64,000 nucleotides of DNA from Haloarcula halobia (GTDB lineage: Archaea; Halobacteriota; Halobacteria; Halobacteriales; Haloarculaceae), in the NCBI RefSeq assembly GCF_029338255.1, contig NZ_CP119787.1, forward strand, positions 3,177,631 to 3,241,630, in the 5' to 3' direction. Positions 1-64,000 of this stretch are shown here, in pieces. A model generated the notes under the pieces. The model was not told the DNA's origin and made no database searches. It was given only the letters and a program-made list of their open reading frames with translations. The stretch's first letter is position 1. Every line of letters begins with the position of its first letter. The position numbers and the translations under genes are program-made.

Positions 1-891
1 GTCTGGCTCACCTCGTGGGGCCTGGCGCTGTGGACCATCCTCCGCGCGCTGAACGCACCCATCGCGGCGCACCGCGCAGTACTGCTCTTTGCGGGTGCCG
101 TCTTCTCGAACAACGTCACGCCCTTCGGCCAGGCGGGCGGGGAACCGCTCAGCGCCCTGCTCATCTCGACGGCCGCTGACAGCGAGTACGAGACCGGCCT
201 GGCGGCCATCGCCAGCGTCGACACCATCCACTTCGTCCCCTCGGTGGGCTACGCCATCGTCGGGTTCACCTTCGTCGCGGCCGGCGCGGTCCGGCTCGGG
301 CGGAACCTCATCTTCGCCGCCGCCGCCGTGGCCGTCCTGGCCGTCGGCCTCCCCGTCGGCGCGTACCTGGGCTGGCGGTACCGATACGAGCTCGAGGCCG
401 CCGTCGTCAGGCTCTTCACCCCCGTCATCCGCTTCCTCGGTCGCATCGCACCCCGTCGCTCGCCGCCCACCGCCCGGATGATCGAGGACCGCATCGAGAG
501 CTTCTTCCAGGCCATCGACCGCGTCGCGACCGACCGGTGGACGCTGCTCCAGACGCTCGGGTTCTCGGCGCTCGGGTGGGCCTGTCTGGCCGCCTCGCTG
601 TGGACGTCGCTGTACGCCGTCGGGTACAGCGTCCCGCCGTCGACGGTGCTACTCGTGGTCCCGGTCGGCAGCATCGCCAGTCTCGCCCCGCTTCCCGGCG
701 GATCCGGCGCCATCGAGGCCGTCCTGGTGACGCTGCTCGTCTCGACGGCACCGGTGCCGGCGGCGGCGGCCACCTCCGCCGTCCTCGTCCACCGCGGTGC
801 GACCTACCTGCTCCCGACGATCGTCGGCAGCGGCGTCGCGACGGCGCTGGGCGTCGACCGCGCCGTCGAGTTGAACCGCGAGGACGAGTGA
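1..891 (+). CDS. Flippase-like (UPF0104/TIGR00374-type) integral membrane protein, 5' truncated by the window edge
   Basis: The reading frame is open from base 1 and ends at TGA 889-891, so 296 residues are visible and the start lies outside the window. The protein is made of hydrophobic segments separated by short loops. It carries the motif NNVTPFGQAGGEP near its N-terminal side and PLPGGSGAIEA further on, both typical of the lysylphosphatidylglycerol synthase transmembrane / flippase-like family. The family is thought to move or modify lipid-linked substrates, but the substrate here is unknown. It is followed by an independently promoted ribosomal protein gene, so no operon link is visible. 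Confidence 0.8.
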   Translation, partial: VWLTSWGLALWTILRALNAPIAAHRAVLLFAGAVFSNNVTPFGQAGGEPLSALLISTAADSEYETGLAAIASVDTIHFVPSVGYAIVGFTFVAAGAVRLGRNLIFAAAAVAVLAVGLPVGAYLGWRYRYELEAAVVRLFTPVIRFLGRIAPRRSPPTARMIEDRIESFFQAIDRVATDRWTLLQTLGFSALGWACLAASLWTSLYAVGYSVPPSTVLLVVPVGSIASLAPLPGGSGAIEAVLVTLLVSTAPVPAAAATSAVLVHRGATYLLPTIVGSGVATALGVDRAVELNREDE

Positions 892-984
892 GCCGACGGT
901 CCCCGGCGAGGGAGCACGTGAACGGTTCACTCTCCGGACCAGGGAACGATGCGCTTAAATGACGGCGACGGAAAGAAAGCGGCA

Positions 985-1446
985 ATGACGACACTCTACG
1001 ACGTTCCCGCCGAGGACCTCATCGAGGCCCTCACGGAGACGCTCGCCGAGGAGGACGCCATCGAAGCACCGGAGTGGGCCGCGTTCACCAAGACCGGCGT
1101 CGACAAGGAACTACCCCCGGAACAGGAGGACTTCTGGCAGCGACGCGCCGCCAGCCTGCTCCGCAAGGTCGCCGTCGACGGCCCCGTCGGGGTCAACCGC
1201 CTGAAGACCGAGTACGGCAGTTCCAAGCAGGGCACGACCCGCTATCGGGTCCGACCACACCAGAAGGTCGACGGGTCGGGGAACATCGTCCGGACCGCCC
1301 TCCAGCAGCTCGAAGAGGCCGGCTACGTCGAGACCAGCGAGAACGACGGCCGCCGCGTCACCGGCGAGGGCCGGAGCCTCCTCGACGACACCGCCAGCGA
1401 GGTGCTCGAGTCCCTCGACCGTCCGGACCTCGAACGCTACGCCTGA
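985..1446 (+). CDS. rps19e: 30S ribosomal protein S19e
   Basis: A 153-residue protein that matches archaeal/eukaryotic S19e along its whole length. It has the N-terminal MTTLYDVPAEDLIEAL, the basic GSSKQGTTRYRVRPHQ region that contacts 18S/16S rRNA, and the C-terminal winged-helix segment ALQQLEEAGYVE. S19e belongs to the small subunit head. The start at 985 is preferred to an upstream in-frame ATG at 949 because a TATA-like CTTAAA lies near 955-960, about 28 nt upstream, which fits a leaderless transcript. The protein has no bacterial counterpart, which supports an archaeal origin for the window. Confidence 0.96.
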   Translation: MTTLYDVPAEDLIEALTETLAEEDAIEAPEWAAFTKTGVDKELPPEQEDFWQRRAASLLRKVAVDGPVGVNRLKTEYGSSKQGTTRYRVRPHQKVDGSGNIVRTALQQLEEAGYVETSENDGRRVTGEGRSLLDDTASEVLESLDRPDLERYA

Positions 1447-1772
1447 CCACCGCTCTCTAGTTCTTCCGTCACTCACGACCGCCTCGAGCCGCTGGTGGGT
1501 CGCTGGCGCTCCCCGCTCGAGTCACCGAGGGTCTTCGCTCCGCTCAGACTGCAACGTCCCGACAGCACCGTCGGCTCTCGCGGGTCGCTGGCGCTCCCCG
1601 CTCGAGTCACCGAGGGGCTTCGCTTCGCTCAGACTGCAACGTCCCGACAGCACCGCCGGCTCTCGCGGGTCGCTGGCGCTCCCCGCTCGAGTCACCGAGG
1701 GGCTTCGCTTCGCTCAGACCCTCGCTACTCCCGAAATTGTTTTCCGCCCGACTCCAGTACATCTAACCAGTC
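1447..1772 (+). repeat. Intergenic region with an 85-bp tandem repeat (about 2.6 copies, 1497-1719)
   Basis: Copies begin at GGGTCGCTGGCG at 1497, 1582 and 1667, giving an exact 85-bp period. The third copy breaks off near 1719 after CGCTCAGAC. Copies two and three are almost identical, and copy one differs at a few positions (for example GGTCTTCGCTCC against GGGCTTCGCTTC). The unit contains short inverted elements of the GAGCGNAGCG/CGCTTCGCTC kind common between haloarchaeal genes. No convincing ORF occurs here. The next gene starts at 1773 with a T-rich box near 1736-1745, so the array sits just upstream of that promoter. Confidence 0.85.
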
Positions 1773-2123
1773 ATGAGTGGCGACCCAAGCGAGGAAGAGC
1801 TCGAGGAACTCCGCCAGAAGAAGATGGAACAGCTCAAAGAGCAACAGAGCGAGGAGGGGGACGCCGAGGCCCAGCAGGCCGCCCAGGAGCAGGCCGAGGC
1901 CCAGAAGAAGGCCATCCTTCGCCAGCACCTCTCGGATGGCGCTCGGAAGCGACTGAACACCGTCAAGATGTCCAAGCCGGAGATCGGCGAGCAGGTCGAA
2001 CAGCAGATCGTCTCCCTGGCCCGGGCCGGCCGCCTCGGCGAGCAGATCGACGAGGAGAAGATGAAACAGCTGCTCTCGGAGCTGACGCCGGACTCGAAGA
2101 GCTTCGACATCAAGCGCCGGTAG
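1773..2123 (+). CDS. PDCD5/TFAR19-family DNA-binding protein
   Basis: A 116-residue, highly charged protein. Its N-terminal third is a long Glu/Gln/Lys helix ([18 protein letters not shown]), followed by the compact three-helix PDCD5 core: [19 protein letters not shown], then [20 protein letters not shown] and [10 protein letters not shown]. Archaeal members bind DNA weakly and are usually near ribosomal protein genes, as here next to S19e. The length and domain layout are normal for the family. The next gene begins on the base after its stop codon, so the two are probably co-transcribed. Confidence 0.92.
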
Positions 2124-2723
2124 ATGCGCTGTGGGTTGCTGTACAGCGCGGGCAAGGACTCGACGCTCGCCGCCCTCCTGGTAGAGCGGTTCTACGACGT
2201 GACGCTCGTCAGTTGCACGTTCGGGATCGTCGACCCCGAACCAGCACGCGAGGCGGCCGCGAGCGTCGGCTTCGACCACGAGACGGTCGAACTGGACCCT
2301 GCCGTCGCCCGCGAGGCCGTCGACCGGATGCACGACGACGGCTTTCCGCGCAACGGCATCCAGCAGGTCCACGAGCACGCCGTCGAGACGGTCGCCGCCG
2401 GCGAGTGGACCGACGCGCTCGACGCCGTCGCCGACGGCACCCGCCGGGACGACCGCGTACCGACCGTCGAACGACCGTTCGCCCAGAGCGTCGAGGACCG
2501 CTTCGACGTGGCCTACCTGGCGCCGCTGGCGGGCGTCGGCCGCGGGGCCATCGACGCCATGGCCGCCGCCTCGCTCGACGTCGAGACGGGACCGAGCGAC
2601 GAGCTGCAGCAGGGCGACTACGAGGTGGAACTGCGAGCGCTGCTCGCCGAGGAGTACGGCGCCGACGCCGTGACGTCGGTGTTCCCCGAGCACACCCAGT
2701 CGCGGGTCCGGGGCCGCACCTGA
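2124..2723 (+). CDS. PP-loop ATP pyrophosphatase (N-type, DUF7411-like; Dph6/alpha-hydrolase relative)
   Basis: A 199-residue protein starting on the base after the PDCD5 stop (TAG then ATG). It opens with GLLYSAGKDSTLAALL, where SAGKDS is the PP-loop that binds ATP in N-type pyrophosphatases such as diphthine-ammonia ligase and tRNA thiolation enzymes. A conserved R-N-G-I-Q-Q-V-H-E region follows at about residues 75-84. It is shorter than Dph6 and matches a haloarchaeal single-domain family. The substrate is unknown. Tight coupling to PDCD5 suggests a translation- or RNA-related role, which is inference. Confidence 0.75.
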   Translation: MRCGLLYSAGKDSTLAALLVERFYDVTLVSCTFGIVDPEPAREAAASVGFDHETVELDPAVAREAVDRMHDDGFPRNGIQQVHEHAVETVAAGEWTDALDAVADGTRRDDRVPTVERPFAQSVEDRFDVAYLAPLAGVGRGAIDAMAAASLDVETGPSDELQQGDYEVELRALLAEEYGADAVTSVFPEHTQSRVRGRT

Positions 2724-2799
2724 CCGGCCCGGGTCGGGCGGTCGCCGGCGTCCGGACCGAACGGACAGGTTCAAGCGCACGGTGCCTGTAGACCGCGAC

Positions 2800-4107
2800 A
2801 TGTACGACTCCGTCAAGGGCTTTCGCGACTTCTACCCCGAGGAGATGCAGGCCCGTCGGTGGGTGATGGACACGCTCGAGGATACGGCAGGCCGCTACGG
2901 CTTCCGTGAGATCGGCACGCCGGCGCTGGAACCGACCGAGATGTACGTCGACAAGAGCGGCGAGGAGATCGTCGAGGAGCTCTACAGTTTCGAGGACAAG
3001 GGCGGCCGCGACGTGGCGATGACTCCCGAGCTGACGCCGACGGTGGCCCGCATGGTCGTCGCCAAGCAACAGGAGCTCTCGAAGCCCATCAAGTGGGTCT
3101 CGACCCGGCCGTTCTGGCGCTACGAGCAGGTCCAGCAGGGCCGCTTCCGGGAGTTCTACCAGACCAACGTCGACATCTTCGGGTCGTCGGACCCCGCCGC
3201 TGACGCCGAGATCCTGGCCGTCGCCGTCGACATGCTCACCGACCTCGGCCTCTCCGGCGAGGACTTCGAGATTCGCGTCTCGCACCGCGACATCCTGGCC
3301 GGCCTGCTGGAGTCCTTCGAGGCCGACGTGGACGTCCGCGAGGCCATCCGCGCGGTCGACAAGCGCGCCAAGGTCGACCAGGACGAGTACCACGACCTGC
3401 TGGTCGAGGCGGGCCTCAACTACGGCCAGGCCGACAAGTTCGACGAGATGCTCCAGGTCGAGGAGGACGAACTCGACGCGTTGGCCGAGATTACCGGCTC
3501 GGACGCGGTCCGTGAGGCCACGGAGAACCTCCAGGCCGTCCTCGAGGCGACGGCGGATTTCGGCGTCCGCGAGCACCTGACGCTCTCGCTGACGACCGCC
3601 CGGGGTCTGGATTACTACACCGGCGTCGTCTTCGAGTGCTTCGACTCGACCGGGGAGGTCTCCCGCTCGGTGTTCGGCGGCGGCCGCTACGACGACCTCA
3701 TCGAGGGCTTCGGCGGGCAACCCACGCCGGCCGTCGGGTTCGCGCCCGGCCACGCCACGCTCGGCCTCCTCTGTCGGCGCGCCGGCGTCTGGCCCGAGGA
3801 GGAACTGACGACGGACTACTACGTCCTGCAGGTCGGCGACACCCGGCCGACCGCCGCGCGGATCGCCCGCGAGCTGCGCGAGAATGGCCACGTCGTCGAG
3901 AGCGACGTCGCCGGCCGTTCCTTCGGCGCCCAGATGGGCTACGCCGACGGCATCAACGCCGAGACGGTCGTCATCGTCGGCGAACAGGACCTGGAGAACG
4001 ACGAGGTGACGCTCAAGGAGATGGACGAGGGCGAACAGACCACCGTGCCGCTCGCCGAGTTCCCGGGTGAGTACGACCGGCCGACGTTCGAGGACTTCGC
4101 GGAGTGA
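2800..4107 (+). CDS. hisS: Histidine--tRNA ligase
   Basis: A 435-residue class II aminoacyl-tRNA synthetase. Motif 1 is within VKGFRDFYPEEMQARRWV and motif 2 around RPFWRYEQVQQGRFREFYQ. The histidine-specific signature RGLDYYTGVVFE is present, and motif 3 is FGGGRYDDLIEGFGG. The C-terminal anticodon-binding domain starts near residue 330 (DYYVLQVGDTRPTA). The ATG at 2800 is chosen over GTG 2782 because the usual archaeal HisRS start is MYDSVKGF and a box near 2770 sits about 28 nt upstream. It is convergent with the acetyltransferase gene, with one base between stops. Confidence 0.96.
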   Translation: MYDSVKGFRDFYPEEMQARRWVMDTLEDTAGRYGFREIGTPALEPTEMYVDKSGEEIVEELYSFEDKGGRDVAMTPELTPTVARMVVAKQQELSKPIKWVSTRPFWRYEQVQQGRFREFYQTNVDIFGSSDPAADAEILAVAVDMLTDLGLSGEDFEIRVSHRDILAGLLESFEADVDVREAIRAVDKRAKVDQDEYHDLLVEAGLNYGQADKFDEMLQVEEDELDALAEITGSDAVREATENLQAVLEATADFGVREHLTLSLTTARGLDYYTGVVFECFDSTGEVSRSVFGGGRYDDLIEGFGGQPTPAVGFAPGHATLGLLCRRAGVWPEEELTTDYYVLQVGDTRPTAARIARELRENGHVVESDVAGRSFGAQMGYADGINAETVVIVGEQDLENDEVTLKEMDEGEQTTVPLAEFPGEYDRPTFEDFAE

Positions 4108-4108
4108 G

Positions 4109-4615
4109 TCACATCTCGAGTTCCATCTCGTGTTCGGCCCGGTCCCGGACCGTCGTCTCGAACCCGACCGACTTGTAGAGGTTCATCGCCACGAGGTTCG
4201 TCCGCTCGACGGCCAGCCAGACGTGGTCCAGCCCGTTCGCCTGGCCGTACCCCAGCAGAACCCGGATGAGCCGCGAGCCGATGCCGATGGTCTGGTAGTC
4301 GGGGTGGACGAAGATGGCCAGTTCCGCCGTCTCGTCGTACGGGAACAGCACCGCGTGGCCGACGATCCGGTCCCCGTGCCAGGCGGCGACGCTCAGCCCC
4401 TCCGCGAGCAGGTCGTCGAGCCACTCCCGGATCTGAGCCTCGCCGCGCGGCGGGAGCCCCTGTGCCCGCGAGTCGTCGTCGTAGTCGAGGTACATCTCCG
4501 CGAGCGGGTCCTGCCCCCCCTCGTAGGTGCTGATCCGGATGTCGTGGCCGGCCCGGTCAGTAAACTCCAGGGGCGGGCGGGGAAACTCGGTGCCTTCCTC
4601 GGCGGACGACTCCAT
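4109..4615 (-). CDS. GNAT family N-acetyltransferase
   Basis: A 168-residue protein with the GNAT fold. Strand 4 is AELAIFVHPDYQ, followed by the acetyl-CoA pyrophosphate loop QTIGIGSRL (the Q/R-x-x-G-x-G/A motif), and a C-terminal AMNLYKSVGFE segment typical of the family. The acceptor substrate cannot be deduced. The start at 4615 is favoured over the long upstream extension because GTTTATTG on the minus strand (plus 4639-4646) lies 28 nt upstream. The gene ends one base from hisS, so the two genes converge. Confidence 0.88.
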   Translation of the reverse strand: MESSAEEGTEFPRPPLEFTDRAGHDIRISTYEGGQDPLAEMYLDYDDDSRAQGLPPRGEAQIREWLDDLLAEGLSVAAWHGDRIVGHAVLFPYDETAELAIFVHPDYQTIGIGSRLIRVLLGYGQANGLDHVWLAVERTNLVAMNLYKSVGFETTVRDRAEHEMELEM

Positions 4616-4711
4616 GTGTCGGGGGTCAGTCGGGACGGCAATAAACCCCGCCGCCGTTCTCGCCGGGCGAGAGCCGGACGGCACAAGTGCCCTGCCCGCC
4701 AAAGGCCGTCG

Positions 4712-5512
4712 ATGCGCGCGTTCCGCGTCGCCTACGACGGCCGGCCGTACTACGGCTTCCAGCGCCAGCCCGACGTCGAGACGGTCGAAGGGCGACTCCT
4801 GTCGGCGCTCGACCGCCTCGGCGTGACCGACGGCGACACGCCCGAGGGGTACGCCGCCGCCGGGCGCACGGACGCCGGCGTCTCGGCCGTCGCCCAGACC
4901 GTCGCCTTCGCGGCCCCCGAGTGGCTCTCGCCGGCCGCGTTCAACAGCGAACTCCCGGCGAGCGTCCGGGTGTGGGCCCGCGCACCGGCTCCCACGGACT
5001 TCCACGCGACACACGACGCCACCGAGCGCCGGTACGCGTACCACCTCTACGCGCCCGACGCCGACGAGGGCCTGGCGCGGGCGGCGCTCGACGCGCTCAC
5101 CGGCGAGCAGGACTTCCACAATCTCACCCCCGACGAGTCCGGGACCGTCCGCAACCTCCGGGGAGCGCTCGAGCGAGACGGCCCCTTCCTCGTCGTCAGG
5201 CTCCGAGCCGGGGGGTTCTGTCGCCAGCTCGTCCGGCGCGTGGTCGGCCTCGTCGCCGAAATCGCTCGCGGCGACGCGCCGCCGGCGAAGGTCGACCGGG
5301 TCCTCGGCTCCGACCCGTTACCGGGGCCCGAGGGCGTCGCTCCCGCCCCGGCGTATCCGCTGGTGCTGACCGGCGTGGCGTACCCGGACGTGACCTTCGA
5401 GACGGACCCCGAGGCCGCCGCGAGCGCCCGGGAGGTGTTCGCCGACCTGCGCGCGGAGCGCCGGGCCGGGGCCCGGGTCGCCGACAGCGTCCTCGACGGC
5501 ATCGAGCGGTAG
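4712..5512 (+). CDS. truA: tRNA pseudouridine(38-40) synthase TruA
   Basis: A 266-residue TruA-type pseudouridine synthase. The catalytic aspartate lies in AAGRTDAGVSAVAQ near residue 53. Other family landmarks are RVWARAPAPTDFHATHDATER with RYAYHLY, and the C-terminal GGFCRQLVRRVVGLV that closes over the active site. It converts U38-40 in the tRNA anticodon arm. The start MRAFRVAYDGRPYYGFQRQP matches the usual TruA N-terminus; the much longer upstream frame overlapping the GNAT gene is a shadow. Neighbours (hisS, S19e) are also translation genes. Confidence 0.94.
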   Translation: MRAFRVAYDGRPYYGFQRQPDVETVEGRLLSALDRLGVTDGDTPEGYAAAGRTDAGVSAVAQTVAFAAPEWLSPAAFNSELPASVRVWARAPAPTDFHATHDATERRYAYHLYAPDADEGLARAALDALTGEQDFHNLTPDESGTVRNLRGALERDGPFLVVRLRAGGFCRQLVRRVVGLVAEIARGDAPPAKVDRVLGSDPLPGPEGVAPAPAYPLVLTGVAYPDVTFETDPEAAASAREVFADLRAERRAGARVADSVLDGIER

Positions 5513-5552
5513 TCTGGAAAGGCTTACTTCCGGGCCGACCCTACTCCGGGCC

Positions 5553-7397
5553 ATGAGTTCGGTACCCGTACGCAGCGAGGTCGACGAAGAGTACAAGTGG
5601 TCCCTGGAGAGTCTCTTTGCCTCCGACGAGGAGTGGGAGGCCGCCTTCGAGGAGGCCGAGTCGCTGGTCGAGGACCTCGCGGCCTACGAGGGACGGGCAA
5701 CAGAGGACGCCAGTACCCTGCTCGAGACCCTCGAGACCTACGAGCAGACGATGCGGACCGTCTCGAACGTCGCGGCCTACGCACGGATGCGCCGCGACGA
5801 GGATACGACCGACGACACCTATCAGGCCCTGACCGCCCGCGCCCAGTCGCTCTCCTCCGACGCCAGCAGCGCGGCCTCGTTTCTCGAACCCGAACTGCAG
5901 GCACTGGACTACGGCGACATCGACGCGCTGATCGACGAGGAATCCGCCTTAGAGGAGTACGACCACTACTTCGACGACGTCCTGCGGATGAAAAACCACA
6001 CCCGCTCGGCCGAGGTCGAGTCGCTGCTGGCCGAACTCGGGGAGGTCACCGGCGCACCGGGCGAGGTGTACAACATGCTCGCCAACGCCGACATGGAGTT
6101 CCCGACCGTCGAGGATAGCGAGGCGCGAAGCGCCTCGGACCGTTCGAGCGGCGAGGAGCCGCGAGAAGACCCCGAGGGCGGCGACCAGCCCATCACGCTC
6201 AACAACTTCACCACCCTCCAGAAGCACCCGGACCGCGACTTCCGCCAGCGGGTCTACGAGGCCTTCTACGACGAGTGGGGGACGGTCCGCAACGCCGTCG
6301 GCGCGGCCTACAAGAACTCGGTCAAGACCGACGTCAAGATGGCCCGGGCGCGCAACTACGACACCGCCCGCGAGGCCGCACTCGACGGGCCCAACGTCCC
6401 GGCGGAGGTCTACGACACGCTGGTCGACACCGTCGACGAGAACCTCGACACCCTCCACCGCCACGCCGACCTCAAGCGCGAGGCGCTCGGGGTCGAGGAG
6501 TTGCGGATGTGGGACCTCTACGTCCCGCTGGTCCAAGAGGAGTCACCGACGATCGAGTACGAGCAGGCCTGTGAGTACGTCGTCGACGCCGTCGCCCCGC
6601 TGGGCGACGCCTACCAGAGCCGCCTAGAGGAGGGACTGGACTCCCGCTGGGTCGACGTCTACGAGACGAAACACAAGCAATCGGGGGCGTACTCCGGGGG
6701 TACCTACGACTCCCAGCCGTTCATCCTGCTGAACTACCAGGACGACGTCGAGTCGATGTACACGCTGGCCCACGAACTGGGCCACTCGCTGCACTCGGAG
6801 TACACCAGCGAGACCCAGCCCTACGTCTACTCGGGCTACGAGGTCTTCGTCGCAGAGGTCGCGAGTACGGTCAACGAGACGCTGCTGACCCACCACCTCC
6901 TGAACACCGTCGAGGACGAGCGACTGCGCCGGCACGTCCTCAACGAGTACCTCGAACGGTTCCGCTCGACGCTGTACCGCCAGACCATGTTCGCGGAGTT
7001 CGAGCACCGCACCCACGAGATGGCCGAGGCCGGCGAGCCGCTGACGCCGGACCGCCTGGACGACCTCTATGCCGACCTCAAGGGGGAGTACTACGCCCCC
7101 GCCCAGCTCGACGACCGCATCGCCCGCGAGTGGATGCGCATCCCCCACTTCTACCGGGCGTTCTACGTCTACCAGTACGCCACCGGCATCTCGGCCGCGG
7201 TGGCACTGGTCGACAACATCCTCGAACACGGGGAGCCCGCCGCCGAGCGGTACATTGATTTCCTGCGGAGCGGCTCCCGGGAGTACCCCCTCGAACTGCT
7301 TCGGGACGCCGGCGTCGACATGGCCAGCCCCGAACCGGTCGAGTCGGCGCTCGACACTTACGCCCAGTACTTAGACGAGTTCGCGAGTCTGAACTGA
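5553..7397 (+). CDS. pepF: Oligoendopeptidase F (M3 zinc metallopeptidase)
   Basis: A 614-residue M3B peptidase. The zinc site HELGH is at residues 407-411 within LAHELGHSLHSEY, and the third ligand lies in the conserved VFVAEVASTVNE about 25 residues later. The N-terminal helical domain and the C-terminal PHFYRAFYVYQYATG region are typical. It cleaves short cytoplasmic peptides, probably downstream of the proteasome. A GCTTACTT box near 5521-5528 suits a leaderless start. Oddity: residues about 188-206 look like a translated copy of a hairpin repeat inserted in frame between VED and EGGDQPITL (see findings). Confidence 0.93.
   Translation: MSSVPVRSEVDEEYKWSLESLFASDEEWEAAFEEAESLVEDLAAYEGRATEDASTLLETLETYEQTMRTVSNVAAYARMRRDEDTTDDTYQALTARAQSLSSDASSAASFLEPELQALDYGDIDALIDEESALEEYDHYFDDVLRMKNHTRSAEVESLLAELGEVTGAPGEVYNMLANADMEFPTVEDSEARSASDRSSGEEPREDPEGGDQPITLNNFTTLQKHPDRDFRQRVYEAFYDEWGTVRNAVGAAYKNSVKTDVKMARARNYDTAREAALDGPNVPAEVYDTLVDTVDENLDTLHRHADLKREALGVEELRMWDLYVPLVQEESPTIEYEQACEYVVDAVAPLGDAYQSRLEEGLDSRWVDVYETKHKQSGAYSGGTYDSQPFILLNYQDDVESMYTLAHELGHSLHSEYTSETQPYVYSGYEVFVAEVASTVNETLLTHHLLNTVEDERLRRHVLNEYLERFRSTLYRQTMFAEFEHRTHEMAEAGEPLTPDRLDDLYADLKGEYYAPAQLDDRIAREWMRIPHFYRAFYVYQYATGISAAVALVDNILEHGEPAAERYIDFLRSGSREYPLELLRDAGVDMASPEPVESALDTYAQYLDEFASLN
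6118..6168 (+). repeat. In-frame hairpin-rich repeat insertion inside pepF
   Basis: Two perfect hairpins lie back to back: GAGGCGC (6120-6126) with GCGCCTC (6130-6136) around a GAA loop, and GCGGC (6148-6152) with GCCGC (6158-6162) around GAGGA. The segment is translated as an Arg/Ser/Glu-rich stretch with no role in the M3 fold. It resembles the GAGCG/CGAAG-type repeats found between genes at 38.85-39.07 kb, so it is probably a mobile or expanding repeat tolerated in a surface loop. That it is an insertion is inferred from family knowledge of M3B peptidases. Confidence 0.6.
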
Positions 7398-7542
7398 CAG
7401 GGCCGTCTCGTTCGGGCGTGGGGCCGTCGACCGGTCACGAGAGGCACGCGGGCGGGAGTCCGGATACCGGCCCACGGGGGCGCGGACACTGATATCGCAT
7501 CTCAATGTGGCTTTAATATTGTGGGATTCCTACACTAGAGAG

Positions 7543-7887
7543 ATGCAACATTCGGAACCGTCACCTCGGTGTGACTGTACCCCAGTCGTCGCGACGCGGT
7601 TCGGCGGCGACACCGGACACAGCCCGGCCGAAGCGATCGTCGAAGCCGTCGCGGCCGCCGAAGACGTCGCGCCACTCGAACTCGCCCCGCTGTACGAAGA
7701 GATCGACCTGGAGTCGGTCGACCGACTGTTCTCGGAGACCACCCCGCCGTCGACCCGCCCCGCACTGCTGCAGTGCTCCGTTCTGGGATGGAAGGTCTAC
7801 CTTCGCGGCGACGGCGCGCTCCGGGTGTGTGACCCCGCGCAAAGCACCGACCCGGGACCGGTGTTCGAGAAAGCGATCGGCGATTGA
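7543..7887 (+). CDS. HalOD1 output-domain protein
   Basis: A 114-residue protein of the haloarchaeal HalOD1 type. It has the typical opening with SPAEAIVEAVAAAEDVAPLELAPLYEEIDLESVDRL (cited in parts: PAEAIVEAVAAAE, PLYEEIDLESVDRLF) and a C-terminal beta segment QCSVLGWKVYLRGDGALRV. HalOD1 is a presumed signal-output domain whose target is unknown. The start 7543 is chosen over GTG 7507 because a TTTAATATT box at 7512-7520 is centred 27 nt upstream, fitting a leaderless mRNA. It stands alone between pepF and the convergent arginine decarboxylase gene. Confidence 0.75.
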   Translation: MQHSEPSPRCDCTPVVATRFGGDTGHSPAEAIVEAVAAAEDVAPLELAPLYEEIDLESVDRLFSETTPPSTRPALLQCSVLGWKVYLRGDGALRVCDPAQSTDPGPVFEKAIGD

Positions 7888-7952
7888 GCGCGCCGGGACG
7901 CCGTTCGTCTCCCGCCGCGAGGAGACGCCGACCCGCACGGGAGCGGTGTCGC

Positions 7953-8423
7953 TCAGACGACCGGGTGGCTCTCGCCGTACGTGGCCAGCACCACGGCGCT
8001 CGCGAAATCGTCCGCGGGCGCGACCGACTCGACGTGGACGGTCTCCTCGACGAAGTCCCACTCGCGCAGACTCCGGCCGGCCGCCAGGCCCTCGCGGATC
8101 TCCTCGCGCACGGCGTCGGGGTCCTCGCCATCGACCTCGTAGAAGATACCGGGGCCGTCGGCAGTCCGCGCCCAGCCGATGCCGGCGGCCGCTCGCTCGC
8201 CCGGTGCCGCCGTCGCCGCCGACTGGACGACCTCTAGCGCCTCGCCCGGCGGCCCGAGGTCTGGTGCCGTCCCCGCGACCTCGATGTCCGGCCCGGCGGG
8301 GATGACCGACGAGAGTGCCACCAGGTTGTAGTTGTGGACGCCCGCCGCGGCCAGGGCGGCGTCGTACGCGGACAGTTCGGTCGGGCCGTGGGCGGTCCCC
8401 CAGACGACCCGAATCGTGCTCAT
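7953..8423 (-). CDS. pdaD: Pyruvoyl-dependent arginine decarboxylase
   Basis: A 156-residue PdaD family protein. It has the N-terminal IRVVWGTAHGPTELSAYDAAL and the self-cleavage site LVALSSVIPAG, where the Ser-Ser pair yields the pyruvoyl cofactor. The C-terminal strand AVVLATYGESHPVV is also typical. The enzyme makes agmatine from arginine. In archaea agmatine is needed for agmatidine at C34 of tRNA-Ile2 and as a polyamine precursor. A divergent SpeD-like enzyme is encoded at 62.3 kb. The gene is convergent with the HalOD1 gene. Confidence 0.9.
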   Translation of the reverse strand: MSTIRVVWGTAHGPTELSAYDAALAAAGVHNYNLVALSSVIPAGPDIEVAGTAPDLGPPGEALEVVQSAATAAPGERAAAGIGWARTADGPGIFYEVDGEDPDAVREEIREGLAAGRSLREWDFVEETVHVESVAPADDFASAVVLATYGESHPVV

Positions 8424-8602
8424 AGCCGTTGGTGGACGACCCGGAAGGGAAGGGGTTTCGCTTCGCCGACGTGTCCCGGGTCGAGCGTCCCGAACGGGGG
8501 CCGTTCGGAGGGTCGAACTGGGAGAGGGGTGGCGGGTCCAGAAGGCGAAAGCCGAGTTTGACCGACCACAAGGCCGATACCGTCAGTGTGTCACTACCCC
8601 GT

Positions 8603-9907
8603 ATGCGCCGCCGAGCCCTCCTGGCGACGACGGGTGGTCTCCTCACCGGCGGGTTAGCGGGCTGTCTGGCAGCGCCGGGTGCGTCGACAGAGTCGACCGG
8701 GGGGATTCCCGAGGGGACGTGGCCACAGGTCGCCTACGACAGCCGGAACACGCGCCACCCATCGGACGCCACGGGGCCACGGGACGGGGGCGAGATCGCG
8801 TGGCGGGCACTCGGAGACCGGCCGGTGTATCCGCCCGTCGTCGAGAACGACCTCTACCTGACCGAGGCGTGGACCGACGGGGCCGCGTTCTCGCTCGGGA
8901 CCGTGGACGGGCGGGAACGATGGTCGAACAGCGACCTCCCGCCGATACGCTGGGCGCCCGCGCTCGCCGAGGACCGCGTGTTCGTGCTCAGCCGCGAACC
9001 GGGGAACGTTGTCCGACTCCACGCGCTCGGTACGGAGACGGGTGAGCAGGCCTGGGTCCGGGACGAGGGAATCACGGCCTCGTCCGGAGAGCATCCGCCG
9101 ATAAGTCCGACCGTCCGCGAGGGGTCGATCTACATCGCCTCGAACCGCGGGGTCGTCGCGTGCGACGCGGCGACCGGCGACGTCGACTGGACCGCGACGC
9201 TCGGCCACCACGTCGTCGACATCGCGGACGGGCCGACGTGGCGAACCGACTGGGCGAAACCGGCCGTCACCGCCGACCGCGTGTTCACGTTCGACACGAA
9301 CGAGAACTACCGGACGACGCGGGAGGTACACGCGGTGGCGCGAGCGACCGGCGAGGACGAGTGGACCGCCGAACTGGACGTCGGCGACGGCTGGTACCTC
9401 ACTGGCCACGTCGTCGCCGGGTCCGAGCGCGTCTTCGTCTCGGTTCTCAAACCGAACGTCTCGGTCGACCAGGGCGACTCGGAGTGGTCGGGGGCCGGAC
9501 GGCTGTTCGCGCTCGATGCCGCGTCCGGGAGCGTCGAGTGGGACTGGGAACCGTCACGAACGACGCTCACCACGCCCGCCTACGCCGATGGAACGCTCTA
9601 CGTGGGCGCGTGGAATCCGACCGACGCGGACCAGCGCCTCCACGCGCTCGACGCAACTGACGGGAGCACCGCCTGGACGTACCCGGTCACGGAATCGGTG
9701 CAGACGCCGACTATCGGCCGCGATACCGTCTACCTCAGTCACGGGCGCGAACTCACCGCCCTCGCGACGGCGGACGGGACGCGCCGCTGGCGACTCGAAC
9801 TCGGTACGCCTGCGGGGCCGCCCGTCGTCGCCGGCGACACGGCGTATCTCCGGACGAACCCCGGCCACGACGACGACAGCCAGCTCCTGGCGGTTCGGGC
9901 GCCGTAG
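8603..9907 (+). CDS. Tat-exported lipoprotein with PQQ-type beta-propeller repeats
   Basis: A 434-residue protein. The N-terminus MRRRALLATTGGLLTGGLAGC joins a twin-arginine signal to a lipobox ending at Cys21, so it is predicted to be lipid-anchored outside the cell. The mature part has repeated propeller blades with Trp-rich motifs such as LDATDGSTAWTYPV and ALATADGTRRWRLEL, as in PQQ-like/BamB-type domains. Function is probably binding or scaffolding. A homologous propeller lipoprotein on the opposite strand ends two bases after this stop. Start 8603 is where the signal peptide begins; the longer upstream frame is unlikely. Confidence 0.85.
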   Translation: MRRRALLATTGGLLTGGLAGCLAAPGASTESTGGIPEGTWPQVAYDSRNTRHPSDATGPRDGGEIAWRALGDRPVYPPVVENDLYLTEAWTDGAAFSLGTVDGRERWSNSDLPPIRWAPALAEDRVFVLSREPGNVVRLHALGTETGEQAWVRDEGITASSGEHPPISPTVREGSIYIASNRGVVACDAATGDVDWTATLGHHVVDIADGPTWRTDWAKPAVTADRVFTFDTNENYRTTREVHAVARATGEDEWTAELDVGDGWYLTGHVVAGSERVFVSVLKPNVSVDQGDSEWSGAGRLFALDAASGSVEWDWEPSRTTLTTPAYADGTLYVGAWNPTDADQRLHALDATDGSTAWTYPVTESVQTPTIGRDTVYLSHGRELTALATADGTRRWRLELGTPAGPPVVAGDTAYLRTNPGHDDDSQLLAVRAP

Positions 9908-9909
9908 CC

Positions 9910-11124
9910 TCACGCCGGCACCAGCTTGTAGCACATCCCGGGCCGACTCGCCTCGCCCTCGACGGCCCGTTCGGCGTAGTAGACCGCCTCGTCGGTGACC
10001 AGCGGCGCGCTGGTCGCGTGGCCCCGACCTTCGAAGCGCCACGTCTCGCTGCCGTCGGCGCGGTCCAGCGCGTAGAGGTGGGTGTCGTACGAGCCGACCA
10101 GCACGTGGTCGGGGGTGGCGACGACGCTGCCGATGAGCCAGCCGCCGGTCTCGAAGTGCCACTCTTCCTCGCCGGTCTCCAGGTCGATGGCGTAGACGTT
10201 GTCGTCGTGGCTGCCGACGTAGACGGTGCCGTCGTGGACGGCCGGGGCACACATATTGTCCTGGCCGGTCTCGAAGGTCCAGCGGACCGAGCCGTCCTCG
10301 ATATCGAGCGCGGTCACCGTCGCGGCCCACGACGGGACGACGGCGACGCCGTCGGCGATGGGGATGGGCGCTTTCACGTCGCCGCCGGTGTCGTAGGACC
10401 ACGCCCGTTCGAGGTCGGGGAACGACCAGGCGTAGACGTGGCCGTCGTTCGAGCCAAAGAGCAGGCGATTCCCGTCGACGTCCAGCGCCACCGTCGAGTG
10501 GGGGTGGTTCGTCGGCCAGCTGTCGCGCCACTGGACGTCGCCGGTCGCGGCGTCGACGGCCGCGACGCTCCCGCTGGGCGCGGCGTGTTCGACGGCCGTG
10601 AACAGCGTGCCGTTGTAGTAGGTCGGACTCGCGCCGATGGCGTCGCCCAGCTCGGTGCGCCACCGGCGGCGACCGGTCGCGAGGTCGATGGCCGACAGCG
10701 CCCCGTCGTAGGTGCCGATGTAGGCGGTGTCGTTGGCGACGACCGGAGTCCCGTGACTCCCGCGGGTGGCCTGCGTGATGGTCGTCGACCACAGTACCTC
10801 GCCGCCGGGCGAGAGCCGACGGATGCGGCCGGTGTCGTCGGCGAGCACGATATCGCCGTCCGGCGTCGGTGCGGGACTCCCCTTCGCGGCGGTGTGGTCG
10901 CCCCGGTTCGTCGGCACCGACCACGCCTCCGTCACGGCGGCGGGTAGCGTGCGGTCCTGGTAGCCCTGGTTCAGCGGCCCCTGGCGGAACTGCGTGGCCG
11001 CGTGCTCGTCGAGCGCCGTCGAGGCCAGCGGGTCGAACCCGGACTGACAGCCCGCGAGCGATCCGACGACGGCGGTGCCGGCGGCCGCGAGGACGGCCCG
11101 TCTCGTCTGTCCCGCCCCTGTCAT
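9910..11124 (-). CDS. Tat-exported lipoprotein with PQQ-type beta-propeller repeats
   Basis: A 404-residue protein starting MTGAGQTRRAVLAAAGTAV with lipobox SLAGC, that is a Tat lipoprotein signal. About seven blades follow, each ending in motifs such as DLATGRRRWRTEL, DIEDGSVRWTFET and DLETGEEEWHFET. The regularity is higher than in the convergent neighbour. The blades suggest binding of a quinone, ligand or protein partner, but no catalytic residue can be named. The box TTTTAAG (plus 11149-11155) lies 28 nt upstream of the ATG, so the message is probably leaderless. Confidence 0.88.
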   Translation of the reverse strand: MTGAGQTRRAVLAAAGTAVVGSLAGCQSGFDPLASTALDEHAATQFRQGPLNQGYQDRTLPAAVTEAWSVPTNRGDHTAAKGSPAPTPDGDIVLADDTGRIRRLSPGGEVLWSTTITQATRGSHGTPVVANDTAYIGTYDGALSAIDLATGRRRWRTELGDAIGASPTYYNGTLFTAVEHAAPSGSVAAVDAATGDVQWRDSWPTNHPHSTVALDVDGNRLLFGSNDGHVYAWSFPDLERAWSYDTGGDVKAPIPIADGVAVVPSWAATVTALDIEDGSVRWTFETGQDNMCAPAVHDGTVYVGSHDDNVYAIDLETGEEEWHFETGGWLIGSVVATPDHVLVGSYDTHLYALDRADGSETWRFEGRGHATSAPLVTDEAVYYAERAVEGEASRPGMCYKLVPA

Positions 11125-11164
11125 GGCAGGCGCTACCGGGTGGGGCGGCTTAAAACGCGCGGCG

Positions 11165-11857
11165 TCACTCCGGCGAGCGAGCCTGCTCGAACCGGCTGGC
11201 GGGCAACAGCAGTTCCGCGACCTCCGGCAGGTGTTTCATGTTGAACACCACCTTCATGTCGTCGGAGACCGGCGCACTGATACACGAGAGCCGGATGCCC
11301 CGCTCGAAGAGGTCCGGCGGGAGGACGTGGCTGGCCGGCGACGGCATCTCGCCGTCGACGACGGCCACCGCGCAGTTCGTGCAGGCGCCGCCGCGACAGG
11401 CAAAGGGCCAGTGCAGGCCGCTCTCCTCGGCGGCCTCGAGCAGCGTCTGGTCCTCGCTGGCCCGGAACTCGCCGTACGCGGCCGCCTCCAGGTCGGCGTC
11501 GGCCGCCCGCTCGAAGAGGTCGGGGTCCTCGAGCGACCACCCCCGGTCGACGACGGCCTCGTAGTCCAGATACTCCACCCGGATCCCCTCGGGTTCCGGC
11601 GGCTCCGCGGGTTCGGTGTCGGGTTCCTCGTCCGTCCCGGCCGGGTCCGCGGGGGCCGCCGGGTCGGGGTCGGGGACCGGGTCGCCGGGTCGATAGCCCG
11701 CCTGGATACGCTCGTAGGCGGTCTGTACCATCCGAAACTCGCGGGCCGACCCGCCCTGGTCCGGGTGGACTTCCTTCACCCGATCGCGGTAGGCGTCGAC
11801 GATGGTGGCGTCGTCGGCGTCCGGGTCGACGCCGAGAATCTCGAACGGTGATTCCAC
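11165..11857 (-). CDS. J-domain / 2Fe-2S ferredoxin fusion protein
   Basis: A 230-residue two-domain protein. Residues 1-55 form a J domain (SPFEILGV, then the HPD motif at 31-33). An acidic Pro-rich linker spans about 58-98. The C-terminal plant-type 2Fe-2S domain has Cys154, Cys159 and Cys162 in ACRGGACTNCAV plus Cys192 in RLSCIS. Such fusions occur in haloarchaea; the J domain may recruit DnaK, with ferredoxin as electron carrier. The start at GTG 11857 is preferred over GTG 11866 because TATAAATTT (plus 11880-11888) is centred about 27 nt upstream of 11857. Confidence 0.87.
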   Translation of the reverse strand: MESPFEILGVDPDADDATIVDAYRDRVKEVHPDQGGSAREFRMVQTAYERIQAGYRPGDPVPDPDPAAPADPAGTDEEPDTEPAEPPEPEGIRVEYLDYEAVVDRGWSLEDPDLFERAADADLEAAAYGEFRASEDQTLLEAAEESGLHWPFACRGGACTNCAVAVVDGEMPSPASHVLPPDLFERGIRLSCISAPVSDDMKVVFNMKHLPEVAELLLPASRFEQARSPE

Positions 11858-11924
11858 GGCTGCCACTAGCGAGGTGGCGTATAAATTTGTGTTCCCACAC
11901 TGGTTTGCCGTCCCCCGGTCGCCG

Positions 11925-13145
11925 TCAGACGAAGGCGATGGGGCCGGTGTTCTCGTCTTCCTCTTCGCGGATCTTCTCGAGGGCGTCCCGGAAGTCGCCG
12001 TACGCGACGGTCGTCCGGTCGTCGCGGATGGCGAACATCCCGGCCTCGGTCGCGAGCGAGGTGAGTTCGGCCCCGGAGAGGCCGTCTGTCTCGTCGGCCA
12101 GCGCCGCGAAGTCGACCTCGTTCGCGAGGCTCATCGCCTCGGTGTGAATCTCGAGGATGCGCTCGCGGCCCGCGGCGTCGGGCTTGGGCACCTCGATGAG
12201 GCGGTCGAACCGGCCCGGCCGCAGGATGGCGCGATCGAGCATGTCGAAGCGGTTGGTGGCCGCGATGATGCGGACCTCGCCGCGGTCGTCGAAGCCGTCC
12301 ATCTCCGAGAGCAGCTGCATCATCGTCCGCTGGACCTCGGCGTCCCCGGAGGTCTTCGACTCGGTGCGCTTCGAGGCGATGGCGTCGATCTCGTCGATGA
12401 AGATGATGGCCGGTTCGCGCTCGCCGGCGAGTTCGAAGAGGTCGCGCACGAGGCGTGCACCCTCGCCGATGAACTTCCGGACGAGCTCCGAGCCGGCCAT
12501 CTTGATGAACGTCGCGTCCGTCTCGTTGGCGACCGCCCTCGCGAGCATCGTCTTGCCGGTGCCGGGCGGCCCGTGGAGCAACACGCCGCTGGGCGGTTCG
12601 ATGCCGATCGTCTCGAACTGTGCCGCGTTGACCAGCGGCGCCTCGACGGCCTCGCGGACCTCGCGGATCTGGTCCTCGAGACCGCCGATGTCGTCGTAGG
12701 TGACGTCGGGCGACTGGGAGATCTGCATCGCCTGGGCCCGCGAGTCGGTCTCCGGGTCGAGGATGGTCTTGATGGAGAAGGAATCGTTGATCGCGACCCG
12801 GTCGCCGGCCTCGAGGTCGTCCCGGACCGAAGGCGAGACCTCCGTCAGGACCTCCTGGTTGTTGCCGTGTTGCTTGACGATGACGCCGTCGTCGGTCAGT
12901 TCCTCGGCCGTCGCGACGTACAGCGACGACGTCTTCAGCGTCTCGTTTTCCCGCTCGAGTTTCTCGACCCGGCCGGTGAGGTCCGCCTGTCGGTTCCGGG
13001 CGGAGTCGAGCTGTTCTGTGAGCTGTTCGTTGACGCGGACGATCTCTGCGAAGTGCTGCCGGAGTGCCTCCAGACGCTCGTCGGGTGTCATGTCGGGGTC
13101 GAGCTCCAACCGTGGTCGCTCCGGAAGCGAGGGACTACGCGACAT
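11925..13145 (-). CDS. pan: Proteasome-activating nucleotidase (PAN-type AAA ATPase)
   Basis: A 406-residue ATPase. It has an N-terminal coiled coil (about 25-72), an OB domain (about 78-130) and the AAA core with Walker A GPPGTGKT at 192-199, Walker B IIFIDEID at 247-254, and an SRH-type segment [20 protein letters not shown]. It unfolds substrates for the 20S proteasome. The C-terminus ends in I-A-F-V: an aromatic residue sits where the tyrosine of the HbYX docking motif is expected, but it is Phe. Many haloarchaea have two PAN paralogues; which one this is cannot be told. Confidence 0.92.
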
Positions 13146-13379
13146 TTGGATGGCCGTAAGTAGAGGGCTGGGGGACAAAGGTCCTTTGGGTCGTGGGAGT
13201 GTTCCACAGGGAACCGGAGGGCTTTTTTGCCGTGACGACACGCGGGGTCGGACCAGTCACGGGCGCCCGCGCACCCCTCGTCGCGTCGACCGCCGGATGC
13301 CGGCGCGGCAGGGCGTCTCGGCGCTGCTGGGAAGCCACCGGGTTTTAGTACCCCACCCCCTAAGTATGGGAGAACGTCC

Positions 13380-13733
13380 ATGTATGGAAACTCGCCGTTC
13401 GGTGGAGAGACGGAGGAAGTGACGCTCACCGCCGAGCAACGCGACCAGCTCCGGAAGGACCTGGCGAGCGTCGCGGCCCGGACCCGCGACCTGCTCCCCA
13501 GCGAGTTCGTCGTCGGCTCGGAGATTCACACCAGCGAGACGGGCCCGCGGGCGACCATCGCGGTCCAGCCGCCCGTCGGCTCCGTCGTCAGCGCGGACTA
13601 CCGGCCCGAAGACGCCGAGAGTTCGGGCATCACGTCGGACGAACGAGACGAACTCGCCCAGGGCATCGCCGCCTCGGCCGCCCTGCAGGTCAAACAGGTG
13701 CTGGGCGAGGACACCGCCCCGACGGCGCAGTAA
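13380..13733 (+). CDS. Haloarchaeal conserved hypothetical protein (DUF5811-like)
   Basis: A 117-residue protein starting MYGNSPFGGETEEVTLTAEQRDQL, which I recall as the signature of the haloarchaeal DUF5811 family; this assignment is from memory. It contains a central beta-rich stretch (VVGSEIHTSETGPRATIAVQP) and a C-terminal helix (LAQGIAASAALQVKQVL). No signal peptide, membrane segment or known motif is visible. A GTTTTAGTA element near 13342-13350 could be its promoter, giving a short leader. It is divergent from pan and convergent with the GMC operon. Confidence 0.7.
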   Translation: MYGNSPFGGETEEVTLTAEQRDQLRKDLASVAARTRDLLPSEFVVGSEIHTSETGPRATIAVQPPVGSVVSADYRPEDAESSGITSDERDELAQGIAASAALQVKQVLGEDTAPTAQ

Positions 13734-13799
13734 GCCGCCACCGAACGCGCCCGTTCTGCCGACCCCCGCCAGCACGTCTCGAGGGACTTTCCCACCGAG

Positions 13800-15473
13800 T
13801 CAGCGCAGCTGTCCGTCGATGACGTCGGCGGTCCGCAGCGCCAGGGCGGCGATGGTCAGCGTCGGGTTGTTGGCGCCACCGGTCGGGAACACGCTCGAGG
13901 AGGCTATCCAGAGGTTCCCCAGGTCGTGGGTCCGACAATACTCGTCGACGACGCTCTCCTGTGGGTCGGTCCCCATCCGGGTGGTCCCCATGTGGTGTGA
14001 GCTCATCTCGCGGTCCTCGAGGGTCAGCGTGCCCGTGATCTCCGCGCCGAGGGCGTCCATGATGTCGGCCTGGACCTCGAGACAGTACGCCATGGTCTCG
14101 CGCTCGCGGTCGCCGTCCGAGAGCTCGATGGAGGGGACCGGCCGGCCGTACGTGTCGGTCGTCGAGCGGTCCAGCGTCACCCTGTTTTCGGCCCGGGGGA
14201 GCATCTCGCCCGCGCCCCGGATGGAGACGGGGTAGGGCGGGCCGTCCGTCGTCGGGAGTTCGAGGTCCTCGCCCAGCTGGGTCTGGCTGAACGGGTCCGC
14301 GGCCAGACCGGCCATGTCTTCGACCGAGCCGACCGCGCCGAGAATCTGGGACATCGCGGGGTCCCGGGTCTGTGCGCCACCGGAGTTCGACCGGGCGTTG
14401 TTGCCGAAGGTGAGGTGGAAGCTCCCGGGGACCCGGTCCTCGTGGTCGTAGAACTGATCGCTCCGGCTGGAGACCCAGCCGATGTTGTTCTGCCACGTGG
14501 GGTCGTCCAGCACCGCCCGCGTCTCGACGCTCGGGTGGTCCATGAGGTACCGGCCGACGGCGCCACTGGAGTTGGCGAGGCCGTCGGGGTACAGGTCCGA
14601 GTCCGAGAGCAGGAGGAGCCGCGGCGTCTCGATGCCGCCCGCGGCGACGACGAAGTGGTCGGCCTCCTGGCGGTACTCGGTACCCTCGGGGGTGACGTAG
14701 ACGACGGACGTGACCGCGTCGCCGTCGTCGTCGTGTTCGAGAGAGAGGACCTGCACCTGGTCGACGATGCGGGCGCCCTCGGCCTCGGCCTTCCTGGCGT
14801 GGACCTCGGCGCTGTACTTCGCGCCGGACGGGCAGGCGTTACAGACGCCGTAGCCAACACAGCCCGAGCGGCCGTCGTAGGCCTCGGAGTTGATGGCCTT
14901 GGGCTGGGTGGCCATCGAGATGCCGAGCTCGTCGCAGGCCTCCCTGAACAGCTCGTCGGAGTAGCTCGGCGCGAACCCCTCGAGCGGGTACGGCGACTCC
15001 CGCGGCGGGCCGTGGGGGTTGTCGTCGACGCCGGAGACGCCCATCTCGCGCTCGGCGAGGTCGTAGTACGGGCTCAGGTCGGCATACGAGATGGGCCAGT
15101 CCGTCGCCAGGCCGTAGCGCGACTCCATCTCGAAGTCCTTCTCGTGGAGGCGCGGCGTGTTGGCGTTCCAGTGCAGCGACGTGCCGCCGATTGCCTTGAC
15201 CCGGACCTTGTTCAGGCGCGCGAAGATGTCGCCGGTCGAGGAGTAGCGGTCCCTGGCCTCGTCGACCCAGAAGGCCTCGCGCTCGAAGTCGGGACGGAGC
15301 CACATCTCCATGCGGCGGTGGTGGTCCGTTTGGGTGTAGTGCTTCCCCGCGTCGAGGACGACGACGTCGTGACCCCGGCGCGCCAGCGAGTACGCCATGA
15401 TGGCGCCCGCCGGTCCCGCGCCGACGACACAGACCTCGGCCGGCGATGGCGACCGGTCCAGATCGTCGCTCAC
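13800..15473 (-). CDS. GMC-family FAD oxidoreductase (gluconate 2-dehydrogenase flavoprotein type)
   Basis: A 557-residue flavoprotein. The N-terminal Rossmann motif is VVGAGPAGAIMAYSLARRG, and the second FAD-binding region is GGTSLHWNANTPR. A CVGYGVCNACPSGAKYS segment is typical of the gluconate/sorbitol dehydrogenase branch, and the C-terminal GMC block is SSHHMGTTRMG with ASSSVFPTGGANNPT. It probably oxidises a sugar or sugar acid. Its start overlaps the upstream subunit-3 gene by four bases (ATGA), so the two proteins are made from one message. The substrate is not evident. Confidence 0.9.
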   Translation of the reverse strand: MSDDLDRSPSPAEVCVVGAGPAGAIMAYSLARRGHDVVVLDAGKHYTQTDHHRRMEMWLRPDFEREAFWVDEARDRYSSTGDIFARLNKVRVKAIGGTSLHWNANTPRLHEKDFEMESRYGLATDWPISYADLSPYYDLAEREMGVSGVDDNPHGPPRESPYPLEGFAPSYSDELFREACDELGISMATQPKAINSEAYDGRSGCVGYGVCNACPSGAKYSAEVHARKAEAEGARIVDQVQVLSLEHDDDGDAVTSVVYVTPEGTEYRQEADHFVVAAGGIETPRLLLLSDSDLYPDGLANSSGAVGRYLMDHPSVETRAVLDDPTWQNNIGWVSSRSDQFYDHEDRVPGSFHLTFGNNARSNSGGAQTRDPAMSQILGAVGSVEDMAGLAADPFSQTQLGEDLELPTTDGPPYPVSIRGAGEMLPRAENRVTLDRSTTDTYGRPVPSIELSDGDRERETMAYCLEVQADIMDALGAEITGTLTLEDREMSSHHMGTTRMGTDPQESVVDEYCRTHDLGNLWIASSSVFPTGGANNPTLTIAALALRTADVIDGQLR

Positions 15474-16078
15474 TGGCTCTCACCCCCGGGACCCTGCGTG
15501 TAGACGTCCGTGCCGCCGGGGTGGCCCGGCGGGTTGGCGATGCCCGTCAGGTCGCTGCTCTCCGGTGCGGTCAGCAGGACGTAGAGCAGGTCACCCAGGA
15601 GGTAAAAACGGACCCGCTCGGCCGTCGTGCCGTCGGCGGTCGGGTGCACCTCGGTGGCGCCCAGCGAGTGCAGGACGCCGCGGCGGTGGTCGGGCGAGAG
15701 GGCGGTCACCGGCCCGCCGAACCGGGCCCGCGCGTGCGTGTCGACTGCCTCGACGGCCGCGACCAGCTGGTCGAAGTGACCCGCCTGGGGCTCGACGCGG
15801 CCGAAGACGCGGTTCTCGATCCAGGACTCGTCGACGGCCATCGAGGGCGGGTAGATGGCCTCGGCCAGGGCCGTCAGCGTCTCGACGTGGGCGGGCGAGG
15901 CGGGCGAGTCGCTCGCGTCGCCACCGCCGCCGGGAGTCAGTCCCGCACCGCCGCGGACGCCGTACCCGTAGCCGCCGGCGGCGACGGCCGCACCGCCGAG
16001 CGCGGCGAGCAGCTGGCGCCGCGACAGCGTCGGCAGGTCGTCGCGCGTCGTCGCCGGTGTGGAGCGGTCCTCAGTCAT
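15470..16078 (-). CDS. Gluconate 2-dehydrogenase subunit 3 family protein (Tat signal)
   Basis: A 202-residue protein with a twin-arginine signal, SRRQLLAALGGAAVAAGGY, at about residues 19-37. The subunit-3 core follows, from VETLTALAEAIYPPS to the C-terminus. In bacteria this small subunit carries the flavoprotein subunit across the membrane through its Tat signal. The flavoprotein gene here has no signal of its own, so the pair is likely exported as a complex. It overlaps the next gene by 4 bp and the upstream membrane-protein gene by 8 bp, an operon of three genes. Confidence 0.88.
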   Translation of the reverse strand: MTEDRSTPATTRDDLPTLSRRQLLAALGGAAVAAGGYGYGVRGGAGLTPGGGGDASDSPASPAHVETLTALAEAIYPPSMAVDESWIENRVFGRVEPQAGHFDQLVAAVEAVDTHARARFGGPVTALSPDHRRGVLHSLGATEVHPTADGTTAERVRFYLLGDLLYVLLTAPESSDLTGIANPPGHPGGTDVYTQGPGGESQ

Positions 16079-16973
16079 CGTCGGTCCCCCCGTTCACCAG
16101 GTCGATGTCCGGGGTCGGGGACCGGACACGCGTCCGACCGACGGTGACCAGTACCCACGAGAGGACGCCGGCCAGGGGTGCCGACAGCACCACGGCGAGT
16201 TCGCCGTAGCGGTAGACGGTCAGTAACACCGCACTCCCCACGGTCGACACGAGCGACCCGGTACCCAGCAGGCCGGCGACGTAGTAGGCCAGCTGGATGT
16301 CGGTGGGGAACAGGCCCAGGTCGTGGGCGAGCAGGTCGGTGCCGACGGCCCCGGCGAGCCAGGCGGCCCCGACGACGAACAGGCCGAGGGTCGTCAGCCG
16401 GCCGGGGCGGGTCCCTGCGCTGGATTGGGGGACCGGGACGTCCCGGTCGAGTCGGGACGCGACGGCGATGACGGCGACGCCGACCGCGCCGGCGGCGAGG
16501 ACGCCGGGGAGCAGGTCGGCCGCGGCCGTGTAGAACCGCTCGTGCCCGGCCACCGTCGACACCCACGCCGAGAGCGCCGTGGCGTACAGCCCGGCGACGA
16601 CGACGCTGGCGACATACGAGCGCAGCGCTCGTGGTTGCGACCGGACCGAGACCCGGGGGCGTCCGCCGGCGAGGGTGGGCGAAAACCACGCGAGCAGCGC
16701 GACGAAGGTACAGAGCCAGACGGCGACGGCGAGCGTACTGGAGCCGACGGCGCCGCGGAACAGGTCGTGTATCACGAGACCACTGGTCCCCCCGATAGCG
16801 GCCGACGGGCCGACCAGCAGCGCCGCAGCGACCAGGAGGCCACCGACGACGGCGACCGGAACCCTGACCCACGTGGCGACCGCCACGAGCAGGAAGCCGA
16901 CCCCCGACGCGAGGGCGACGTGTTCGGGCACCACCGGCGAGGCGACCGAAGACCGCTGGAGTGTCTCCCACAT
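16071..16973 (-). CDS. Polytopic membrane protein, first gene of the GMC oxidoreductase operon
   Basis: A protein of about 300 residues with around eight hydrophobic segments and no recognised family. Its 3' end overlaps the subunit-3 gene by 8 bases, so it could be the membrane anchor or electron acceptor of the dehydrogenase; that is inference, and no heme or quinone motif is visible. The start is uncertain. ATG 16973 has a GTTACTATG box about 31 nt upstream, but a GTG at 17099 would add 42 residues that include another possible membrane helix. Confidence 0.7.
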   Translation of the reverse strand: MWETLQRSSVASPVVPEHVALASGVGFLLVAVATWVRVPVAVVGGLLVAAALLVGPSAAIGGTSGLVIHDLFRGAVGSSTLAVAVWLCTFVALLAWFSPTLAGGRPRVSVRSQPRALRSYVASVVVAGLYATALSAWVSTVAGHERFYTAAADLLPGVLAAGAVGVAVIAVASRLDRDVPVPQSSAGTRPGRLTTLGLFVVGAAWLAGAVGTDLLAHDLGLFPTDIQLAYYVAGLLGTGSLVSTVGSAVLLTVYRYGELAVVLSAPLAGVLSWVLVTVGRTRVRSPTPDIDLVNGGTDDD

Positions 16974-17272
16974 ATGCGCGGCTAGAACGGCCAGACTGGC
17001 ATAGTAACAGAGTCCCTGAACGACCGCGTCCGCGGCCGGGCGAGGCCGTATAGCCCGTATAATCAGTGAAAACGATCGAGAGACCGCCACAGCGACCACC
17101 TCTGCCCCGCTCGCCCTGGCTCAGTCGGTCGGTCACAGGCCGGTCCCACCCCCGGCCGGTCGTTTCGGTAGGTGCGACCCATCTGCGAGGGAGGGCGGTC
17201 AGCCGCCGAGCGACGCGGATTCGACGCTTGAGAGCGGAGTTAGGCGCTGATTACCGACCACCGACGCCCGCG

Positions 17273-17455
17273 TCACGCCGTGTCTTCGGGCGGGTCACAG
17301 AACAGCGCGTAGCCGATGGAGCTCCCGGCGGGCAGACTGCCCGCGCCCAGGGCGGTCCAGAGACTCAGCGAGGAGGTCAGACCCCCGACGGCGGCCACCA
17401 GCATCGACAGAGCGATACTGAGGAGGACGAGGTCAGGTGTCGAGAGACCGAGCAT
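17273..17455 (-). CDS. Small two-helix membrane protein
   Basis: A 60-residue protein with a hydrophobic segment LVLLSIALSMLVAAVGGL and a second weaker one in the region SLWTALGAGSLPAGSSIGYALF. No family is recognised. It is supported as real by an ATG start and a strong AT-rich promoter ATATTTAATT on the minus strand (plus 17483-17492), about 33 nt upstream. It lies alone between the GMC operon and infB. Confidence 0.55.
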   Translation of the reverse strand: MLGLSTPDLVLLSIALSMLVAAVGGLTSSLSLWTALGAGSLPAGSSIGYALFCDPPEDTA

Positions 17456-17482
17456 CGTGTCTGTTCGAAGACACGCCTGTTA

Positions 17483-17492
17483 ATTAAATATT
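17483..17492 (-). promoter_or_regulatory. TATA-type promoter of the small membrane protein gene
   Basis: The AT-rich island around 17478-17500 stands out from the GC-rich surroundings. Read on the minus strand it gives ATATTTAATT, centred about 33 nt before the ATG at 17455. That is the expected distance for a start point a few bases upstream of the gene. Confidence 0.5.
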
Positions 17493-17558
17493 ATTACTCG
17501 TCCACGGAGTGGGGCTCTCTCCCACGTCCGACACCGACCAAGGTGTGGGTGGCGCCCG

Positions 17559-19367
17559 TCACTTGCCCCAGAAGGGGTCCCGCTTGCGCTGTTGCTCCAG
17601 GTACATCGACAGCGCCTCGCGCTCGTCGACAGTGATGTCCTCGGTGAGCTCCTGCTCCAAGATTTTCGCGTGTTTCTCGGGGATCTCGACCCAGAGGTCG
17701 TCGCCCTCCTCGATCTGGCGGCCGACCGTCGGGCCGTCGATGGAGACGGCCATGCGCTCGCCGGTCCGGGCCTCGTCGACGTCCTCGCCCTCGTCCTGGA
17801 TGGTCTTGAGGTGGCCGACGCGCTTCTCCTCGTTGCCGTCCCACTTCACGACGTTGACGTTCCGGCGCAGCGCCCCAGAGAGCACCTCGACGCCGACGAC
17901 GGCGGGGTCGGACTGCCGGAAGGTGTGGTCCGGCAGGACCCGGAACTTCGCGGGCCGGGTGATGTTCTCCAGGATCTGTTCCTGCTGGGCCTCCTCGATG
18001 GCGGTGACGTGGTCCTCGTACTCCTCGATGAGCTGGTAGATGACGTCGTTCTCGAACAGCTCAACGCCCTCCTGGTCGGCCAGTCGGCGGGCGTCGTCGA
18101 GCACGTCGACGGAGAACGCGAGGATAGCCCGGTGGGTCGGCTCGTTGGCCGTCTCGGCGACCCGGACGTCCCGCGGGGCGACGGCCCCGACCTCCGCGCG
18201 CATGATGGGGATCTCCTCCTCGGCGAGCGTACTGGAGATGGCCTCGAGCGACCCGAGCGTGTCGGCCTTGACGACGACGCCCTCCTCCTGGGTGGTCACC
18301 TCGATCTCGGCCAGTTCCTCCTCGACCTCGGCGATGACCTCGGTCCGGTCGCGGTCGCGGACGACGCGGATGGGCGCGCCGGCGATGGCGTCGTCTAAGT
18401 CCGGCGCGGCGACCTTCACGCCGTCGGCGGCGGCCACCTCCTCGACCTGCTCGAACTGCTTCTCGGTGCGGATCTCCTCAAGGGGACGCGGGCGAAGCAG
18501 CGCGCGGACGTCCGTGACGATGGGGCCCTGGAGCCCGCCGACGACGATGGTGTCGTCTCTGTGGATGGTACCGTCGTAGATGATGGCGTCGAGCGTCGCG
18601 CCAAAGCCCTGCGTGTCCTTGACCTCCAGGACGGTCCCGACGGCGGGCCCGTCGACGTCGATCTCCATCTCCGCTTTCATGTAGCGCTGGGACAGGCCCA
18701 TCTGGACGGTCAGCAGGTCCGGGATGCCCTCGCCGGTCTCCGCGGAGACGGGGACGACGCCGATGTTGTTCTGGAAGTTCTGGACCCGCCAGTACATGTC
18801 GGCAGAGAAACCGTTGTCCGACAGCTGGCCGATGATCTCGTAGAGTTTCTCGTTCAGGTCCGACTGGACCCGCTCGGACTGTTTCTCCATCGTCTGCTGG
18901 ATCGGTTCGCCCTCGTTGGGGTTCCAGCCCGGAATCGTGTCGACCTTGTTCGCGGCGACGACAAAGGGCGTCTGGGTGCGCTTGAGGATGTCGATGGCCT
19001 CCAGCGTCTGGGGCTGGAAGCCGTCGTTGACGTCGACGACGAGGATGGCGATGTCGGCCAGCGCCCCGCCGCGCGAGCGCAGCGTCGAAAAGGAGTGGTG
19101 CCCCGGCGTGTCGATGAACAGCAGGCCCGGCAGGTCGAAGTCCGTGGGGTCTACCAGTTCGCCCGCGATGTTGGAGATGACCGAAAGCGGGACCGCCGTC
19201 GCCCCGATGTGCTGGGTGATGGCCCCGGACTCGCCGGCGGTGACCGCCGACCCGCGGATGCGGTCGAGCAGGCTCGTCTTGCCGTGGTCGACGTGGCCCA
19301 GGACGGCGACGATTGGCGTTCGGAGGGATGCGGCGTCGGTCTCTGGTGTGGCGTCCGTGTCAGACAT
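17559..19367 (-). CDS. infB: Translation initiation factor IF-2 / aIF5B
   Basis: A 602-residue GTPase of the archaeal/eukaryotic IF5B type. G1 GHVDHGKTS is at 24-32, G3 is in FIDTPGHHSFS and G4 is NKVD. Domain II (VDGPAVGTVLEVKDTQGFG), domain III and the C-terminal domain IV follow, ending in LSMYLEQQRKRDPFWGK. It promotes subunit joining with initiator tRNA. The length is normal for archaea and there is no intein. A TTAACT box (near plus 19409-19414) lies about 43 nt before the ATG, implying a short leader. Confidence 0.96.
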   Translation of the reverse strand: MSDTDATPETDAASLRTPIVAVLGHVDHGKTSLLDRIRGSAVTAGESGAITQHIGATAVPLSVISNIAGELVDPTDFDLPGLLFIDTPGHHSFSTLRSRGGALADIAILVVDVNDGFQPQTLEAIDILKRTQTPFVVAANKVDTIPGWNPNEGEPIQQTMEKQSERVQSDLNEKLYEIIGQLSDNGFSADMYWRVQNFQNNIGVVPVSAETGEGIPDLLTVQMGLSQRYMKAEMEIDVDGPAVGTVLEVKDTQGFGATLDAIIYDGTIHRDDTIVVGGLQGPIVTDVRALLRPRPLEEIRTEKQFEQVEEVAAADGVKVAAPDLDDAIAGAPIRVVRDRDRTEVIAEVEEELAEIEVTTQEEGVVVKADTLGSLEAISSTLAEEEIPIMRAEVGAVAPRDVRVAETANEPTHRAILAFSVDVLDDARRLADQEGVELFENDVIYQLIEEYEDHVTAIEEAQQEQILENITRPAKFRVLPDHTFRQSDPAVVGVEVLSGALRRNVNVVKWDGNEEKRVGHLKTIQDEGEDVDEARTGERMAVSIDGPTVGRQIEEGDDLWVEIPEKHAKILEQELTEDITVDEREALSMYLEQQRKRDPFWGK

Positions 19368-19561
19368 AGATGGCTCCAGAAGTTGTCTTGAGGGAGTTTC
19401 CGGTGCCAGTTAAGTTCATCGTCATCGCCCGCGCTCGTGTGTGTGGCGCCACCACGTGGCGATTGTGACTCGCGGACGGCCGTCGCGGTGTCACTGGGGT
19501 ACCCGGTTGGGAGCCGGATGACGGGGTCGAACACGGCGGCGAGTCCGCCCCGCCGGCGCCG

Positions 19562-20065
19562 TCACTCCGTGACGGTGAACGACCCGGTCATCCCCACGCT
19601 CCGGTGGGGCCGGCAGAAGTACGCGTACTCGCCGGGGACCTCGAAGGTGTACGCGTAGGTGTGGCCGGTGTCGAAGGTCTGACCGTCCCCCGGGGTGCCG
19701 GTCCAGTCGCTCCCGTCGGGCGTCGACGACGGCTTGACGTTGTGGTTGCTGCTCGCCCACTCCCACAGGACGGTGCTTCCGGCGGGGACCGAGAACGTCT
19801 CCGGGTCGAAGACGAAGTCGCCGGGGCCGACCGCCACGCGCTGGGCGGCCTCGGTGGCCGTCTGTGTCGGGGTCGCGGTCGTGGTGGTGGGCGTGGCCGT
19901 CCGTGTCGGCGTCGCCGTCGCGGTAGCAGTCGCCGTCGCCGTCTCGGTGGGTGTCGGTTCCTCGGTGGGCGTCGCGCCACTGCCGCCGTCGCTCCCACAC
20001 CCGGCGAGCGCGCCGGTCAGTCCCGCGGCGAGTGACGCCAGGAAGTGGCGTCGGGGTCGACTCAT
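19562..20065 (-). CDS. Halocyanin-type blue copper lipoprotein
   Basis: A 167-residue protein. Residues 1-25 are a Tat-like lipoprotein signal (SRPRRHFLASLAAG, lipobox ALAGC). Residues about 30-75 are a Thr/Pro/Glu-rich spacer that holds the domain off the membrane. The C-terminal cupredoxin domain shows the copper ligands: His in SSNHNVKPS, then Cys, His and Met in YFCRPHRSVGMTG. It is a mobile electron carrier of the outer membrane face. ATG 20065 is preferred to GTG 20071 because a CGTTAAGC box (plus 20090-20096) lies 28 nt upstream. Confidence 0.92.
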   Translation of the reverse strand: MSRPRRHFLASLAAGLTGALAGCGSDGGSGATPTEEPTPTETATATATATATPTRTATPTTTTATPTQTATEAAQRVAVGPGDFVFDPETFSVPAGSTVLWEWASSNHNVKPSSTPDGSDWTGTPGDGQTFDTGHTYAYTFEVPGEYAYFCRPHRSVGMTGSFTVTE

Positions 20066-20157
20066 ACCCACGTTCGGGCCCGGCGACGCTTAACGCTGGG
20101 GCCGACGCCCGTCTGACGCCCCGTGGCGTTTATGGTACCGGACTCGGAAAGGGAGGT

Positions 20158-20397
20158 ATGGCAGAGATACTCGCAGAGAACCTCTCGGGGAAGGACGTGA
20201 TGGGGGCAGACGGTTCCGAACTGGGAAGCCTCTATAACATCACGATGGACCTCTCCTCGGGGGCGCTGAAGAACCTCGTCATCGAACCGTCCGAGACGCT
20301 TCGCAACACCGACTTCGAGTACAGCGACCAGGGGCGACTCGTCGTCCCAGTCGAACGGGTCCGCGCGGTCAAGGACCACATGATAATCGACCGGTAG
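20158..20397 (+). CDS. PRC-barrel domain protein
   Basis: A 79-residue single PRC-barrel domain (LSGKDVMGADGSELGSLYNI, then GRLVVPVERVRAVKDHMII). Stand-alone archaeal PRC-barrel proteins are small adaptors; some are linked to RNA metabolism or cell division. The stop codon is followed at once by the nob1 ATG, so a role near ribosome maturation is plausible. The promoter GTTTATGG (20128-20135) is 27 nt upstream of the ATG. A GGGAGGT directly before the ATG is too close to act as a normal ribosome binding site. Confidence 0.88.
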   Translation: MAEILAENLSGKDVMGADGSELGSLYNITMDLSSGALKNLVIEPSETLRNTDFEYSDQGRLVVPVERVRAVKDHMIIDR

Positions 20398-20856
20398 ATG
20401 TACGTCCTGGATTCGTCGGCCTTCATCAACGAGTACCACACCGACGAGCAAGTCGCGTCGATACCGCTCGTCCGCGAGGAACTGGAGGGCGAGGCGGCCT
20501 TCCGCTTCGACGCCCTCGAGGGGTCCGGGATGCACCTCCACATCCCCGAGGGGAACACCGTCGAACGCATCGAACGCGCGGCCCGCGAGACGGGCGACCT
20601 CGCCGAGCTCTCGGAGACGGACATTCGCCTGGTGGCCGCCGCCTTCGAACTCGACGGCCGTCTGGTCACCGACGACTATGCGATGCAGAACGTCGCCGAG
20701 AAACTCGACGTGCGCGTCGAGGTCATCGCTCGCGACGGCATCACCGAACAGCGCGACTGGCACTTCCAGTGTGCGGGGTGTGGCCGCGAGTTCGACGAGA
20801 ACCACGACCGCTGTCCCGTCTGTGGCAGCTCGCTCTCGCGGAAGAACCCGGCCTAG
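20398..20856 (+). CDS. nob1: rRNA maturation endonuclease Nob1
   Basis: A 152-residue protein with an N-terminal PIN domain (YVLDSSAFI with the first catalytic Asp; SETDIRLVAAAFEL and VTDDYAMQNVAEKL with the other acidic residues) and a C-terminal zinc ribbon, CAGCGREFDE and CPVCG. This layout is that of archaeal Nob1, which cuts the 3' end of pre-16S rRNA. It is translationally coupled to the PRC-barrel gene (TAG then ATG). Its stop overlaps the stop of the small gene on the other strand. Confidence 0.93.
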   Translation: MYVLDSSAFINEYHTDEQVASIPLVREELEGEAAFRFDALEGSGMHLHIPEGNTVERIERAARETGDLAELSETDIRLVAAAFELDGRLVTDDYAMQNVAEKLDVRVEVIARDGITEQRDWHFQCAGCGREFDENHDRCPVCGSSLSRKNPA

Positions 20857-20999
20857 ACCGGCCGTTCCCCGAGCGATTCCAGCCCCAGGTCGACCAGCTG
20901 CTGGAGCACCTCGTCCTCGGTGATACCGTACCGGCGCGCCAGCATCTCGACGGCCCGGGCCTGGTCGTCGTCACACACGACCGTAAACCGGGTGGGCAT
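20853..20999 (-). CDS. Small ribbon-helix-helix (CopG-like) protein, 48 residues
   Basis: A minus-strand frame from ATG 20999 to TAG 20853-20855 encodes 48 residues. An N-terminal strand TRFTVVCDDDQ is followed by two helices, ARAVEMLARRYG and TEDEVLQQLVDLGLESL, which is the ribbon-helix-helix layout of CopG/Arc-type DNA-binding proteins. A TGTTTAAGCC box (plus 21023-21031) lies 28 nt upstream of the ATG, matching leaderless starts elsewhere here. The stop overlaps the nob1 stop by three bases. No toxin partner is visible beside it, so it may be a stand-alone regulator. Confidence 0.72.
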   Translation of the reverse strand: MPTRFTVVCDDDQARAVEMLARRYGITEDEVLQQLVDLGLESLGERPV

Positions 21000-21062
21000 A
21001 CCACGACGTATTCCAACGACCGGCTTAAACACCCGTCAGACAACCGTCATGCGGCGAGCGGG

Positions 21063-21851
21063 TCAGACCGGGAGGTCGACGCCGACGGCCGAGAGATACT
21101 GCGTCAGGAACAGGGTCGCGTTCCAGAGGGCGTGAGTCAACACGGGCACCAGGATAGACTCGGTGTACTCGTAGAGCACACCGAGAATCACCCCGAGCGA
21201 GGCGGTGAGAAAGACCATCGTCCACGCGTCGCCCGCCGAGAGCGCGAAGACGTGGCCGAGGCCAAAGAGGAGGCTCGCGAAGACGATGCCGGGGACGACG
21301 CCGAACGAACGGCGCAGGAGTCCCTGGACGACGCCGCGAAAGAGGAGTTCCTCGGCCGGACCGACGAACAGCAACTGGAGCGGGATGAGATACAGGAACA
21401 GCTCCGGATTGGCCTGTCCGATGTCGATGATCTGGTTCGTCGCCACGGTCGTCGAGACGCCGAAGACCGACTCCAGCATCGAGATGATGGCGTCCAGCAC
21501 GGCGCCGACGGCGACGGCGGCGCCAAACAGGACCGCGACGCCGCCGAGAACCCACCCCGCGTCGGTCCACCGCGGCGTCCGGACGTGGATCAGGGGCTCG
21601 TCATGACGCAGCTTGAGGACCCAGAGCACCGTCGCGAAGAACCCGAGGAAGAAGGTGGCGTTCGCGACGAAGTAGAGCGGCGGCGACTGCCGCAGTGTCT
21701 CCTGGGACGGAGAGCCCAGCATCGCGACGAAGACGCTCTGGAAGATCGACCCCAGCAGGAACGCGCCGGCGACGACGGCCAGGGCACGGACGACGTTGAC
21801 GACCAGCAGTTGCCTGTCTGCGACCTCGACGTACGGGCGAGAGAGGGCCAT
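21063..21851 (-). CDS. CPBP family intramembrane glutamic endopeptidase
   Basis: A 262-residue membrane protein with about seven to eight helices. The three ABI/CPBP motifs are visible: GPAEELLFRGVVQG (the Glu-Glu-x3-Arg motif), FGLGHVFALS and LTHALWNATL. Members cleave membrane-embedded substrates (Rce1-like), though many haloarchaeal ones have no known substrate. The start MALSRPYVEV at 21851 is preferred over an ATG 36 nt upstream. The genes on either side (RHH and pgi) have their own promoters. Confidence 0.87.
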   Translation of the reverse strand: MALSRPYVEVADRQLLVVNVVRALAVVAGAFLLGSIFQSVFVAMLGSPSQETLRQSPPLYFVANATFFLGFFATVLWVLKLRHDEPLIHVRTPRWTDAGWVLGGVAVLFGAAVAVGAVLDAIISMLESVFGVSTTVATNQIIDIGQANPELFLYLIPLQLLFVGPAEELLFRGVVQGLLRRSFGVVPGIVFASLLFGLGHVFALSAGDAWTMVFLTASLGVILGVLYEYTESILVPVLTHALWNATLFLTQYLSAVGVDLPV

Positions 21852-21921
21852 GCGATGTATGTCACCGGTTTGGGGGCCGACGTTCAAGACCCCACCGGTC
21901 GGCCCCGCCGGGACCGTCGCG

Positions 21922-23214
21922 TCAGTCGATGCGGTAGGTGGTTCGCTCGGCCACGGTACGGGTCTCGTCGGTCTCGACGCCCCGTATCAGTCCCCGGGTC
22001 GCGTTCTTGCCCCACTCGACGGCCGGCTGGGTGAACGTCGCGACGTCGGCGAGTTCGCCCACGAGGACGCAGGCGGCCTCCATCGCATAGAGCAGTTCGC
22101 CGACGGCCTGCGCGTCGAGCCGGTCGACCTGGAGGTCAAGCGCCGGCCGGTCGGCCGCCGGGAGGCTCGCCACCGTGGCCTCGTACTCGGCGTCGATGAG
22201 CTCGCCGAGGTCGGTCCCCGAGAGATAGGCCAGCGAGTCGTGGTCCGGGTCCGGAATCGGGACGTCGGCGCGCTCGCCGGGGCGGACGAACGTGACCACC
22301 TTGTCTCCGGGGCCGGCGCGGTACAGTTGCAGCTGGGAGTGCTGGTCGGTCGCCCCGAGCGCTCGCGCGGGCGTCTGGCCGCGACCAGCCTTCCCGAGGC
22401 TCTCGGCCCACAGCTGGGCGAACCACTCGGCGAAGACCTCCAGGCGCTCGGCGTAGGGCATCATCGCGTTGACCGACGCGCCCGCCTCCTCGAGGGCGTA
22501 ACAGACCGCGCCGTAGGCGTAGGCCGGCGAGTCGAACAGCGACGGGCCGAGGTCGTCGGCCACGCTCGCCCCGCCCGCGAGGACGCCCTCGATATCGATC
22601 CCGAGGATCGCCGGCGCGACCAGGCCCACCGACGACAGCGCCGAGAACCGGCCGGGGACCCCCTCGGGGACCGGGAGCGTCGGGAGGTCGTGGTCGTCCG
22701 CGAGTTCGCGGAGCGGCCCCGCCTCCCCCGTCGTCACCACGATCCGGTCGGTCCAGTCGACGTCGGCCCGCTCGTAGGCGTCGCGGACGACCAGGAAGTT
22801 CGCCAGCGTCTCGGCGGTGGTCCCCGAGCGCGAGACGACGTTGATCGCCGTCTCGGCGAGCGGGAGGTCCGCGAGCGTCCGCTCGACGTGTTCGGGGTCG
22901 ACGTTGTCGAGGACGACGTGGCGCGCCGGGTCCTCGGCCAGGGCCGCCGTGATGGCTTTCGCACCCAGCGCGGACCCGCCGATACCCACGGTGAGGACGT
23001 ACTCCACGTCGGTGACGGGATCGACGGCCGCGCGAAGCGCGTCGGCGTCGGTGGTCTCGGGCAGGTTCAGCGCCGCGTAGCCGAACTCGTCGTCGGCCAT
23101 CCCCGCCGCGATGCGCTCGTGTGCCGACGCGACCCGGTCGTCGAGTGGCTCCAGGCCCGCTTCGTCGATGCCGGGGTCCGTCGCCGCCAGGGCGGGACCG
23201 ATGTCGAGGTGCAT
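21922..23214 (-). CDS. pgi: Glucose-6-phosphate isomerase
   Basis: A 430-residue PGI-superfamily enzyme. It has the phosphosugar-binding stretch VLTVGIGGSALGAKAI, the PGI signature region VVSRSGTTAETLANFLV, and the C-terminal substrate residues within VEWGKNATRG. It interconverts glucose-6-phosphate and fructose-6-phosphate in gluconeogenesis and the semi-phosphorylated Entner-Doudoroff route. It is the classic PGI fold and not the cupin type found in some Euryarchaeota. The start at 23214 is set by a GTATTTGTG box (plus 23238-23246) 28 nt upstream; the longer reading from 23295 is not supported. Confidence 0.94.
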   Translation of the reverse strand: MHLDIGPALAATDPGIDEAGLEPLDDRVASAHERIAAGMADDEFGYAALNLPETTDADALRAAVDPVTDVEYVLTVGIGGSALGAKAITAALAEDPARHVVLDNVDPEHVERTLADLPLAETAINVVSRSGTTAETLANFLVVRDAYERADVDWTDRIVVTTGEAGPLRELADDHDLPTLPVPEGVPGRFSALSSVGLVAPAILGIDIEGVLAGGASVADDLGPSLFDSPAYAYGAVCYALEEAGASVNAMMPYAERLEVFAEWFAQLWAESLGKAGRGQTPARALGATDQHSQLQLYRAGPGDKVVTFVRPGERADVPIPDPDHDSLAYLSGTDLGELIDAEYEATVASLPAADRPALDLQVDRLDAQAVGELLYAMEAACVLVGELADVATFTQPAVEWGKNATRGLIRGVETDETRTVAERTTYRID

Positions 23215-23330
23215 ACGCGGGGACTCTCGCCCCGCCCACAAATACTGTTGGCACACGGACTGGCGGCTCCTGTCGACGCTGCCGGGACGAAACACGGCGT
23301 TTAACCACCTCCTGGCCCCTAGCCCGGGTG

Positions 23331-23879
23331 ATGACAGACACGTCGACGGAGTCGGCGGCCGACGCCGTGCCGGAGCCCTACGACGGGCTCCCTGGGGCGT
23401 TCCCCTACGCGTTCCGGGCCAGCGAGTCGTGGCTCTTCAAGAGCTACGTCGCAGTCGCCGTCCTCCTCTCGCTTGCCATCGCGCTGGTGTTCGTCCTCGG
23501 ACTGGTGGTACTCCTGGGTCAGTCGGCCGCCGTAACCGGGGGGACGTTCACCTTCTCGCGGGCCTTCGTCATCGTCGTCGGCCTGCTGGTCGTGGCACCG
23601 CTGGTCGCGCCGGTGTTGCTCGTCGCGCGCCGCCACCGCCGGACCGGGTCGTCGCGGCGGTACGACCGCGCGCTCGCGCTCTCGGCGCTCGTGTTCGTCG
23701 CGTCGCTGTACGTCGGCCTCGTCGCGTCGGTACCCCCGAGCCTCCAGGAGCCGACCGACAGCGCCGTCGTCGGCCTGCTCTACTCGCTCCCGCAGCTTGC
23801 CGGCCTCGTGCCGCCGATCCTGGCCGTCGGCCTGATGTACGCCGTCCACCGCTCCCTCCGGGGCGACGTGGACGCCTGA
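23331..23879 (+). CDS. Conserved haloarchaeal four-helix membrane protein
   Basis: A 182-residue protein. A short polar N-terminus (MTDTSTESAADAVPEPYD) precedes four hydrophobic segments: VAVAVLLSLAIALVFVLGL, FVIVVGLLVVAPLVAPVLL, ALALSALVFVASLYVGLV and LPQLAGLVPPILAVGLMYA. A basic loop with RRHRRTGSSRRY separates helices 2 and 3. I do not recognise the family. A GTTTAAC box near 23299-23305 is about 28 nt upstream of the ATG. It faces away from pgi and is followed by the DUF5812-like gene 60 nt downstream. Confidence 0.7.
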   Translation: MTDTSTESAADAVPEPYDGLPGAFPYAFRASESWLFKSYVAVAVLLSLAIALVFVLGLVVLLGQSAAVTGGTFTFSRAFVIVVGLLVVAPLVAPVLLVARRHRRTGSSRRYDRALALSALVFVASLYVGLVASVPPSLQEPTDSAVVGLLYSLPQLAGLVPPILAVGLMYAVHRSLRGDVDA

Positions 23880-23939
23880 GGCGGGGCCGTGCCGGGCCGC
23901 TTCGAAACCCCGAAGAGCGCGCACCGACTACCGGGCGAC

Positions 23940-24404
23940 ATGACCACGAAGGAGGGAACCTTCCTCGTCGTCCACGCCGAAGCGGCGACGGCCACGCTCC
24001 GCGACGTCGCCGACGCACAGGTGCTGACACTCTCGGAGAACCCCGGGGTCGAAGCCGGCGAGGTCGTCGAGGCCACCGTCGAACCGGAACCGCCGATGGA
24101 GGTGACCTACACGGCCGAGATACGCGACCGGCGGACCATCCCCGTCGAGCGGGTGGCCCTCGAGCCGACCGCACAGGTCAGGTCCCTCGCGGCCGAGCAG
24201 TCGGTCGGCGAACTGACCACGCGCGAACGGGCCGGCGAGGGCGAGATCCACGTCCTCACCGTCGCCGACGAACAGACAGACGCCGCCGCCGCTGACGTCC
24301 TCGAGGACGAGGCGACGGTCACGCGGGCCGCCCGTCTCGGCGTCGACCGGGTCGAGGTTCGGACCGCGACCGGGGTCGTCAGCGTCCGGTACCTTCCGGA
24401 CTGA
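23940..24404 (+). CDS. Conserved haloarchaeal protein (DUF5812-like)
   Basis: A 154-residue acidic cytoplasmic protein starting MTTKEGTFLVVHAEAATATLRDV, which resembles the haloarchaeal DUF5812 family; the family name is from memory. It has alternating strands in the first half (EVVEATVEPEPPMEVTYTAEI) and a C-terminal alpha/beta part (GEIHVLTVADEQTDAAAADVL). No catalytic motif is visible. A TTCGAAAC element near 23910-23917 could be its promoter. It precedes secF by 64 nt. Confidence 0.68.
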   Translation: MTTKEGTFLVVHAEAATATLRDVADAQVLTLSENPGVEAGEVVEATVEPEPPMEVTYTAEIRDRRTIPVERVALEPTAQVRSLAAEQSVGELTTRERAGEGEIHVLTVADEQTDAAAADVLEDEATVTRAARLGVDRVEVRTATGVVSVRYLPD

Positions 24405-24468
24405 CGGGCCGTGGGGCGGTCGGCCGGGATTGAGAAGGCTTATTCGGAGTCGTACCACACCGTCGCGC

Positions 24469-25332
24469 ATGGTCGAGTACGAGGTCCCGGAGGTCGATTA
24501 CACCCAGTACACGAACCGCCAGCTGGTGGCGATACCGCTGGCGGTGCTGGTGCTGGCGCTGGCGGTCATCGGTGGCTGGTGGGCAGTCACCGGGGCCCCC
24601 GTCGCCTTCGGCATCGACTTCACCGGTGGGTCGGAGATCACGGTCGAGACGACGCTGTCACACGAGGAGATTCGCGCCACCTTCGACGAACCCGTCTCGT
24701 CGGTACAGGGCATCGAACAGGCCGAGAATCGCTACATCGTCACGTTCGAGTCCTCGAACATCGGCGACATCCGCGACACCGCGGAGGCGACGGAGGGGAT
24801 GACCGTCCTGGGCAGCGGCTCTACCTCGCCGATATTCGGCGCGGAGAACCAGCGCCTGGCAGTGCTCGGACTGGGCGTGGCCTTCGTCGGGATGAGCCTG
24901 CTCGCGTTCGTCTTCTTCCGGACCTTCGTCCCGAGCATCGCCATCGTCATCTCGGCGTTCTCGGACATCGTCATCCCCGTCGCGGTGATGAACCTGCTGG
25001 GCATCAAGCTCTCCCTTGGGATCGTCGCCGCCTTGCTGATGCTCATCGGGTATAGCGTCGACTCGGACATCCTGCTGAACAACCACGTGCTGCGCCGGTC
25101 GGGCAGCTTCTACGAGTCGACCTACCGCGCGATGCGGACCGGGGTGACGATGACGATAACCTCCATCGCCGCGATGGCCGTGATGGCCGTCACCGCGACG
25201 CTCTTTGGCATCGACCTGATGGCAGACATCGGCCTCGTGCTCGTGCTCGGACTCTCCGCGGACCTGATGAACACCTACATGCTCAACGTGACGCTGCTTC
25301 GCTGGTACAAGTACGAGGGGGTGAACCGATGA
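24469..25332 (+). CDS. secF: Protein translocase subunit SecF
   Basis: A 287-residue membrane protein of the SecF type. Its first helix is around residues 18-38, followed by the conserved IDFTGGSEITVE loop and a short periplasm-side domain. Five C-terminal helices include SIAIVISAFSDIVIPVAVM and IGYSVDSDILLNNHVLR, the conserved RND-like segment. With SecD it uses the proton or sodium gradient to help export. A GCTTATTC box (24438-24445) is 28 nt upstream. The stop overlaps the secD start by four bases (ATGA). The gene order F then D is the usual archaeal order. Confidence 0.94.
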   Translation: MVEYEVPEVDYTQYTNRQLVAIPLAVLVLALAVIGGWWAVTGAPVAFGIDFTGGSEITVETTLSHEEIRATFDEPVSSVQGIEQAENRYIVTFESSNIGDIRDTAEATEGMTVLGSGSTSPIFGAENQRLAVLGLGVAFVGMSLLAFVFFRTFVPSIAIVISAFSDIVIPVAVMNLLGIKLSLGIVAALLMLIGYSVDSDILLNNHVLRRSGSFYESTYRAMRTGVTMTITSIAAMAVMAVTATLFGIDLMADIGLVLVLGLSADLMNTYMLNVTLLRWYKYEGVNR

Positions 25333-26885
25333 GCACGCTGCGGGACAACTGGCGCATCGCCTTGCTCGTGGTCCTCCTGCTGGCGAGCACCGTCGCGCTG
25401 TTCGTCCCGGGCACGCCGCCCGGGGCGTCCCCCGACGACGGCGCGGCCGCGGAGGACCAGTTGACCAATCTCCAGTACGGCATCCAGCTCAGTGGCGGGA
25501 CGCGCATCCGCGCGCCCGTCGTGGGGATGACCGCCGAGGGCGTCGACGTCGCCTTCGACAACGAGTCGGCCGTGACCGAGGCCGTGGCCGACGAACTCGG
25601 CCTGGACCCCATCGACGTGCGCGCCGCGAACGAGACGCGGACCGTCGAGGTCTTCACGAAGAACGTCACCGAATCGGAGTTCCGCGCCGCACTCGAAGCG
25701 GAGGGCTACCAGCCGGAGACGATACGCGACGGCGTGACCGACGAGACCCGGAGCCAGGTCGTCGATAGCGTCCAGCGGCGTATCACAGAATCGGCGCTCA
25801 GCGGCGGGTCGGTCCAGGAGGTCAACGTCCCGGGCGGCCAGACGTTCATCAGCATCACCGCCCCCGACAGAGACCGGAGCGAGCTGGTCGGGATTCTCGA
25901 GGAACGGGGCGTCGTCCGCGTCTACGCCGTCTACCCCGTCGAGAACGGGAGTCACGCCCGCCAGCAGGTCCTCGACCAGGACGAGTTCGCCGGCATCGGG
26001 ACCGCGCGCCAGAGCGACTCCGGACCGGGCGTGCCGGTGACCGTCGAGGCCAGCGCCGCCGAGGAGTTCGCGAGCACGATGGCCGCCAACGGCTTCGACG
26101 GGCAGACGGTCTGTAATCCGAACAACTACAACCACACCAACCCCAGCAGCCTCAACTCGAACGAGCGCTGTATCGTCGCGACGCTGAACGGCGACCCCGT
26201 GTTCGTCGCACCCGTCACGCAGGGACTGGGCGAGTCCTTCGCCAACGGCGAGTTCGTCAACGACCCGACGTTCGTGATGTCGACGAGTTCGATGGAGGAG
26301 GCCCGCGAGGTCGAACTCAGCCTCAAGTCCGGTCGCCTGCCCGCGCCGCTCGACTTCGAGAACGACGACAGCCTCTCGCTGGACCCCGCGCTCGCCGAGG
26401 GCTTCCAGCAGAACTCCCTCATCACGGGCATCATGGCCGTCATCGCGGTCAGCCTCGTGGTGTACGTCCGCTACGGCCGAATCGAGGTGGCGGCCCCGAT
26501 GGTCGTCACCGCGCTCTCCGAGGTGTTCTTGCTGCTCGGCTTCGTCGCGTTCGTCCAGTACCCGCTGAACCTCTCACACCTGGCCGGGTTCATCGCCGTC
26601 ATCGGGACGGGGGTAGACGACCTCATCATAATCGGAGACGAGATCCTCCAGCAAGGGGAGGTCCGGACCGGCCGCGTCTTCGAGAGCCGGTTCCGCAAGG
26701 CGTTCTGGGTCATCGGCGCCGCGGCGGCGACGACCATCATCGCGATGAGCCCGCTGGTCGTCCTCCCGCTGGGCGACCTCTCCGGGTTCGCCATCATCAC
26801 CATCGTCGGCGTCCTGCTGGGCGTGCTGGTCACCCGGCCGGCCTACGGCGACATCCTGCGGAACCTCGTGCTCGACGAGGACTGA
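25329..26885 (+). CDS. secD: Protein translocase subunit SecD
   Basis: A 518-residue protein with a first helix at about 9-29, then the conserved YGIQLSGGTRIRAPVVG. A large extracytoplasmic domain spans about 60-350, and five C-terminal helices contain FIAVIGTGVDDLIIIGDEIL, the SecD counterpart of the RND acid motif. It works with SecF. The four-base overlap with secF implies coupled translation. The stop is followed by GGGGGTCGCGTTTTT (T-run 26896-26900), a plausible end of transcription before the RNA-like region. Confidence 0.94.
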   Translation: MSTLRDNWRIALLVVLLLASTVALFVPGTPPGASPDDGAAAEDQLTNLQYGIQLSGGTRIRAPVVGMTAEGVDVAFDNESAVTEAVADELGLDPIDVRAANETRTVEVFTKNVTESEFRAALEAEGYQPETIRDGVTDETRSQVVDSVQRRITESALSGGSVQEVNVPGGQTFISITAPDRDRSELVGILEERGVVRVYAVYPVENGSHARQQVLDQDEFAGIGTARQSDSGPGVPVTVEASAAEEFASTMAANGFDGQTVCNPNNYNHTNPSSLNSNERCIVATLNGDPVFVAPVTQGLGESFANGEFVNDPTFVMSTSSMEEAREVELSLKSGRLPAPLDFENDDSLSLDPALAEGFQQNSLITGIMAVIAVSLVVYVRYGRIEVAAPMVVTALSEVFLLLGFVAFVQYPLNLSHLAGFIAVIGTGVDDLIIIGDEILQQGEVRTGRVFESRFRKAFWVIGAAAATTIIAMSPLVVLPLGDLSGFAIITIVGVLLGVLVTRPAYGDILRNLVLDED

Positions 26886-26895
26886 GGGGGTCGCG

Positions 26896-26900
26896 TTTTT
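26896..26900 (+). terminator. Possible T-rich terminator after secD
   Basis: A run of five T after a GC-rich stretch occurs eleven bases after the secD stop codon. Archaeal termination often needs only a short T-run. The evidence is the run itself and its position. Confidence 0.35.
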
Positions 26901-26967
26901 CGACGGCACAATCAGGCACGGGCCAGCGACGCGCCTGCACCACGTTCGTGTCAAACAATGCAAAATA

Positions 26968-26973
26968 TTTATA
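26968..26973 (+). promoter_or_regulatory. TATA box of the structured RNA region
   Basis: TTTATA within CAAAATATTTATAGAATG is the most AT-rich island of the secD-rnhB interval. It lies about 27-28 nt before position 26997, where the hairpin-dense region begins. No translated gene follows on the plus strand, so if active it drives a non-coding transcript. A second element, TTTATTA at 26980-26986, could place the start about 12 nt later. Confidence 0.55.
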
Positions 26974-26996
26974 GAATGATTTATTACCCCTGCCGT

Positions 26997-27402
26997 CCTA
27001 TCTTCACTTCCCGCTGGAACGCGGGGACACACTGGACGACGCATCTCAGACCATCCGTACAGGAGGAGACGGGATGCGTTGGGGGCAACAACCAAGCGAT
27101 CCGTAACAGGATTCCGAGGGTAACGCTCTGAAGCAGAACCGCCACAGCCCACACCCGCTCCGGCCGGCCGGAACGGTGTGAAGGCCAAGTACCGGACGTC
27201 GGGTGACCGGCGTTCGGGAATCCAGCACGCCGACAAAAGCTGGTGAAAGCCCAGCTAAAGTCCGCGAGGACAACGCCGGTGCAAGCCCGGCTAACGTTGG
27301 CATCGCTGCTGGACGGGCCGAACGGGCTGTCGAAAACATCTGCCGTCCAGGTCCAAACCGTGTCCAGGGGGATTCTTCCGTCGCTACCGCCCGTGAGCGG
27401 CT
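26997..27402 (+). ncRNA. Candidate large structured non-coding RNA (about 400 nt)
   Basis: No credible protein is encoded here on either strand, yet nearly every part can pair with a close partner. Clear stems: CCCGC/GCGGG near 27010-27025; ACGCATCTC (27039-27047) with GGGATGCGT (27071-27079); GATCC/GGATT (27098-27113); CACACC (27150-27155) with GGTGTG (27175-27180) enclosing a 14-nt palindrome; GTCGG-GTGA-CCGGC (27198-27211); AGCTGG/CCAGCT (27238-27256); GTCC-GCGA-GGAC (27260-27271); GCCGG/CCGGC (27275-27291); CTGGACGG (27309-27316) with CCGTCCAG (27343-27350); CCGC/GCGG (27387-27400). The GTGA and GCGA tetraloops are GNRA type only on the plus strand, as is the TATA box. It is not RNase P or SRP RNA by their core motifs. 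It may be an orphan transposon omega RNA or a new RNA. Confidence 0.5.
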
Positions 27403-27414
27403 GTGACGTCGCGC

Positions 27415-28050
27415 TCAGAACTCGCCCAGCGACGCCTGCTGGGCGGCCGCCAGCACGTCCGTGCATGTCGACCACGACGTCCGCGCACACGCGGGCAACT
27501 CGCCCTCGCGCTCGACGTACTCGGCCAGGAACTCGCGGGTCGCGGGGTCGCTGGGATAGCCCGACCCAACCGGCCCGTACTCCTCGGTCAACCGGTCGAC
27601 GTGAGCGTCACGGGCGACCTTCGCGACGATGGACGCCGCGCCGACCAGCGGGTCTATCTCGTCGGCCCCGTGTTCGGCACGCAGATCGACGACGGGGTCG
27701 ACCCGGTCGGCCACGCGCCGCCCGAACCGCTCGGCGTCGGTGTCGCCCGCGTCGACAGTCCCCGAGAGGTGCTCCGTGGCGACCCCACCGAGCGCCTCGG
27801 CGTGGGCATCGACGGTCAGCGTGTTCATATCCGTCTCGGGGTCGTCGATGCGGGCGACCGGGACCTCGGCGACGGCGACGGCGTCGGCGACACCGCGGAT
27901 CGTCCGATCGAGTTCCTCGCGGCGCGCCGGCGCGATGGCTTTCGAGTCGCCCACGCCGTCGGGGAGCACTGCCGGGTCGGCCCGGACCGCAGCGGCGAAC
28001 ATCGACCCGAGGACGGGACCCTTGCCGGCCTCGTCGACGCCGAATCGCAT
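27415..28050 (-). CDS. rnhB: Ribonuclease HII
   Basis: A 211-residue RNase HII. The catalytic acids are in RFGVDEAGKGPVLGSM (Asp-Glu), in the region around VARIDDPETDMNTL, and in the conserved GAASIVAKVARDAHVDRL. It removes RNA from RNA-DNA hybrids. ATG 28050 is the family start, and a CTATCTTT element (plus 28071-28078) is 24-27 nt upstream; the longer frame to 28113 overlaps nothing useful. Its 3' end meets the candidate RNA gene head-on. Confidence 0.94.
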   Translation of the reverse strand: MRFGVDEAGKGPVLGSMFAAAVRADPAVLPDGVGDSKAIAPARREELDRTIRGVADAVAVAEVPVARIDDPETDMNTLTVDAHAEALGGVATEHLSGTVDAGDTDAERFGRRVADRVDPVVDLRAEHGADEIDPLVGAASIVAKVARDAHVDRLTEEYGPVGSGYPSDPATREFLAEYVEREGELPACARTSWSTCTDVLAAAQQASLGEF

Positions 28051-28119
28051 GGCTGGTCGGTTCGGGGGCCGAAAGATAGTCGTTGTGGTCGGTGGCCACG
28101 GGCGCCACTCCACACTCCG

Positions 28120-28656
28120 TTACTCCGGTGCAGCCTCGGTCTCGGCCCCTTCGACGCCATCTGCATCGCCGCGTCGCTGCGCGAGTTCCCGGTCGATCAG
28201 CAGGAGCCCGGGCCCGTCGTCACCGACCAGTCTGAGCTGGTCGAGGATGTCCTGTGCCGTCGCCTCCTCCTCCACCTGCTCGGCGACGAACCACTGGAGC
28301 ATATTCTCGGTCGCGTTGTCGTTCTCCTGGCGAGCGAGCGCGACCAGGTCGTCGATCAGCCTCGAAATCTCCACCTCGTGTTCGTACGCGTCCTCGAAGG
28401 CGGTCACCGGGTCCGGCCACGCCGTCTGTGGAGCGTCGATGGCATCCAGCATCACGCGCCCGTCTCGCTCGAGTACGTAGTCGTAGATCCGCATCGCGTG
28501 TTCGTGTTCCTCGTCTGCCTGGGCCCGCATCCACGACGCGAATCCGGGGAGCCCCTCGTCCGCGAAGTACGCGGCCATCGAGAGGTACAGGTACTCGGAG
28601 AATAGCTCGGCGTTGATCTGTTCGTTCAATGCATCTTCGATCGGGTCTTTCAGCAT
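28120..28656 (-). CDS. Ferritin (iron storage)
   Basis: A 178-residue ferritin. Helix A has the ferroxidase Glu in NAELFSEYLYLSMAAYF, and helix B has DEEHEHAMRIYDYVLER with the Glu-x-x-His ligand pair. Helix C carries EVEISRLIDDLVALARQENDNAT with further ligands, and FVAEQVEEEATAQDIL gives the helix D Glu. It oxidises and stores iron in the cytoplasm. The acidic C-terminal tail (about 155-178) is longer than in bacterial ferritin and fits a halophile. A GGGAG element just before the ATG may act as a ribosome binding site. Confidence 0.93.
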   Translation of the reverse strand: MLKDPIEDALNEQINAELFSEYLYLSMAAYFADEGLPGFASWMRAQADEEHEHAMRIYDYVLERDGRVMLDAIDAPQTAWPDPVTAFEDAYEHEVEISRLIDDLVALARQENDNATENMLQWFVAEQVEEEATAQDILDQLRLVGDDGPGLLLIDRELAQRRGDADGVEGAETEAAPE

Positions 28657-28801
28657 AACTCCCGAGACTACTCACCAACACAGCATCACTATTGGGGTCG
28701 ACCCACCGACGCTCGGCGAATGCCTTCGATACGACCGCCTGAAGGGTGCCGAGAGATACCCGTGCCGAAACGACGACTCCTCCCCCACGAAGTCCGCGGC
28801 C

Positions 28802-30079
28802 CTACTCTTTCAGGAACGCCGCTTTCTCGAACGGCTCGTCCTCGCCCTCGACGTCCACCACGTCGAGCGCCGTCACCGCCGCACCGACGCCGAGTAGCCC
28901 GGCAAGACTCGGCTCGGTCCGGCCCTCGTCGCTGGAGACCAGTTCCTTCACGTAGAGGCCCCCGGCCCCGTGGATGCGGATGTCGGCGTGCCGGTCGTCG
29001 AGGAGTTCCCCGGACACGTCGTACACCTCCCGCGTACGCGTGAGGTCGGCCCGCCGGTGGGCGACGCGCTGAGGCGTCTCCTGGTGGACCGTCGCACCGG
29101 TGAGTTCCTCGAGGGCGGCCTGCAGAGTCTCGGCCTCGACCGGCGCGTCGAACTCGACGTCCATCCGGTAGGTCTTCGAGGCCTCCAGTTCCTTCACCCG
29201 CTCGACCATCTCGTAGGTCGCCAGGCGCAGGCCCTCGACCTCGACCTTGCCGTCGGCGAAGTCGTTGACCCCGCGCTCCAGTCGGTCCGTATCCACGTCA
29301 CGCACCCGCGGTTCGTCGACCTCGATGACGAACGGGCGGCCCGACTCGAGCATCAGGGCGTCGACGTCCTCGCGGCCGGCACCGTGGAAGGTCGCGCTCT
29401 CGCCGTCCATCGCCTCCAGCACGACGGGCGCGGTCAGTTGCTCGACGCTCTCGTCGTAGCGGTAGCCCGTGCCGTCACACCCCTCGCAGGGTTCGCCCTG
29501 CCAGAGGCCGGTGCCGTTGCAGTCGTTGCAGGGCCACTTCGTCTGGGGGATGTGCCGTTCGAGCTTCCGGTAGCGGCCGTAGACGAACGCGGAGTTGACC
29601 TGCACGTCGACCTCGTCGGTCGCCAGGTCGAGCGTGAACTGGACGTCCGGGCGGCCAAAGTCCACCTCGGCGCCCGTCCGCTGACCGATGCGCTTGCCGA
29701 CCTCGCGGTTGAACTCCGTCTTCAGGGCCTCGCCGGCGTCCTCGTCGAGGCCGACGTCCTCCCGGAGGAGGGCGTCGTTCTCCTCGAACAGTGGCGGGAC
29801 GCGCGTCCCGACCTGGTAGGTCGAAAAGTCGTAGCCCCGGGCGGCGGTCGCGGCCTGCTCGGCCCACCAGTCGAACCGGTCGGTCTCAGTCTCACAGACC
29901 CAGCAGTCCTCGGCCGACTCGAACGGGTCGTCGTCCTCCAGGGCGAGCGTCACCCGGAGCGCGTGGCCCCGTTCGGCGTTCGCGAGGCCGAAACTGCGGT
30001 CTGCGAAGAGGCGGCCGAGACAGGAGTCACAGAGCGGACCAGTCGCCAGGGCGGCCCGGGCGTCCTCGAGTAGCGTCAT
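28802..30079 (-). CDS. pus10: tRNA pseudouridine synthase Pus10
   Basis: A 425-residue Pus10. The N-terminal zinc site uses CDSCLGRLF with CWVCETETD, and a second Cys pair cluster is CNDCNGTGLWQGEPCEGCDG. The C-terminal catalytic domain has the aspartate in SGRPFVIEVDEPRVRD or the preceding HGAGREDVDALML. Archaeal Pus10 makes pseudouridine 54 and 55 in tRNA. Start 30079 follows from the typical MTLLEDARAAL opening and an AGTTACGG box (plus 30107-30113). Frames extending to 30649 are shadows of the Lrp gene. Confidence 0.93.
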   Translation of the reverse strand: MTLLEDARAALATGPLCDSCLGRLFADRSFGLANAERGHALRVTLALEDDDPFESAEDCWVCETETDRFDWWAEQAATAARGYDFSTYQVGTRVPPLFEENDALLREDVGLDEDAGEALKTEFNREVGKRIGQRTGAEVDFGRPDVQFTLDLATDEVDVQVNSAFVYGRYRKLERHIPQTKWPCNDCNGTGLWQGEPCEGCDGTGYRYDESVEQLTAPVVLEAMDGESATFHGAGREDVDALMLESGRPFVIEVDEPRVRDVDTDRLERGVNDFADGKVEVEGLRLATYEMVERVKELEASKTYRMDVEFDAPVEAETLQAALEELTGATVHQETPQRVAHRRADLTRTREVYDVSGELLDDRHADIRIHGAGGLYVKELVSSDEGRTEPSLAGLLGVGAAVTALDVVDVEGEDEPFEKAAFLKE

Positions 30080-30196
30080 TGTCGGGGTGACGCGACGGGT
30101 CCGTAACTGCGTTTCGACCTCTGTCGGGGCGGTCTGGACCCGCGGGCCCATCTCAGACCACGAAGTTTTGTACCGGGTCGAGCCTAAGCGGACGTC

Positions 30197-30688
30197 ATGG
30201 CCGACCCGGAGTACGAGATCGACGACCTGGACCGACGCATCATCTACGCCCTCCAGGAGGACGCCCGACACACGTCCGCCAGCGAGATCGCCGAGTCCCT
30301 CGAGGTCTCGGCGCGGACGGTCCGTAACCGCATCGCCAAACTGGAAGAGGCAAGCGTCATCCGAGGGTACGACGTCGACGTGGACTACGAGGCCGCCGGC
30401 TACCAGCTGCACACCCTCATCGTCTGTACCGCCCCGATCCACGAGCGCGAGGAGATCGCGCGGCGCGCACTCGACGTCGAGGGCGTCGTCGCCATCCGGG
30501 AGGTGATGACCGGCGCGGAGAACGTCCACATCGAGGTCGTCGGCACCGACGGCAACGACCTCAGCCGCATCGGTCGGGACCTCAACGAGATCGGCCTCGA
30601 GGTGGTCGACGAAGACCTCATCCGCAACGAGTACACGCGCCCGTTCCACCCGTTCGACGTCGCCGCGGCTGGCGACGACCAGTCGTGA
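30197..30688 (+). CDS. Lrp/AsnC family transcriptional regulator
   Basis: A 163-residue regulator. The N-terminal winged HTH is DLDRRIIYALQEDARHTSASEIAESLEVSARTVRNRI in outline, with the recognition helix around SARTVRNRIAKLEE. The C-terminal part is a RAM/ACT-like ligand domain (LHTLIVCTAPIHERE, then VREVM and NVHIEVVGTDGNDL). It probably controls the TrkA-N / APC-Usp transporter genes that follow, since repeated TTCCGA half-sites lie between them. It is divergent from pus10. Confidence 0.88.
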   Translation: MADPEYEIDDLDRRIIYALQEDARHTSASEIAESLEVSARTVRNRIAKLEEASVIRGYDVDVDYEAAGYQLHTLIVCTAPIHEREEIARRALDVEGVVAIREVMTGAENVHIEVVGTDGNDLSRIGRDLNEIGLEVVDEDLIRNEYTRPFHPFDVAAAGDDQS

Positions 30689-30762
30689 TTCCGACTATAT
30701 AATATATATTCCTATAATTTCCGAGTCGGAACTGTATCCTAGTGTTTTATCCGATTTCGGAA
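30689..30762 (+). promoter_or_regulatory. Cluster of TTCCGA/TCGGAA half-sites (putative operator) with AT-rich promoter
   Basis: Half-sites occur at 30689 (TTCCGA), 30719 (TTCCGA), 30726 (TCGGAA), 30750 (TCCGA) and 30757 (TCGGAA). The pair 30719-30731 is a perfect palindrome, TTCCGAGTCGGAA. Spacing of 30-31 bp between repeats equals about three helical turns. The sites bracket AT-rich sequence (TATATAATATATA; GTTTTATCC at 30743-30750) that could serve as the promoter of the transporter operon at 30897, giving a leader of about 125 nt. The adjacent Lrp-type regulator is the obvious candidate binder, which is inference. Confidence 0.55.
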
Positions 30763-30896
30763 TGTACGTTCAGATAGTAACGGTGGCCGACCACAGAAGT
30801 GAGCCGATCGGGCGCGGGTGACCGACCGACCCGGTACCCGGCGCTCACCTGCCGACATCGAATCGACCTGTCGCGTCACCGTTACCCCCCTACCCG

Positions 30897-31355
30897 ATGA
30901 CACTTCGACCCTCACTCCGAGACGCGCTCGCCCGCACCACCGGACCACCGACCCTCCTCGTCGTAAGCGACTGCCACGTCGGTTCGACGCTCGCGTCGGC
31001 GTTCGACGACGGCGCCGACGTTCGTCTCGTCACAGACCACGAGGGCGTCGCCGCGACGGTACGCGACGGCGTCGACGTGACAGTCGGTGACGTGACTGCA
31101 CTCCGAACGCTGCAAGCGGCCGACGGCGCCACGGCCGCTGTCGTCGCGCTACGGCGGGACCGACAGGCGATACTGGTGACACAGCTGCTCCGAGCGCACT
31201 TCGACGTCGAGACGGTCGTCGTCCTCCTCAACGACCCGGAGCGCCGGGAAGCAATCGAAGACATCGCGACGGCGGTCGTCTGTGGCGCTACGTCCCTCGC
31301 GACGGAACTCCAGCGCGCGGTCGAGACGACGCTCACGGGATCGGAGCCGATCTGA
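30897..31355 (+). CDS. TrkA-N-like nucleotide-binding regulatory protein
   Basis: A 152-residue protein resembling a single Rossmann RCK/TrkA-N unit: LLVVSDCHVGSTLASAF, then DVTVGDVTALRTLQAAD, and later DVETVVVLLNDPERREAIED. The glycine-rich dinucleotide loop is changed from GxGxxG to SDCHVGST, so cofactor binding is doubtful. It ends two bases before the transporter start, so it is probably a regulatory partner of that permease. Related haloarchaeal operons pair TrkA-type proteins with APC permeases. Confidence 0.75.
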   Translation: MTLRPSLRDALARTTGPPTLLVVSDCHVGSTLASAFDDGADVRLVTDHEGVAATVRDGVDVTVGDVTALRTLQAADGATAAVVALRRDRQAILVTQLLRAHFDVETVVVLLNDPERREAIEDIATAVVCGATSLATELQRAVETTLTGSEPI

Positions 31356-31357
31356 CG

Positions 31358-33538
31358 ATGACGAAGGACCTCGAACGAGACCTCGGTCTCCCGGCCGTCC
31401 TGGCCATCAGTATCGGCGCGATGATCGGTAGCGGCATCTTCATCCTGCCGGCGCTCGCGCTCGAGATCGCCGGACCCGCGGTCATCTTCGCGTACGCGCT
31501 CGCTGGCCTCCTCGTCGTCCCGGCTGCCCTCTCGAAGTCGGAGATGGCGACCGCAATGCCCGAGGCGGGCGGGACGTACATCTACATCGAGCGCGGGATG
31601 GGGCCGTTGCTCGGAACCGTCGCGGGCGTCGGGACGTGGTTCTCGCTGTCGTTCAAGGGCGCGCTCGCGCTCGTCGGCGGCGTCCCGTACCTGCTCTTAC
31701 TGTTCGACCTGCCGCTGAAACCCGTGGCGCTGGGCCTGGCAGGAGTGTTGATACTGGTGAACCTGTTCGGCGCGAAACAGACGGGGCGGCTCCAGGTCGC
31801 CATCGTCGTCGTCATGCTCGCGGCGCTTGGCTGGTTCGCCGCCGGGAGCGCGTCCAGCGTGCAGTCTGCCAACTACGTCGACTTCTTCGACGCAGGTATC
31901 GGTGGCCTCCTGGCGGCGACCGGACTGGTCTTCGTGTCCTACGCGGGCGTCACGAAGGTCGCGAGCGTCGCCGAAGAGGTCGAAGATCCCGGCCGGAACA
32001 TCCCGCTCGGCATCCTCGGGTCGCTGGCGTTCACGACCGTGCTCTACGTGGCAATCGTCGCGGTACTGGTCGGAATAACGGACCCGGGCACCGTCGCCGG
32101 GTCGTTGACGCCGGTCGCCGTCGCCGCGGAGGTGACGCTCGGACAGGCCGGTGTCATCGCCGTCATCCTCGCGGCCATCCTCGCGCTCATCTCGACGGCC
32201 AACGCCGGTATCCTCTCCTCGTCACGGTATCCGTTCGCGATGAGTCGGGACAACCTGGCGCCGCCGTCGCTCTCGTCGGTCAGCGAGCGGTTCGGAACCC
32301 CGGTGACCTCGATCACCCTCACGGGTGCGGTGCTGCTGGTGCTCATCGCGTTCGTTCCGATTCTGGAGATCGCGAAACTCGCCAGCGCCTTCCAGATTAT
32401 GGTGTTCGGACTCATCAACGTGGCGCTCGTCGCGTTCCGCGAGGGGAACGCGGAGTACGAGCCCGAGTTCACGTCCCCGCTGTATCCGTGGGTACAGATC
32501 TTCGGCGCCGTCACCGGCGTGGCCCTGCTGACGCAGATGGGGACCGTCGCCCTGGCCGGTGCCGCGCTCATCACGCTTGGCAGCGTCGTCTGGTACGTGC
32601 TCTACGTCCGGCCCAGAGTCCGCCGAGAAGGCGTCGCGACGGACGCGATCCGTCGCCAGGTCGGCCGGGACGCGCTCACCGACGTCGAGTCCACGTCGGG
32701 CGAGACGCCCCAGGAGGTGCTGGTCGCACTCACGAAAGGCGGCGACGAGGCTCGCGAGCGGGCACTGATCGCACTGGGCGCAGACCTCGTCCGACCGGAC
32801 GACGGCCGCGTGGTCGCCGTCCGCTTCGAGGAGATCCCCGATCAGGCACCGCTGACCGAGGACGCGACCGCCCAGTCGTCGTCGGATCTCGCGTTCGAAG
32901 ACCGGGCGGAGGCCCTCGCGACGGAGTTCGGCGTCGACGTCGAGGCCGACGAGATCGTCAGCCACGACACGAAACACGCCGTCGTCAACTTCGCCGAGCA
33001 CCGCGGCGTCGACGCGATACTGGCCGAACACGAGGCCCTCCGACTCCGCTCGCGGCTGTTCGGGGACCCCATCGACTGGATCGTCAGACACGCCCCCTGT
33101 GACGTCCTCCTGGTCGACAACCTCGGCTACGAACGCCCGAGACACGTCGCAATCTCGGGCGACGGCGGCCCCTACCCGCCGCTCGCGGTACGCGTCGCCG
33201 AGACCGTCGCCACGGCCAACGATGGACAGATATCGCTGTGGAACCCCGCCGAGGACACCGGGCCCGACCAGCGCGCGGTCACGAGAGACGACTACCTGAC
33301 CGAGCTGTCCGAGATGCTCTCGGTGCCGGTCACGGTCGAGTCGTTCAGGACGGACGGTGGGCGAACGGGGCAACCGGAACTGCTGGTCCGGCGCGGGGCC
33401 GACCACAGGCTCCGACACGTGCTGTTCGACGAACGACCGACGGTCCCGAGCCCGGGGTGTACGACCGTCACGGTCTACCCCCACGAGTCCGACCGCCCAC
33501 CGCTCGCACAGCAACTGCTCGAACGGGCGCTGTTCTGA
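31358..33538 (+). CDS. APC-family amino acid permease fused to UspA-like domains
   Basis: A 726-residue fusion. Residues about 1-430 form a twelve-helix APC permease, opening with GLPAVLAISIGAMIGSGIF, the conserved first-helix substrate motif. Residues about 445-590 form a universal stress protein domain (EVLVALTKGGDEARERAL, ending APCDVLLVDNLGY). A second, weaker Usp-like part runs to the end (RHVAISGDGGPYPPLAVRVAE). The Usp part probably senses nucleotides and gates transport. It follows the TrkA-N gene by two bases and the Lrp gene upstream, forming a regulated amino-acid transport unit. The substrate is not known. Confidence 0.88.
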   Translation: MTKDLERDLGLPAVLAISIGAMIGSGIFILPALALEIAGPAVIFAYALAGLLVVPAALSKSEMATAMPEAGGTYIYIERGMGPLLGTVAGVGTWFSLSFKGALALVGGVPYLLLLFDLPLKPVALGLAGVLILVNLFGAKQTGRLQVAIVVVMLAALGWFAAGSASSVQSANYVDFFDAGIGGLLAATGLVFVSYAGVTKVASVAEEVEDPGRNIPLGILGSLAFTTVLYVAIVAVLVGITDPGTVAGSLTPVAVAAEVTLGQAGVIAVILAAILALISTANAGILSSSRYPFAMSRDNLAPPSLSSVSERFGTPVTSITLTGAVLLVLIAFVPILEIAKLASAFQIMVFGLINVALVAFREGNAEYEPEFTSPLYPWVQIFGAVTGVALLTQMGTVALAGAALITLGSVVWYVLYVRPRVRREGVATDAIRRQVGRDALTDVESTSGETPQEVLVALTKGGDEARERALIALGADLVRPDDGRVVAVRFEEIPDQAPLTEDATAQSSSDLAFEDRAEALATEFGVDVEADEIVSHDTKHAVVNFAEHRGVDAILAEHEALRLRSRLFGDPIDWIVRHAPCDVLLVDNLGYERPRHVAISGDGGPYPPLAVRVAETVATANDGQISLWNPAEDTGPDQRAVTRDDYLTELSEMLSVPVTVESFRTDGGRTGQPELLVRRGADHRLRHVLFDERPTVPSPGCTTVTVYPHESDRPPLAQQLLERALF

Positions 33539-33603
33539 CCGGTCGAACGTCGTGCGCAGTCACGGGATCGGGCGTAGTGGTCCCGCTGGCCGGAGGCAGA
33601 CGG

Positions 33604-33924
33604 TCAGTCGCTCGCGTCGACGAGCAGGTCGAGCAGCGGTTCGATAGTCTCGAACTGTCGCCCCCGCGACAGCTCTCGACCGAGGCTGTCCCACTCGACG
33701 AGTTCCATCTCTATCAGTTTGGGCAGATGCGAGTGGTAGATAGACACCAGTTCATCGTTCGAGAAGTCCGTCGCGGAACTGGTCACCGTGGCGGTTCCGT
33801 CGTCGGCAACGGCCACCAGCAACTGCCGCCGCAGTGGATGCGAGAGTGCCTCGAACGCCGCATCCGTCTCTCCACCCGTACGCGCCCCCAGGAACGTTCG
33901 TGTACGCTTCTTCTTCGATTGCAC
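33604..33924 (-). CDS. Winged-HTH regulator (DUF7344-like)
   Basis: A 106-residue protein. Its core ALSHPLRRQLLVAVADDGTA is the start of an ArsR-like winged helix, followed by VSIYHSHLPKLIEMELVEWD, which is the recognition and wing part, and the FETIEPLLDLLVD tail seen in the haloarchaeal DUF7344 type. It starts with GTG at 33924; an AGTTTAGG box (plus 33949-33956) 28 nt upstream supports this start. It faces the APC-Usp gene and precedes nothing in the same direction. Confidence 0.8.
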   Translation of the reverse strand: MQSKKKRTRTFLGARTGGETDAAFEALSHPLRRQLLVAVADDGTATVTSSATDFSNDELVSIYHSHLPKLIEMELVEWDSLGRELSRGRQFETIEPLLDLLVDASD

Positions 33925-33970
33925 AGGGAGCGGTTGGTTCAGGAGAGCCTAAACTGTACACCGTGACTAT

Positions 33971-35848
33971 TCACGGCACCTTACCGGGGTCCGGCGACGT
34001 CTCGAAGAGGACGCGAAAGAACTCGGCCTCGGCGTTTCGCAGGTGGCGGTGGAACGTCGTCGTGGTCACGTCCATCTTCTCGGCCAGTTCCGTGCCGGTC
34101 CGCCGCCGAGGCTGTTCGAAGTACCCGGCGTAGTAGGCCCGCTGTACCGTCGTCCACTGGCGCCCGGTCAGGTGTTCCTCGGCGAGTTCGCTGAGCAACC
34201 GGGGGGTGTAGACGAGCCGGCGCTCCTCGAGCGAGAGGTCGGGGTACAACGCGTGTCCGGCCTCGACGACGCCGTCGACGTCGGCGGCGGCGGGGAACTG
34301 CGCTACGACGTAGAGCGCCTCCTCGGTGAGGGTCGCACCGGTTATCCGGCCGTCGAGTGCGCCGAAGGCCGCACTCAGCGACTCGCTGCTGGTGTGGACC
34401 TCGACGAGCAGGCTGTCACCGGACCGCTTGAGCAGGTCGACGTCGAGGACAGTCGGTCTGTCCCGGACGGCACGGACGAACGCGCCCGCTTCGACGCCGC
34501 TGACGGTCCAGTACTGCAGCGGCGTGCCGTCCTCGCGGTTGACCGTTCCCTCGACGGTCAGCTCGACGTCGTAGCCGAGTTCCTGGAACCGCTCGCCGAG
34601 GTGTTCGGAACGAAATGTGAGTTCGACGTGCTGGTCGCTCTGGAGGCGTTCGGCAGCCTCGAGCGCGTGCAGGCCGTGGCCGACCATCTCGCCGAGTTCC
34701 GCCAGCAGCGCCCGCTCGTCCGCGTCGAAGGCGGCGGGCTGTCTGGCGTAGACCCCGAGGACGCCATAGACGACGTCACGGTGGACGAGCGGGATGGACG
34801 CGTACGACCGGAACTGCAGGGCCTCGGCCGCCGCCTCCCAGTACGCGGCGGGGAGGTCGGTGATGTTCTGGACGGCCTGCACCTCGCCGGTCTTGGCGGC
34901 CGTCGCGGCCGGGCCGTCGTCGACCAGTGGTGCGTCGGGGCTCTCGATTATCGCCTCGATCTCCTCCGCACCGACCCCCACAGCACTCCGGACCGTGAAC
35001 GCCGTATACGACGCCGAGAACTCCCCGAGGACGGCAAAGAGGTAGAGGTCCGAGTCGGCGACGAGGCGACAGATGTCGCGTTCGAGCGCCTCGCGCGTCC
35101 GCGCGCTCGTGACGGCGTGTGAGACGCCACGGACGACCGAGTTGACCCGGTTGAGCCGCATGAGTTCGGTTCGCTGTCCCTCCAGGTCGGCCTCGCGAGC
35201 GTGGTCGACGCTGACGTCCGTGACCGCCAGCCCGACCCCCTCGACGGACCCGTCTTCCGTCGTAATCGGGACGGCGTCGACGGCGACGCGCTCGACGGCA
35301 CCGGCCACACCGTCGCGTTCGTATCGGGCATCGACGACCGGGGTGGCCGTCGCTGCGGCCCGAGTTATCGGTGACCGGGTCTGGGAGAGCGACCGCCCGT
35401 CATCGTCACGGACGTCCTCGAAGAGCGAGTGAGCCGGCAGGTCCTGGAGGGAGTCCTCGGCCCGCCCGAGCAGGTCGCCGAGACTGTCGTTCGCGAACGC
35501 AATGGTCCCGTCGGCGTCCACGATGGCGATGCCGACCGGGCTCGACGCGAACAGCTGCAAGACGAGTTCCGTCAACGGCAACCCGAACCGGTCGGCGAAC
35601 GCGGGGCCGTCCGGGGCCCGGCCCTCGGCGCCGGTCGGGAGCCACCACACGCGCCCTTTCGCCCCGACCTTCTTCGTCGCGAGTCGGTCGGCCGCCGCCA
35701 GCCGTCGCAGCCGGTTGTACGCCGTCCGTCTGGAGCAGCCGACGCCGGTCGCCACCTCCGTGGTCGTCAGCGGCGTCCCGTCCGCGGCATCCCGCTCGAA
35801 CAGCGCCAGGACCGCCGCATTCGCCTCCTCTTCTGGAGGGGGAGCCAT
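33971..35848 (-). CDS. Bacterio-opsin-activator-type regulator (HTH, PAS, GAF, HTH-10)
   Basis: A 625-residue multidomain regulator. Residues about 8-65 form an N-terminal winged HTH (LTTTEVATGVGCSRRTAYNRLRRL in outline) and about 95-205 a PAS domain (LFASSPVGIAIVDADGTIAFAND). A GAF domain spans about 245-400, then a BAT-type regulatory domain (about 405-560). The C-terminal HTH-10 (about 565-615) has LTGRQWTTVQRAYYAGYFEQPRRRTGTELAE in pieces. Such proteins sense redox or light; the target is unknown. The extra N-terminal HTH makes it a two-headed DNA binder. Confidence 0.85.
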   Translation of the reverse strand: MAPPPEEEANAAVLALFERDAADGTPLTTTEVATGVGCSRRTAYNRLRRLAAADRLATKKVGAKGRVWWLPTGAEGRAPDGPAFADRFGLPLTELVLQLFASSPVGIAIVDADGTIAFANDSLGDLLGRAEDSLQDLPAHSLFEDVRDDDGRSLSQTRSPITRAAATATPVVDARYERDGVAGAVERVAVDAVPITTEDGSVEGVGLAVTDVSVDHAREADLEGQRTELMRLNRVNSVVRGVSHAVTSARTREALERDICRLVADSDLYLFAVLGEFSASYTAFTVRSAVGVGAEEIEAIIESPDAPLVDDGPAATAAKTGEVQAVQNITDLPAAYWEAAAEALQFRSYASIPLVHRDVVYGVLGVYARQPAAFDADERALLAELGEMVGHGLHALEAAERLQSDQHVELTFRSEHLGERFQELGYDVELTVEGTVNREDGTPLQYWTVSGVEAGAFVRAVRDRPTVLDVDLLKRSGDSLLVEVHTSSESLSAAFGALDGRITGATLTEEALYVVAQFPAAADVDGVVEAGHALYPDLSLEERRLVYTPRLLSELAEEHLTGRQWTTVQRAYYAGYFEQPRRRTGTELAEKMDVTTTTFHRHLRNAEAEFFRVLFETSPDPGKVP

Positions 35849-35920
35849 ACCGTACTCACGGAGAGCCAGGAGATAGCCGTTCCGTTGCCGACGGTCAGTC
35901 CGCGCCGGACGGCGGCTGTG

Positions 35921-36991
35921 TCACTCGGACCCGAACAACCCGCCGGGCACGTCGGTCACCGACACCGCGACGTCCCGTTGCGGGAACGGAATCTCGATGC
36001 CCTCGGCCTGGAACCGGTGGTATATCTCCCGGTTCAGGTGGTGGGTCGCCCGGGCTGTCAGCGCGGGGTTCGACACCCAACAGAGCAGTTCGAAGTTCAG
36101 CGAGGAGTCCCCGAACTCGCGGAATCGAACCCGCGGCTTCGGGCGGTCGATGACGAGGTCCTGGCCTCCGGCGGCCTCGAGCAAGATCGCCTCGACGGCG
36201 TCGATATCGGTGCCGTAGGCGACACCGACCGGCACGCGGATGCGGCGCTTGCGCCGCGGCGTCGACTCGTTGACGATGGCGGCGCTGTTCAGCGTCGCGT
36301 TCGGGACGGTCACGAGGATGTCGTCGCGGGTCCGGATGACCGTCGAGCGGACCGAGATGTCCTCGACGCGGCCCCGCTCGCCGGTCTCCAAGACGACGAA
36401 GTCGCCGACCTTGTACGTGCCGTCGAGGTACAGCGACAGCGACCCGAAGAAGTTCGCGAGCGTGTCGCGGGCGGCCAGGCCGACGATGATGCCGACGACG
36501 CCGGCCGACGCCAGCAGGGGCGTGACGTCGACGTCCCAGAGCACGAGCAGGAGGAAGACGCCGACGCCGGAGACGATGGCGCTCCAGACGTTCTGGAGGA
36601 TGGGGACCACCTGGCGGTCGACGTACCGGCTGTCGGTGACCGCTCCGGAGACCTTCCGCCCCAGACGGACCAGCAGGAGCATCCAGACGACGATGACGAC
36701 AGAGAGCGTCCCGGCCTCGAGGGGGACGGCGACGTCCGGGGACACCTCGTACACCTGCGTGCCGACATAGAGGCCGCCGACCGAGAGGGTGAGATAGAGC
36801 CCGGTGTGGACCGTCCGGAGGACGATGTCGTCGACCTCGCCGTCGATACGCTCGGTGACCCGGCGCATGTACCGGTCGCCGAGCACGTTGACCAGCGCGG
36901 CGAGGACGAGGCCCGACGCCACGAGGACGGCAAAGCCCTGCCAGACCGGCAGGGCCGCCAGGGCCTCCATGAGAGCATGTGCCAGTTGCAT
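35921..36991 (-). CDS. Small-conductance mechanosensitive channel (MscS family)
   Basis: A 356-residue channel protein with four N-terminal helices. The pore helix region LLASAGVVGIIVGLAARDTLANFFGSL (in parts) shows the Gly/Ala-rich MscS pattern. The beta domain VGDFVVLETGERGRVEDISVRST follows, then the C-terminal alpha/beta domain. It releases solutes on osmotic downshift, important for a halophile. The start is supported by GTATTTATACC (plus 37012-37022) 26 nt upstream. Confidence 0.92.
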   Translation of the reverse strand: MQLAHALMEALAALPVWQGFAVLVASGLVLAALVNVLGDRYMRRVTERIDGEVDDIVLRTVHTGLYLTLSVGGLYVGTQVYEVSPDVAVPLEAGTLSVVIVVWMLLLVRLGRKVSGAVTDSRYVDRQVVPILQNVWSAIVSGVGVFLLLVLWDVDVTPLLASAGVVGIIVGLAARDTLANFFGSLSLYLDGTYKVGDFVVLETGERGRVEDISVRSTVIRTRDDILVTVPNATLNSAAIVNESTPRRKRRIRVPVGVAYGTDIDAVEAILLEAAGGQDLVIDRPKPRVRFREFGDSSLNFELLCWVSNPALTARATHHLNREIYHRFQAEGIEIPFPQRDVAVSVTDVPGGLFGSE

Positions 36992-37116
36992 ATCAATCAA
37001 TGAACATCGCGGTATAAATACTGGCCGCTCCGGCCGACGAACGGGAGGCGGCGACCGGGCCGGGAGCGTCCGCGAAACCGAACCGCCTATGTCCGAGAAC
37101 CGACTGCACCGTGCAT

Positions 37117-37929
37117 ATGAACCCGATGCTGGTCGCCGTCGTGCTGGGGGTCCTCCAGGGCGTCCTGGAGTGGATCCCCGTCTCCAGCGAGGGCGGCGTC
37201 GCGCTGGCGTCGACGGCACTCACGGGCGTCTCCTCGGCGGCCGCGACCCGACTGGCGCTCTTTCTCCACGCCGGAACGGCCGTCTCCGCCGTCGTCTACT
37301 ACCGCGCCGAGGCCCGCGAGATAGTCGCCTCCGTACGCGACCTCTCCCGGCGCCCCTTCGCGTCGGAGACGGCCGACCTCTCGTTCATCGCGGTGGCGAC
37401 GGCCGCGACGGCCGTCACCGGGCTCCCGGCGTACCTCCTGCTGGACGCTGCCGTCTCAGAGCTCGAGGGCGGCCTGTTCCTGGCGTTCGTCGGCGGCCTG
37501 CTGGTCCTGACGGGCCTGCTCCAGCGGTTCGCCGTGGCCCTATCGCTGGGCGAACGGGAGATTCCGGACGGTCTGGACGCCGTGTTCGTCGGCGTCCTGC
37601 AGGGACTGGCCATCCTCCCGGGCGTCTCGCGGTCGGGAACCACCGTCAGCGCCCTGCTCCTGCGGGGCCACGAGGGCGAATCGTCGCTCCGGCTCTCCTT
37701 CCTGCTGTCGATTCCGGCCGCGCTGGCGGCCAACGCACTCGTGCTGGTCGACGACGGCGTCCCCGCCATCGAACCGGGCGAGGCCGTCGTCGCACTCGGG
37801 ATCAGCGCCGTCGTCGGGTACCTGACCGTCGGTGCGCTGGTCCGCCTGGTCCGGACGGTACCGTTCTGGGCTGTCTGTACCGTCTTCGGCGGCCTCGGCG
37901 TCGTCGGGGGCCTCCTCGTCGCGCTCTGA
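37117..37929 (+). CDS. uppP: Undecaprenyl-diphosphate phosphatase (UppP/BacA family)
   Basis: A 270-residue membrane enzyme. The first motif VLQGVLEWIPVSSEGGVAL and the second PGVSRSGTTVSALLLRG are the two active-site repeats of UppP. It probably dephosphorylates a polyprenyl or dolichyl pyrophosphate carrier used in glycosylation of surface proteins, since haloarchaea lack peptidoglycan. The family's usual EGLTEFLPIS is changed to QGVLEWIPVS, but Glu and Ser are kept. ATG 37117 is used; a GTG two codons upstream is possible. It is divergent from mscS. Confidence 0.9.
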   Translation: MNPMLVAVVLGVLQGVLEWIPVSSEGGVALASTALTGVSSAAATRLALFLHAGTAVSAVVYYRAEAREIVASVRDLSRRPFASETADLSFIAVATAATAVTGLPAYLLLDAAVSELEGGLFLAFVGGLLVLTGLLQRFAVALSLGEREIPDGLDAVFVGVLQGLAILPGVSRSGTTVSALLLRGHEGESSLRLSFLLSIPAALAANALVLVDDGVPAIEPGEAVVALGISAVVGYLTVGALVRLVRTVPFWAVCTVFGGLGVVGGLLVAL

Positions 37930-37983
37930 GAACACGATGGAAGTTATATATCGTTCGGCGACAACGCTCCAGTAGTTGCGGCC

Positions 37984-38850
37984 ATGAGTGGCGACGAACA
38001 GAAGGTAGTGGACACGTCCGGCGACTTCCAGTACGTCGTCCGGGACGGGGACCCGGTCGCGGACCCCCAGTGGCAATCCTGCCGGTTCGTCGTCACCAAC
38101 AAGCGCCTCATCCTGGCCACCAACGGCGGCAAGCAGCAGATCCCCCACTCGAAGATACGCGTCCCCAGCGACCCCGACACTGTCGTGCCGGACGGGCTGG
38201 CGGGCGACACGGCAGCGCTCGAGATCGGGAACAACGTGCTCGTCGTCGACGCCAGCTCGGTCGACGACTTCGAGACCGAGTACTGCCGCGCGACGCTGCA
38301 CGGGCAGGTCATCCTCGCGCGGGACCCCGCCGTCGTCGGCGGCGTCGTGCAGGACGACGCCGAGTGGAGCAAGGCCCGGTTCCGGCTCGAGGACGACGTG
38401 GTCCGCCTGCAGTTCCCCGGCGGCGGGTCGACGACCTTCGAGGTTGAGGACGTCGGGACCATCGAGACCGACGAGAGCGTCGTCATGGGCGAGACGCGGG
38501 CGGTCATCGAGGTGGAACACACCGACGAGGAGGACCGCAGCGTCGAGACGCATCTCTCGGGCATGCCCCACCACACGAACGCGCTCGAGACGCTCTTCTC
38601 GCGGGTCGTCGAGCGACACGAAGACGACTACGAACTCACTGACCTCGAGAGCCAGGTGCTGATGGGGCTGTACTCCGGCGTCTCGCCGTTCGAGATGGCC
38701 GACTTCGTCGGCATCGGTCCGGACGAGGTCGAGGAGATCTACCAGAAACTGCTCGACGTCGGTGCCGTCGACAAGGTGCGGACCCGGACCGAGGTGACGC
38801 TGAACGCCCAGGGGCGGAATATGGCGAGTGAAGCGATGAGTGAGCAGTAG
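37984..38850 (+). CDS. cheF: CheF-type archaeal chemotaxis adaptor
   Basis: A 288-residue protein with the CheF layout. The N-terminal domain has the opening MSGDEQKVVDTSGDFQYVV and KRLILATNGGKQQIPHSKI, and a second domain begins at about residue 130. A C-terminal winged-helix-like segment is LTDLESQVLMGLYSGVSPFE. In Halobacterium, CheF proteins link the Che system to the archaellum motor. There are no che or arl genes nearby, so this may be a stand-alone paralogue. Its promoter TTATATATC is at 37944-37952. The last ten or so codons run into the GC-rich repeat that follows, suggesting the C-terminus was altered by it. Confidence 0.8.
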   Translation: MSGDEQKVVDTSGDFQYVVRDGDPVADPQWQSCRFVVTNKRLILATNGGKQQIPHSKIRVPSDPDTVVPDGLAGDTAALEIGNNVLVVDASSVDDFETEYCRATLHGQVILARDPAVVGGVVQDDAEWSKARFRLEDDVVRLQFPGGGSTTFEVEDVGTIETDESVVMGETRAVIEVEHTDEEDRSVETHLSGMPHHTNALETLFSRVVERHEDDYELTDLESQVLMGLYSGVSPFEMADFVGIGPDEVEEIYQKLLDVGAVDKVRTRTEVTLNAQGRNMASEAMSEQ

Positions 38851-39130
38851 CGAGGGGCGCGAACGAGTGGAGCGAGTGAGCGGCCCTCGAAACGCGAACG
38901 GCGACCGGCGGGAGCCGTGAGCAATAGCGAGGCCCTGAGCGCAGCGAAGGGCCTCGACGCGTAACGGTGAGCAACGCGAACCGCGGTACAAGTCCCGAAA
39001 AGCGCGACCGCAGGGAGCGGCCCGCGAAAGCACAGCGGGAAGCGACCCTCGAGACGCGACCGCCACCCATCGTGGCCGGGCACACCCGCCGCTCACGGAC
39101 GTCTGCCCGACGAAAAGCGACGGCGACCGG
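38851..39130 (+). repeat. Intergenic haloarchaeal hairpin repeat cluster
   Basis: About 220 bases after cheF are built from GAGCGNAGCGA-, GAGCGAGTGAGCGG- and CGCGAAC-type words. The clearest hairpin is GGCCCT-GAGCGCAGCGA-AGGGCC (about 38931-38953), and GGGGC...GCCCTC pairs around 38873-38899. Words recur with small changes (GTGAGCAATAGCGAGG, GTGAGCAACGCGAAC, GAGTGAGCAGTAGCGAGG). The tail of the cheF ORF has the same composition. No ORF is supported here. Confidence 0.65.
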
Positions 39131-39382
39131 TCAGAGGGCCTCTTCGCCCTCGACCGCGACGCCGTAGTCCGTCTCGACGAGGCTGAGGTCGGCCGGGAGC
39201 GACGACTGGTCGACTGGCGTCAGTTCGAGCATCTGGCCGTCCGCGGTCTCGACCCACTCCTTCTCGGAGTCCTCGTCCCAGTTGATGGGTGTCCACTCGC
39301 CCGACTCCAGGCGCCGCCAGAGCTCGAGGGTGCTGTAGTAGCGCCCGCTGTCACTCCGGTAGATCGTGTCAGAGGAGGTCAT
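39131..39382 (-). CDS. Small acidic conserved hypothetical protein
   Basis: An 83-residue soluble protein: MTSSDTIYRSDSGRYYSTLE, then WRRLESGEWTPINWDED and an acidic C-terminus. It has three Trp in the middle and no membrane segment. I do not recognise the family; the composition is typical of a real haloarchaeal gene. It lies between the repeat cluster and the acetate cluster, on the same strand as the latter but separated from the next gene by 76 nt. Confidence 0.55.
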   Translation of the reverse strand: MTSSDTIYRSDSGRYYSTLELWRRLESGEWTPINWDEDSEKEWVETADGQMLELTPVDQSSLPADLSLVETDYGVAVEGEEAL

Positions 39383-39458
39383 ACCGGGAGCATGTGTCCC
39401 AGAGCTTGTAGGGAACCCGCCTAGCCTTGTTAACCGCAGCGAGGTGGTAGGGCGTGGG

Positions 39459-39683
39459 TCAGGTCCCCTCGTCGGCCGCGACGGCCTCGAGCGTCCAGAA
39501 GAACCCGTAGTAGGCGACGATGCCGCCCAGCAGCGTGAGGTAGTAGAGCCACTGCGGCGCGCTCATGAGCACGTCGAGGACGACGGTGACCACCGTCACC
39601 CACGCGATGGCGAAGACCATGTCGACGACCATCCCCGAGCGGTGCTCCCGGATGTGCCGGCCGATGGCTTCGAGGCGGCTCAT
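39459..39683 (-). CDS. Small two-helix membrane protein at the end of the acetate transport operon
   Basis: A 74-residue protein with an N-terminal amphipathic part (SRLEAIGRHIREHRSG) and two hydrophobic helices, MVFAIAWVTVVTVVLDVLM and WLYYLTLLGGIVAYYGFFW. It follows uspA by 33 nt on the same strand, so it is probably the last gene of that operon. The function is unknown. Confidence 0.62.
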   Translation of the reverse strand: MSRLEAIGRHIREHRSGMVVDMVFAIAWVTVVTVVLDVLMSAPQWLYYLTLLGGIVAYYGFFWTLEAVAADEGT

Positions 39684-39716
39684 CGGGCGCCTCCGCAGTG
39701 GCGGGTCGCCATCGGC

Positions 39717-40178
39717 TCAGTCCTCACCGTGCTCGTCGACGACCAGCACCGGCCGGTGGGTCGAGCGCAGGACGCGCTCGGTGACGCTCCCGAGGAGTGC
39801 GCGCTTGACGCCCGAGCGGCCGTGGCTGCCCATGACGACGACGTCGATGTCGTTGGCGTCGGCGTAGTCGGCGATGACCGAGTGGGGCCGCCCCACACGG
39901 ACCTCCTCGACGACCTCGAGTCCGTGTTCGGCGGCCGCCTCGGCGACGACGCCGGTGGCGGCGTTGGCGTTCTCCTCCAGTTCCTCCATGTCGCCGAAGT
40001 GGCCCTGCCGGATGCGGTCGACCTGCTCGGTCCCGAGCCCGAGGTTGACCGCGTCGATGTCCACGACGTAGAGCGCGTGGATCGTGGCGTCGTACTTGCG
40101 GGCGAGGTCGACCGCGTGGTCGACCGCGGCTTCTGCAACTGTGCTACCGTCCGTCGGAATGAGTATGCGTTCGTACAT
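39717..40178 (-). CDS. Universal stress protein UspA family
   Basis: A 153-residue Usp domain. It opens MYERILIPTDGSTVAEAAVDHA and ends with the ATP-binding motif VVMGSHGRSGVKRALLGSVTERVLRS (cited in parts), that is G-2x-G-9x-G(S/T). Between are the AVDLARKYDATIHALYVVD helix and strand. It starts two bases after the symporter stop, so it is co-transcribed and may regulate acetate uptake. Haloarchaea often place Usp genes behind transporters. Confidence 0.92.
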   Translation of the reverse strand: MYERILIPTDGSTVAEAAVDHAVDLARKYDATIHALYVVDIDAVNLGLGTEQVDRIRQGHFGDMEELEENANAATGVVAEAAAEHGLEVVEEVRVGRPHSVIADYADANDIDVVVMGSHGRSGVKRALLGSVTERVLRSTHRPVLVVDEHGED

Positions 40179-40180
40179 TG

Positions 40181-41866
40181 TTAGTCGTCGGAGGGGGTAC
40201 CGCCGCTGCCACCGCTCACGATGTCTTCGGCGGTCTGTTGCTGGCCCATCGGTTCGGGGCTGTGACACTGGCGAACCAGTCGCTTCGTCTCCATGTCGGG
40301 TTCGGGCGTCGCCATCGAGACGAGGATGGTGACGACGAACACGAGCGGCGTGCCGACGAGCGCCGCGCCGATCGGCGGGACGTACTGTGCGTAGATGGGC
40401 ACGAGCGCGCCGCCCTCACCGGCCACCGCAGCGAGCGAGCCGATGTAGTTGGGTAGCACGCTGTTGATGATGGAGCCGATCCAGAGGAGCAGGCCGACGG
40501 ACATGCCGGCCAGCGCGCCCTGTCGGTTGGTGTTCTCCCACCACAGACCGAGGAAGAACATCGGGAACAGCACCGTCCCCGCGAGCGAGAACGCGTACGC
40601 GACCAGCTCGCCGATGAGCGCCGGCGGGTTGAACGCCGTGACGGTGACCAGCGCGCCGATACCGATGATGGTCGCGCGGCCGATGAGGATCTGCTGGCGC
40701 TGGGTCGCGTCAGGGTTGATCAGTTCGGAGTAGATGTCGTGGGCGACGGCCGACGAGGCGGTGATGAACAGCCCCGCCGTCGTCGCGATCGCGGCTGCCA
40801 TCGCGCCGGCGGCGACGAGGCCGACGAACCACGACGGCAGGTTGGCGAACTGCGCGGCCAGGACGACGATGACGTCGCCCTCCGCGCCCGACATGCCGCC
40901 GGCGTCCGCACCGGCGAACACCGTGTCCGGCGAGATGTTGTTGACCGCCGCGAACAGGTCGACGCCGAAGGCCGCCATCGCGGGGGCGGCCCAGTACAGC
41001 AGGAGGATGAAAAAGAGGCCCCAGACGGTCGACCAGCGGGCGGTCCGCTCGGACTCGACCGTGTAGAACCGCACGAGGACGTGCGGGAGGCCACAGGTCC
41101 CGAAGATGAGCGAGAACGCTGTCGCGACCCACAGGTAGTAGGAGTTTCCGCCGATGAACGGCTCGGAGAACTGGCGGCTGAGCTCGGAGAAGAGCGCGCC
41201 GTACTCGATCTGTGGGAGGACCGTCGAGTAGCCCTGCGTCCAGCCGACGACGTAGACGCCCGCGAGGAACGCGATGATGAGGATGACGTACTGCACCGCC
41301 ATGTTCTTGGTCGCGCCCAGCATCCCCGACAGCGCCAGGTAGCCGACGGTGATGGTCATCATCACGACGATCATCGGGATGATGTCGAGGCCGAAGACGT
41401 ACTGGCCGACCAGGCCCATGCCGCGGGCCTGCCCGACGGAGTAGACGTACGCGATCAGTAGCGTCGTGAACGCTGCCAGCGCGCGGGCGGTCGGCGAGTT
41501 GAACCGGTCGCCGACGAAGTCCGGCGCGGTGTACTTCCCGAAGCGGCGCATCTGGGCCGCCAGGAAGATGAGCAGGACGAAGTAGCCGGTCGTCCAGCCG
41601 ACGATAAAGGCCAGGCCGTAGAAGCCCGCGAGGGCGACCAGCCCTGCGAGGCCGAGATACGACGCGGCGGACATCCAGTTGGCCCCGATGGCCATGCCGT
41701 TCTCGATGTTCCCGATGCCGCGGCCGGCGACCCACATGCCCTCGGTGTCGGCGACCTTGAACAGGTAGCCGATGACGAGGAAGGAAGCCATCATCAGGAA
41801 GACGATGATGGCGGGCAGGAGCTTAAAGGAGATGTCGAGCGCCTCGGCCTGTAGCGGGACCGTCAT
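40181..41866 (-). CDS. Sodium:solute symporter (acetate/monocarboxylate type, VC_2705-like)
   Basis: A 561-residue SSS-family transporter with about thirteen helices. Diagnostic segments are ADTEGMWVAGRGIGNIENGMAIGANWMSAASYLGLAG (in parts), GRATIIGIGALVTVTAF and SGMLGATKNMAVQYVIL. It overlaps the DUF4212 gene by four bases, the pairing seen for two-part acetate/lactate symporters. Two acetyl-CoA synthetases in the same cluster support acetate as substrate. The substrate is inference; the family is clear. Confidence 0.9.
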   Translation of the reverse strand: MTVPLQAEALDISFKLLPAIIVFLMMASFLVIGYLFKVADTEGMWVAGRGIGNIENGMAIGANWMSAASYLGLAGLVALAGFYGLAFIVGWTTGYFVLLIFLAAQMRRFGKYTAPDFVGDRFNSPTARALAAFTTLLIAYVYSVGQARGMGLVGQYVFGLDIIPMIVVMMTITVGYLALSGMLGATKNMAVQYVILIIAFLAGVYVVGWTQGYSTVLPQIEYGALFSELSRQFSEPFIGGNSYYLWVATAFSLIFGTCGLPHVLVRFYTVESERTARWSTVWGLFFILLLYWAAPAMAAFGVDLFAAVNNISPDTVFAGADAGGMSGAEGDVIVVLAAQFANLPSWFVGLVAAGAMAAAIATTAGLFITASSAVAHDIYSELINPDATQRQQILIGRATIIGIGALVTVTAFNPPALIGELVAYAFSLAGTVLFPMFFLGLWWENTNRQGALAGMSVGLLLWIGSIINSVLPNYIGSLAAVAGEGGALVPIYAQYVPPIGAALVGTPLVFVVTILVSMATPEPDMETKRLVRQCHSPEPMGQQQTAEDIVSGGSGGTPSDD

Positions 41867-42330
41867 TCCGCGACCCCTCCGTCGGCCGCCGCGGTTTCAC
41901 CGGACGTCTCCTCGTCGTCGGCGCCGGCGCCGGGCTTGCTGTGGTCGATGCCGTACTTCTGGTCGAGCTTGTCCCGCTGGCGAGCGTAGACCGCCGCGAG
42001 CACGAGCGCCCCCGTCGGCGCACAGAACGCGACCAGGAAGTAGTGCAGCGGGAAGCCCAGTCCGGGGATGATCGTCGACGTCATCACGCCGGGGGCGACG
42101 GCCGTCGCGGTCACCGGCCCGAAGACGATGAGCGCCCAGACGACGAAGCCGGCCCAGACCACGCGCAGGTGGTCGCGCATGAACGCGGTGCTGGGCTTCA
42201 GGATGTTCACCTCCCTGTCGAGGTAGTCCGTGTCTCTGTGCTCCTGTGCAGCCTGTGTCACCTGTGCCGTGCCACCGTCGGAGACGAGTGATTCGTCTCC
42301 CGAATCGGTGTGCGAGTCAGTGTCTGTCAT
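41863..42330 (-). CDS. DUF4212 small subunit of the SSS symporter
   Basis: A 155-residue protein with a polar N-terminus (about 1-50) and two membrane helices, VWAGFVVWALIVFGPVTATAV and GFPLHYFLVAFCAPTGALVLAAVY, followed by a charged tail with DKLDQKYGID. This is the DUF4212 'symporter small subunit' pattern found next to SSS transporters. Its stop overlaps the symporter start by four bases. It lies 67 nt after acs-1, so it could share the acs transcript or have its own promoter. Confidence 0.88.
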   Translation of the reverse strand: MTDTDSHTDSGDESLVSDGGTAQVTQAAQEHRDTDYLDREVNILKPSTAFMRDHLRVVWAGFVVWALIVFGPVTATAVAPGVMTSTIIPGLGFPLHYFLVAFCAPTGALVLAAVYARQRDKLDQKYGIDHSKPGAGADDEETSGETAAADGGVAE

Positions 42331-42397
42331 GTTCGTATCTTGTGGTGTCGTGTCGTGTCTGTGTCTCAGTGAGCCGGTGAAATCGGTCCTGGCGCGG

Positions 42398-44368
<1,971 letters not shown>

Positions 44369-44449
44369 GGTCTATCACCCACAATTAACAGCGGCCATAT
44401 AAACGGGGTGTCTAACTATCTCACGGGGTGACAACAATTCGGGGCGAGG

Positions 44450-46129
44450 TCACTCCGCGAGCGAGAGGGGCTGTCGGCTCGTCGCCTCGGTGAAAAACTC
44501 CGTCAGCAGCGCCTGCTGGGCCTTCCTGAGGTGGTTGTGCAGCGTCGGGGAGGCGACGTCCAGCGAGTCGGCCAGTTCCTCGGCGGTGGTGCCGCGGGGC
44601 CACTCGAAGTAGCCGCTGTGGTAGGCCGCCCGGAGCACCGTCTCCTGGCGGTCGGTCAGCCGGTCGTCGAACCGCTCGCGGAAGCCGACGTCCGTCTCGA
44701 CGGGGCGTTCGGCCTCGCGCTTGGCGGTGAGCGTCGTCTCCGGGTAGGCGTCGACGACGGCGTCGACGACGGGCCGGACGTCCGCCTCGCCGGGCAGGTC
44801 CACCAGGACGGCGGCCGACCCGCCCTCGGCCGAGAGGTCGCGGATGCGGGCGCCGCTCTCGACGAGCGTCAGCGCCGGCGCCGCGCTGACGACCACCTCG
44901 ATCAGGGCGCCGTCGCCGTAGTTCTCGATGAGCCGCGAGTCGGTGACCGTCGGGTCGTCGACGGCATACGAGAGCACCTCGGCCGCGGGCGCGCCGTCGA
45001 CGACGAGGTAGTACAGCAGCGACTGCCCGCTGACGGGGACGACGCCCGAGAGGTCCACCGAGCAGTCGAGCTCGCCAGAGAGGCCGACGGTGAAGGCGGT
45101 CGGGTCGCTGCAGTCGAACGCCAGTTCGGTGACGACGTCGGCGAGCAGCAACCGCTTGCGCTCGATGGCCGTCACGGCGTGGCCGACCTGTGTCCCCAGC
45201 GCGATCAGCGACTGCCGTTCGGTGTCGTCGACGGGGGCCTCGGTGCCGACGGCGAGGACGCCCGTCGCGGCCGCGTCGCCGACGATCGGGACGAACGTGA
45301 GCGAACCCTCGGTCCCCTCGGCGGTCTGGGCCTCGCCGTCGTCCAGCACCCGCCGGAGGTCCGTGCCGTACTCGACCAGCTGCGCCTGGATGCGCTCGGA
45401 ACCCAGGCCCGCCCTGCAGTTCTGGGCGAGGCCGTCGCCGGTCCGCTCGGCCGTCCACGCGAAGCGAAAGCCCTCGGTGTCGGCGAGGCGGTCACACACC
45501 GTCTGTTCGACCTCCGTGCCCGTCGCCGCACGGTGCAGCGCCTCACCGACCTCGGCTGCGACCCCGACCGTCCGGTGGAGCAGCGCCGACCCGCCGGCGT
45601 CGGCGCCGTCGGCCATCGCCGCGACGGTCGCATCGCGGTCCGGGTCGTCCAGCAGCGGTTCGAGGCGGGCGAGGCGGTCCCAGCCCCCGAGCGCACAGAC
45701 CACCTGCGGGGGGACGCCGTCCGCGAGCAGACCGGCGGCGAACCGCCAGCGGAGGTCCCGCGAGGAGACGTCGCCGACCTCCGGAACGCGGTCGGCGACC
45801 TCGCCGACGAGCATCTGGAGGCGGCGGGCCGACACGGAAAAGAGCGGGTCGGCGGTGGCGCTGTCGGTCGCACTCGCGTACTTCCGCAGGTCGTGTTCCA
45901 CCCCGCCCGGCAGGTACGCCTCCCGGGTGACGCCGTCCTCGCCCCGGACCGCGAGGAAGAAGTGGTCCCCGTGACTGGCGACGTCCTCGAGGCGCACGCG
46001 CGTCATCTCGGCCGGTCGCAGGCCGACCTCCGCACCGAGTCGCAAGACCAGGTCCTCGCGGTGGGTCCCGGCAGCGCGACGGAGGAGCTCGTAGCCGCGC
46101 TCGCCGAGGACGTCCCTCGTCGGTGCCAT
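44450..46129 (-). CDS. Bacterio-opsin-activator-like regulator with degenerate tyrosine-recombinase domain
   Basis: A 559-residue regulator. Residues about 8-160 look like a tyrosine recombinase catalytic domain (LRLGAEVGLRPAEMTRVRLEDV; Arg38 kept). The His-x-x-Arg box is Arg124-Asp-Leu-Arg127 and the tyrosine is absent, so it cannot recombine DNA. A GAF-like domain (about 185-325), a BAT domain (about 330-490) and a C-terminal HTH-10 (LTDRQETVLRAAYHSGYFEW, then TAEELADSLDVASPTLHNHL) follow. It lies between the two acs genes on the same strand, so it probably controls acetate use. ATG 46129 fits a TTTATT box near 46157 better than ATG 46147. Confidence 0.85.
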   Translation of the reverse strand: MAPTRDVLGERGYELLRRAAGTHREDLVLRLGAEVGLRPAEMTRVRLEDVASHGDHFFLAVRGEDGVTREAYLPGGVEHDLRKYASATDSATADPLFSVSARRLQMLVGEVADRVPEVGDVSSRDLRWRFAAGLLADGVPPQVVCALGGWDRLARLEPLLDDPDRDATVAAMADGADAGGSALLHRTVGVAAEVGEALHRAATGTEVEQTVCDRLADTEGFRFAWTAERTGDGLAQNCRAGLGSERIQAQLVEYGTDLRRVLDDGEAQTAEGTEGSLTFVPIVGDAAATGVLAVGTEAPVDDTERQSLIALGTQVGHAVTAIERKRLLLADVVTELAFDCSDPTAFTVGLSGELDCSVDLSGVVPVSGQSLLYYLVVDGAPAAEVLSYAVDDPTVTDSRLIENYGDGALIEVVVSAAPALTLVESGARIRDLSAEGGSAAVLVDLPGEADVRPVVDAVVDAYPETTLTAKREAERPVETDVGFRERFDDRLTDRQETVLRAAYHSGYFEWPRGTTAEELADSLDVASPTLHNHLRKAQQALLTEFFTEATSRQPLSLAE

Positions 46130-46271
46130 GTTGTTTCGGAAGTTCATCAGAATGCGAAATAAATCTACCGCAATCGGTGCCGTCGAAGGCAGAGTTTCGT
46201 TATATCGTGGAACGAATGCGAAACCGAAGGTATTTAGACTGGTTTCGCTTTGTTCGATGTCGACGAACCAG

Positions 46272-48215
46272 TCACTCGTCGTTCGTGGCCGACTGGAGTT
46301 CGCCCAGAATCTCCGGGTTGCGGAGGGCGCTGGTGTCGCCCAGGTCGTCCCCGTTGGCGACGGCCGTCAGGAGGCGCCGCATCACCTTGCCCGAACGGGT
46401 CTTTGGCAGGTCCGGCGTGAAGACGATCTCCTCGGGCGTGGCGACACCGCCGATGGCGTCGGCGACGGCCGCCTCGATGCGGTCGTGCAGGCCCCCTTCG
46501 TCCTGGCCGCGTTCGGGCGAGACGTACGCGTAGATGGCCGTGCCGGTCGTCGCGTGGTCGGCGCCGACGACGGCCGCCTCGGCGACGCCCTCGACGCCGG
46601 CGATGGTCGACTCCAGTTCCATCGTGCTGAAGCGCCGGCCGGCGACGTTGATGGCGTCGTCGACGCGCCCGAGGAAGGTCACGTAGCCGTCCCCGTCCAT
46701 CGTCGCCCCGTCCTCGGGGTAGTAGCGCCACTCGTCGGCCCTGGTCGGGGACTCGCCCCACGCCTCGCCGGCAAGCAGCGACGTGGGCATCCCCGGCCAG
46801 GGGCGCGTGACGACGAGTTCGCCGGCCTCGTTCCGGTCGACCGCTTCGCCGGCGGGGTCGACGACGGCCGTCTCGATGCCCGGCAACGCGCGGCCGGCCG
46901 ACCCGGGCTTCATCTGGTCGACGCCGGGCAGCGTCGAGACGAGGATGGCGCCCGTCTCGGTCTGCCACCAGGTGTCGACCACGGGGCACTCCCCGCCACC
47001 GATGTGCTCGCGGTACCACTTCCAGGCCCGCTCGTCGATGGGTTCGCCGACCGTCCCGAGCAGGCGCAGACTCGAGAGGTCGTGGGCCTCGGGGTACTCG
47101 GCGCCCCACTTCATGAACGCCCGGACGGCGGTCGGCGCGGTGTAGAACACGTCGACGGCGTACCGCTCGACGAGTTCCCACAGGCGGTCCTTCTCGGGGT
47201 GGTCCGGCGTGCCGTTGTAGAGGACGGTCGTCGTCCCGAGCGCGAGCGGCCCGTAAACGATGTAGGAGTGGCCGGTGATCCAGCCGATGTCGGCCGAACA
47301 CCAGTAGGTGTCCTCGGGCTTGATGTCCAGCACCGCCTGGCTCGTCCAGGCGACGTGGGCGAGGTAGCCCCCGGTCGTGTGGTCGACGGCCTTCGGTTCG
47401 CCGGTGGTCCCCGAGGTGTAGATGCGAAAGAGCGGGTCGTCGGCGGCCTGCGGGACCGGATCGACCTCGGCGCCGCGGTGGGTCGCCAGCAGGTCGTGGT
47501 AGTCGTAGTCGTCGGGGCCGAGGTGGACCTCGCCGCCCAGGTGGTCCAGTACGACCATCGAGACGTCCTGGTCGACGGCGATGCGGGCGTTGTCGGCCTT
47601 GTTCTTCTGGGCGACGGCGCTGCCCCGTCGGTAGTACCCGTCGCAGGTGACGAGGTGGGCAGAGCCGGTACGCTCGATCCGCTCGGCCAGCGCGTCGGCC
47701 GAAAAGCCCGCGAAGACGACGTTGTGGGGAACGCCGAGTCGCGCACAGGCCAGCATCACGACGGGGAGTTCCGGCACCATCGGGAGGTAGACGGTGACGA
47801 CGTCGTCGGGCCCGACGCCCCGGTCGCGCAGCGCCGCCGCGACGGCGTTGACCTCGCGGTGGAGTTCGAGGTACGTGTACGTGCGCGACTCGCCGACGTG
47901 GCCCTCCCAGACGAGCGCCAGCTGGTTCTTGCGCTCGGGGAGGTGCCGGTCGATGCAGTTGTACGCGGCGTTGAGCCGGCCGCCGGGGAACCACTCGAAG
48001 GGCGGCGTCTCGCCGCCCCGGAATACCTCGTCGTAGGGCGTCTCCCAGTCTAAGAGGTCGCCGGCCCGGTCCCAGCAGTCGGGCCACTCTGCGTCGAAGG
48101 CGTCGTAGAGGCTGGCGTCACGGACGTTGGCCTGCTCGAGGAACCACTCGGGCGGGTCGATGGCCGACCGGTCCGACAGGGACACGTCGCGACCGGTACC
48201 GTCGCCGGGTGTCAT
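46272..48215 (-). CDS. acs: Acetate--CoA ligase (acetyl-CoA synthetase), copy 2
   Basis: A 647-residue paralogue of the enzyme at 42.4-44.4 kb. It keeps the P-loop IYTSGTTGEPKAVDHT, YWCSADIGWITGHSYIVYG, TWWQTETGA and the C-terminal TRSGKVMRRLL with the catalytic Lys. The N-terminal 20 residues and many loops differ, so it is not a recent whole-gene copy. The block 47257-47352 is base-for-base the same as 43407-43502. A CCTTTTAGC box (plus 48238-48246) is 27 nt upstream of the ATG. A different kinetic role or acyl preference is possible. Confidence 0.93.
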   Translation of the reverse strand: MTPGDGTGRDVSLSDRSAIDPPEWFLEQANVRDASLYDAFDAEWPDCWDRAGDLLDWETPYDEVFRGGETPPFEWFPGGRLNAAYNCIDRHLPERKNQLALVWEGHVGESRTYTYLELHREVNAVAAALRDRGVGPDDVVTVYLPMVPELPVVMLACARLGVPHNVVFAGFSADALAERIERTGSAHLVTCDGYYRRGSAVAQKNKADNARIAVDQDVSMVVLDHLGGEVHLGPDDYDYHDLLATHRGAEVDPVPQAADDPLFRIYTSGTTGEPKAVDHTTGGYLAHVAWTSQAVLDIKPEDTYWCSADIGWITGHSYIVYGPLALGTTTVLYNGTPDHPEKDRLWELVERYAVDVFYTAPTAVRAFMKWGAEYPEAHDLSSLRLLGTVGEPIDERAWKWYREHIGGGECPVVDTWWQTETGAILVSTLPGVDQMKPGSAGRALPGIETAVVDPAGEAVDRNEAGELVVTRPWPGMPTSLLAGEAWGESPTRADEWRYYPEDGATMDGDGYVTFLGRVDDAINVAGRRFSTMELESTIAGVEGVAEAAVVGADHATTGTAIYAYVSPERGQDEGGLHDRIEAAVADAIGGVATPEEIVFTPDLPKTRSGKVMRRLLTAVANGDDLGDTSALRNPEILGELQSATNDE

Positions 48216-48577
48216 CGTTTACTCCTGTGGACGAGTTGCTAAAAGGATTCCTGCTAATCTCTTTTGCCGGCGCGGAGCGCTCCGTACTCACGGCGTGCGT
48301 GAGTGTCGAACCACCGAAGGGCCGGCCGCCCACGTGTTTCCCCGGCCTCGTTCACTCGGGGGGCGTGAACTGTCAGCGATCCCTGGACGTCGCCGCCGGC
48401 GGTCGCTCGAAGTAGTCCGGGGGACCGTGGCGCAGTCGCCGTCACTCGGAGGAGCCGGAGATTGTAGAATTGATAATTTCAACACAAATTTTATATCCTA
48501 CTGTTTTCGAGTAATTATCAATAGCGTATCGACTGTGGAAAATGGGTATGGGCACCTGATACTGAGATTGCAAACAA
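48216..48577 (+). other. Intergenic region between acs copy 2 and the surface-protein gene
   Basis: This 362-base divergent region has the acs promoter box at its left end. At its right end an AT-rich segment contains AATTTTATATCC (about 48485-48496), a likely promoter for the gene at 48578 with a leader of about 60 nt. The central GC-rich part (about 48270-48465) has short frames on both strands but none with a promoter, a family or codon bias that I can support. No RNA gene or repeat was recognised. Confidence 0.6.
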
Positions 48578-50515
48578 ATGAGTACAACGACACAGCGAAC
48601 GCGGCTCGGGGCACTGGTGATGGCGGTCGTGGTGACCACGGCGGTACTCGCAGCGACGGTAACGTTCTCTGCGAGCGCCAGCGCGGCCGTCAACACGGGT
48701 ACGTTGGAAGTGACCGACGACCCCGTCCAACCGGACGGGAGCATCGAGGTCACGGGGGATCTGGATTCGGAGAGTGCCGTTACGTTTCTGATCCAGGACC
48801 CTGACGACAACGATTACGCAACGGTCACTAGAACGGGTCTGAGTGGGACCTTTACAGAAACTATCGACCTGTCCAACCTGGACTTCGGTGACGGTCTGGA
48901 CGACGGCGAGGCCACGATATCGGCGGACACAGGGTCCGAGTTCAACTCCAAGAACGCTGACTCGACGACGTTCGTGGTCGACGACGAGTACCCGACGGTG
49001 AGCATCGACGCTCCGGACGGTGGTGCCGAACTGACCGACTTGTCCGACGCGACGATCGAGGGGACTGCATCCGACGACAGCGGACTGAAAAGCGTCGAAA
49101 TCGCCATTCAAAGAAGCAACGGGGACTACTACCGCGGGTCGTCGTCGTGGGGCGACAAAAAGTTCCTGAGCGTGGCCACGGAAGCCGGTGATTGGAGTTA
49201 CGACATGGAGAGCAACGGAATCACCGGCGACGACTCGTATACCGTGACGGTCAGGGCGACCGACGAGGCCGGAAACACCCGAACGGGCTCGTCCGGGCCG
49301 CCGGTTCCGTCCGGGGACACGTTGCAGGTGGAGTACACCGTCGACACGACCGCGCCGGACCTGACCGACAGCGACGTGACGGTGACAGAGAAGGGGGCCG
49401 ACGACACGGTGTCGGTCGGTGATACGGTCAAGGTCTCGGCGACGGTCACCGACGCGACCGCAGGCGTGGAATCCGTCGAGGTGGACGCCTCCGCGCTCGG
49501 TGGCTCGGAGACGCTCAGTCTCTCGAAACAGGACGGCGACACGTACTACGATTCCTTCACCGTCCAGAGCCCCACTGCGAGCGACGGGTCGGTGTCGCTC
49601 GACGTCAAGGCGACCGACGAGTTCGGAAACACGGCGTCTGGCAGCGATAGCGTGACGCTGGAGACGGAGATATCCTCTGTCGAGACGCTGACGGTCGATC
49701 ATAACTTCGTCGGCATCGTCGACGATACGGACTCAGTCCGGGTGACCGCGACCGGCGTCGAGGACCCACAGGGCAACGCCATCGCGAGCGGCGACGCGAG
49801 CACCGAGACGGCCACGCTGGAGATCGCGGGGACGAGTTACTCGGTCGACGTCGACGGGGGCGAGATCGACGCCACCATCGACCCCACGAAGATCCCCGAC
49901 GACACGGCGACCGGGGAGGCGACGGTCTCGATCGCCGAAGCCGACTCGCAACCGCCGACCGACGTCACGCTCGTCCACGAAGCCCGGGGGTTAGACGGGG
50001 GGTACCAGCTCGCCGGCACGCCGATGGACGCCCAGGACGTCGTGTTCCAGGACGTGAGCGACGTCACCACCTACGACCCGACCGCGGAGAACACGAAGTG
50101 GATCTCGCCCGACGAGCAGCAGGCGGGGTCGGGCTATTACGTCCACGGTGAGTCGTCGGACGCCCGTGTCGGCTACACCTTCGAGGAGAGCGGTGAGCTC
50201 CGCTCTGAGAAACTGCACGAGGGGTACAACCTCGTCGCCGCGACGCCGGATCTGAACGTCAACGACGGCGCACAGATCGGGTCCGACCTCGGCGACGGCG
50301 TCACGGTCGACGGGAACGCCGACGTCACGGTCTACGTCCGCGACGAGAGCGTCGACCTGACCGACCCGTCCGGCAACGCGGATACGTCCGCGTTCACGGA
50401 GGTCTCCGGTACGACGACGGTCGACGGGTTCGACGGTTACTTCGTCTACGTCGACTCCGGCGAGGAGATCCGGACGGTCGACGACGAGGGCTACGACGCC
50501 AGCGAAGGGAGCTGA
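48578..50515 (+). CDS. Secreted Ig-like-domain surface protein
   Basis: A 645-residue exported protein. A Sec-type signal (RLGALVMAVVVTTAVLAATVTFSASASA, in parts) ends near residue 37. Several beta-sandwich units follow: VNTGTLEVTDDPVQPDGSI, YPTVSIDAPDGGAELTDLS, and PDLTDSDVTVTEKGADDTV, each with DEAGNTRTGSS or DEFGNTASGSD ends typical of Ig-like/cadherin-like repeats. The C-terminal third (about 460-640) is a different domain: LDGGYQLAGTPMDAQDVVFQ, YYVHGESSD and GYFVYVDSGEE. There is no visible PGF-CTERM or membrane anchor, so it may be released or held by partners. The substrate or role is unknown. Confidence 0.8.
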   Translation: MSTTTQRTRLGALVMAVVVTTAVLAATVTFSASASAAVNTGTLEVTDDPVQPDGSIEVTGDLDSESAVTFLIQDPDDNDYATVTRTGLSGTFTETIDLSNLDFGDGLDDGEATISADTGSEFNSKNADSTTFVVDDEYPTVSIDAPDGGAELTDLSDATIEGTASDDSGLKSVEIAIQRSNGDYYRGSSSWGDKKFLSVATEAGDWSYDMESNGITGDDSYTVTVRATDEAGNTRTGSSGPPVPSGDTLQVEYTVDTTAPDLTDSDVTVTEKGADDTVSVGDTVKVSATVTDATAGVESVEVDASALGGSETLSLSKQDGDTYYDSFTVQSPTASDGSVSLDVKATDEFGNTASGSDSVTLETEISSVETLTVDHNFVGIVDDTDSVRVTATGVEDPQGNAIASGDASTETATLEIAGTSYSVDVDGGEIDATIDPTKIPDDTATGEATVSIAEADSQPPTDVTLVHEARGLDGGYQLAGTPMDAQDVVFQDVSDVTTYDPTAENTKWISPDEQQAGSGYYVHGESSDARVGYTFEESGELRSEKLHEGYNLVAATPDLNVNDGAQIGSDLGDGVTVDGNADVTVYVRDESVDLTDPSGNADTSAFTEVSGTTTVDGFDGYFVYVDSGEEIRTVDDEGYDASEGS

Positions 50516-50702
50516 CCGGATAGATTGTGCAATTCGACGGGCGCCCTGTCGTCGGTCACAGCGAACAGCCGGGACGCCCGGCCTCCATCTCGATAACTCG
50601 CTATCTCGCCATGCAAACTCGATGTAGGTTGTTTACGAGCACCGTGTTGTGGACCCGTGCGGGGAACGAAACGCGAGCAAGGGGGCGAAAGCCCAGAGAG
50701 CG

Positions 50703-51761
50703 ATGAGTCGGGCAGCCACGGTCAGCGTCGGCCTCCTCGTCCTCGTGCTCGTGGTCTGCGCCACCGGGGCGGGCATCGGCCAGTCGCTCGCCCAGACGGC
50801 CCCACCCAACTCCTACTACGGGGCCGCCGAGTCCAGCACCGGAACCGAAGCCCCGGAAGGGACGACCATCGTCGCCGTCGCGAACGGCGAGGTACAGGAT
50901 TCGATCACCGTCGACCCGGCGGGCCAGTACGGGAGTTCGGAGCCGACCGGGGACAAGCTCCGCGTGAGCAGCGACGTCGATTCGGAGGTTACCTTCCACG
51001 TCGGCGACGCTGACGGGGCGCAGGCGACGGAGACGGACCCCGACCCGGAGGGGGAAGTCGAGCAGTTGGATCTCACGTTCCCCGCCGGGACGTTCGGCGG
51101 CCCGACGCCCACACCGACACCGACGGAGACGGAGACACCAACGGAGACCGAGACAGAAACAGCGACGCCGACAGAGACCTCGACCGACACCCCGACAGAA
51201 ACCGAGACAGAAACCCCGACAGACACTCCGGCCTCGACGGATACGCCGTCGTCGGAGTCCGAGACGGAGACCCGGACCGAGGCGGCCGACGAGACGGCTA
51301 CTGCCACGCCCTCGACGAGCACGGCCGGCACCACGACGCAATCGGGCGGGCAGCCCGTCGGAACGAGCGAGAACGGGACGGTCGTGGTTCGCACCGCCTC
51401 GCTCAATCGGACGAGCGCGAGTGTCGGCGGGACGGTCGCCGTCGTGGCGACGGTCGCGAATACCGGGAACGACAGTCAGTCCGTCACCCTCCCGCTGTTC
51501 GCGAACGGCGCGTCGGTCCAGACCCGGACGACGACGGTGGGTGCGAACGGAACTCGGCAGGTCGAGTTCCGGTATCGAGTGAACCAGACCGGGAACGTGA
51601 CGCTGCGCGTCGGGCCCACGACGGCGGGCACCGTCACCGTCGGACAGAGCGGTGGCCTCGTTCCCTGGGGGCTCCTGCGTACGATCGGGCTGTACGTCGG
51701 CCTGCCGATCGCCGTCATCTACGCCATCCTGAAGGCGCTGGCCATCTACTACGGCTACTGA
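50703..51761 (+). CDS. Exported CARDB-like protein with Thr/Glu/Pro spacer and C-terminal membrane anchor
   Basis: A 352-residue protein with a signal at about residues 1-30 (VSVGLLVLVLVVCATGAGIG). An N-terminal beta domain runs to about residue 135, and a very long Thr/Pro/Glu/Ser spacer spans about 137-210, likely O-glycosylated. A CARDB-type beta sandwich spans about 235-315 (VAVVATVANTGNDSQSVTL), and a C-terminal membrane helix covers about 322-346 (LRTIGLYVGLPIAVIYAIL). It resembles spacer-bearing haloarchaeal surface proteins. ATG 50703 is where the signal starts; TTGTTTA near 50627 gives a leader of about 45 nt. Confidence 0.78.
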   Translation: MSRAATVSVGLLVLVLVVCATGAGIGQSLAQTAPPNSYYGAAESSTGTEAPEGTTIVAVANGEVQDSITVDPAGQYGSSEPTGDKLRVSSDVDSEVTFHVGDADGAQATETDPDPEGEVEQLDLTFPAGTFGGPTPTPTPTETETPTETETETATPTETSTDTPTETETETPTDTPASTDTPSSESETETRTEAADETATATPSTSTAGTTTQSGGQPVGTSENGTVVVRTASLNRTSASVGGTVAVVATVANTGNDSQSVTLPLFANGASVQTRTTTVGANGTRQVEFRYRVNQTGNVTLRVGPTTAGTVTVGQSGGLVPWGLLRTIGLYVGLPIAVIYAILKALAIYYGY

Positions 51762-51807
51762 GTTCGGGCTACCGGTTCGGATGGGACCCCCGACCGCGAA
51801 CACGGCC

Positions 51808-51852
51808 GACGGCATCCGACCGGTCGACGGCATCCGACCGGTCGACGGCACC
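51808..51852 (+). repeat. 18-bp tandem repeat upstream of a small acidic gene
   Basis: The unit GACGGCATCCGACCGGTC occurs at 51808-51825 and again at 51826-51843 without change, followed by the first seven bases of a third copy (GACGGCA, 51844-51850). It ends at the CTTTTT run that may serve as the promoter of the gene at 51883. No other copy was noticed in the window. Confidence 0.85.
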
Positions 51853-51882
51853 TTTTTCGTCCGTCCATCCGTCTCCAGAGAC

Positions 51883-52101
51883 ATGAGCGACGAACTCCCG
51901 GCGGAGCTCCACCCGGAGGACCTGCCCGACGACCCGGACGTACTGAAACGACTGGTCTGTGACCTCTACATGACGGCGATGGCCTCCGAAGAGCTCATCG
52001 AGGCCATGGAGGGGGGCCCCGCGGCAGACGAGACGAATCTCGGGTGGCTCTCCGAATATCTCGAAGCCGGCGGTCCGGCCGGACACGAGCCCCAGGAGTA
52101 G
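51883..52101 (+). CDS. Small acidic protein, unknown function
   Basis: A 72-residue, very acidic protein with a central amphipathic helix VLKRLVCDLYMTAMASEELIEAM and few basic residues. No family is recognised. Support: ATG start, acidic haloarchaeal composition, and a T-rich box (CTTTTT, 51852-51857) about 28 nt upstream. It follows the surface-protein genes but has its own promoter. Confidence 0.6.
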   Translation: MSDELPAELHPEDLPDDPDVLKRLVCDLYMTAMASEELIEAMEGGPAADETNLGWLSEYLEAGGPAGHEPQE

Positions 52102-52210
52102 CCTGCAGGAACCGCGCAGGAGTCAGCACCTTCTGACGGCCGTAGAGGAGACCTGCCCCCATCGTGATTTGAGAGGGGTTCGATACGTCGCGACCGGCGG
52201 TGCCGTGCGG

Positions 52211-52654
52211 TCACTGCCGCCGTCGCGCCAGGAATATCGAGCCACCGATGGCGAGAACGGTCACCAGGATCGTGAACCCAGGGCCGGACCCGCCAGTCGA
52301 GGGTTCCGGGGACGGCGACGACGGGTCGAGGACACCGTCTGCTGACGGTGTCGCCGCCGTCCGCGTACTCGAAGACGTGGTGGTCGGTCGTGTGCTCGAC
52401 TGGTGCTCGGTGACAGTATCGGTCGATGCTGTCTCCGTGTCGGTAGTTCGGTTGGTCCCGGTCCGGACTGCCGTCTCGGTCTGCCTTGCCGTCGACGTCT
52501 CAGTTACCGTCGTCGTCTCAGTTACCGTCGTCGTCGACGTCGCAGTCGCACCACCGGCCGGTCCGCCACCACCTCCAGTTCCGCCGCTGGTCCCTCCCGA
52601 GGACTCGGTCGCCGTCGACTCTTCCTCGACGGATAGTTCGACAGGGTCACTGAC
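52211..52654 (-). pseudogene. Orphan C-terminal fragment of a PGF-CTERM surface protein
   Basis: On the minus strand a frame ends at 52211 with a Thr/Ser-rich spacer (TVTETTTVTETSTARQTE and on) and the tail GGSGPGFTILVTVLAIGGSIF followed by LARRRQ. This is a PGF-CTERM sorting signal: Pro-Gly-Phe, hydrophobic helix, basic end. Reading upstream, VSDPVELSVEEE looks like the end of a beta-domain. No ATG, GTG or TTG start lies before the frame enters sequence that is sense-coding for MoxR on the other strand. The N-terminal part is therefore missing, removed by a rearrangement with its junction near 52645-52655. Confidence 0.7.
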
Positions 52655-52660
52655 GCGGAG

Positions 52661-53611
52661 GTGTCGACTGTCCTGGTCGGCATGGACGACCTGGTCGAAC
52701 AGCTCACCGTTTCGTTGCTCACGCGGGGCCACGTGCTCCTCGAAGGGGTGCCAGGCGTAGCAAAGACCACGCTGGCGAATACGTTCGCACATGCGAGCGG
52801 GCTCAGCTACAAGCGAGTGCAGATGGCGCCAGACATCCTCCCGGCCGATATCACGGGAACGAGCGTCTATCGCGAGCAGACCGGGGAGTTCGAGTTGCGC
52901 AAAGGCCCGGTGTTCGCGAACGTCGTCGTGGCCGACGAGATCAATCGGGCGACGCCCAAGACCCAGTCGGCCCTGTTGGAGGCGATGGCGGAAGCACACG
53001 TCTCCATCGACGGGGAGACACTGGAACTCCCGGACCCGTTCCTCGTGATCGCCACGCAGAACCCGATCGAGATGGAAGGGACGTTCGAACTGCCCGAGGC
53101 CCAGCGCGACCGGTTCCAGCAGAAACTGACCGTCTCGCTCCCCGACGTAGAGATGGAGCGGGAGCTGCTCGCGCGGTTCGACGGCTCGCCGACGATGGGG
53201 GCCGAAGATATCGACGCCGTCGTCTCGCCTGCAGACGTCCGGGCAGCGCGCGACGCGGTGACCGACGTCCGCGTCGAAGACGTCGTTCGCGACTACATCC
53301 TCGAGCTCGTCGGCGCCTCGCGTGACCATCCCGACGTCGCCCACGGCGCGTCGCCCCGGGGGTCGCTGGCCCTGTTGCAGACGGCGAAGGCCCGGGCGGC
53401 CATTCGCGGCCGTGACTACGTCATCAGCGACGACGTGAAGTCGATGGTCGAGCCCGTGCTTCGCCATCGGTTCGTGCTGACGACCGACGCCGAGTTGAGT
53501 GACGTCACGCCCAGCGAGGTCATCGACGACATCAGCTCGTCGGTCACACCACCCGAAGGCAAAGTGACGGAGACCGACCCTGCCGGCGAGATTGCCGAAG
53601 AATCGGAGTGA
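52661..53611 (+). CDS. MoxR-family AAA ATPase, N-terminally shortened
   Basis: A 316-residue MoxR ATPase: Walker A GVPGVAKTTLANTF, Walker B VVVADEINRATPK, sensor 1 IATQNPIEMEGTFELPEAQRDRF (in parts), and the C-terminal lid ASPRGSLALLQTAKARA. Homologues usually have about 20-30 residues before VLVGMDDLVEQL. Here the frame is blocked upstream by a TAG and GTG 52661 is the first usable start. The upstream sequence is the antisense PGF-CTERM fragment, so the N-terminus was probably cut in the same rearrangement. MoxR usually partners DUF58/VWA proteins; none is present here. Confidence 0.85.
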   Translation: MSTVLVGMDDLVEQLTVSLLTRGHVLLEGVPGVAKTTLANTFAHASGLSYKRVQMAPDILPADITGTSVYREQTGEFELRKGPVFANVVVADEINRATPKTQSALLEAMAEAHVSIDGETLELPDPFLVIATQNPIEMEGTFELPEAQRDRFQQKLTVSLPDVEMERELLARFDGSPTMGAEDIDAVVSPADVRAARDAVTDVRVEDVVRDYILELVGASRDHPDVAHGASPRGSLALLQTAKARAAIRGRDYVISDDVKSMVEPVLRHRFVLTTDAELSDVTPSEVIDDISSSVTPPEGKVTETDPAGEIAEESE

Positions 53612-53690
53612 CTGCACAACCCAGCCGGGTTCGACAGGAAGGCCGCCTGTCATCCCACGTATTAATACTCAGGAGACCGGGTGTGTAGTC

Positions 53691-54131
53691 ATGTCAGAGA
53701 TACCCACATCGCTGCGTCTGCTGTTCGAAGCGTCACTGGAACGGGATGGCGACCGGTACGTGATCCCGATCCCACCCACGCTCGTCGAGAACGGGTCGCT
53801 GTCGACCCGGGAGAGCTACCGCATTGCGCTGCTGGACCAGGTCGGAGAGACAGAGCAGGGTGCCACTGAGTCGACTGCCGCGACGCACGAGCATGAACAG
53901 CAGTCGCGGGAGCCGGGCGAATTCTCCGGGCCGCCAGTAAGTGAAGGCGAGACCCGCAAGGTCACCATCGACACGCTCGGTGACCAGGGCGACGGCATCG
54001 CCAAGGTCGAACGCGGCTTCATCGTCATCGTGCCGGAGACCCAGCCAGGCGACGAGGCGACGGTCGAGATTACGGACGTCCGCGAGAACGTGGCATTTGC
54101 CGAGACGATCGGTGACCCGACGGTTCGGTGA
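53691..54131 (+). CDS. TRAM-domain RNA-binding protein
   Basis: A 146-residue protein. Residues about 1-50 are a small alpha/beta part (TSLRLLFEASLERDGDRYVI). A polar linker follows, and residues about 85-142 form a TRAM domain (RKVTIDTLGDQGDGIAKVERGFIVIVPE in parts, ending VRENVAFAETIGD). Archaeal TRAM proteins bind RNA and act as chaperones. A TATTAATA box (53659-53666) is 28 nt upstream, fitting a leaderless message. Confidence 0.85.
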   Translation: MSEIPTSLRLLFEASLERDGDRYVIPIPPTLVENGSLSTRESYRIALLDQVGETEQGATESTAATHEHEQQSREPGEFSGPPVSEGETRKVTIDTLGDQGDGIAKVERGFIVIVPETQPGDEATVEITDVRENVAFAETIGDPTVR

Positions 54132-54172
54132 GACAGGGCACGCAGAGAGACCGGGTGTCGCGGTTCGATCGG

Positions 54173-55060
54173 CTACGCACTGCGTTCGTCTTGCTCGTCC
54201 CATCGACAGGTGACGAGCGCCTCGACGTCGCCGTCGGACTGCGCCGTGACCTCCAGCGAGACTGGCCGGTCCAGTCCTCGTGCGAGCCCGACGGCCAGAA
54301 ACGACGCGATCGGGTGGTCGAACGTATCGAGCGGGCCATAGACGGACCCACTGATGGCGACGGTCAGTCGCCCCTCGTCGGGGTCGCTCTCCGCCGACGC
54401 CGATCGCGCGAGTTCGAACTGCTCGACGAGGGCCTCTGTGAGTTGGTCGCCGAGCTCGTCCGGGGCAGCGCCCACCGGACCGGTCAGTGCCTCTTCGAAG
54501 GCGCGAAACAGCCGCTTTCCGCTCGGGTCGAGTGCGAGTCCACGTCGCGCTCCGTCGTCGGGCACGACGATCGTCTGCCCGAGCGCCTCGTCGTCGGGTA
54601 CTGCAGCGTTCTCGTGCTGGGGGACGAACAGCCGGACGCTGCTGTCTCCGGTCTCGAGTGGCACGTAGCGCCGTGCATCTGACAATCCGAGTTCGCCGAC
54701 CAGCGCCGCTTCGTTGCCAGCGAGCGTCGCGTAGACGTCACGGCCGACGTCCGCCGAGACGAACTGCTCCGGCGTGAGAAAGTACGTCAGGACTCCGCCG
54801 AACAGCCCGATACCGCCAAGGGCGAACAGGATCGTGCTCGCACGTGGAACAAGGAGGGCGCCAGCGGCAGCGCCGAGGCCGACGGCGGCGAGGCCGAGTG
54901 CCGTCTGGCGATACGTCGTCCGTTTCGCCTGTGTGTAGGACTCGCGGAGTTGTTGATTCTCCTCGGCAAGGAGTTCGAGCTGCGTCGCCAGCTCGTCGCG
55001 AGTCGGTGAAGCGCCCTCTTGGCCCCCCTCGTCAGTCTCAGCGGATCGATTCGTACTCAT
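54173..55060 (-). CDS. Membrane-anchored haloarchaeal protein with coiled coil
   Basis: A 295-residue protein. An N-terminal coiled coil (DELATQLELLAEENQQLRESY, residues about 21-41, cited in part) is followed by two membrane helices, TALGLAAVGLGAAAGALLVP and ILFALGGIGLFGGVLTYFL. A cytoplasmic or external domain of about 200 residues follows, with ARRYVPLETGDSSVRLFVPQ and DEALGQTIVVPDDGARRGL. I do not recognise the family; it appears to be haloarchaeal. ATG 55060 is chosen because the coiled coil follows directly. It converges with the TRAM gene. Confidence 0.68.
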   Translation of the reverse strand: MSTNRSAETDEGGQEGASPTRDELATQLELLAEENQQLRESYTQAKRTTYRQTALGLAAVGLGAAAGALLVPRASTILFALGGIGLFGGVLTYFLTPEQFVSADVGRDVYATLAGNEAALVGELGLSDARRYVPLETGDSSVRLFVPQHENAAVPDDEALGQTIVVPDDGARRGLALDPSGKRLFRAFEEALTGPVGAAPDELGDQLTEALVEQFELARSASAESDPDEGRLTVAISGSVYGPLDTFDHPIASFLAVGLARGLDRPVSLEVTAQSDGDVEALVTCRWDEQDERSA

Positions 55061-55349
55061 CAGGCGACACCAGTCAGGTTCCTGTGCGTGTCTGCTTCCT
55101 GTAGCCGGATTACTGTGTCGCTTTCTGTCGTTTCCATCACGGGTGGTGTCCGGAAACGGAAGCGGCGTCGTAGACGCACGCGTGCGTAGATGGGCGAGCA
55201 TGGATCCGGGTCGGACACCGAGACGTTGACCCGAGGGACTCCCGACGGGATCGCGCTCACCGCGTTTTCGCGAGCAGGGAGACCCGTGGCGCCGGGGCGT
55301 CAGCCGCAGGCCGAAATCCCACCGGACGGAGCCACCAATCGCGAGTCGG

Positions 55350-56417
55350 TCACGGCCACCACCGCATGTCGTGGGCCGACCGGACACGCTCGAGAATCCC
55401 CTCGATCTCGGGCAGCGTCGTCGTCGGTTCGGGTGGGGTCTCGGGTTCGATGAGGGTGCCGACCTCTAGGTCGGCCAGTTCGGCGATGAGCGCCAGCGTC
55501 GTGAACGGGAGGCCGTCCTCGATACTGTATCCGCCCGAGAGCCCTGTGACGATGCGTCCGTCACAGACGTCCGAAGCAGTCTCCCGTGCGTGACGGATCA
55601 GCATCCGATAGCCAGCGGCCGTCAGCTGTAAATCGCTCGTGAAATCGGAGACGTGGGCGTCGTGCCCGGCTTCGACGACCAGACAATCCGGGTCGAACGT
55701 CCGCGTTGCGGGGACGAATACGTCGTTCACGACGCGCTCGTACGCGTCGTCGCCGGCGCCGGGCGGAAGCGGGATGTTGATCTGGGTATCGACGCCGTCG
55801 CCGGCGCCCGTCTCGTCGATAGACCCGGTATTCGGGAACTGTGTCTCCGGGTCCTGGTGCGCCGAGATGACGAGCGTGTCCGGGTCGTCGTAGAAGATCT
55901 CCTGGGTCCCATCGCAGTGGTGCGCGTCGATGTCCCAGATCACGACCCGGTCGTATCCGTGTGCCTGCTGGAGGTGCCGGACGAGAACCGCAGTGTTGTT
56001 GACGTAGCAGAATCCGTGTCCGGTGTCCCGGCCGGCGTGATGGCCCGGCGGCCGGACCATCGCGTACGCGGCGTCGTACTCGCCGTCTGCTACCAGGTCC
56101 CCCGCTCGGCAGAGGCCACCGGCAGCGAGTCTGGCTGTGTCCCACGTTGCTCGAGTCACCCGCGTATCGCCACTCAGCGCGCCCCGGCCGCGCCGGGAGA
56201 GACGACGCAGCCGCGAGAGATACGATCTCTCGTGGACCCGGAGGAGGTCGTCCGTGGTGGCGCGTGACGGCGACCGGACGTCGATCGCCGGGTGGTCGAA
56301 GAGCCCCTCCTCCTCGAGTCGCGCAAGGGTGTAGACGAGTCGTTCCGGCCGCTCGGGATGCGTCGGCGTGATTTCGTATTCGAGGTACGCGTCGTCGTAG
56401 ACGAGTGCGAGAGCCAT
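55350..56417 (-). CDS. Histone-deacetylase-superfamily amidohydrolase
   Basis: A 355-residue arginase/deacetylase-fold enzyme. The His pair is in VRPPGHHAGRDTGHGFCYVNN (in parts), the zinc ligands are in IWDIDAHHCDGTQEIFY (Asp, His), the third ligand Asp is in VEAGHDAHVSDF, and the catalytic Tyr is in GLSGGYSIED. It removes acyl groups from amines: members act on acetylated lysine, polyamines or acetoin-linked compounds. It starts nine bases after the hydantoinase-like gene, so the two form an operon. With SpeD and PdaD in the window, acetylpolyamine is a possible substrate, by inference. Confidence 0.9.
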   Translation of the reverse strand: MALALVYDDAYLEYEITPTHPERPERLVYTLARLEEEGLFDHPAIDVRSPSRATTDDLLRVHERSYLSRLRRLSRRGRGALSGDTRVTRATWDTARLAAGGLCRAGDLVADGEYDAAYAMVRPPGHHAGRDTGHGFCYVNNTAVLVRHLQQAHGYDRVVIWDIDAHHCDGTQEIFYDDPDTLVISAHQDPETQFPNTGSIDETGAGDGVDTQINIPLPPGAGDDAYERVVNDVFVPATRTFDPDCLVVEAGHDAHVSDFTSDLQLTAAGYRMLIRHARETASDVCDGRIVTGLSGGYSIEDGLPFTTLALIAELADLEVGTLIEPETPPEPTTTLPEIEGILERVRSAHDMRWWP

Positions 56418-56426
56418 GGGGTGGTC

Positions 56427-58058
56427 CTATCTGAGGTTGTCGAGGAGAGAGGTATCGACCCGGGGTGGAACGTGGGCCTGGATGTCGACGAGCTGTCCGA
56501 CGTCCTGTGAGTCACGAATGATCGCAACCCGGCGGTTGTGCGTGATCTCGACCGGCGGTTCGTCGAACGCGCCGACGCGACTCGCGATCTGCCGTGTCTT
56601 CTCCGTTGCGAACTGTCGCAGGTTCCGCTCGGAGAGGCCACGTTCGATGTCGACCACCTCGATCTCGTCGACGCCCTCCGAATTGAGACAGAGTCTCCCC
56701 TGGTCGGTATCGATGTGAACCGACACCTGAATGGAGACCGTCGCGAGCGCACAGCCGATCGCATCCGCGAGGGGTGCGTGTGGCGGTACCTGAATCGGCC
56801 TGTCGCTCCGGGCTCGAAGAGCCGTCCCGAAATCCCGTGCGAACTCCCCGCCAACCACGATGTCGCCAGTCCCGACCTGCTCCGAGAGCCGGAGCACCCG
56901 GGTCGTGATCTCGTCGAGTACCGCGTTTGCAGCGGTGGTCGGGTCACCCAGGTCCGTCAGCACGCGCCGACTGGCCGCCGTGTCACCCGCAGTGGACTCA
57001 CTCCTGTGTGGCTGCCTGGACGACTGTGCGCCGACAGTGACGGCGTCGGCGACAGTTGCCGCCTGGCCACCGAGCGCGCCCGGCGTCGCGGTGGCGTCTG
57101 TGACCGCGCCAGATGTCGACAGGATCGAATGGGCCCCGAACGGCAGCACGTTCGAATCGACGCCGCGATAGCGGATCGGGAGGTGGTCGGCGTACCCCAC
57201 CGTCGTACCGATGAACCCGTCCCGGAGCGGTGTGACAACGGTCCGATCCCGGCCGAGAAAGAGCGCCACACGCGCTTGCGATGCCGTGTCAGCGCCCCCG
57301 GAAGACCCACCGGACCTGTCGTCGAGTCCCGCCGTTCCGGACAGGGCGAGCAGGCCGAGCGCGCCCGCGGCGTCGACACAGCCGAGGACGTGCGCCGGTG
57401 TTTCCAGGACGCTTGCCGCGTCGCCGACCGTGCCGTTCCCCTTGAGCAGGAAAAGCGGTGCGTCGACACCGACGGCCTCGAGCGCGCTGCGAGCCGCCTC
57501 GACAGTGTTCGTCAACAGTGGGCGAACCCGCGCGTTCCCGACAGTCGTTGCGATACGCTTCGTGAATCCGAGCCGCCAGTCCGTCTCCTGGCTGAGTGCG
57601 ACACGGTCCGCGGGGTAGTCGAGCATCGCGGCCAGCCGGCGTTCGACCTCGGGATTGCGGGGTGCGAACTTGCCGGTCACCGCGACGACATCGCCGGTCG
57701 GCTCGGTGTCCAGGGCTGGGTCTTCGGTGACCCGACCACGGGCGTCGACGGTGCCGGCTGCACGGATCGTCTCGTCACCGAACTCCACCTCGTGTCCGTC
57801 GAACCCGTGGCCGGGAGCGATGACGTTGCTACAGCTTGGAAGGGATCCCTCTGTGGCTGCCACCGCCGGTGCAGCCGTCGAGAGAACCACTCGCTCGACG
57901 GGCCGCTCGCCTGCTCGCTGCAAGAGCGTTCGAAGGAGCTCGGTGAGCGACGTCTCCGTGTCCTGTGAACCGGCGAGGACGGCGCTCGCTTGCAAACCGC
58001 CGGTATCGAGACAGACGCCGGCACAGCGCGCCCCACCAAGGATCACCCCGACGATCAT
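56427..58058 (-). CDS. Hydantoinase/oxoprolinase (HyuA-like) family protein
   Basis: A 543-residue protein related to HyuA/OplA ATP-dependent enzymes. Its N-terminus VGVILGGARCAGVCLDTGG matches the family's nucleotide-binding GIDVGGTxTD region. Further family segments are RVALSQETDWRLGFTKRIA, PLFLLKGNGTVGDAASVL and VDSNVLPFGAHSILSTSG. It is shorter than true hydantoinases, which carry an extra C-terminal domain, and no HyuB gene is near. It may hydrolyse a cyclic amide or act on a novel substrate. It heads a two-gene operon with the deacetylase-like gene and is divergent from the AsnRS-like gene. Confidence 0.75.
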   Translation of the reverse strand: MIVGVILGGARCAGVCLDTGGLQASAVLAGSQDTETSLTELLRTLLQRAGERPVERVVLSTAAPAVAATEGSLPSCSNVIAPGHGFDGHEVEFGDETIRAAGTVDARGRVTEDPALDTEPTGDVVAVTGKFAPRNPEVERRLAAMLDYPADRVALSQETDWRLGFTKRIATTVGNARVRPLLTNTVEAARSALEAVGVDAPLFLLKGNGTVGDAASVLETPAHVLGCVDAAGALGLLALSGTAGLDDRSGGSSGGADTASQARVALFLGRDRTVVTPLRDGFIGTTVGYADHLPIRYRGVDSNVLPFGAHSILSTSGAVTDATATPGALGGQAATVADAVTVGAQSSRQPHRSESTAGDTAASRRVLTDLGDPTTAANAVLDEITTRVLRLSEQVGTGDIVVGGEFARDFGTALRARSDRPIQVPPHAPLADAIGCALATVSIQVSVHIDTDQGRLCLNSEGVDEIEVVDIERGLSERNLRQFATEKTRQIASRVGAFDEPPVEITHNRRVAIIRDSQDVGQLVDIQAHVPPRVDTSLLDNLR

Positions 58059-58212
58059 CCTGACTGAATCGATTTCTCATTCCACCCCGGGGCACCTAAG
58101 TGATGGGGGCAGCACCGAACGCGACGCCGCCAGAGGACGCTGCGTCTCGACCGGAAGGGTCCCTGGCACAGCCGCCGACACGGGCCGTCGGTGCAGGCGA
58201 CTCGTCGGAACA

Positions 58213-58220
58213 CATTTATT
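58213..58220 (+). promoter_or_regulatory. TATA box of the AsnRS-like/methyltransferase operon
   Basis: ATTTATTT lies about 29 nt upstream of ATG 58246, the standard distance in this window for a leaderless start. It sits in the 187-nt divergent gap shared with the hydantoinase-like gene, so both operons could be controlled from this region. Confidence 0.6.
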
Positions 58221-58245
58221 TCAGGGACGGCCGAGAATTGGTGTA

Positions 58246-59373
58246 ATGGCTTTCGAGGCGTGTGACGATGGGACACTGCGGTACGCCGGTAATCGAGTGT
58301 ACGACGAGTCAGAGCACGTCGACGGCACCGACGCACTGGACCGGGCCTCGGAGCGGCCCTCGCAATTCCTGACCGAGTCCTACTGGGGTCATCTATCGCA
58401 CATCAACGACGTCATCCACGCGGCGACCGTCGAATATTTCCGGTCGCTGGGCTCGGAGTTTACACTGCTTCCGCTGACGACGCGCCTCATTTCCTCGCCG
58501 GGGGCGGTGTACGGCAGCGAGACCACAGACTACACCGACGACACGAGTCCGATCACGCTCGAGTGGTTCGACACGGACGAGCAGCTCTACCTCTCGGAGT
58601 CGTCACAGATCTACCTCGAACTGGCGCTCTTGCAGTCCGACGTGTCCCAGGTGTTCTCTATCTACAACTCCTTTCGCAAGGAACAGGCAGACGAGACGCA
58701 CCTCTCGGAGTTTCACCACATCGAATACGAGGGCCAGATCGACCAGCAGCGAAACAAGGAGATCGTCACCGAGCTGCTGACCGCGATACTCGAAGCACTG
58801 CTCACCGATGCGCGGTCGGCACTGGCGGAGTTCCTCCCGGCCACGGCGATCGACGCGCTCGAAGCGCTTCGACGGGACCCCGTCGAGTCGATTACGCTCG
58901 AGCGTGCACTGGCGTTACTCCGTGAAGACACGGGTGACGAGCGATACGAGGAATTCACCGCCGAACACATCGACACGTGGGAAGAGGTCAGGCTGACCGA
59001 GCTCTTGGGCGGGAAGATCGTCTGCCTCGAGGAGTTCCCGCTCTTCGAGGTCCCGTTCTACCATGCAGAGGCCGAGAGTGGAGACGGGCGACGGCTCGCG
59101 AAGAACGCGGACTTCATCTGGCCCGGCTACGTCGAGACCGTCGGCAGCGGGGAGCGAATCGCCGACGTCGCCGCGGTCGAGGAGAAAGCTGCGGCCTTCA
59201 ACCTCCCCGAAGACGACTACGAACCGTACCTCCGTGCCCGAACCGCGGAGTCCTACGTTCGCACCTCGGGCTTCGGTATCGGCTGGGAGCGACTCCTGCA
59301 GGGGCTGTTACGGATGCCGACGATCAGCTCGGTCACGCATTTCCCGCGGACCCACCGCTTTCCCCACCCATGA
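58246..59373 (+). CDS. Free-standing AsnRS/AspRS-like catalytic domain (asparagine-synthetase-related type)
   Basis: A 375-residue class II synthetase core without an anticodon-binding domain. Motif 2 is VFSIYNSFRKEQADETHLSEF with Arg144, then HHIEYE. The late active site has NADFIWPGYVETVGSGERI, and motif 3 is GFGIGWERLLQGLLRMP with Arg349, ending SSVTHFPRTHRFPHP. The layout resembles the archaeal asparagine synthetase derived from AsnRS (AS-AR), which forms Asn from Asp and ammonia through aspartyl-AMP. Here it could amidate Asp or activate another acid. The first of two genes in an operon with a methyltransferase. The longer upstream frame is a shadow of the hydantoinase gene. Confidence 0.82.
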   Translation: MAFEACDDGTLRYAGNRVYDESEHVDGTDALDRASERPSQFLTESYWGHLSHINDVIHAATVEYFRSLGSEFTLLPLTTRLISSPGAVYGSETTDYTDDTSPITLEWFDTDEQLYLSESSQIYLELALLQSDVSQVFSIYNSFRKEQADETHLSEFHHIEYEGQIDQQRNKEIVTELLTAILEALLTDARSALAEFLPATAIDALEALRRDPVESITLERALALLREDTGDERYEEFTAEHIDTWEEVRLTELLGGKIVCLEEFPLFEVPFYHAEAESGDGRRLAKNADFIWPGYVETVGSGERIADVAAVEEKAAAFNLPEDDYEPYLRARTAESYVRTSGFGIGWERLLQGLLRMPTISSVTHFPRTHRFPHP

Positions 59374-59457
59374 CCGGCGCAGCCGACGTGCCCCGGGCAC
59401 CGCGGCAGTCGCGCGGACGGTTCGGGCACAGCATCCAGGCGTCGGGGGTGAGACTCC

Positions 59458-60273
59458 GTGTCTGAATCACTCGGCCCGGCAGACATCAGGGAGCTGTCCT
59501 ACGTGGATTTCATGGCGTTCCTCGACGAGACCAACCGGCCGCCAGGGGGCAAGACGGCCGTGCGGGAGCTGATTCGCCGATCGAACGTTCGGGCACAGGA
59601 CCTCGTGCTGGACGTCGGCTGCAACACGGGGTTCGTCTCGTTCGAGCTGTCTCGCGTCGCCGAGTGTCCCGTCGTCGGGGTGGACGTAAGCGAGACGATG
59701 ATCGAACGGGCGACCGCGCGGCTGGGGCGCGGCCATGCCAAGGAGGGTGTGCCGGTCACGTTCATGCGAGGCGACGCCACCCAGCTCCCGTTCGCGACGG
59801 GGCGTTTCGATAGAGTCGTCTGTGGTGGCTCGACGCCGTTCGTGTCGGATCCGCTTGCGGCCCTCCGGGAGTATCGGCGAGTGGTCCGGGACTGGGGATT
59901 CGTCGGAGAACTGAACTTCTACTACGAATCGAGCCCACCGGAGTCGCTGCTCACAGAACTCGCCGAGCGGCTCGGGACCGAAATCGAACCGTGGACGCTG
60001 GACGATTGGCTCACCCGGTACGACGAGGCCGGCTTCGAGCGCTACGACGTGGTGACGAACCCGGTCGAGCAGGTGACCAGGACGGATATCGACGGGTACG
60101 TCGACCGAATGGTCGAGCGGCACGCGTACGACACCGACGTCGAGGCGGCGATTCGAACCCGCCTGGTCGAGTTGATGGACCTGTTCAATCGGAACCACGA
60201 GCACCTGCAGTACGGCGTGTTCGTCCTTCGAAAGCGACCGGTCCCCGAACAGGTGTCGCTATTCGACGCATGA
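59458..60273 (+). CDS. SAM-dependent methyltransferase (class I)
   Basis: A 271-residue protein. SAM-binding motif I LDVGCNTG is at residues 51-58, motif II has the acidic VVGVDVSETMIERA, and motif III/IV VTFMRGDATQLPFATGRFDRVVCG follows (in parts). The C-terminal part (about 150-271) is helical and may bind the substrate. It starts with GTG at 59458 and follows the AsnRS-like gene by 84 nt on the same strand, so it probably modifies the product of that enzyme. The methyl acceptor is unknown. Confidence 0.85.
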   Translation: MSESLGPADIRELSYVDFMAFLDETNRPPGGKTAVRELIRRSNVRAQDLVLDVGCNTGFVSFELSRVAECPVVGVDVSETMIERATARLGRGHAKEGVPVTFMRGDATQLPFATGRFDRVVCGGSTPFVSDPLAALREYRRVVRDWGFVGELNFYYESSPPESLLTELAERLGTEIEPWTLDDWLTRYDEAGFERYDVVTNPVEQVTRTDIDGYVDRMVERHAYDTDVEAAIRTRLVELMDLFNRNHEHLQYGVFVLRKRPVPEQVSLFDA

Positions 60274-60334
60274 TATCCGTGCCGTGGCCGACGCGGTTTC
60301 CCGAACGTGGAGATGGGGCGGGACGATCGCCGCG

Positions 60335-62227
60335 TCAGTGGTCGACGGCCCGGGTCAGGATGAACACGAACAGGCCGATGAAAAAGCCGCCGACGAACCC
60401 TTCGAACTCGGCGAGCAGGCGAAGGAACGTATTGTCCACCGTCGTCCCGCCACCGACGACAAAGCGGACGAACCCCTCGAAGCTGAACACGAGATAGCCG
60501 ACGAACGGGATCGAAGCGGGGTACGGGTCCGCGTGCCCGGCGAGTTCGAACGCCAGGAGGTAGACGAGTGCGAATCCGAGGACGGTACACAGCGACGACG
60601 CGACGACGCGGAACGGCCGTTCGCCGAATCCGGAGGTGGCGTCGTACAGGAAGTTCGTCGCCACGCGCCAGGCGAGCACGAGCCGGACTCGGAGCGACTC
60701 ACCGGGCGACGAATCGAGGAGTTGGGCCAGGTAGCGACGCCGTCGGTATCGCATCTCCTTGATGAAAAACTCGGCCTCGGAGTGTGTATCACCGACCGCG
60801 TTGGCGCCGTTCCGGGCCTTGAGATACGTCACTTCGAGCCCGGCGGGGTCCAGATCGGGTTCCTCGTAGCCCTCGCCGACGCTGTGCAGTATCCACTCGG
60901 GCGCGAGGTGTCCCCGATACTCCGAGAAGTCGAACCCCTCGAACTTCGTGTCGTACACGAAGAAGTACTCGAGCAGGTCATCCATGTCCTCGACGGCGCG
61001 AAACTCGACCGCACCGAGAGTCGCTCCCTGGAGGTCGTACAGGATCTCTGTCTCCTGGGCCTGCGAGAGTGTTCCCGCCTGGACCGTGGCATCTTCGAGC
61101 ACGACAGTGCTGTCGTCGTACCCCGTCCGGGTGAGCGAGACGCCTGCGAGCGTCGTGATGCCGTGACCGATCGAGAGTGAGCCGAATCTACTGCCGCTGA
61201 AATCCAGCGTCTCGAAGAGCACCTGTTCGAAGGTCGCGTGGCCATCACACACACAGTCGGTGAAGATCGCGTCGGCTTCGAATTCGGCCCCGAAGAACGC
61301 GGCATCGGCGTCGAAGGTTCCCCGTTCGAACGAGACCGTCCCCTCGAATGTACAGTCGGTGAACGTGGCATCGGCCCCGAGCTGACACTCGGCAAACTGG
61401 GCACTCCCGCGAAAGTGAGCCCCTGCAAACGAGAGTTCGTCTGCGACGATCCCGGTGAAGTTGGACTGGTCGAACGTGGCGCCGTCGAAGATCCCTCGTT
61501 CGTCGAAGGTGGCGCCGGCGAATTGGGAGTCATCGAACGTCGCCGCTTCGAAGATGGCCTCCCGACGGAACACGGTCTGACCGAAGTCGGCCCATCCGTC
61601 GAACGAAGTGTAGGGGAACTCGGCGACGCCCAGACAGCGACAGCCATAGAAGTCCGCAGTGACCTCGAAGGTCGCGTCGGCGAGGACGAGCGACCCTTCG
61701 ATACGGGCCGCGTCGAAACGAACGTCACCGCGAAACCGGGTGCCGGATGCGGTGAGGTCCTGTTCGAACGTCGCATCCTCGGCGATGAACCGCGATTCGA
61801 CGTCGGCATCGACGAGTGACACCAGCTTGCGGAAGGTCGTCCCCTCGGCGTCGACGGTCTCGAGCGACGCCCCGTCCAGCAGCAACGGTTGGTCCAAGGT
61901 GGCGTTCGAAAGATCGAGGCGACCGGCGACCGAGGCGTATCGCAGGTCGATCGGATACATGTCCGGTGCGTCCACGAGGACGTACTCGAGGTCGACAGCG
62001 GCAAGCCGGGCCCCCGCGAACTGTTTCGACTGCTTGCCGGTTTCCTCGAGGGCCGCGAGGAACGCGTCGCGGATTCGCTCAGGCGCCACCTCCCCGGCCG
62101 GGCGGTGAAAGGGGCAGTACGGGGAGTCGTCGTCCGAATCGTGCGGGCATTGCCACCCGACCAGGTCCGCCGAGAGCAGTTCGTCGACAGACGCCTCGTC
62201 GAGCCCGAAGCGACATGATTCGCCCAT
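60335..62227 (-). CDS. Pentapeptide-repeat protein with N-terminal zinc-finger-like motif and C-terminal ion-channel-like helices
   Basis: A 630-residue protein. Residues 1-41 hold Cys5, Cys27-Pro-His29 and Cys38-x-x-His41, a likely metal site. Residues about 75-400 are pentapeptide-type repeats (AIFEAATFDDSQFAGATFDE, IFDGATFDQSNFTG and so on) forming a right-handed beta helix. Near the C-terminus (about 545-630) two helices flank VGYLVFSFEGFVRFVVGGG, the place of a channel pore loop, but the TxGYG potassium filter is absent. It may be a membrane sensor or non-selective channel. ATG 62227 is about 35 nt after a CTTTTAATA box (plus 62258-62266). Confidence 0.82.
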   Translation of the reverse strand: MGESCRFGLDEASVDELLSADLVGWQCPHDSDDDSPYCPFHRPAGEVAPERIRDAFLAALEETGKQSKQFAGARLAAVDLEYVLVDAPDMYPIDLRYASVAGRLDLSNATLDQPLLLDGASLETVDAEGTTFRKLVSLVDADVESRFIAEDATFEQDLTASGTRFRGDVRFDAARIEGSLVLADATFEVTADFYGCRCLGVAEFPYTSFDGWADFGQTVFRREAIFEAATFDDSQFAGATFDERGIFDGATFDQSNFTGIVADELSFAGAHFRGSAQFAECQLGADATFTDCTFEGTVSFERGTFDADAAFFGAEFEADAIFTDCVCDGHATFEQVLFETLDFSGSRFGSLSIGHGITTLAGVSLTRTGYDDSTVVLEDATVQAGTLSQAQETEILYDLQGATLGAVEFRAVEDMDDLLEYFFVYDTKFEGFDFSEYRGHLAPEWILHSVGEGYEEPDLDPAGLEVTYLKARNGANAVGDTHSEAEFFIKEMRYRRRRYLAQLLDSSPGESLRVRLVLAWRVATNFLYDATSGFGERPFRVVASSLCTVLGFALVYLLAFELAGHADPYPASIPFVGYLVFSFEGFVRFVVGGGTTVDNTFLRLLAEFEGFVGGFFIGLFVFILTRAVDH

Positions 62228-62286
62228 GCGACGCTCTGAATCACCGGCGGCCTCGGTATTAAAAGGTCGCCTCGAAGCAGTTCGCG

Positions 62287-62640
62287 TCACCGTGTCTGTT
62301 GTCGAGCGACGGTCTCGACGGTGACAGAGTCGTGTGGTATCTCAGCGAGCATCTCGTCTACGAGCTCAGCAGTCAGATTACGCTGCCAGGACGTATCCAA
62401 CGTGAGCGCGACGTACTCCTCTTCCGGCCACGTGTGCACCGCTAGATGGGACTCGACGAGCAACAGCACCGACGTGAACCCCTCACCCCCTGATTCGAAC
62501 TCGTGGTGGACTTCGTCGAGGATCGTGAGGCCGGCCTCCTCGCAGGCGTCCCTGAGGCGGGACATCAGCCCCTCTCGCTCCCGGAGTACGGCTGGCGGAA
62601 CGCCGAAGACGTCACAGACTCGAACCTCACTCTCGCGCAT
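62287..62640 (-). CDS. speD: S-adenosylmethionine decarboxylase (SpeD-like), divergent
   Basis: A 117-residue pyruvoyl enzyme. The self-cleavage Ser64 is in LVESHLAVHTWPE, which also has the processing His69. In bacterial-type AdoMetDC a TCG motif with the catalytic Cys follows about 20 residues after the serine; here that place reads DTSW (Ser84), so the proton-donor Cys is missing. Either the activity is altered or the specificity has changed, as in SpeD homologues that became amino-acid decarboxylases. A TTTTTTAC box (plus 62665-62672) is 28 nt upstream of the ATG, so the start is firm. Confidence 0.8.
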   Translation of the reverse strand: MRESEVRVCDVFGVPPAVLREREGLMSRLRDACEEAGLTILDEVHHEFESGGEGFTSVLLLVESHLAVHTWPEEEYVALTLDTSWQRNLTAELVDEMLAEIPHDSVTVETVARQQTR

Positions 62641-62874
62641 AGTGTCCGGTCGTCCGAGGGCGGTAAAAAACCCGCGTGAACCGGCATCGCCGACCCCTTG
62701 TGCGCTCGTTCTCCCAAACGTCTTGGTTGTCCTCCTCTAACGGTTCTCTGAGCAGGTCTGCGAGTGACATGAACACCTCTCGCTACGACCTGCTCGCTTC
62801 TCAAACTCGCTCAACTAGACAGTGCTATATGAGTAGGTTTATCTTGATTTCGGCATGAATTACCGCTCACCTAA

Positions 62875-63696
62875 ATGGTTCATCAGTGGGAGTGCCGGGA
62901 GTGTGAATTCACAGCCTGGTCGTCGAACCAGAGTGAAATTGCTGACGTTGTGAAATCGCATCTGTTCTCCCACTATAAAAGCGCGGTCACGTCGGACGAA
63001 CTTGGCGTCAGCTGGGAATGTCCGTACTGTGACCATACGAGCCAAGGCTACGATACCGACGAGAGCGTAGACAAGTTCAAAGAGCACCTGCTCAAACACG
63101 TCTCCGCGCTCATTGATTCGGGCGTCCACGTGGCTGATGAGATTGATCGAGTCGGCAACGTGCTGGTCCTCTCAGCACTGGAAAGCGCGGGAGCTGACAA
63201 TGCCCGTGTTCATTTCACCTCACCAGCCGATATCGCGGTGTTTGTCACCAATGACCCGGCCGAGCGCGTTCGACTACTCGATAACAGACTCCAGTCGTGG
63301 CCTGCGTGGACGACGATTCTCACGACCAAATCGCAGCCATTCGCCGATGTCACGGATGTAGACCTGGACACGGCCCCACTTGACGTTGCTATTCTGGATA
63401 AGGGAATAAGTATAACAGATCTTGGTGAAACGATCGCCCGCGTCTTGGACGAACAGCAGACGAGCAATTCTCGGGTAACTGTTGGGTTCGATATTCTCAG
63501 CGAATTGCTCAGTCTGTTTGACACCGAGACCGCGTTCAAATTTGTCCACGTTCTGAATTCTAGGTTGACACATATGGACGCACTCACCCACTACTACCTG
63601 AACCCTAACTCACATCCCAGCTCAGAAATCAACGTTCTCAAAGAACTGTTCGACTTGCGAATTCAGGCAAATGGATCACGCTTTACGACTCTCTGA
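62875..63696 (+). CDS. Zinc-finger protein with DUF7504-like domain
   Basis: A 273-residue protein. Two Cys-x-x-Cys...His-x3-4-His units are visible: HQWECRECEFTAWS with HLFSHY, and WECPYCDHTS with HLLKH. The rest has a DUF7504/KaiC-like layout, VLVLSALESAGADNARVHF and ending FKFVHVLNSRLTHMDALTHYY with NPNSHPSSEINVLKELFDL, typical of haloarchaeal signal proteins. Codons are richer in A/T than those of its neighbours, so it may be a late arrival. GTTTATC near 62837-62843 is about 35 nt upstream. Confidence 0.72.
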   Translation: MVHQWECRECEFTAWSSNQSEIADVVKSHLFSHYKSAVTSDELGVSWECPYCDHTSQGYDTDESVDKFKEHLLKHVSALIDSGVHVADEIDRVGNVLVLSALESAGADNARVHFTSPADIAVFVTNDPAERVRLLDNRLQSWPAWTTILTTKSQPFADVTDVDLDTAPLDVAILDKGISITDLGETIARVLDEQQTSNSRVTVGFDILSELLSLFDTETAFKFVHVLNSRLTHMDALTHYYLNPNSHPSSEINVLKELFDLRIQANGSRFTTL

Positions 63697-63710
63697 TACT
63701 CCGCTCTCGG

Positions 63711-64000
63711 TCACTCCGAGTTATGCTGCTCAGTATAGTCAGCCGGATCGTTCACATACGTGTAGTCGACGCCTGTTGTCACCAGCTCCCCCGAAGAGTC
63801 GTCACATATCCGATCAAGTACCGCTTTGGCGCGATCTCGTGCTTCTTCGGAACCCCGTTCACGGCTGAGATACACGCGCAGGCGCTTTTCCAACTCAGGG
63901 CCTCGAAGCTCTGTTAGTGCCGCTTCGGCCAGTCGTGCGGTCTCCTCATCGGACTCATCCAGCACGGAGAGCAGGCATGTGATTACCTCAGATCGGTAGC
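63711..64000 (-). CDS. HEAT-repeat-like protein, 5' end outside the window
   Basis: The minus-strand frame is open from the right edge to a stop at 63711-63713, about 96 residues visible. It has helical repeat pieces, VITCLLSVLDESDEETARLA, then EAALTELRGPELEKRLRVYL and EEARDRAKAVLDRICDD, the pattern of HEAT-type helical pairs. There is no start inside the window that fits better than continuing past the edge. It converges with the zinc-finger gene, with 14 bases between stops. The A+T content is like that of its neighbour. Confidence 0.6.
   Translation of the reverse strand, partial: YRSEVITCLLSVLDESDEETARLAEAALTELRGPELEKRLRVYLSRERGSEEARDRAKAVLDRICDDSSGELVTTGVDYTYVNDPADYTEQHNSE

Follow-up and report, generated by a model that had tools for sequence, protein, structure and literature searches.

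A large structured non-coding RNA of haloarchaea with a palindromic hairpin that may join its copies

The interval between secD and rnhB in a haloarchaeal genome is a stand-alone non-coding RNA gene of about 370 nt with its own predicted promoter. It lies in a window of 64,000 nucleotides, the whole stretch of DNA analysed here (G000:C1:3177631-3241630). We hold it as almost certain that the gene represents a large, structured class of haloarchaeal RNA that is both real and new. The explanation that we favour overall, with good confidence, is a trans-acting, compact and probably homo-oligomeric RNA. The newness is that of the RNA class itself, which fits no known family by sequence or by covariance model; its apparent working resembles that of the large RNAs OLE, GOLLD and ROOL.

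The gap between the two protein genes measures 529 bases. The RNA sits 3' of secD on the same strand, and rnhB is convergent with both (Table 1). The plus strand of the interval folds at -194.8 kcal/mol, against -165.1 +/- 6.8 kcal/mol for dinucleotide shuffles (z = -4.35), and none of 100 shuffles is as good; the minus strand (z = -1.60) folds no better than its shuffles. No conserved reading frame runs across the interval. Because stops occur in every frame of both strands in most of 16 close relatives, the conservation is not coding, and a protein-coding explanation was rejected. These results agree with a sequence-only reading of the same DNA, which had described dense plus-strand structure without a credible CDS. 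Of the elements listed there, the GNRA loops, both related hairpins and the palindrome of 14 nt are present; the two hairpins are of the GGUGNRARYCC type seen in the P7 arm.

Both predicted ends of the transcript are supported by the relatives. Most of the 45 family members compared have a TATA-like hexamer 35-44 nt 5' of helix P0, and T-runs occur within 45 nt past P0 in 28 of 47 members, where 2.2 are expected. The sequence-only reading had proposed a start near 26997, which has to move: the TATA box that is conserved is TTTATTA at 26980-26986, and it puts the 5' end at about 27009. Its 3' end at 27412 is likewise replaced, as conservation places the end near 27377. The position 3' of secD in the same orientation is also what one would expect of a cis-acting leader or a long 3' UTR belonging to secD or to the downstream gene. 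Such an element is barely tenable against the RNA's own TATA box and 3' U-run, the convergent orientation of rnhB, and flanking genes that differ in other genera.

A further motif is seen in the promoters of several families. The sequence GGTAnCrTA stands between the TATA box and the start of the RNA (loci L082, L084, L087, L097, L098, L102, L107, L112, L113 and L120) and resembles an operator at which a common regulator would bind. GGTAnCrTA is absent from the window's genus, which carries instead a GTACCAAAT-like sequence 5' of the TATA box.

Table 1 Features of the secD-rnhB interval, in window coordinates
Feature	Position	Partner	Strand	Observations
secD	25329-26885		+	
TATA box TTTATTA	26980-26986		+	AT content peaks here; TATA-like hexamer kept in relatives
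Predicted transcript	27009-27377		+	Ends inferred from TATA spacing and 3' U-rich stretch; conservation in relatives stops here
5' hairpin UCCCGC/GCGGGGA	27009-27027		+	Genus-level alignment; competes with P0
P0a/P0b 5' strand, closing helix	27021-27028	27351-27361	+	P0a 97%, P0b 100% paired; double changes in 8/8 pairs
P1 5' strand CTGGACG	27032-27038	27344-27350 (CGTCCAG)	+	97.9% paired; double changes in 5/7 pairs
P2, variable hairpin	27040-27078		+	Alignment; some genera lack it or have it shortened
P3, hairpin with conserved internal loops and GUAACA-type end loop	27082-27129		+	Double changes in 12/14 pairs
P4a 5' strand GCAGA	27133-27137	27339-27343 (TCTGC)	+	Covaries family-wide (GGAGA/UCUCC, GCAGA/UCUGC)
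P4b 5' strand ACAGCCC	27144-27150	27324-27330 (GGGCTGT)	+	95.8% paired vs 78% shuffled
P5, palindromic hairpin	27155-27176		+	14-nt perfect palindrome at 27159-27172, centre CCGG; proposed intermolecular pairing site
P4c 5' strand GGCC	27183-27186	27316-27319	+	92.6% paired; GGCC/GGCC to GACC/GGUC
P6, hairpin with GNRA-type end loop	27193-27216		+	Double changes in 6/9 pairs; GNRA in 31/34 distinct loops
P7 region, variable	27222-27312		+	Closing arms 27222-27227/27307-27312 plus three hairpins; missing in several genera
Core 3' strand: P4c', P4b', GAAAACA joining strand, P4a', P1', P0b', P0a'	27316-27361		+	Gap-free alignment across families
3' end, U-rich run	27358-27377		+	T-runs after P0 in relatives
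rnhB	27415-28050		-	

The fold is carried by covariation. For the full structure, the core was joined with its 5' and 3' flanking strands in one alignment of 34 diverse members, picked because these strands scored well. It comprises 63 pairs in nine helices, and 94.5% of cells pair, with percentages that lean upward, towards the structure, for P3, P5 and P6, whose columns were aligned with a model containing those helices; the strands of P0, P1, P4a, P4b and P4c were placed by sequence, without structure fitting. When the partner strand is shifted by one or two columns, pairing falls to 37-50%, and each of the nine helices exceeds all 500 shuffles. Compensatory double changes are seen in 48 pairs. 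In the first alignment, of the core alone, RNAalifold finds double changes in 19 of 35 pairs. Two of the earlier stems fare less well in these alignments. Relatives do not keep the local 8-bp stem CTGGACGG/CCGTCCAG, whose 3' strand pairs instead with 27032-27038 to form P1, with compensatory changes; of the CACACC/GGTGTG stem, the palindrome is kept while the base of the stem varies.

In the P7 arm the hairpins often take the form GGUGNRARYCC, and two of the three in the window (27238-27256 and 27275-27291) have T-loop-like ends, a fit made by sequence pattern only. At the other end of the molecule, the hairpin at 27009-27027 and the closing helix P0 share bases, so that two alternative folds could form at the 5' end.

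The P5 hairpin provides the main clue to how the RNA may work. In many members it is a perfect palindrome of 12 to 24 nt without any spacer. A palindrome of at least 12 nt is found in 22 of 38 genera, across seven families, with five different centres (CATG, CCGG, CGCG, CTAG and GATC). Among the distinct 4-nt loops of P5, 36 of 48 are self-complementary, compared with an expected 1/16 (binomial 1.5e-33 on counts uncorrected for relatedness). None of the 34 distinct loops of P6 is self-complementary. Since neighbours in a loop cannot pair with each other inside a single chain, switching between self-complementary P5 loops argues for pairing between chains, and the pattern points to copies of the RNA that pair with one another via P5. 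The same covariation argument has been made for loop L9.3 of OLE and loop L21a of GOLLD, and cryo-EM has revealed an OLE dimer and a GOLLD nanocage (PMC12286853).

The palindrome is missing in 16 of 38 genera, and self-pairing is not universal. This absence would suit a large RNA that stays monomeric, either a ribozyme or the protein-binding core of an RNP, in which the P5 palindrome has some other role or arises as a side effect of keeping the hairpin. The unpaired strands that join P4a and P4b (ACCG.. and GAAAAC) are strongly conserved, as in catalytic or binding sites, and count on the same side. A monomer leaves the five self-complementary centres kept in seven families without a cause, as intramolecular pairing cannot explain them, and we regard it as unlikely, though the strongest of the rivals. 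We judge it likely that the RNA works in trans, and that in most lineages it probably does so as a homo-oligomer.

Our proposal for the homo-oligomeric RNA is as follows. A dedicated archaeal promoter would produce the transcript of about 370 nt, whose ends pair through P0/P1 and enclose a branched fold of P2, P3, the long interrupted helix P4a-b-c, the palindromic P5, the GNRA hairpin P6 and the variable P7 arm. The RNA would act in trans as a compact particle, and its copies would join through P5, as the switching of the self-complementary loop suggests, into dimers or larger assemblies that probably include protein partners. We favour a homo-oligomeric scaffold of salt-adapted archaea, OLE-like in its working and unrelated to OLE by sequence. 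Its cellular task may be that of a scaffold, or lie in storage or catalysis.

Copy number and gene arrangement vary among the carriers. The RNA is single-copy in the window's own genome. Five genomes (G283, G260, G338, G143 and G405) have a second, more divergent copy at another chromosomal site. Two complete RNA genes stand in tandem in genome G213 (L096, 7001-7588), each with a promoter-like region, and in G422 (L108) and G400 (L109), both at 7001-7747, the RNA itself contains five to six tandem repeats of the P4-P7 module, spaced about 110-130 nt apart. All three of these genomes belong to genera without the P5 palindrome; it is a speculation that covalent P4-P7 repeats replace the assembly of copies where the palindrome has been lost.

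Relatives of the RNA are widespread and patchy, and what they have kept is its shape more than its sequence. A blastn search detects them in 47 of the 146 family genomes; in the window's genus and one neighbouring genus they are almost full-length and 76-95% identical. A first covariance model, made from 148 columns of the core (window 27076-27223), finds the RNA in 52 of 146 family genomes and, at E <= 0.1, in 113 of 391 genomes of the class. A second model, based on 62 diverse matches, recognizes 108 of 391 class genomes at E <= 0.01, in 41 of 86 genera. The covariance models allow annotation of the RNA in at least 41 genera. Carriers recognized by a pattern scan include Halosimplex, Halorarius, Halapricum, Haloarcula/Halomicroarcula, Halovenus, Halostella, Haladaptatus, Halorussus, Halorubellus, Natrialba, Halegenticoccus, Haloprofundus and Halobium. 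The same scan gave bacterial matches in Frankia, Pararoseomonas and Anaeromyxobacter, which were judged from their sequences to be chance.

Across the phylum (393 genomes), matches to the second model are limited to the window's order and three genomes of one other class. All three genomes examined from that class carry the RNA, with the conserved core strings in the same layout, and one of them encodes methyl-coenzyme M reductase. We infer from the methanogen nature and the presence of two families that the class is Methanonatronarchaeia, which we take to be a second halophilic line. We see an even chance that this is an undescribed RNA class, common to two archaeal classes and the first archaeal one of its kind, that assembles with itself via a palindromic loop.

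Within the window's genus, relatives that carry the RNA always have it at the same secD-rnhB site. Ten sibling genomes lack it, and their secD-rnhB gap is 34-217 bp, compared with 529 in the window; no insertion-sequence remnants are found at these empty sites. In a tree of rnhB, a one-gene tree without support values, the RNA-less siblings fall in at least three groups, which suggests that the RNA has been lost repeatedly from one ancestral site. From this spread it follows that not all haloarchaea need the RNA. A single genus, Haloarcula sensu lato, contains both carriers and non-carriers, which would open the system to genetics.

In other genera the neighbours are different: genes of the alpha-amylase family, a molybdopterin-binding protein, a DtxR-type regulator, phosphogluconate dehydrogenase, a thymidine-phosphorylase-like protein, DNA polymerase DP2, TGT and others. 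The ten flanking genes that were annotated in a subset of these carriers belong to ordinary housekeeping or unknown families, with no TnpB or IscB nuclease among them. An all-against-all ORF comparison of 40 neighbourhoods of about 14 kb gave no recurrent partner gene or protein, only lineage-specific synteny in family f4 and common kinase and regulator families.

These observations bear on the transposon origin that the sequence-only reading had offered as one of two identities, namely an omega RNA (the guide scaffold of IscB, IsrB or TnpB) left behind by an IS200/IS605 element. The patchy distribution would fit, as would several short hairpins in series with GNRA loops, as in HEARO and omega RNAs; adjacent short hairpins ending in CUAA have what we take to be a superficial resemblance to omega RNAs. 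Against this stand the lack of any match to the HEARO covariance model when 26500-28000 was scanned against Rfam with E up to 10, the single copy, the constant site within the genus, the absence of a nuclease among the examined neighbours, empty sites free of insertion-sequence remnants or transposon ends, and searches of plasmid, phage and viral-contig collections that returned no match. We therefore consider an omega RNA scarcely credible. The other identity, an undescribed haloarchaeal RNA, is borne out by homologues with strong covariation and by Rfam 15, in which the covariance search advised at the outset found no family at gathering threshold in the window. At eight family loci that were scanned with Rfam in addition to the window, nothing but tRNAs rises above threshold. 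We found no earlier description of the RNA in the open-licence literature.

Known archaeal RNAs had been dismissed by the sequence-only reading as a poor fit, and we concur. A divergent copy of RNase P RNA would share with the window RNA a similar size, a branched fold and a stand-alone gene, and short strings such as AAGGCCAA presumably look like bacterial RNase P. Even with E up to 10, the window has no match to RNase P RNA (RF00373) or to any Rfam model of SRP RNA; the CR-I (GAGGAAAGUCC) and CR-V elements of RNase P RNA are missing, and the genome's full RNase P RNA lies elsewhere (G000:C1:153689-154083, 154.6 bits). A divergent copy of this or another known archaeal RNA is thus very improbable. 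The best sub-threshold match is twister-sister (RF02681), at 28.6 bits against a cut-off of 34. The two have the GCCGGUGCAAGCCCGGC hairpin in common, but the consensus strand CUCAU reads CUGCU in the window RNA, and the match lies within the P7 arm, a variable part that is absent from several members. This candidate was rejected on its score under threshold and the missing 3' strand expected of it.

In apparent working, the closest parallels are found outside archaea. OLE (ornate, large, extremophilic), an RNA of Gram-positive bacteria, is like the window RNA large, branched, strongly conserved, non-coding, patchily distributed and found in extremophiles, and it too has a hairpin loop that switches between palindromes and is read as pairing between chains (PMC12286853). 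GOLLD and ROOL are large RNAs that self-assemble via kissing loops, some of them self-complementary (PMC12286853). P5 of the window RNA shows the feature that marks this group, a symmetric loop that covaries between palindromes. The differences are nonetheless clear. OLE is bacterial and about 600 nt long, while the window RNA has about 370 nt; the OLE dimer and its protein partners are known by experiment, whereas the oligomer proposed here is a prediction from sequence. GOLLD and ROOL are bacterial or phage RNAs, unlike the window RNA with its lack of viral, phage and plasmid matches. The Rfam models of OLE, GOLLD and ROOL have no gathering-threshold match in the window or at five other family loci. 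These known self-assembling large RNAs are bacterial or from phages; an archaeal one would, if true, allow a test of whether RNA assembly is a general strategy.

One carrier locus has an unusual neighbour. At L034 the RNA follows the gene for the large subunit of DNA polymerase II, which contains an apparent intein (a weak Pfam intein match).
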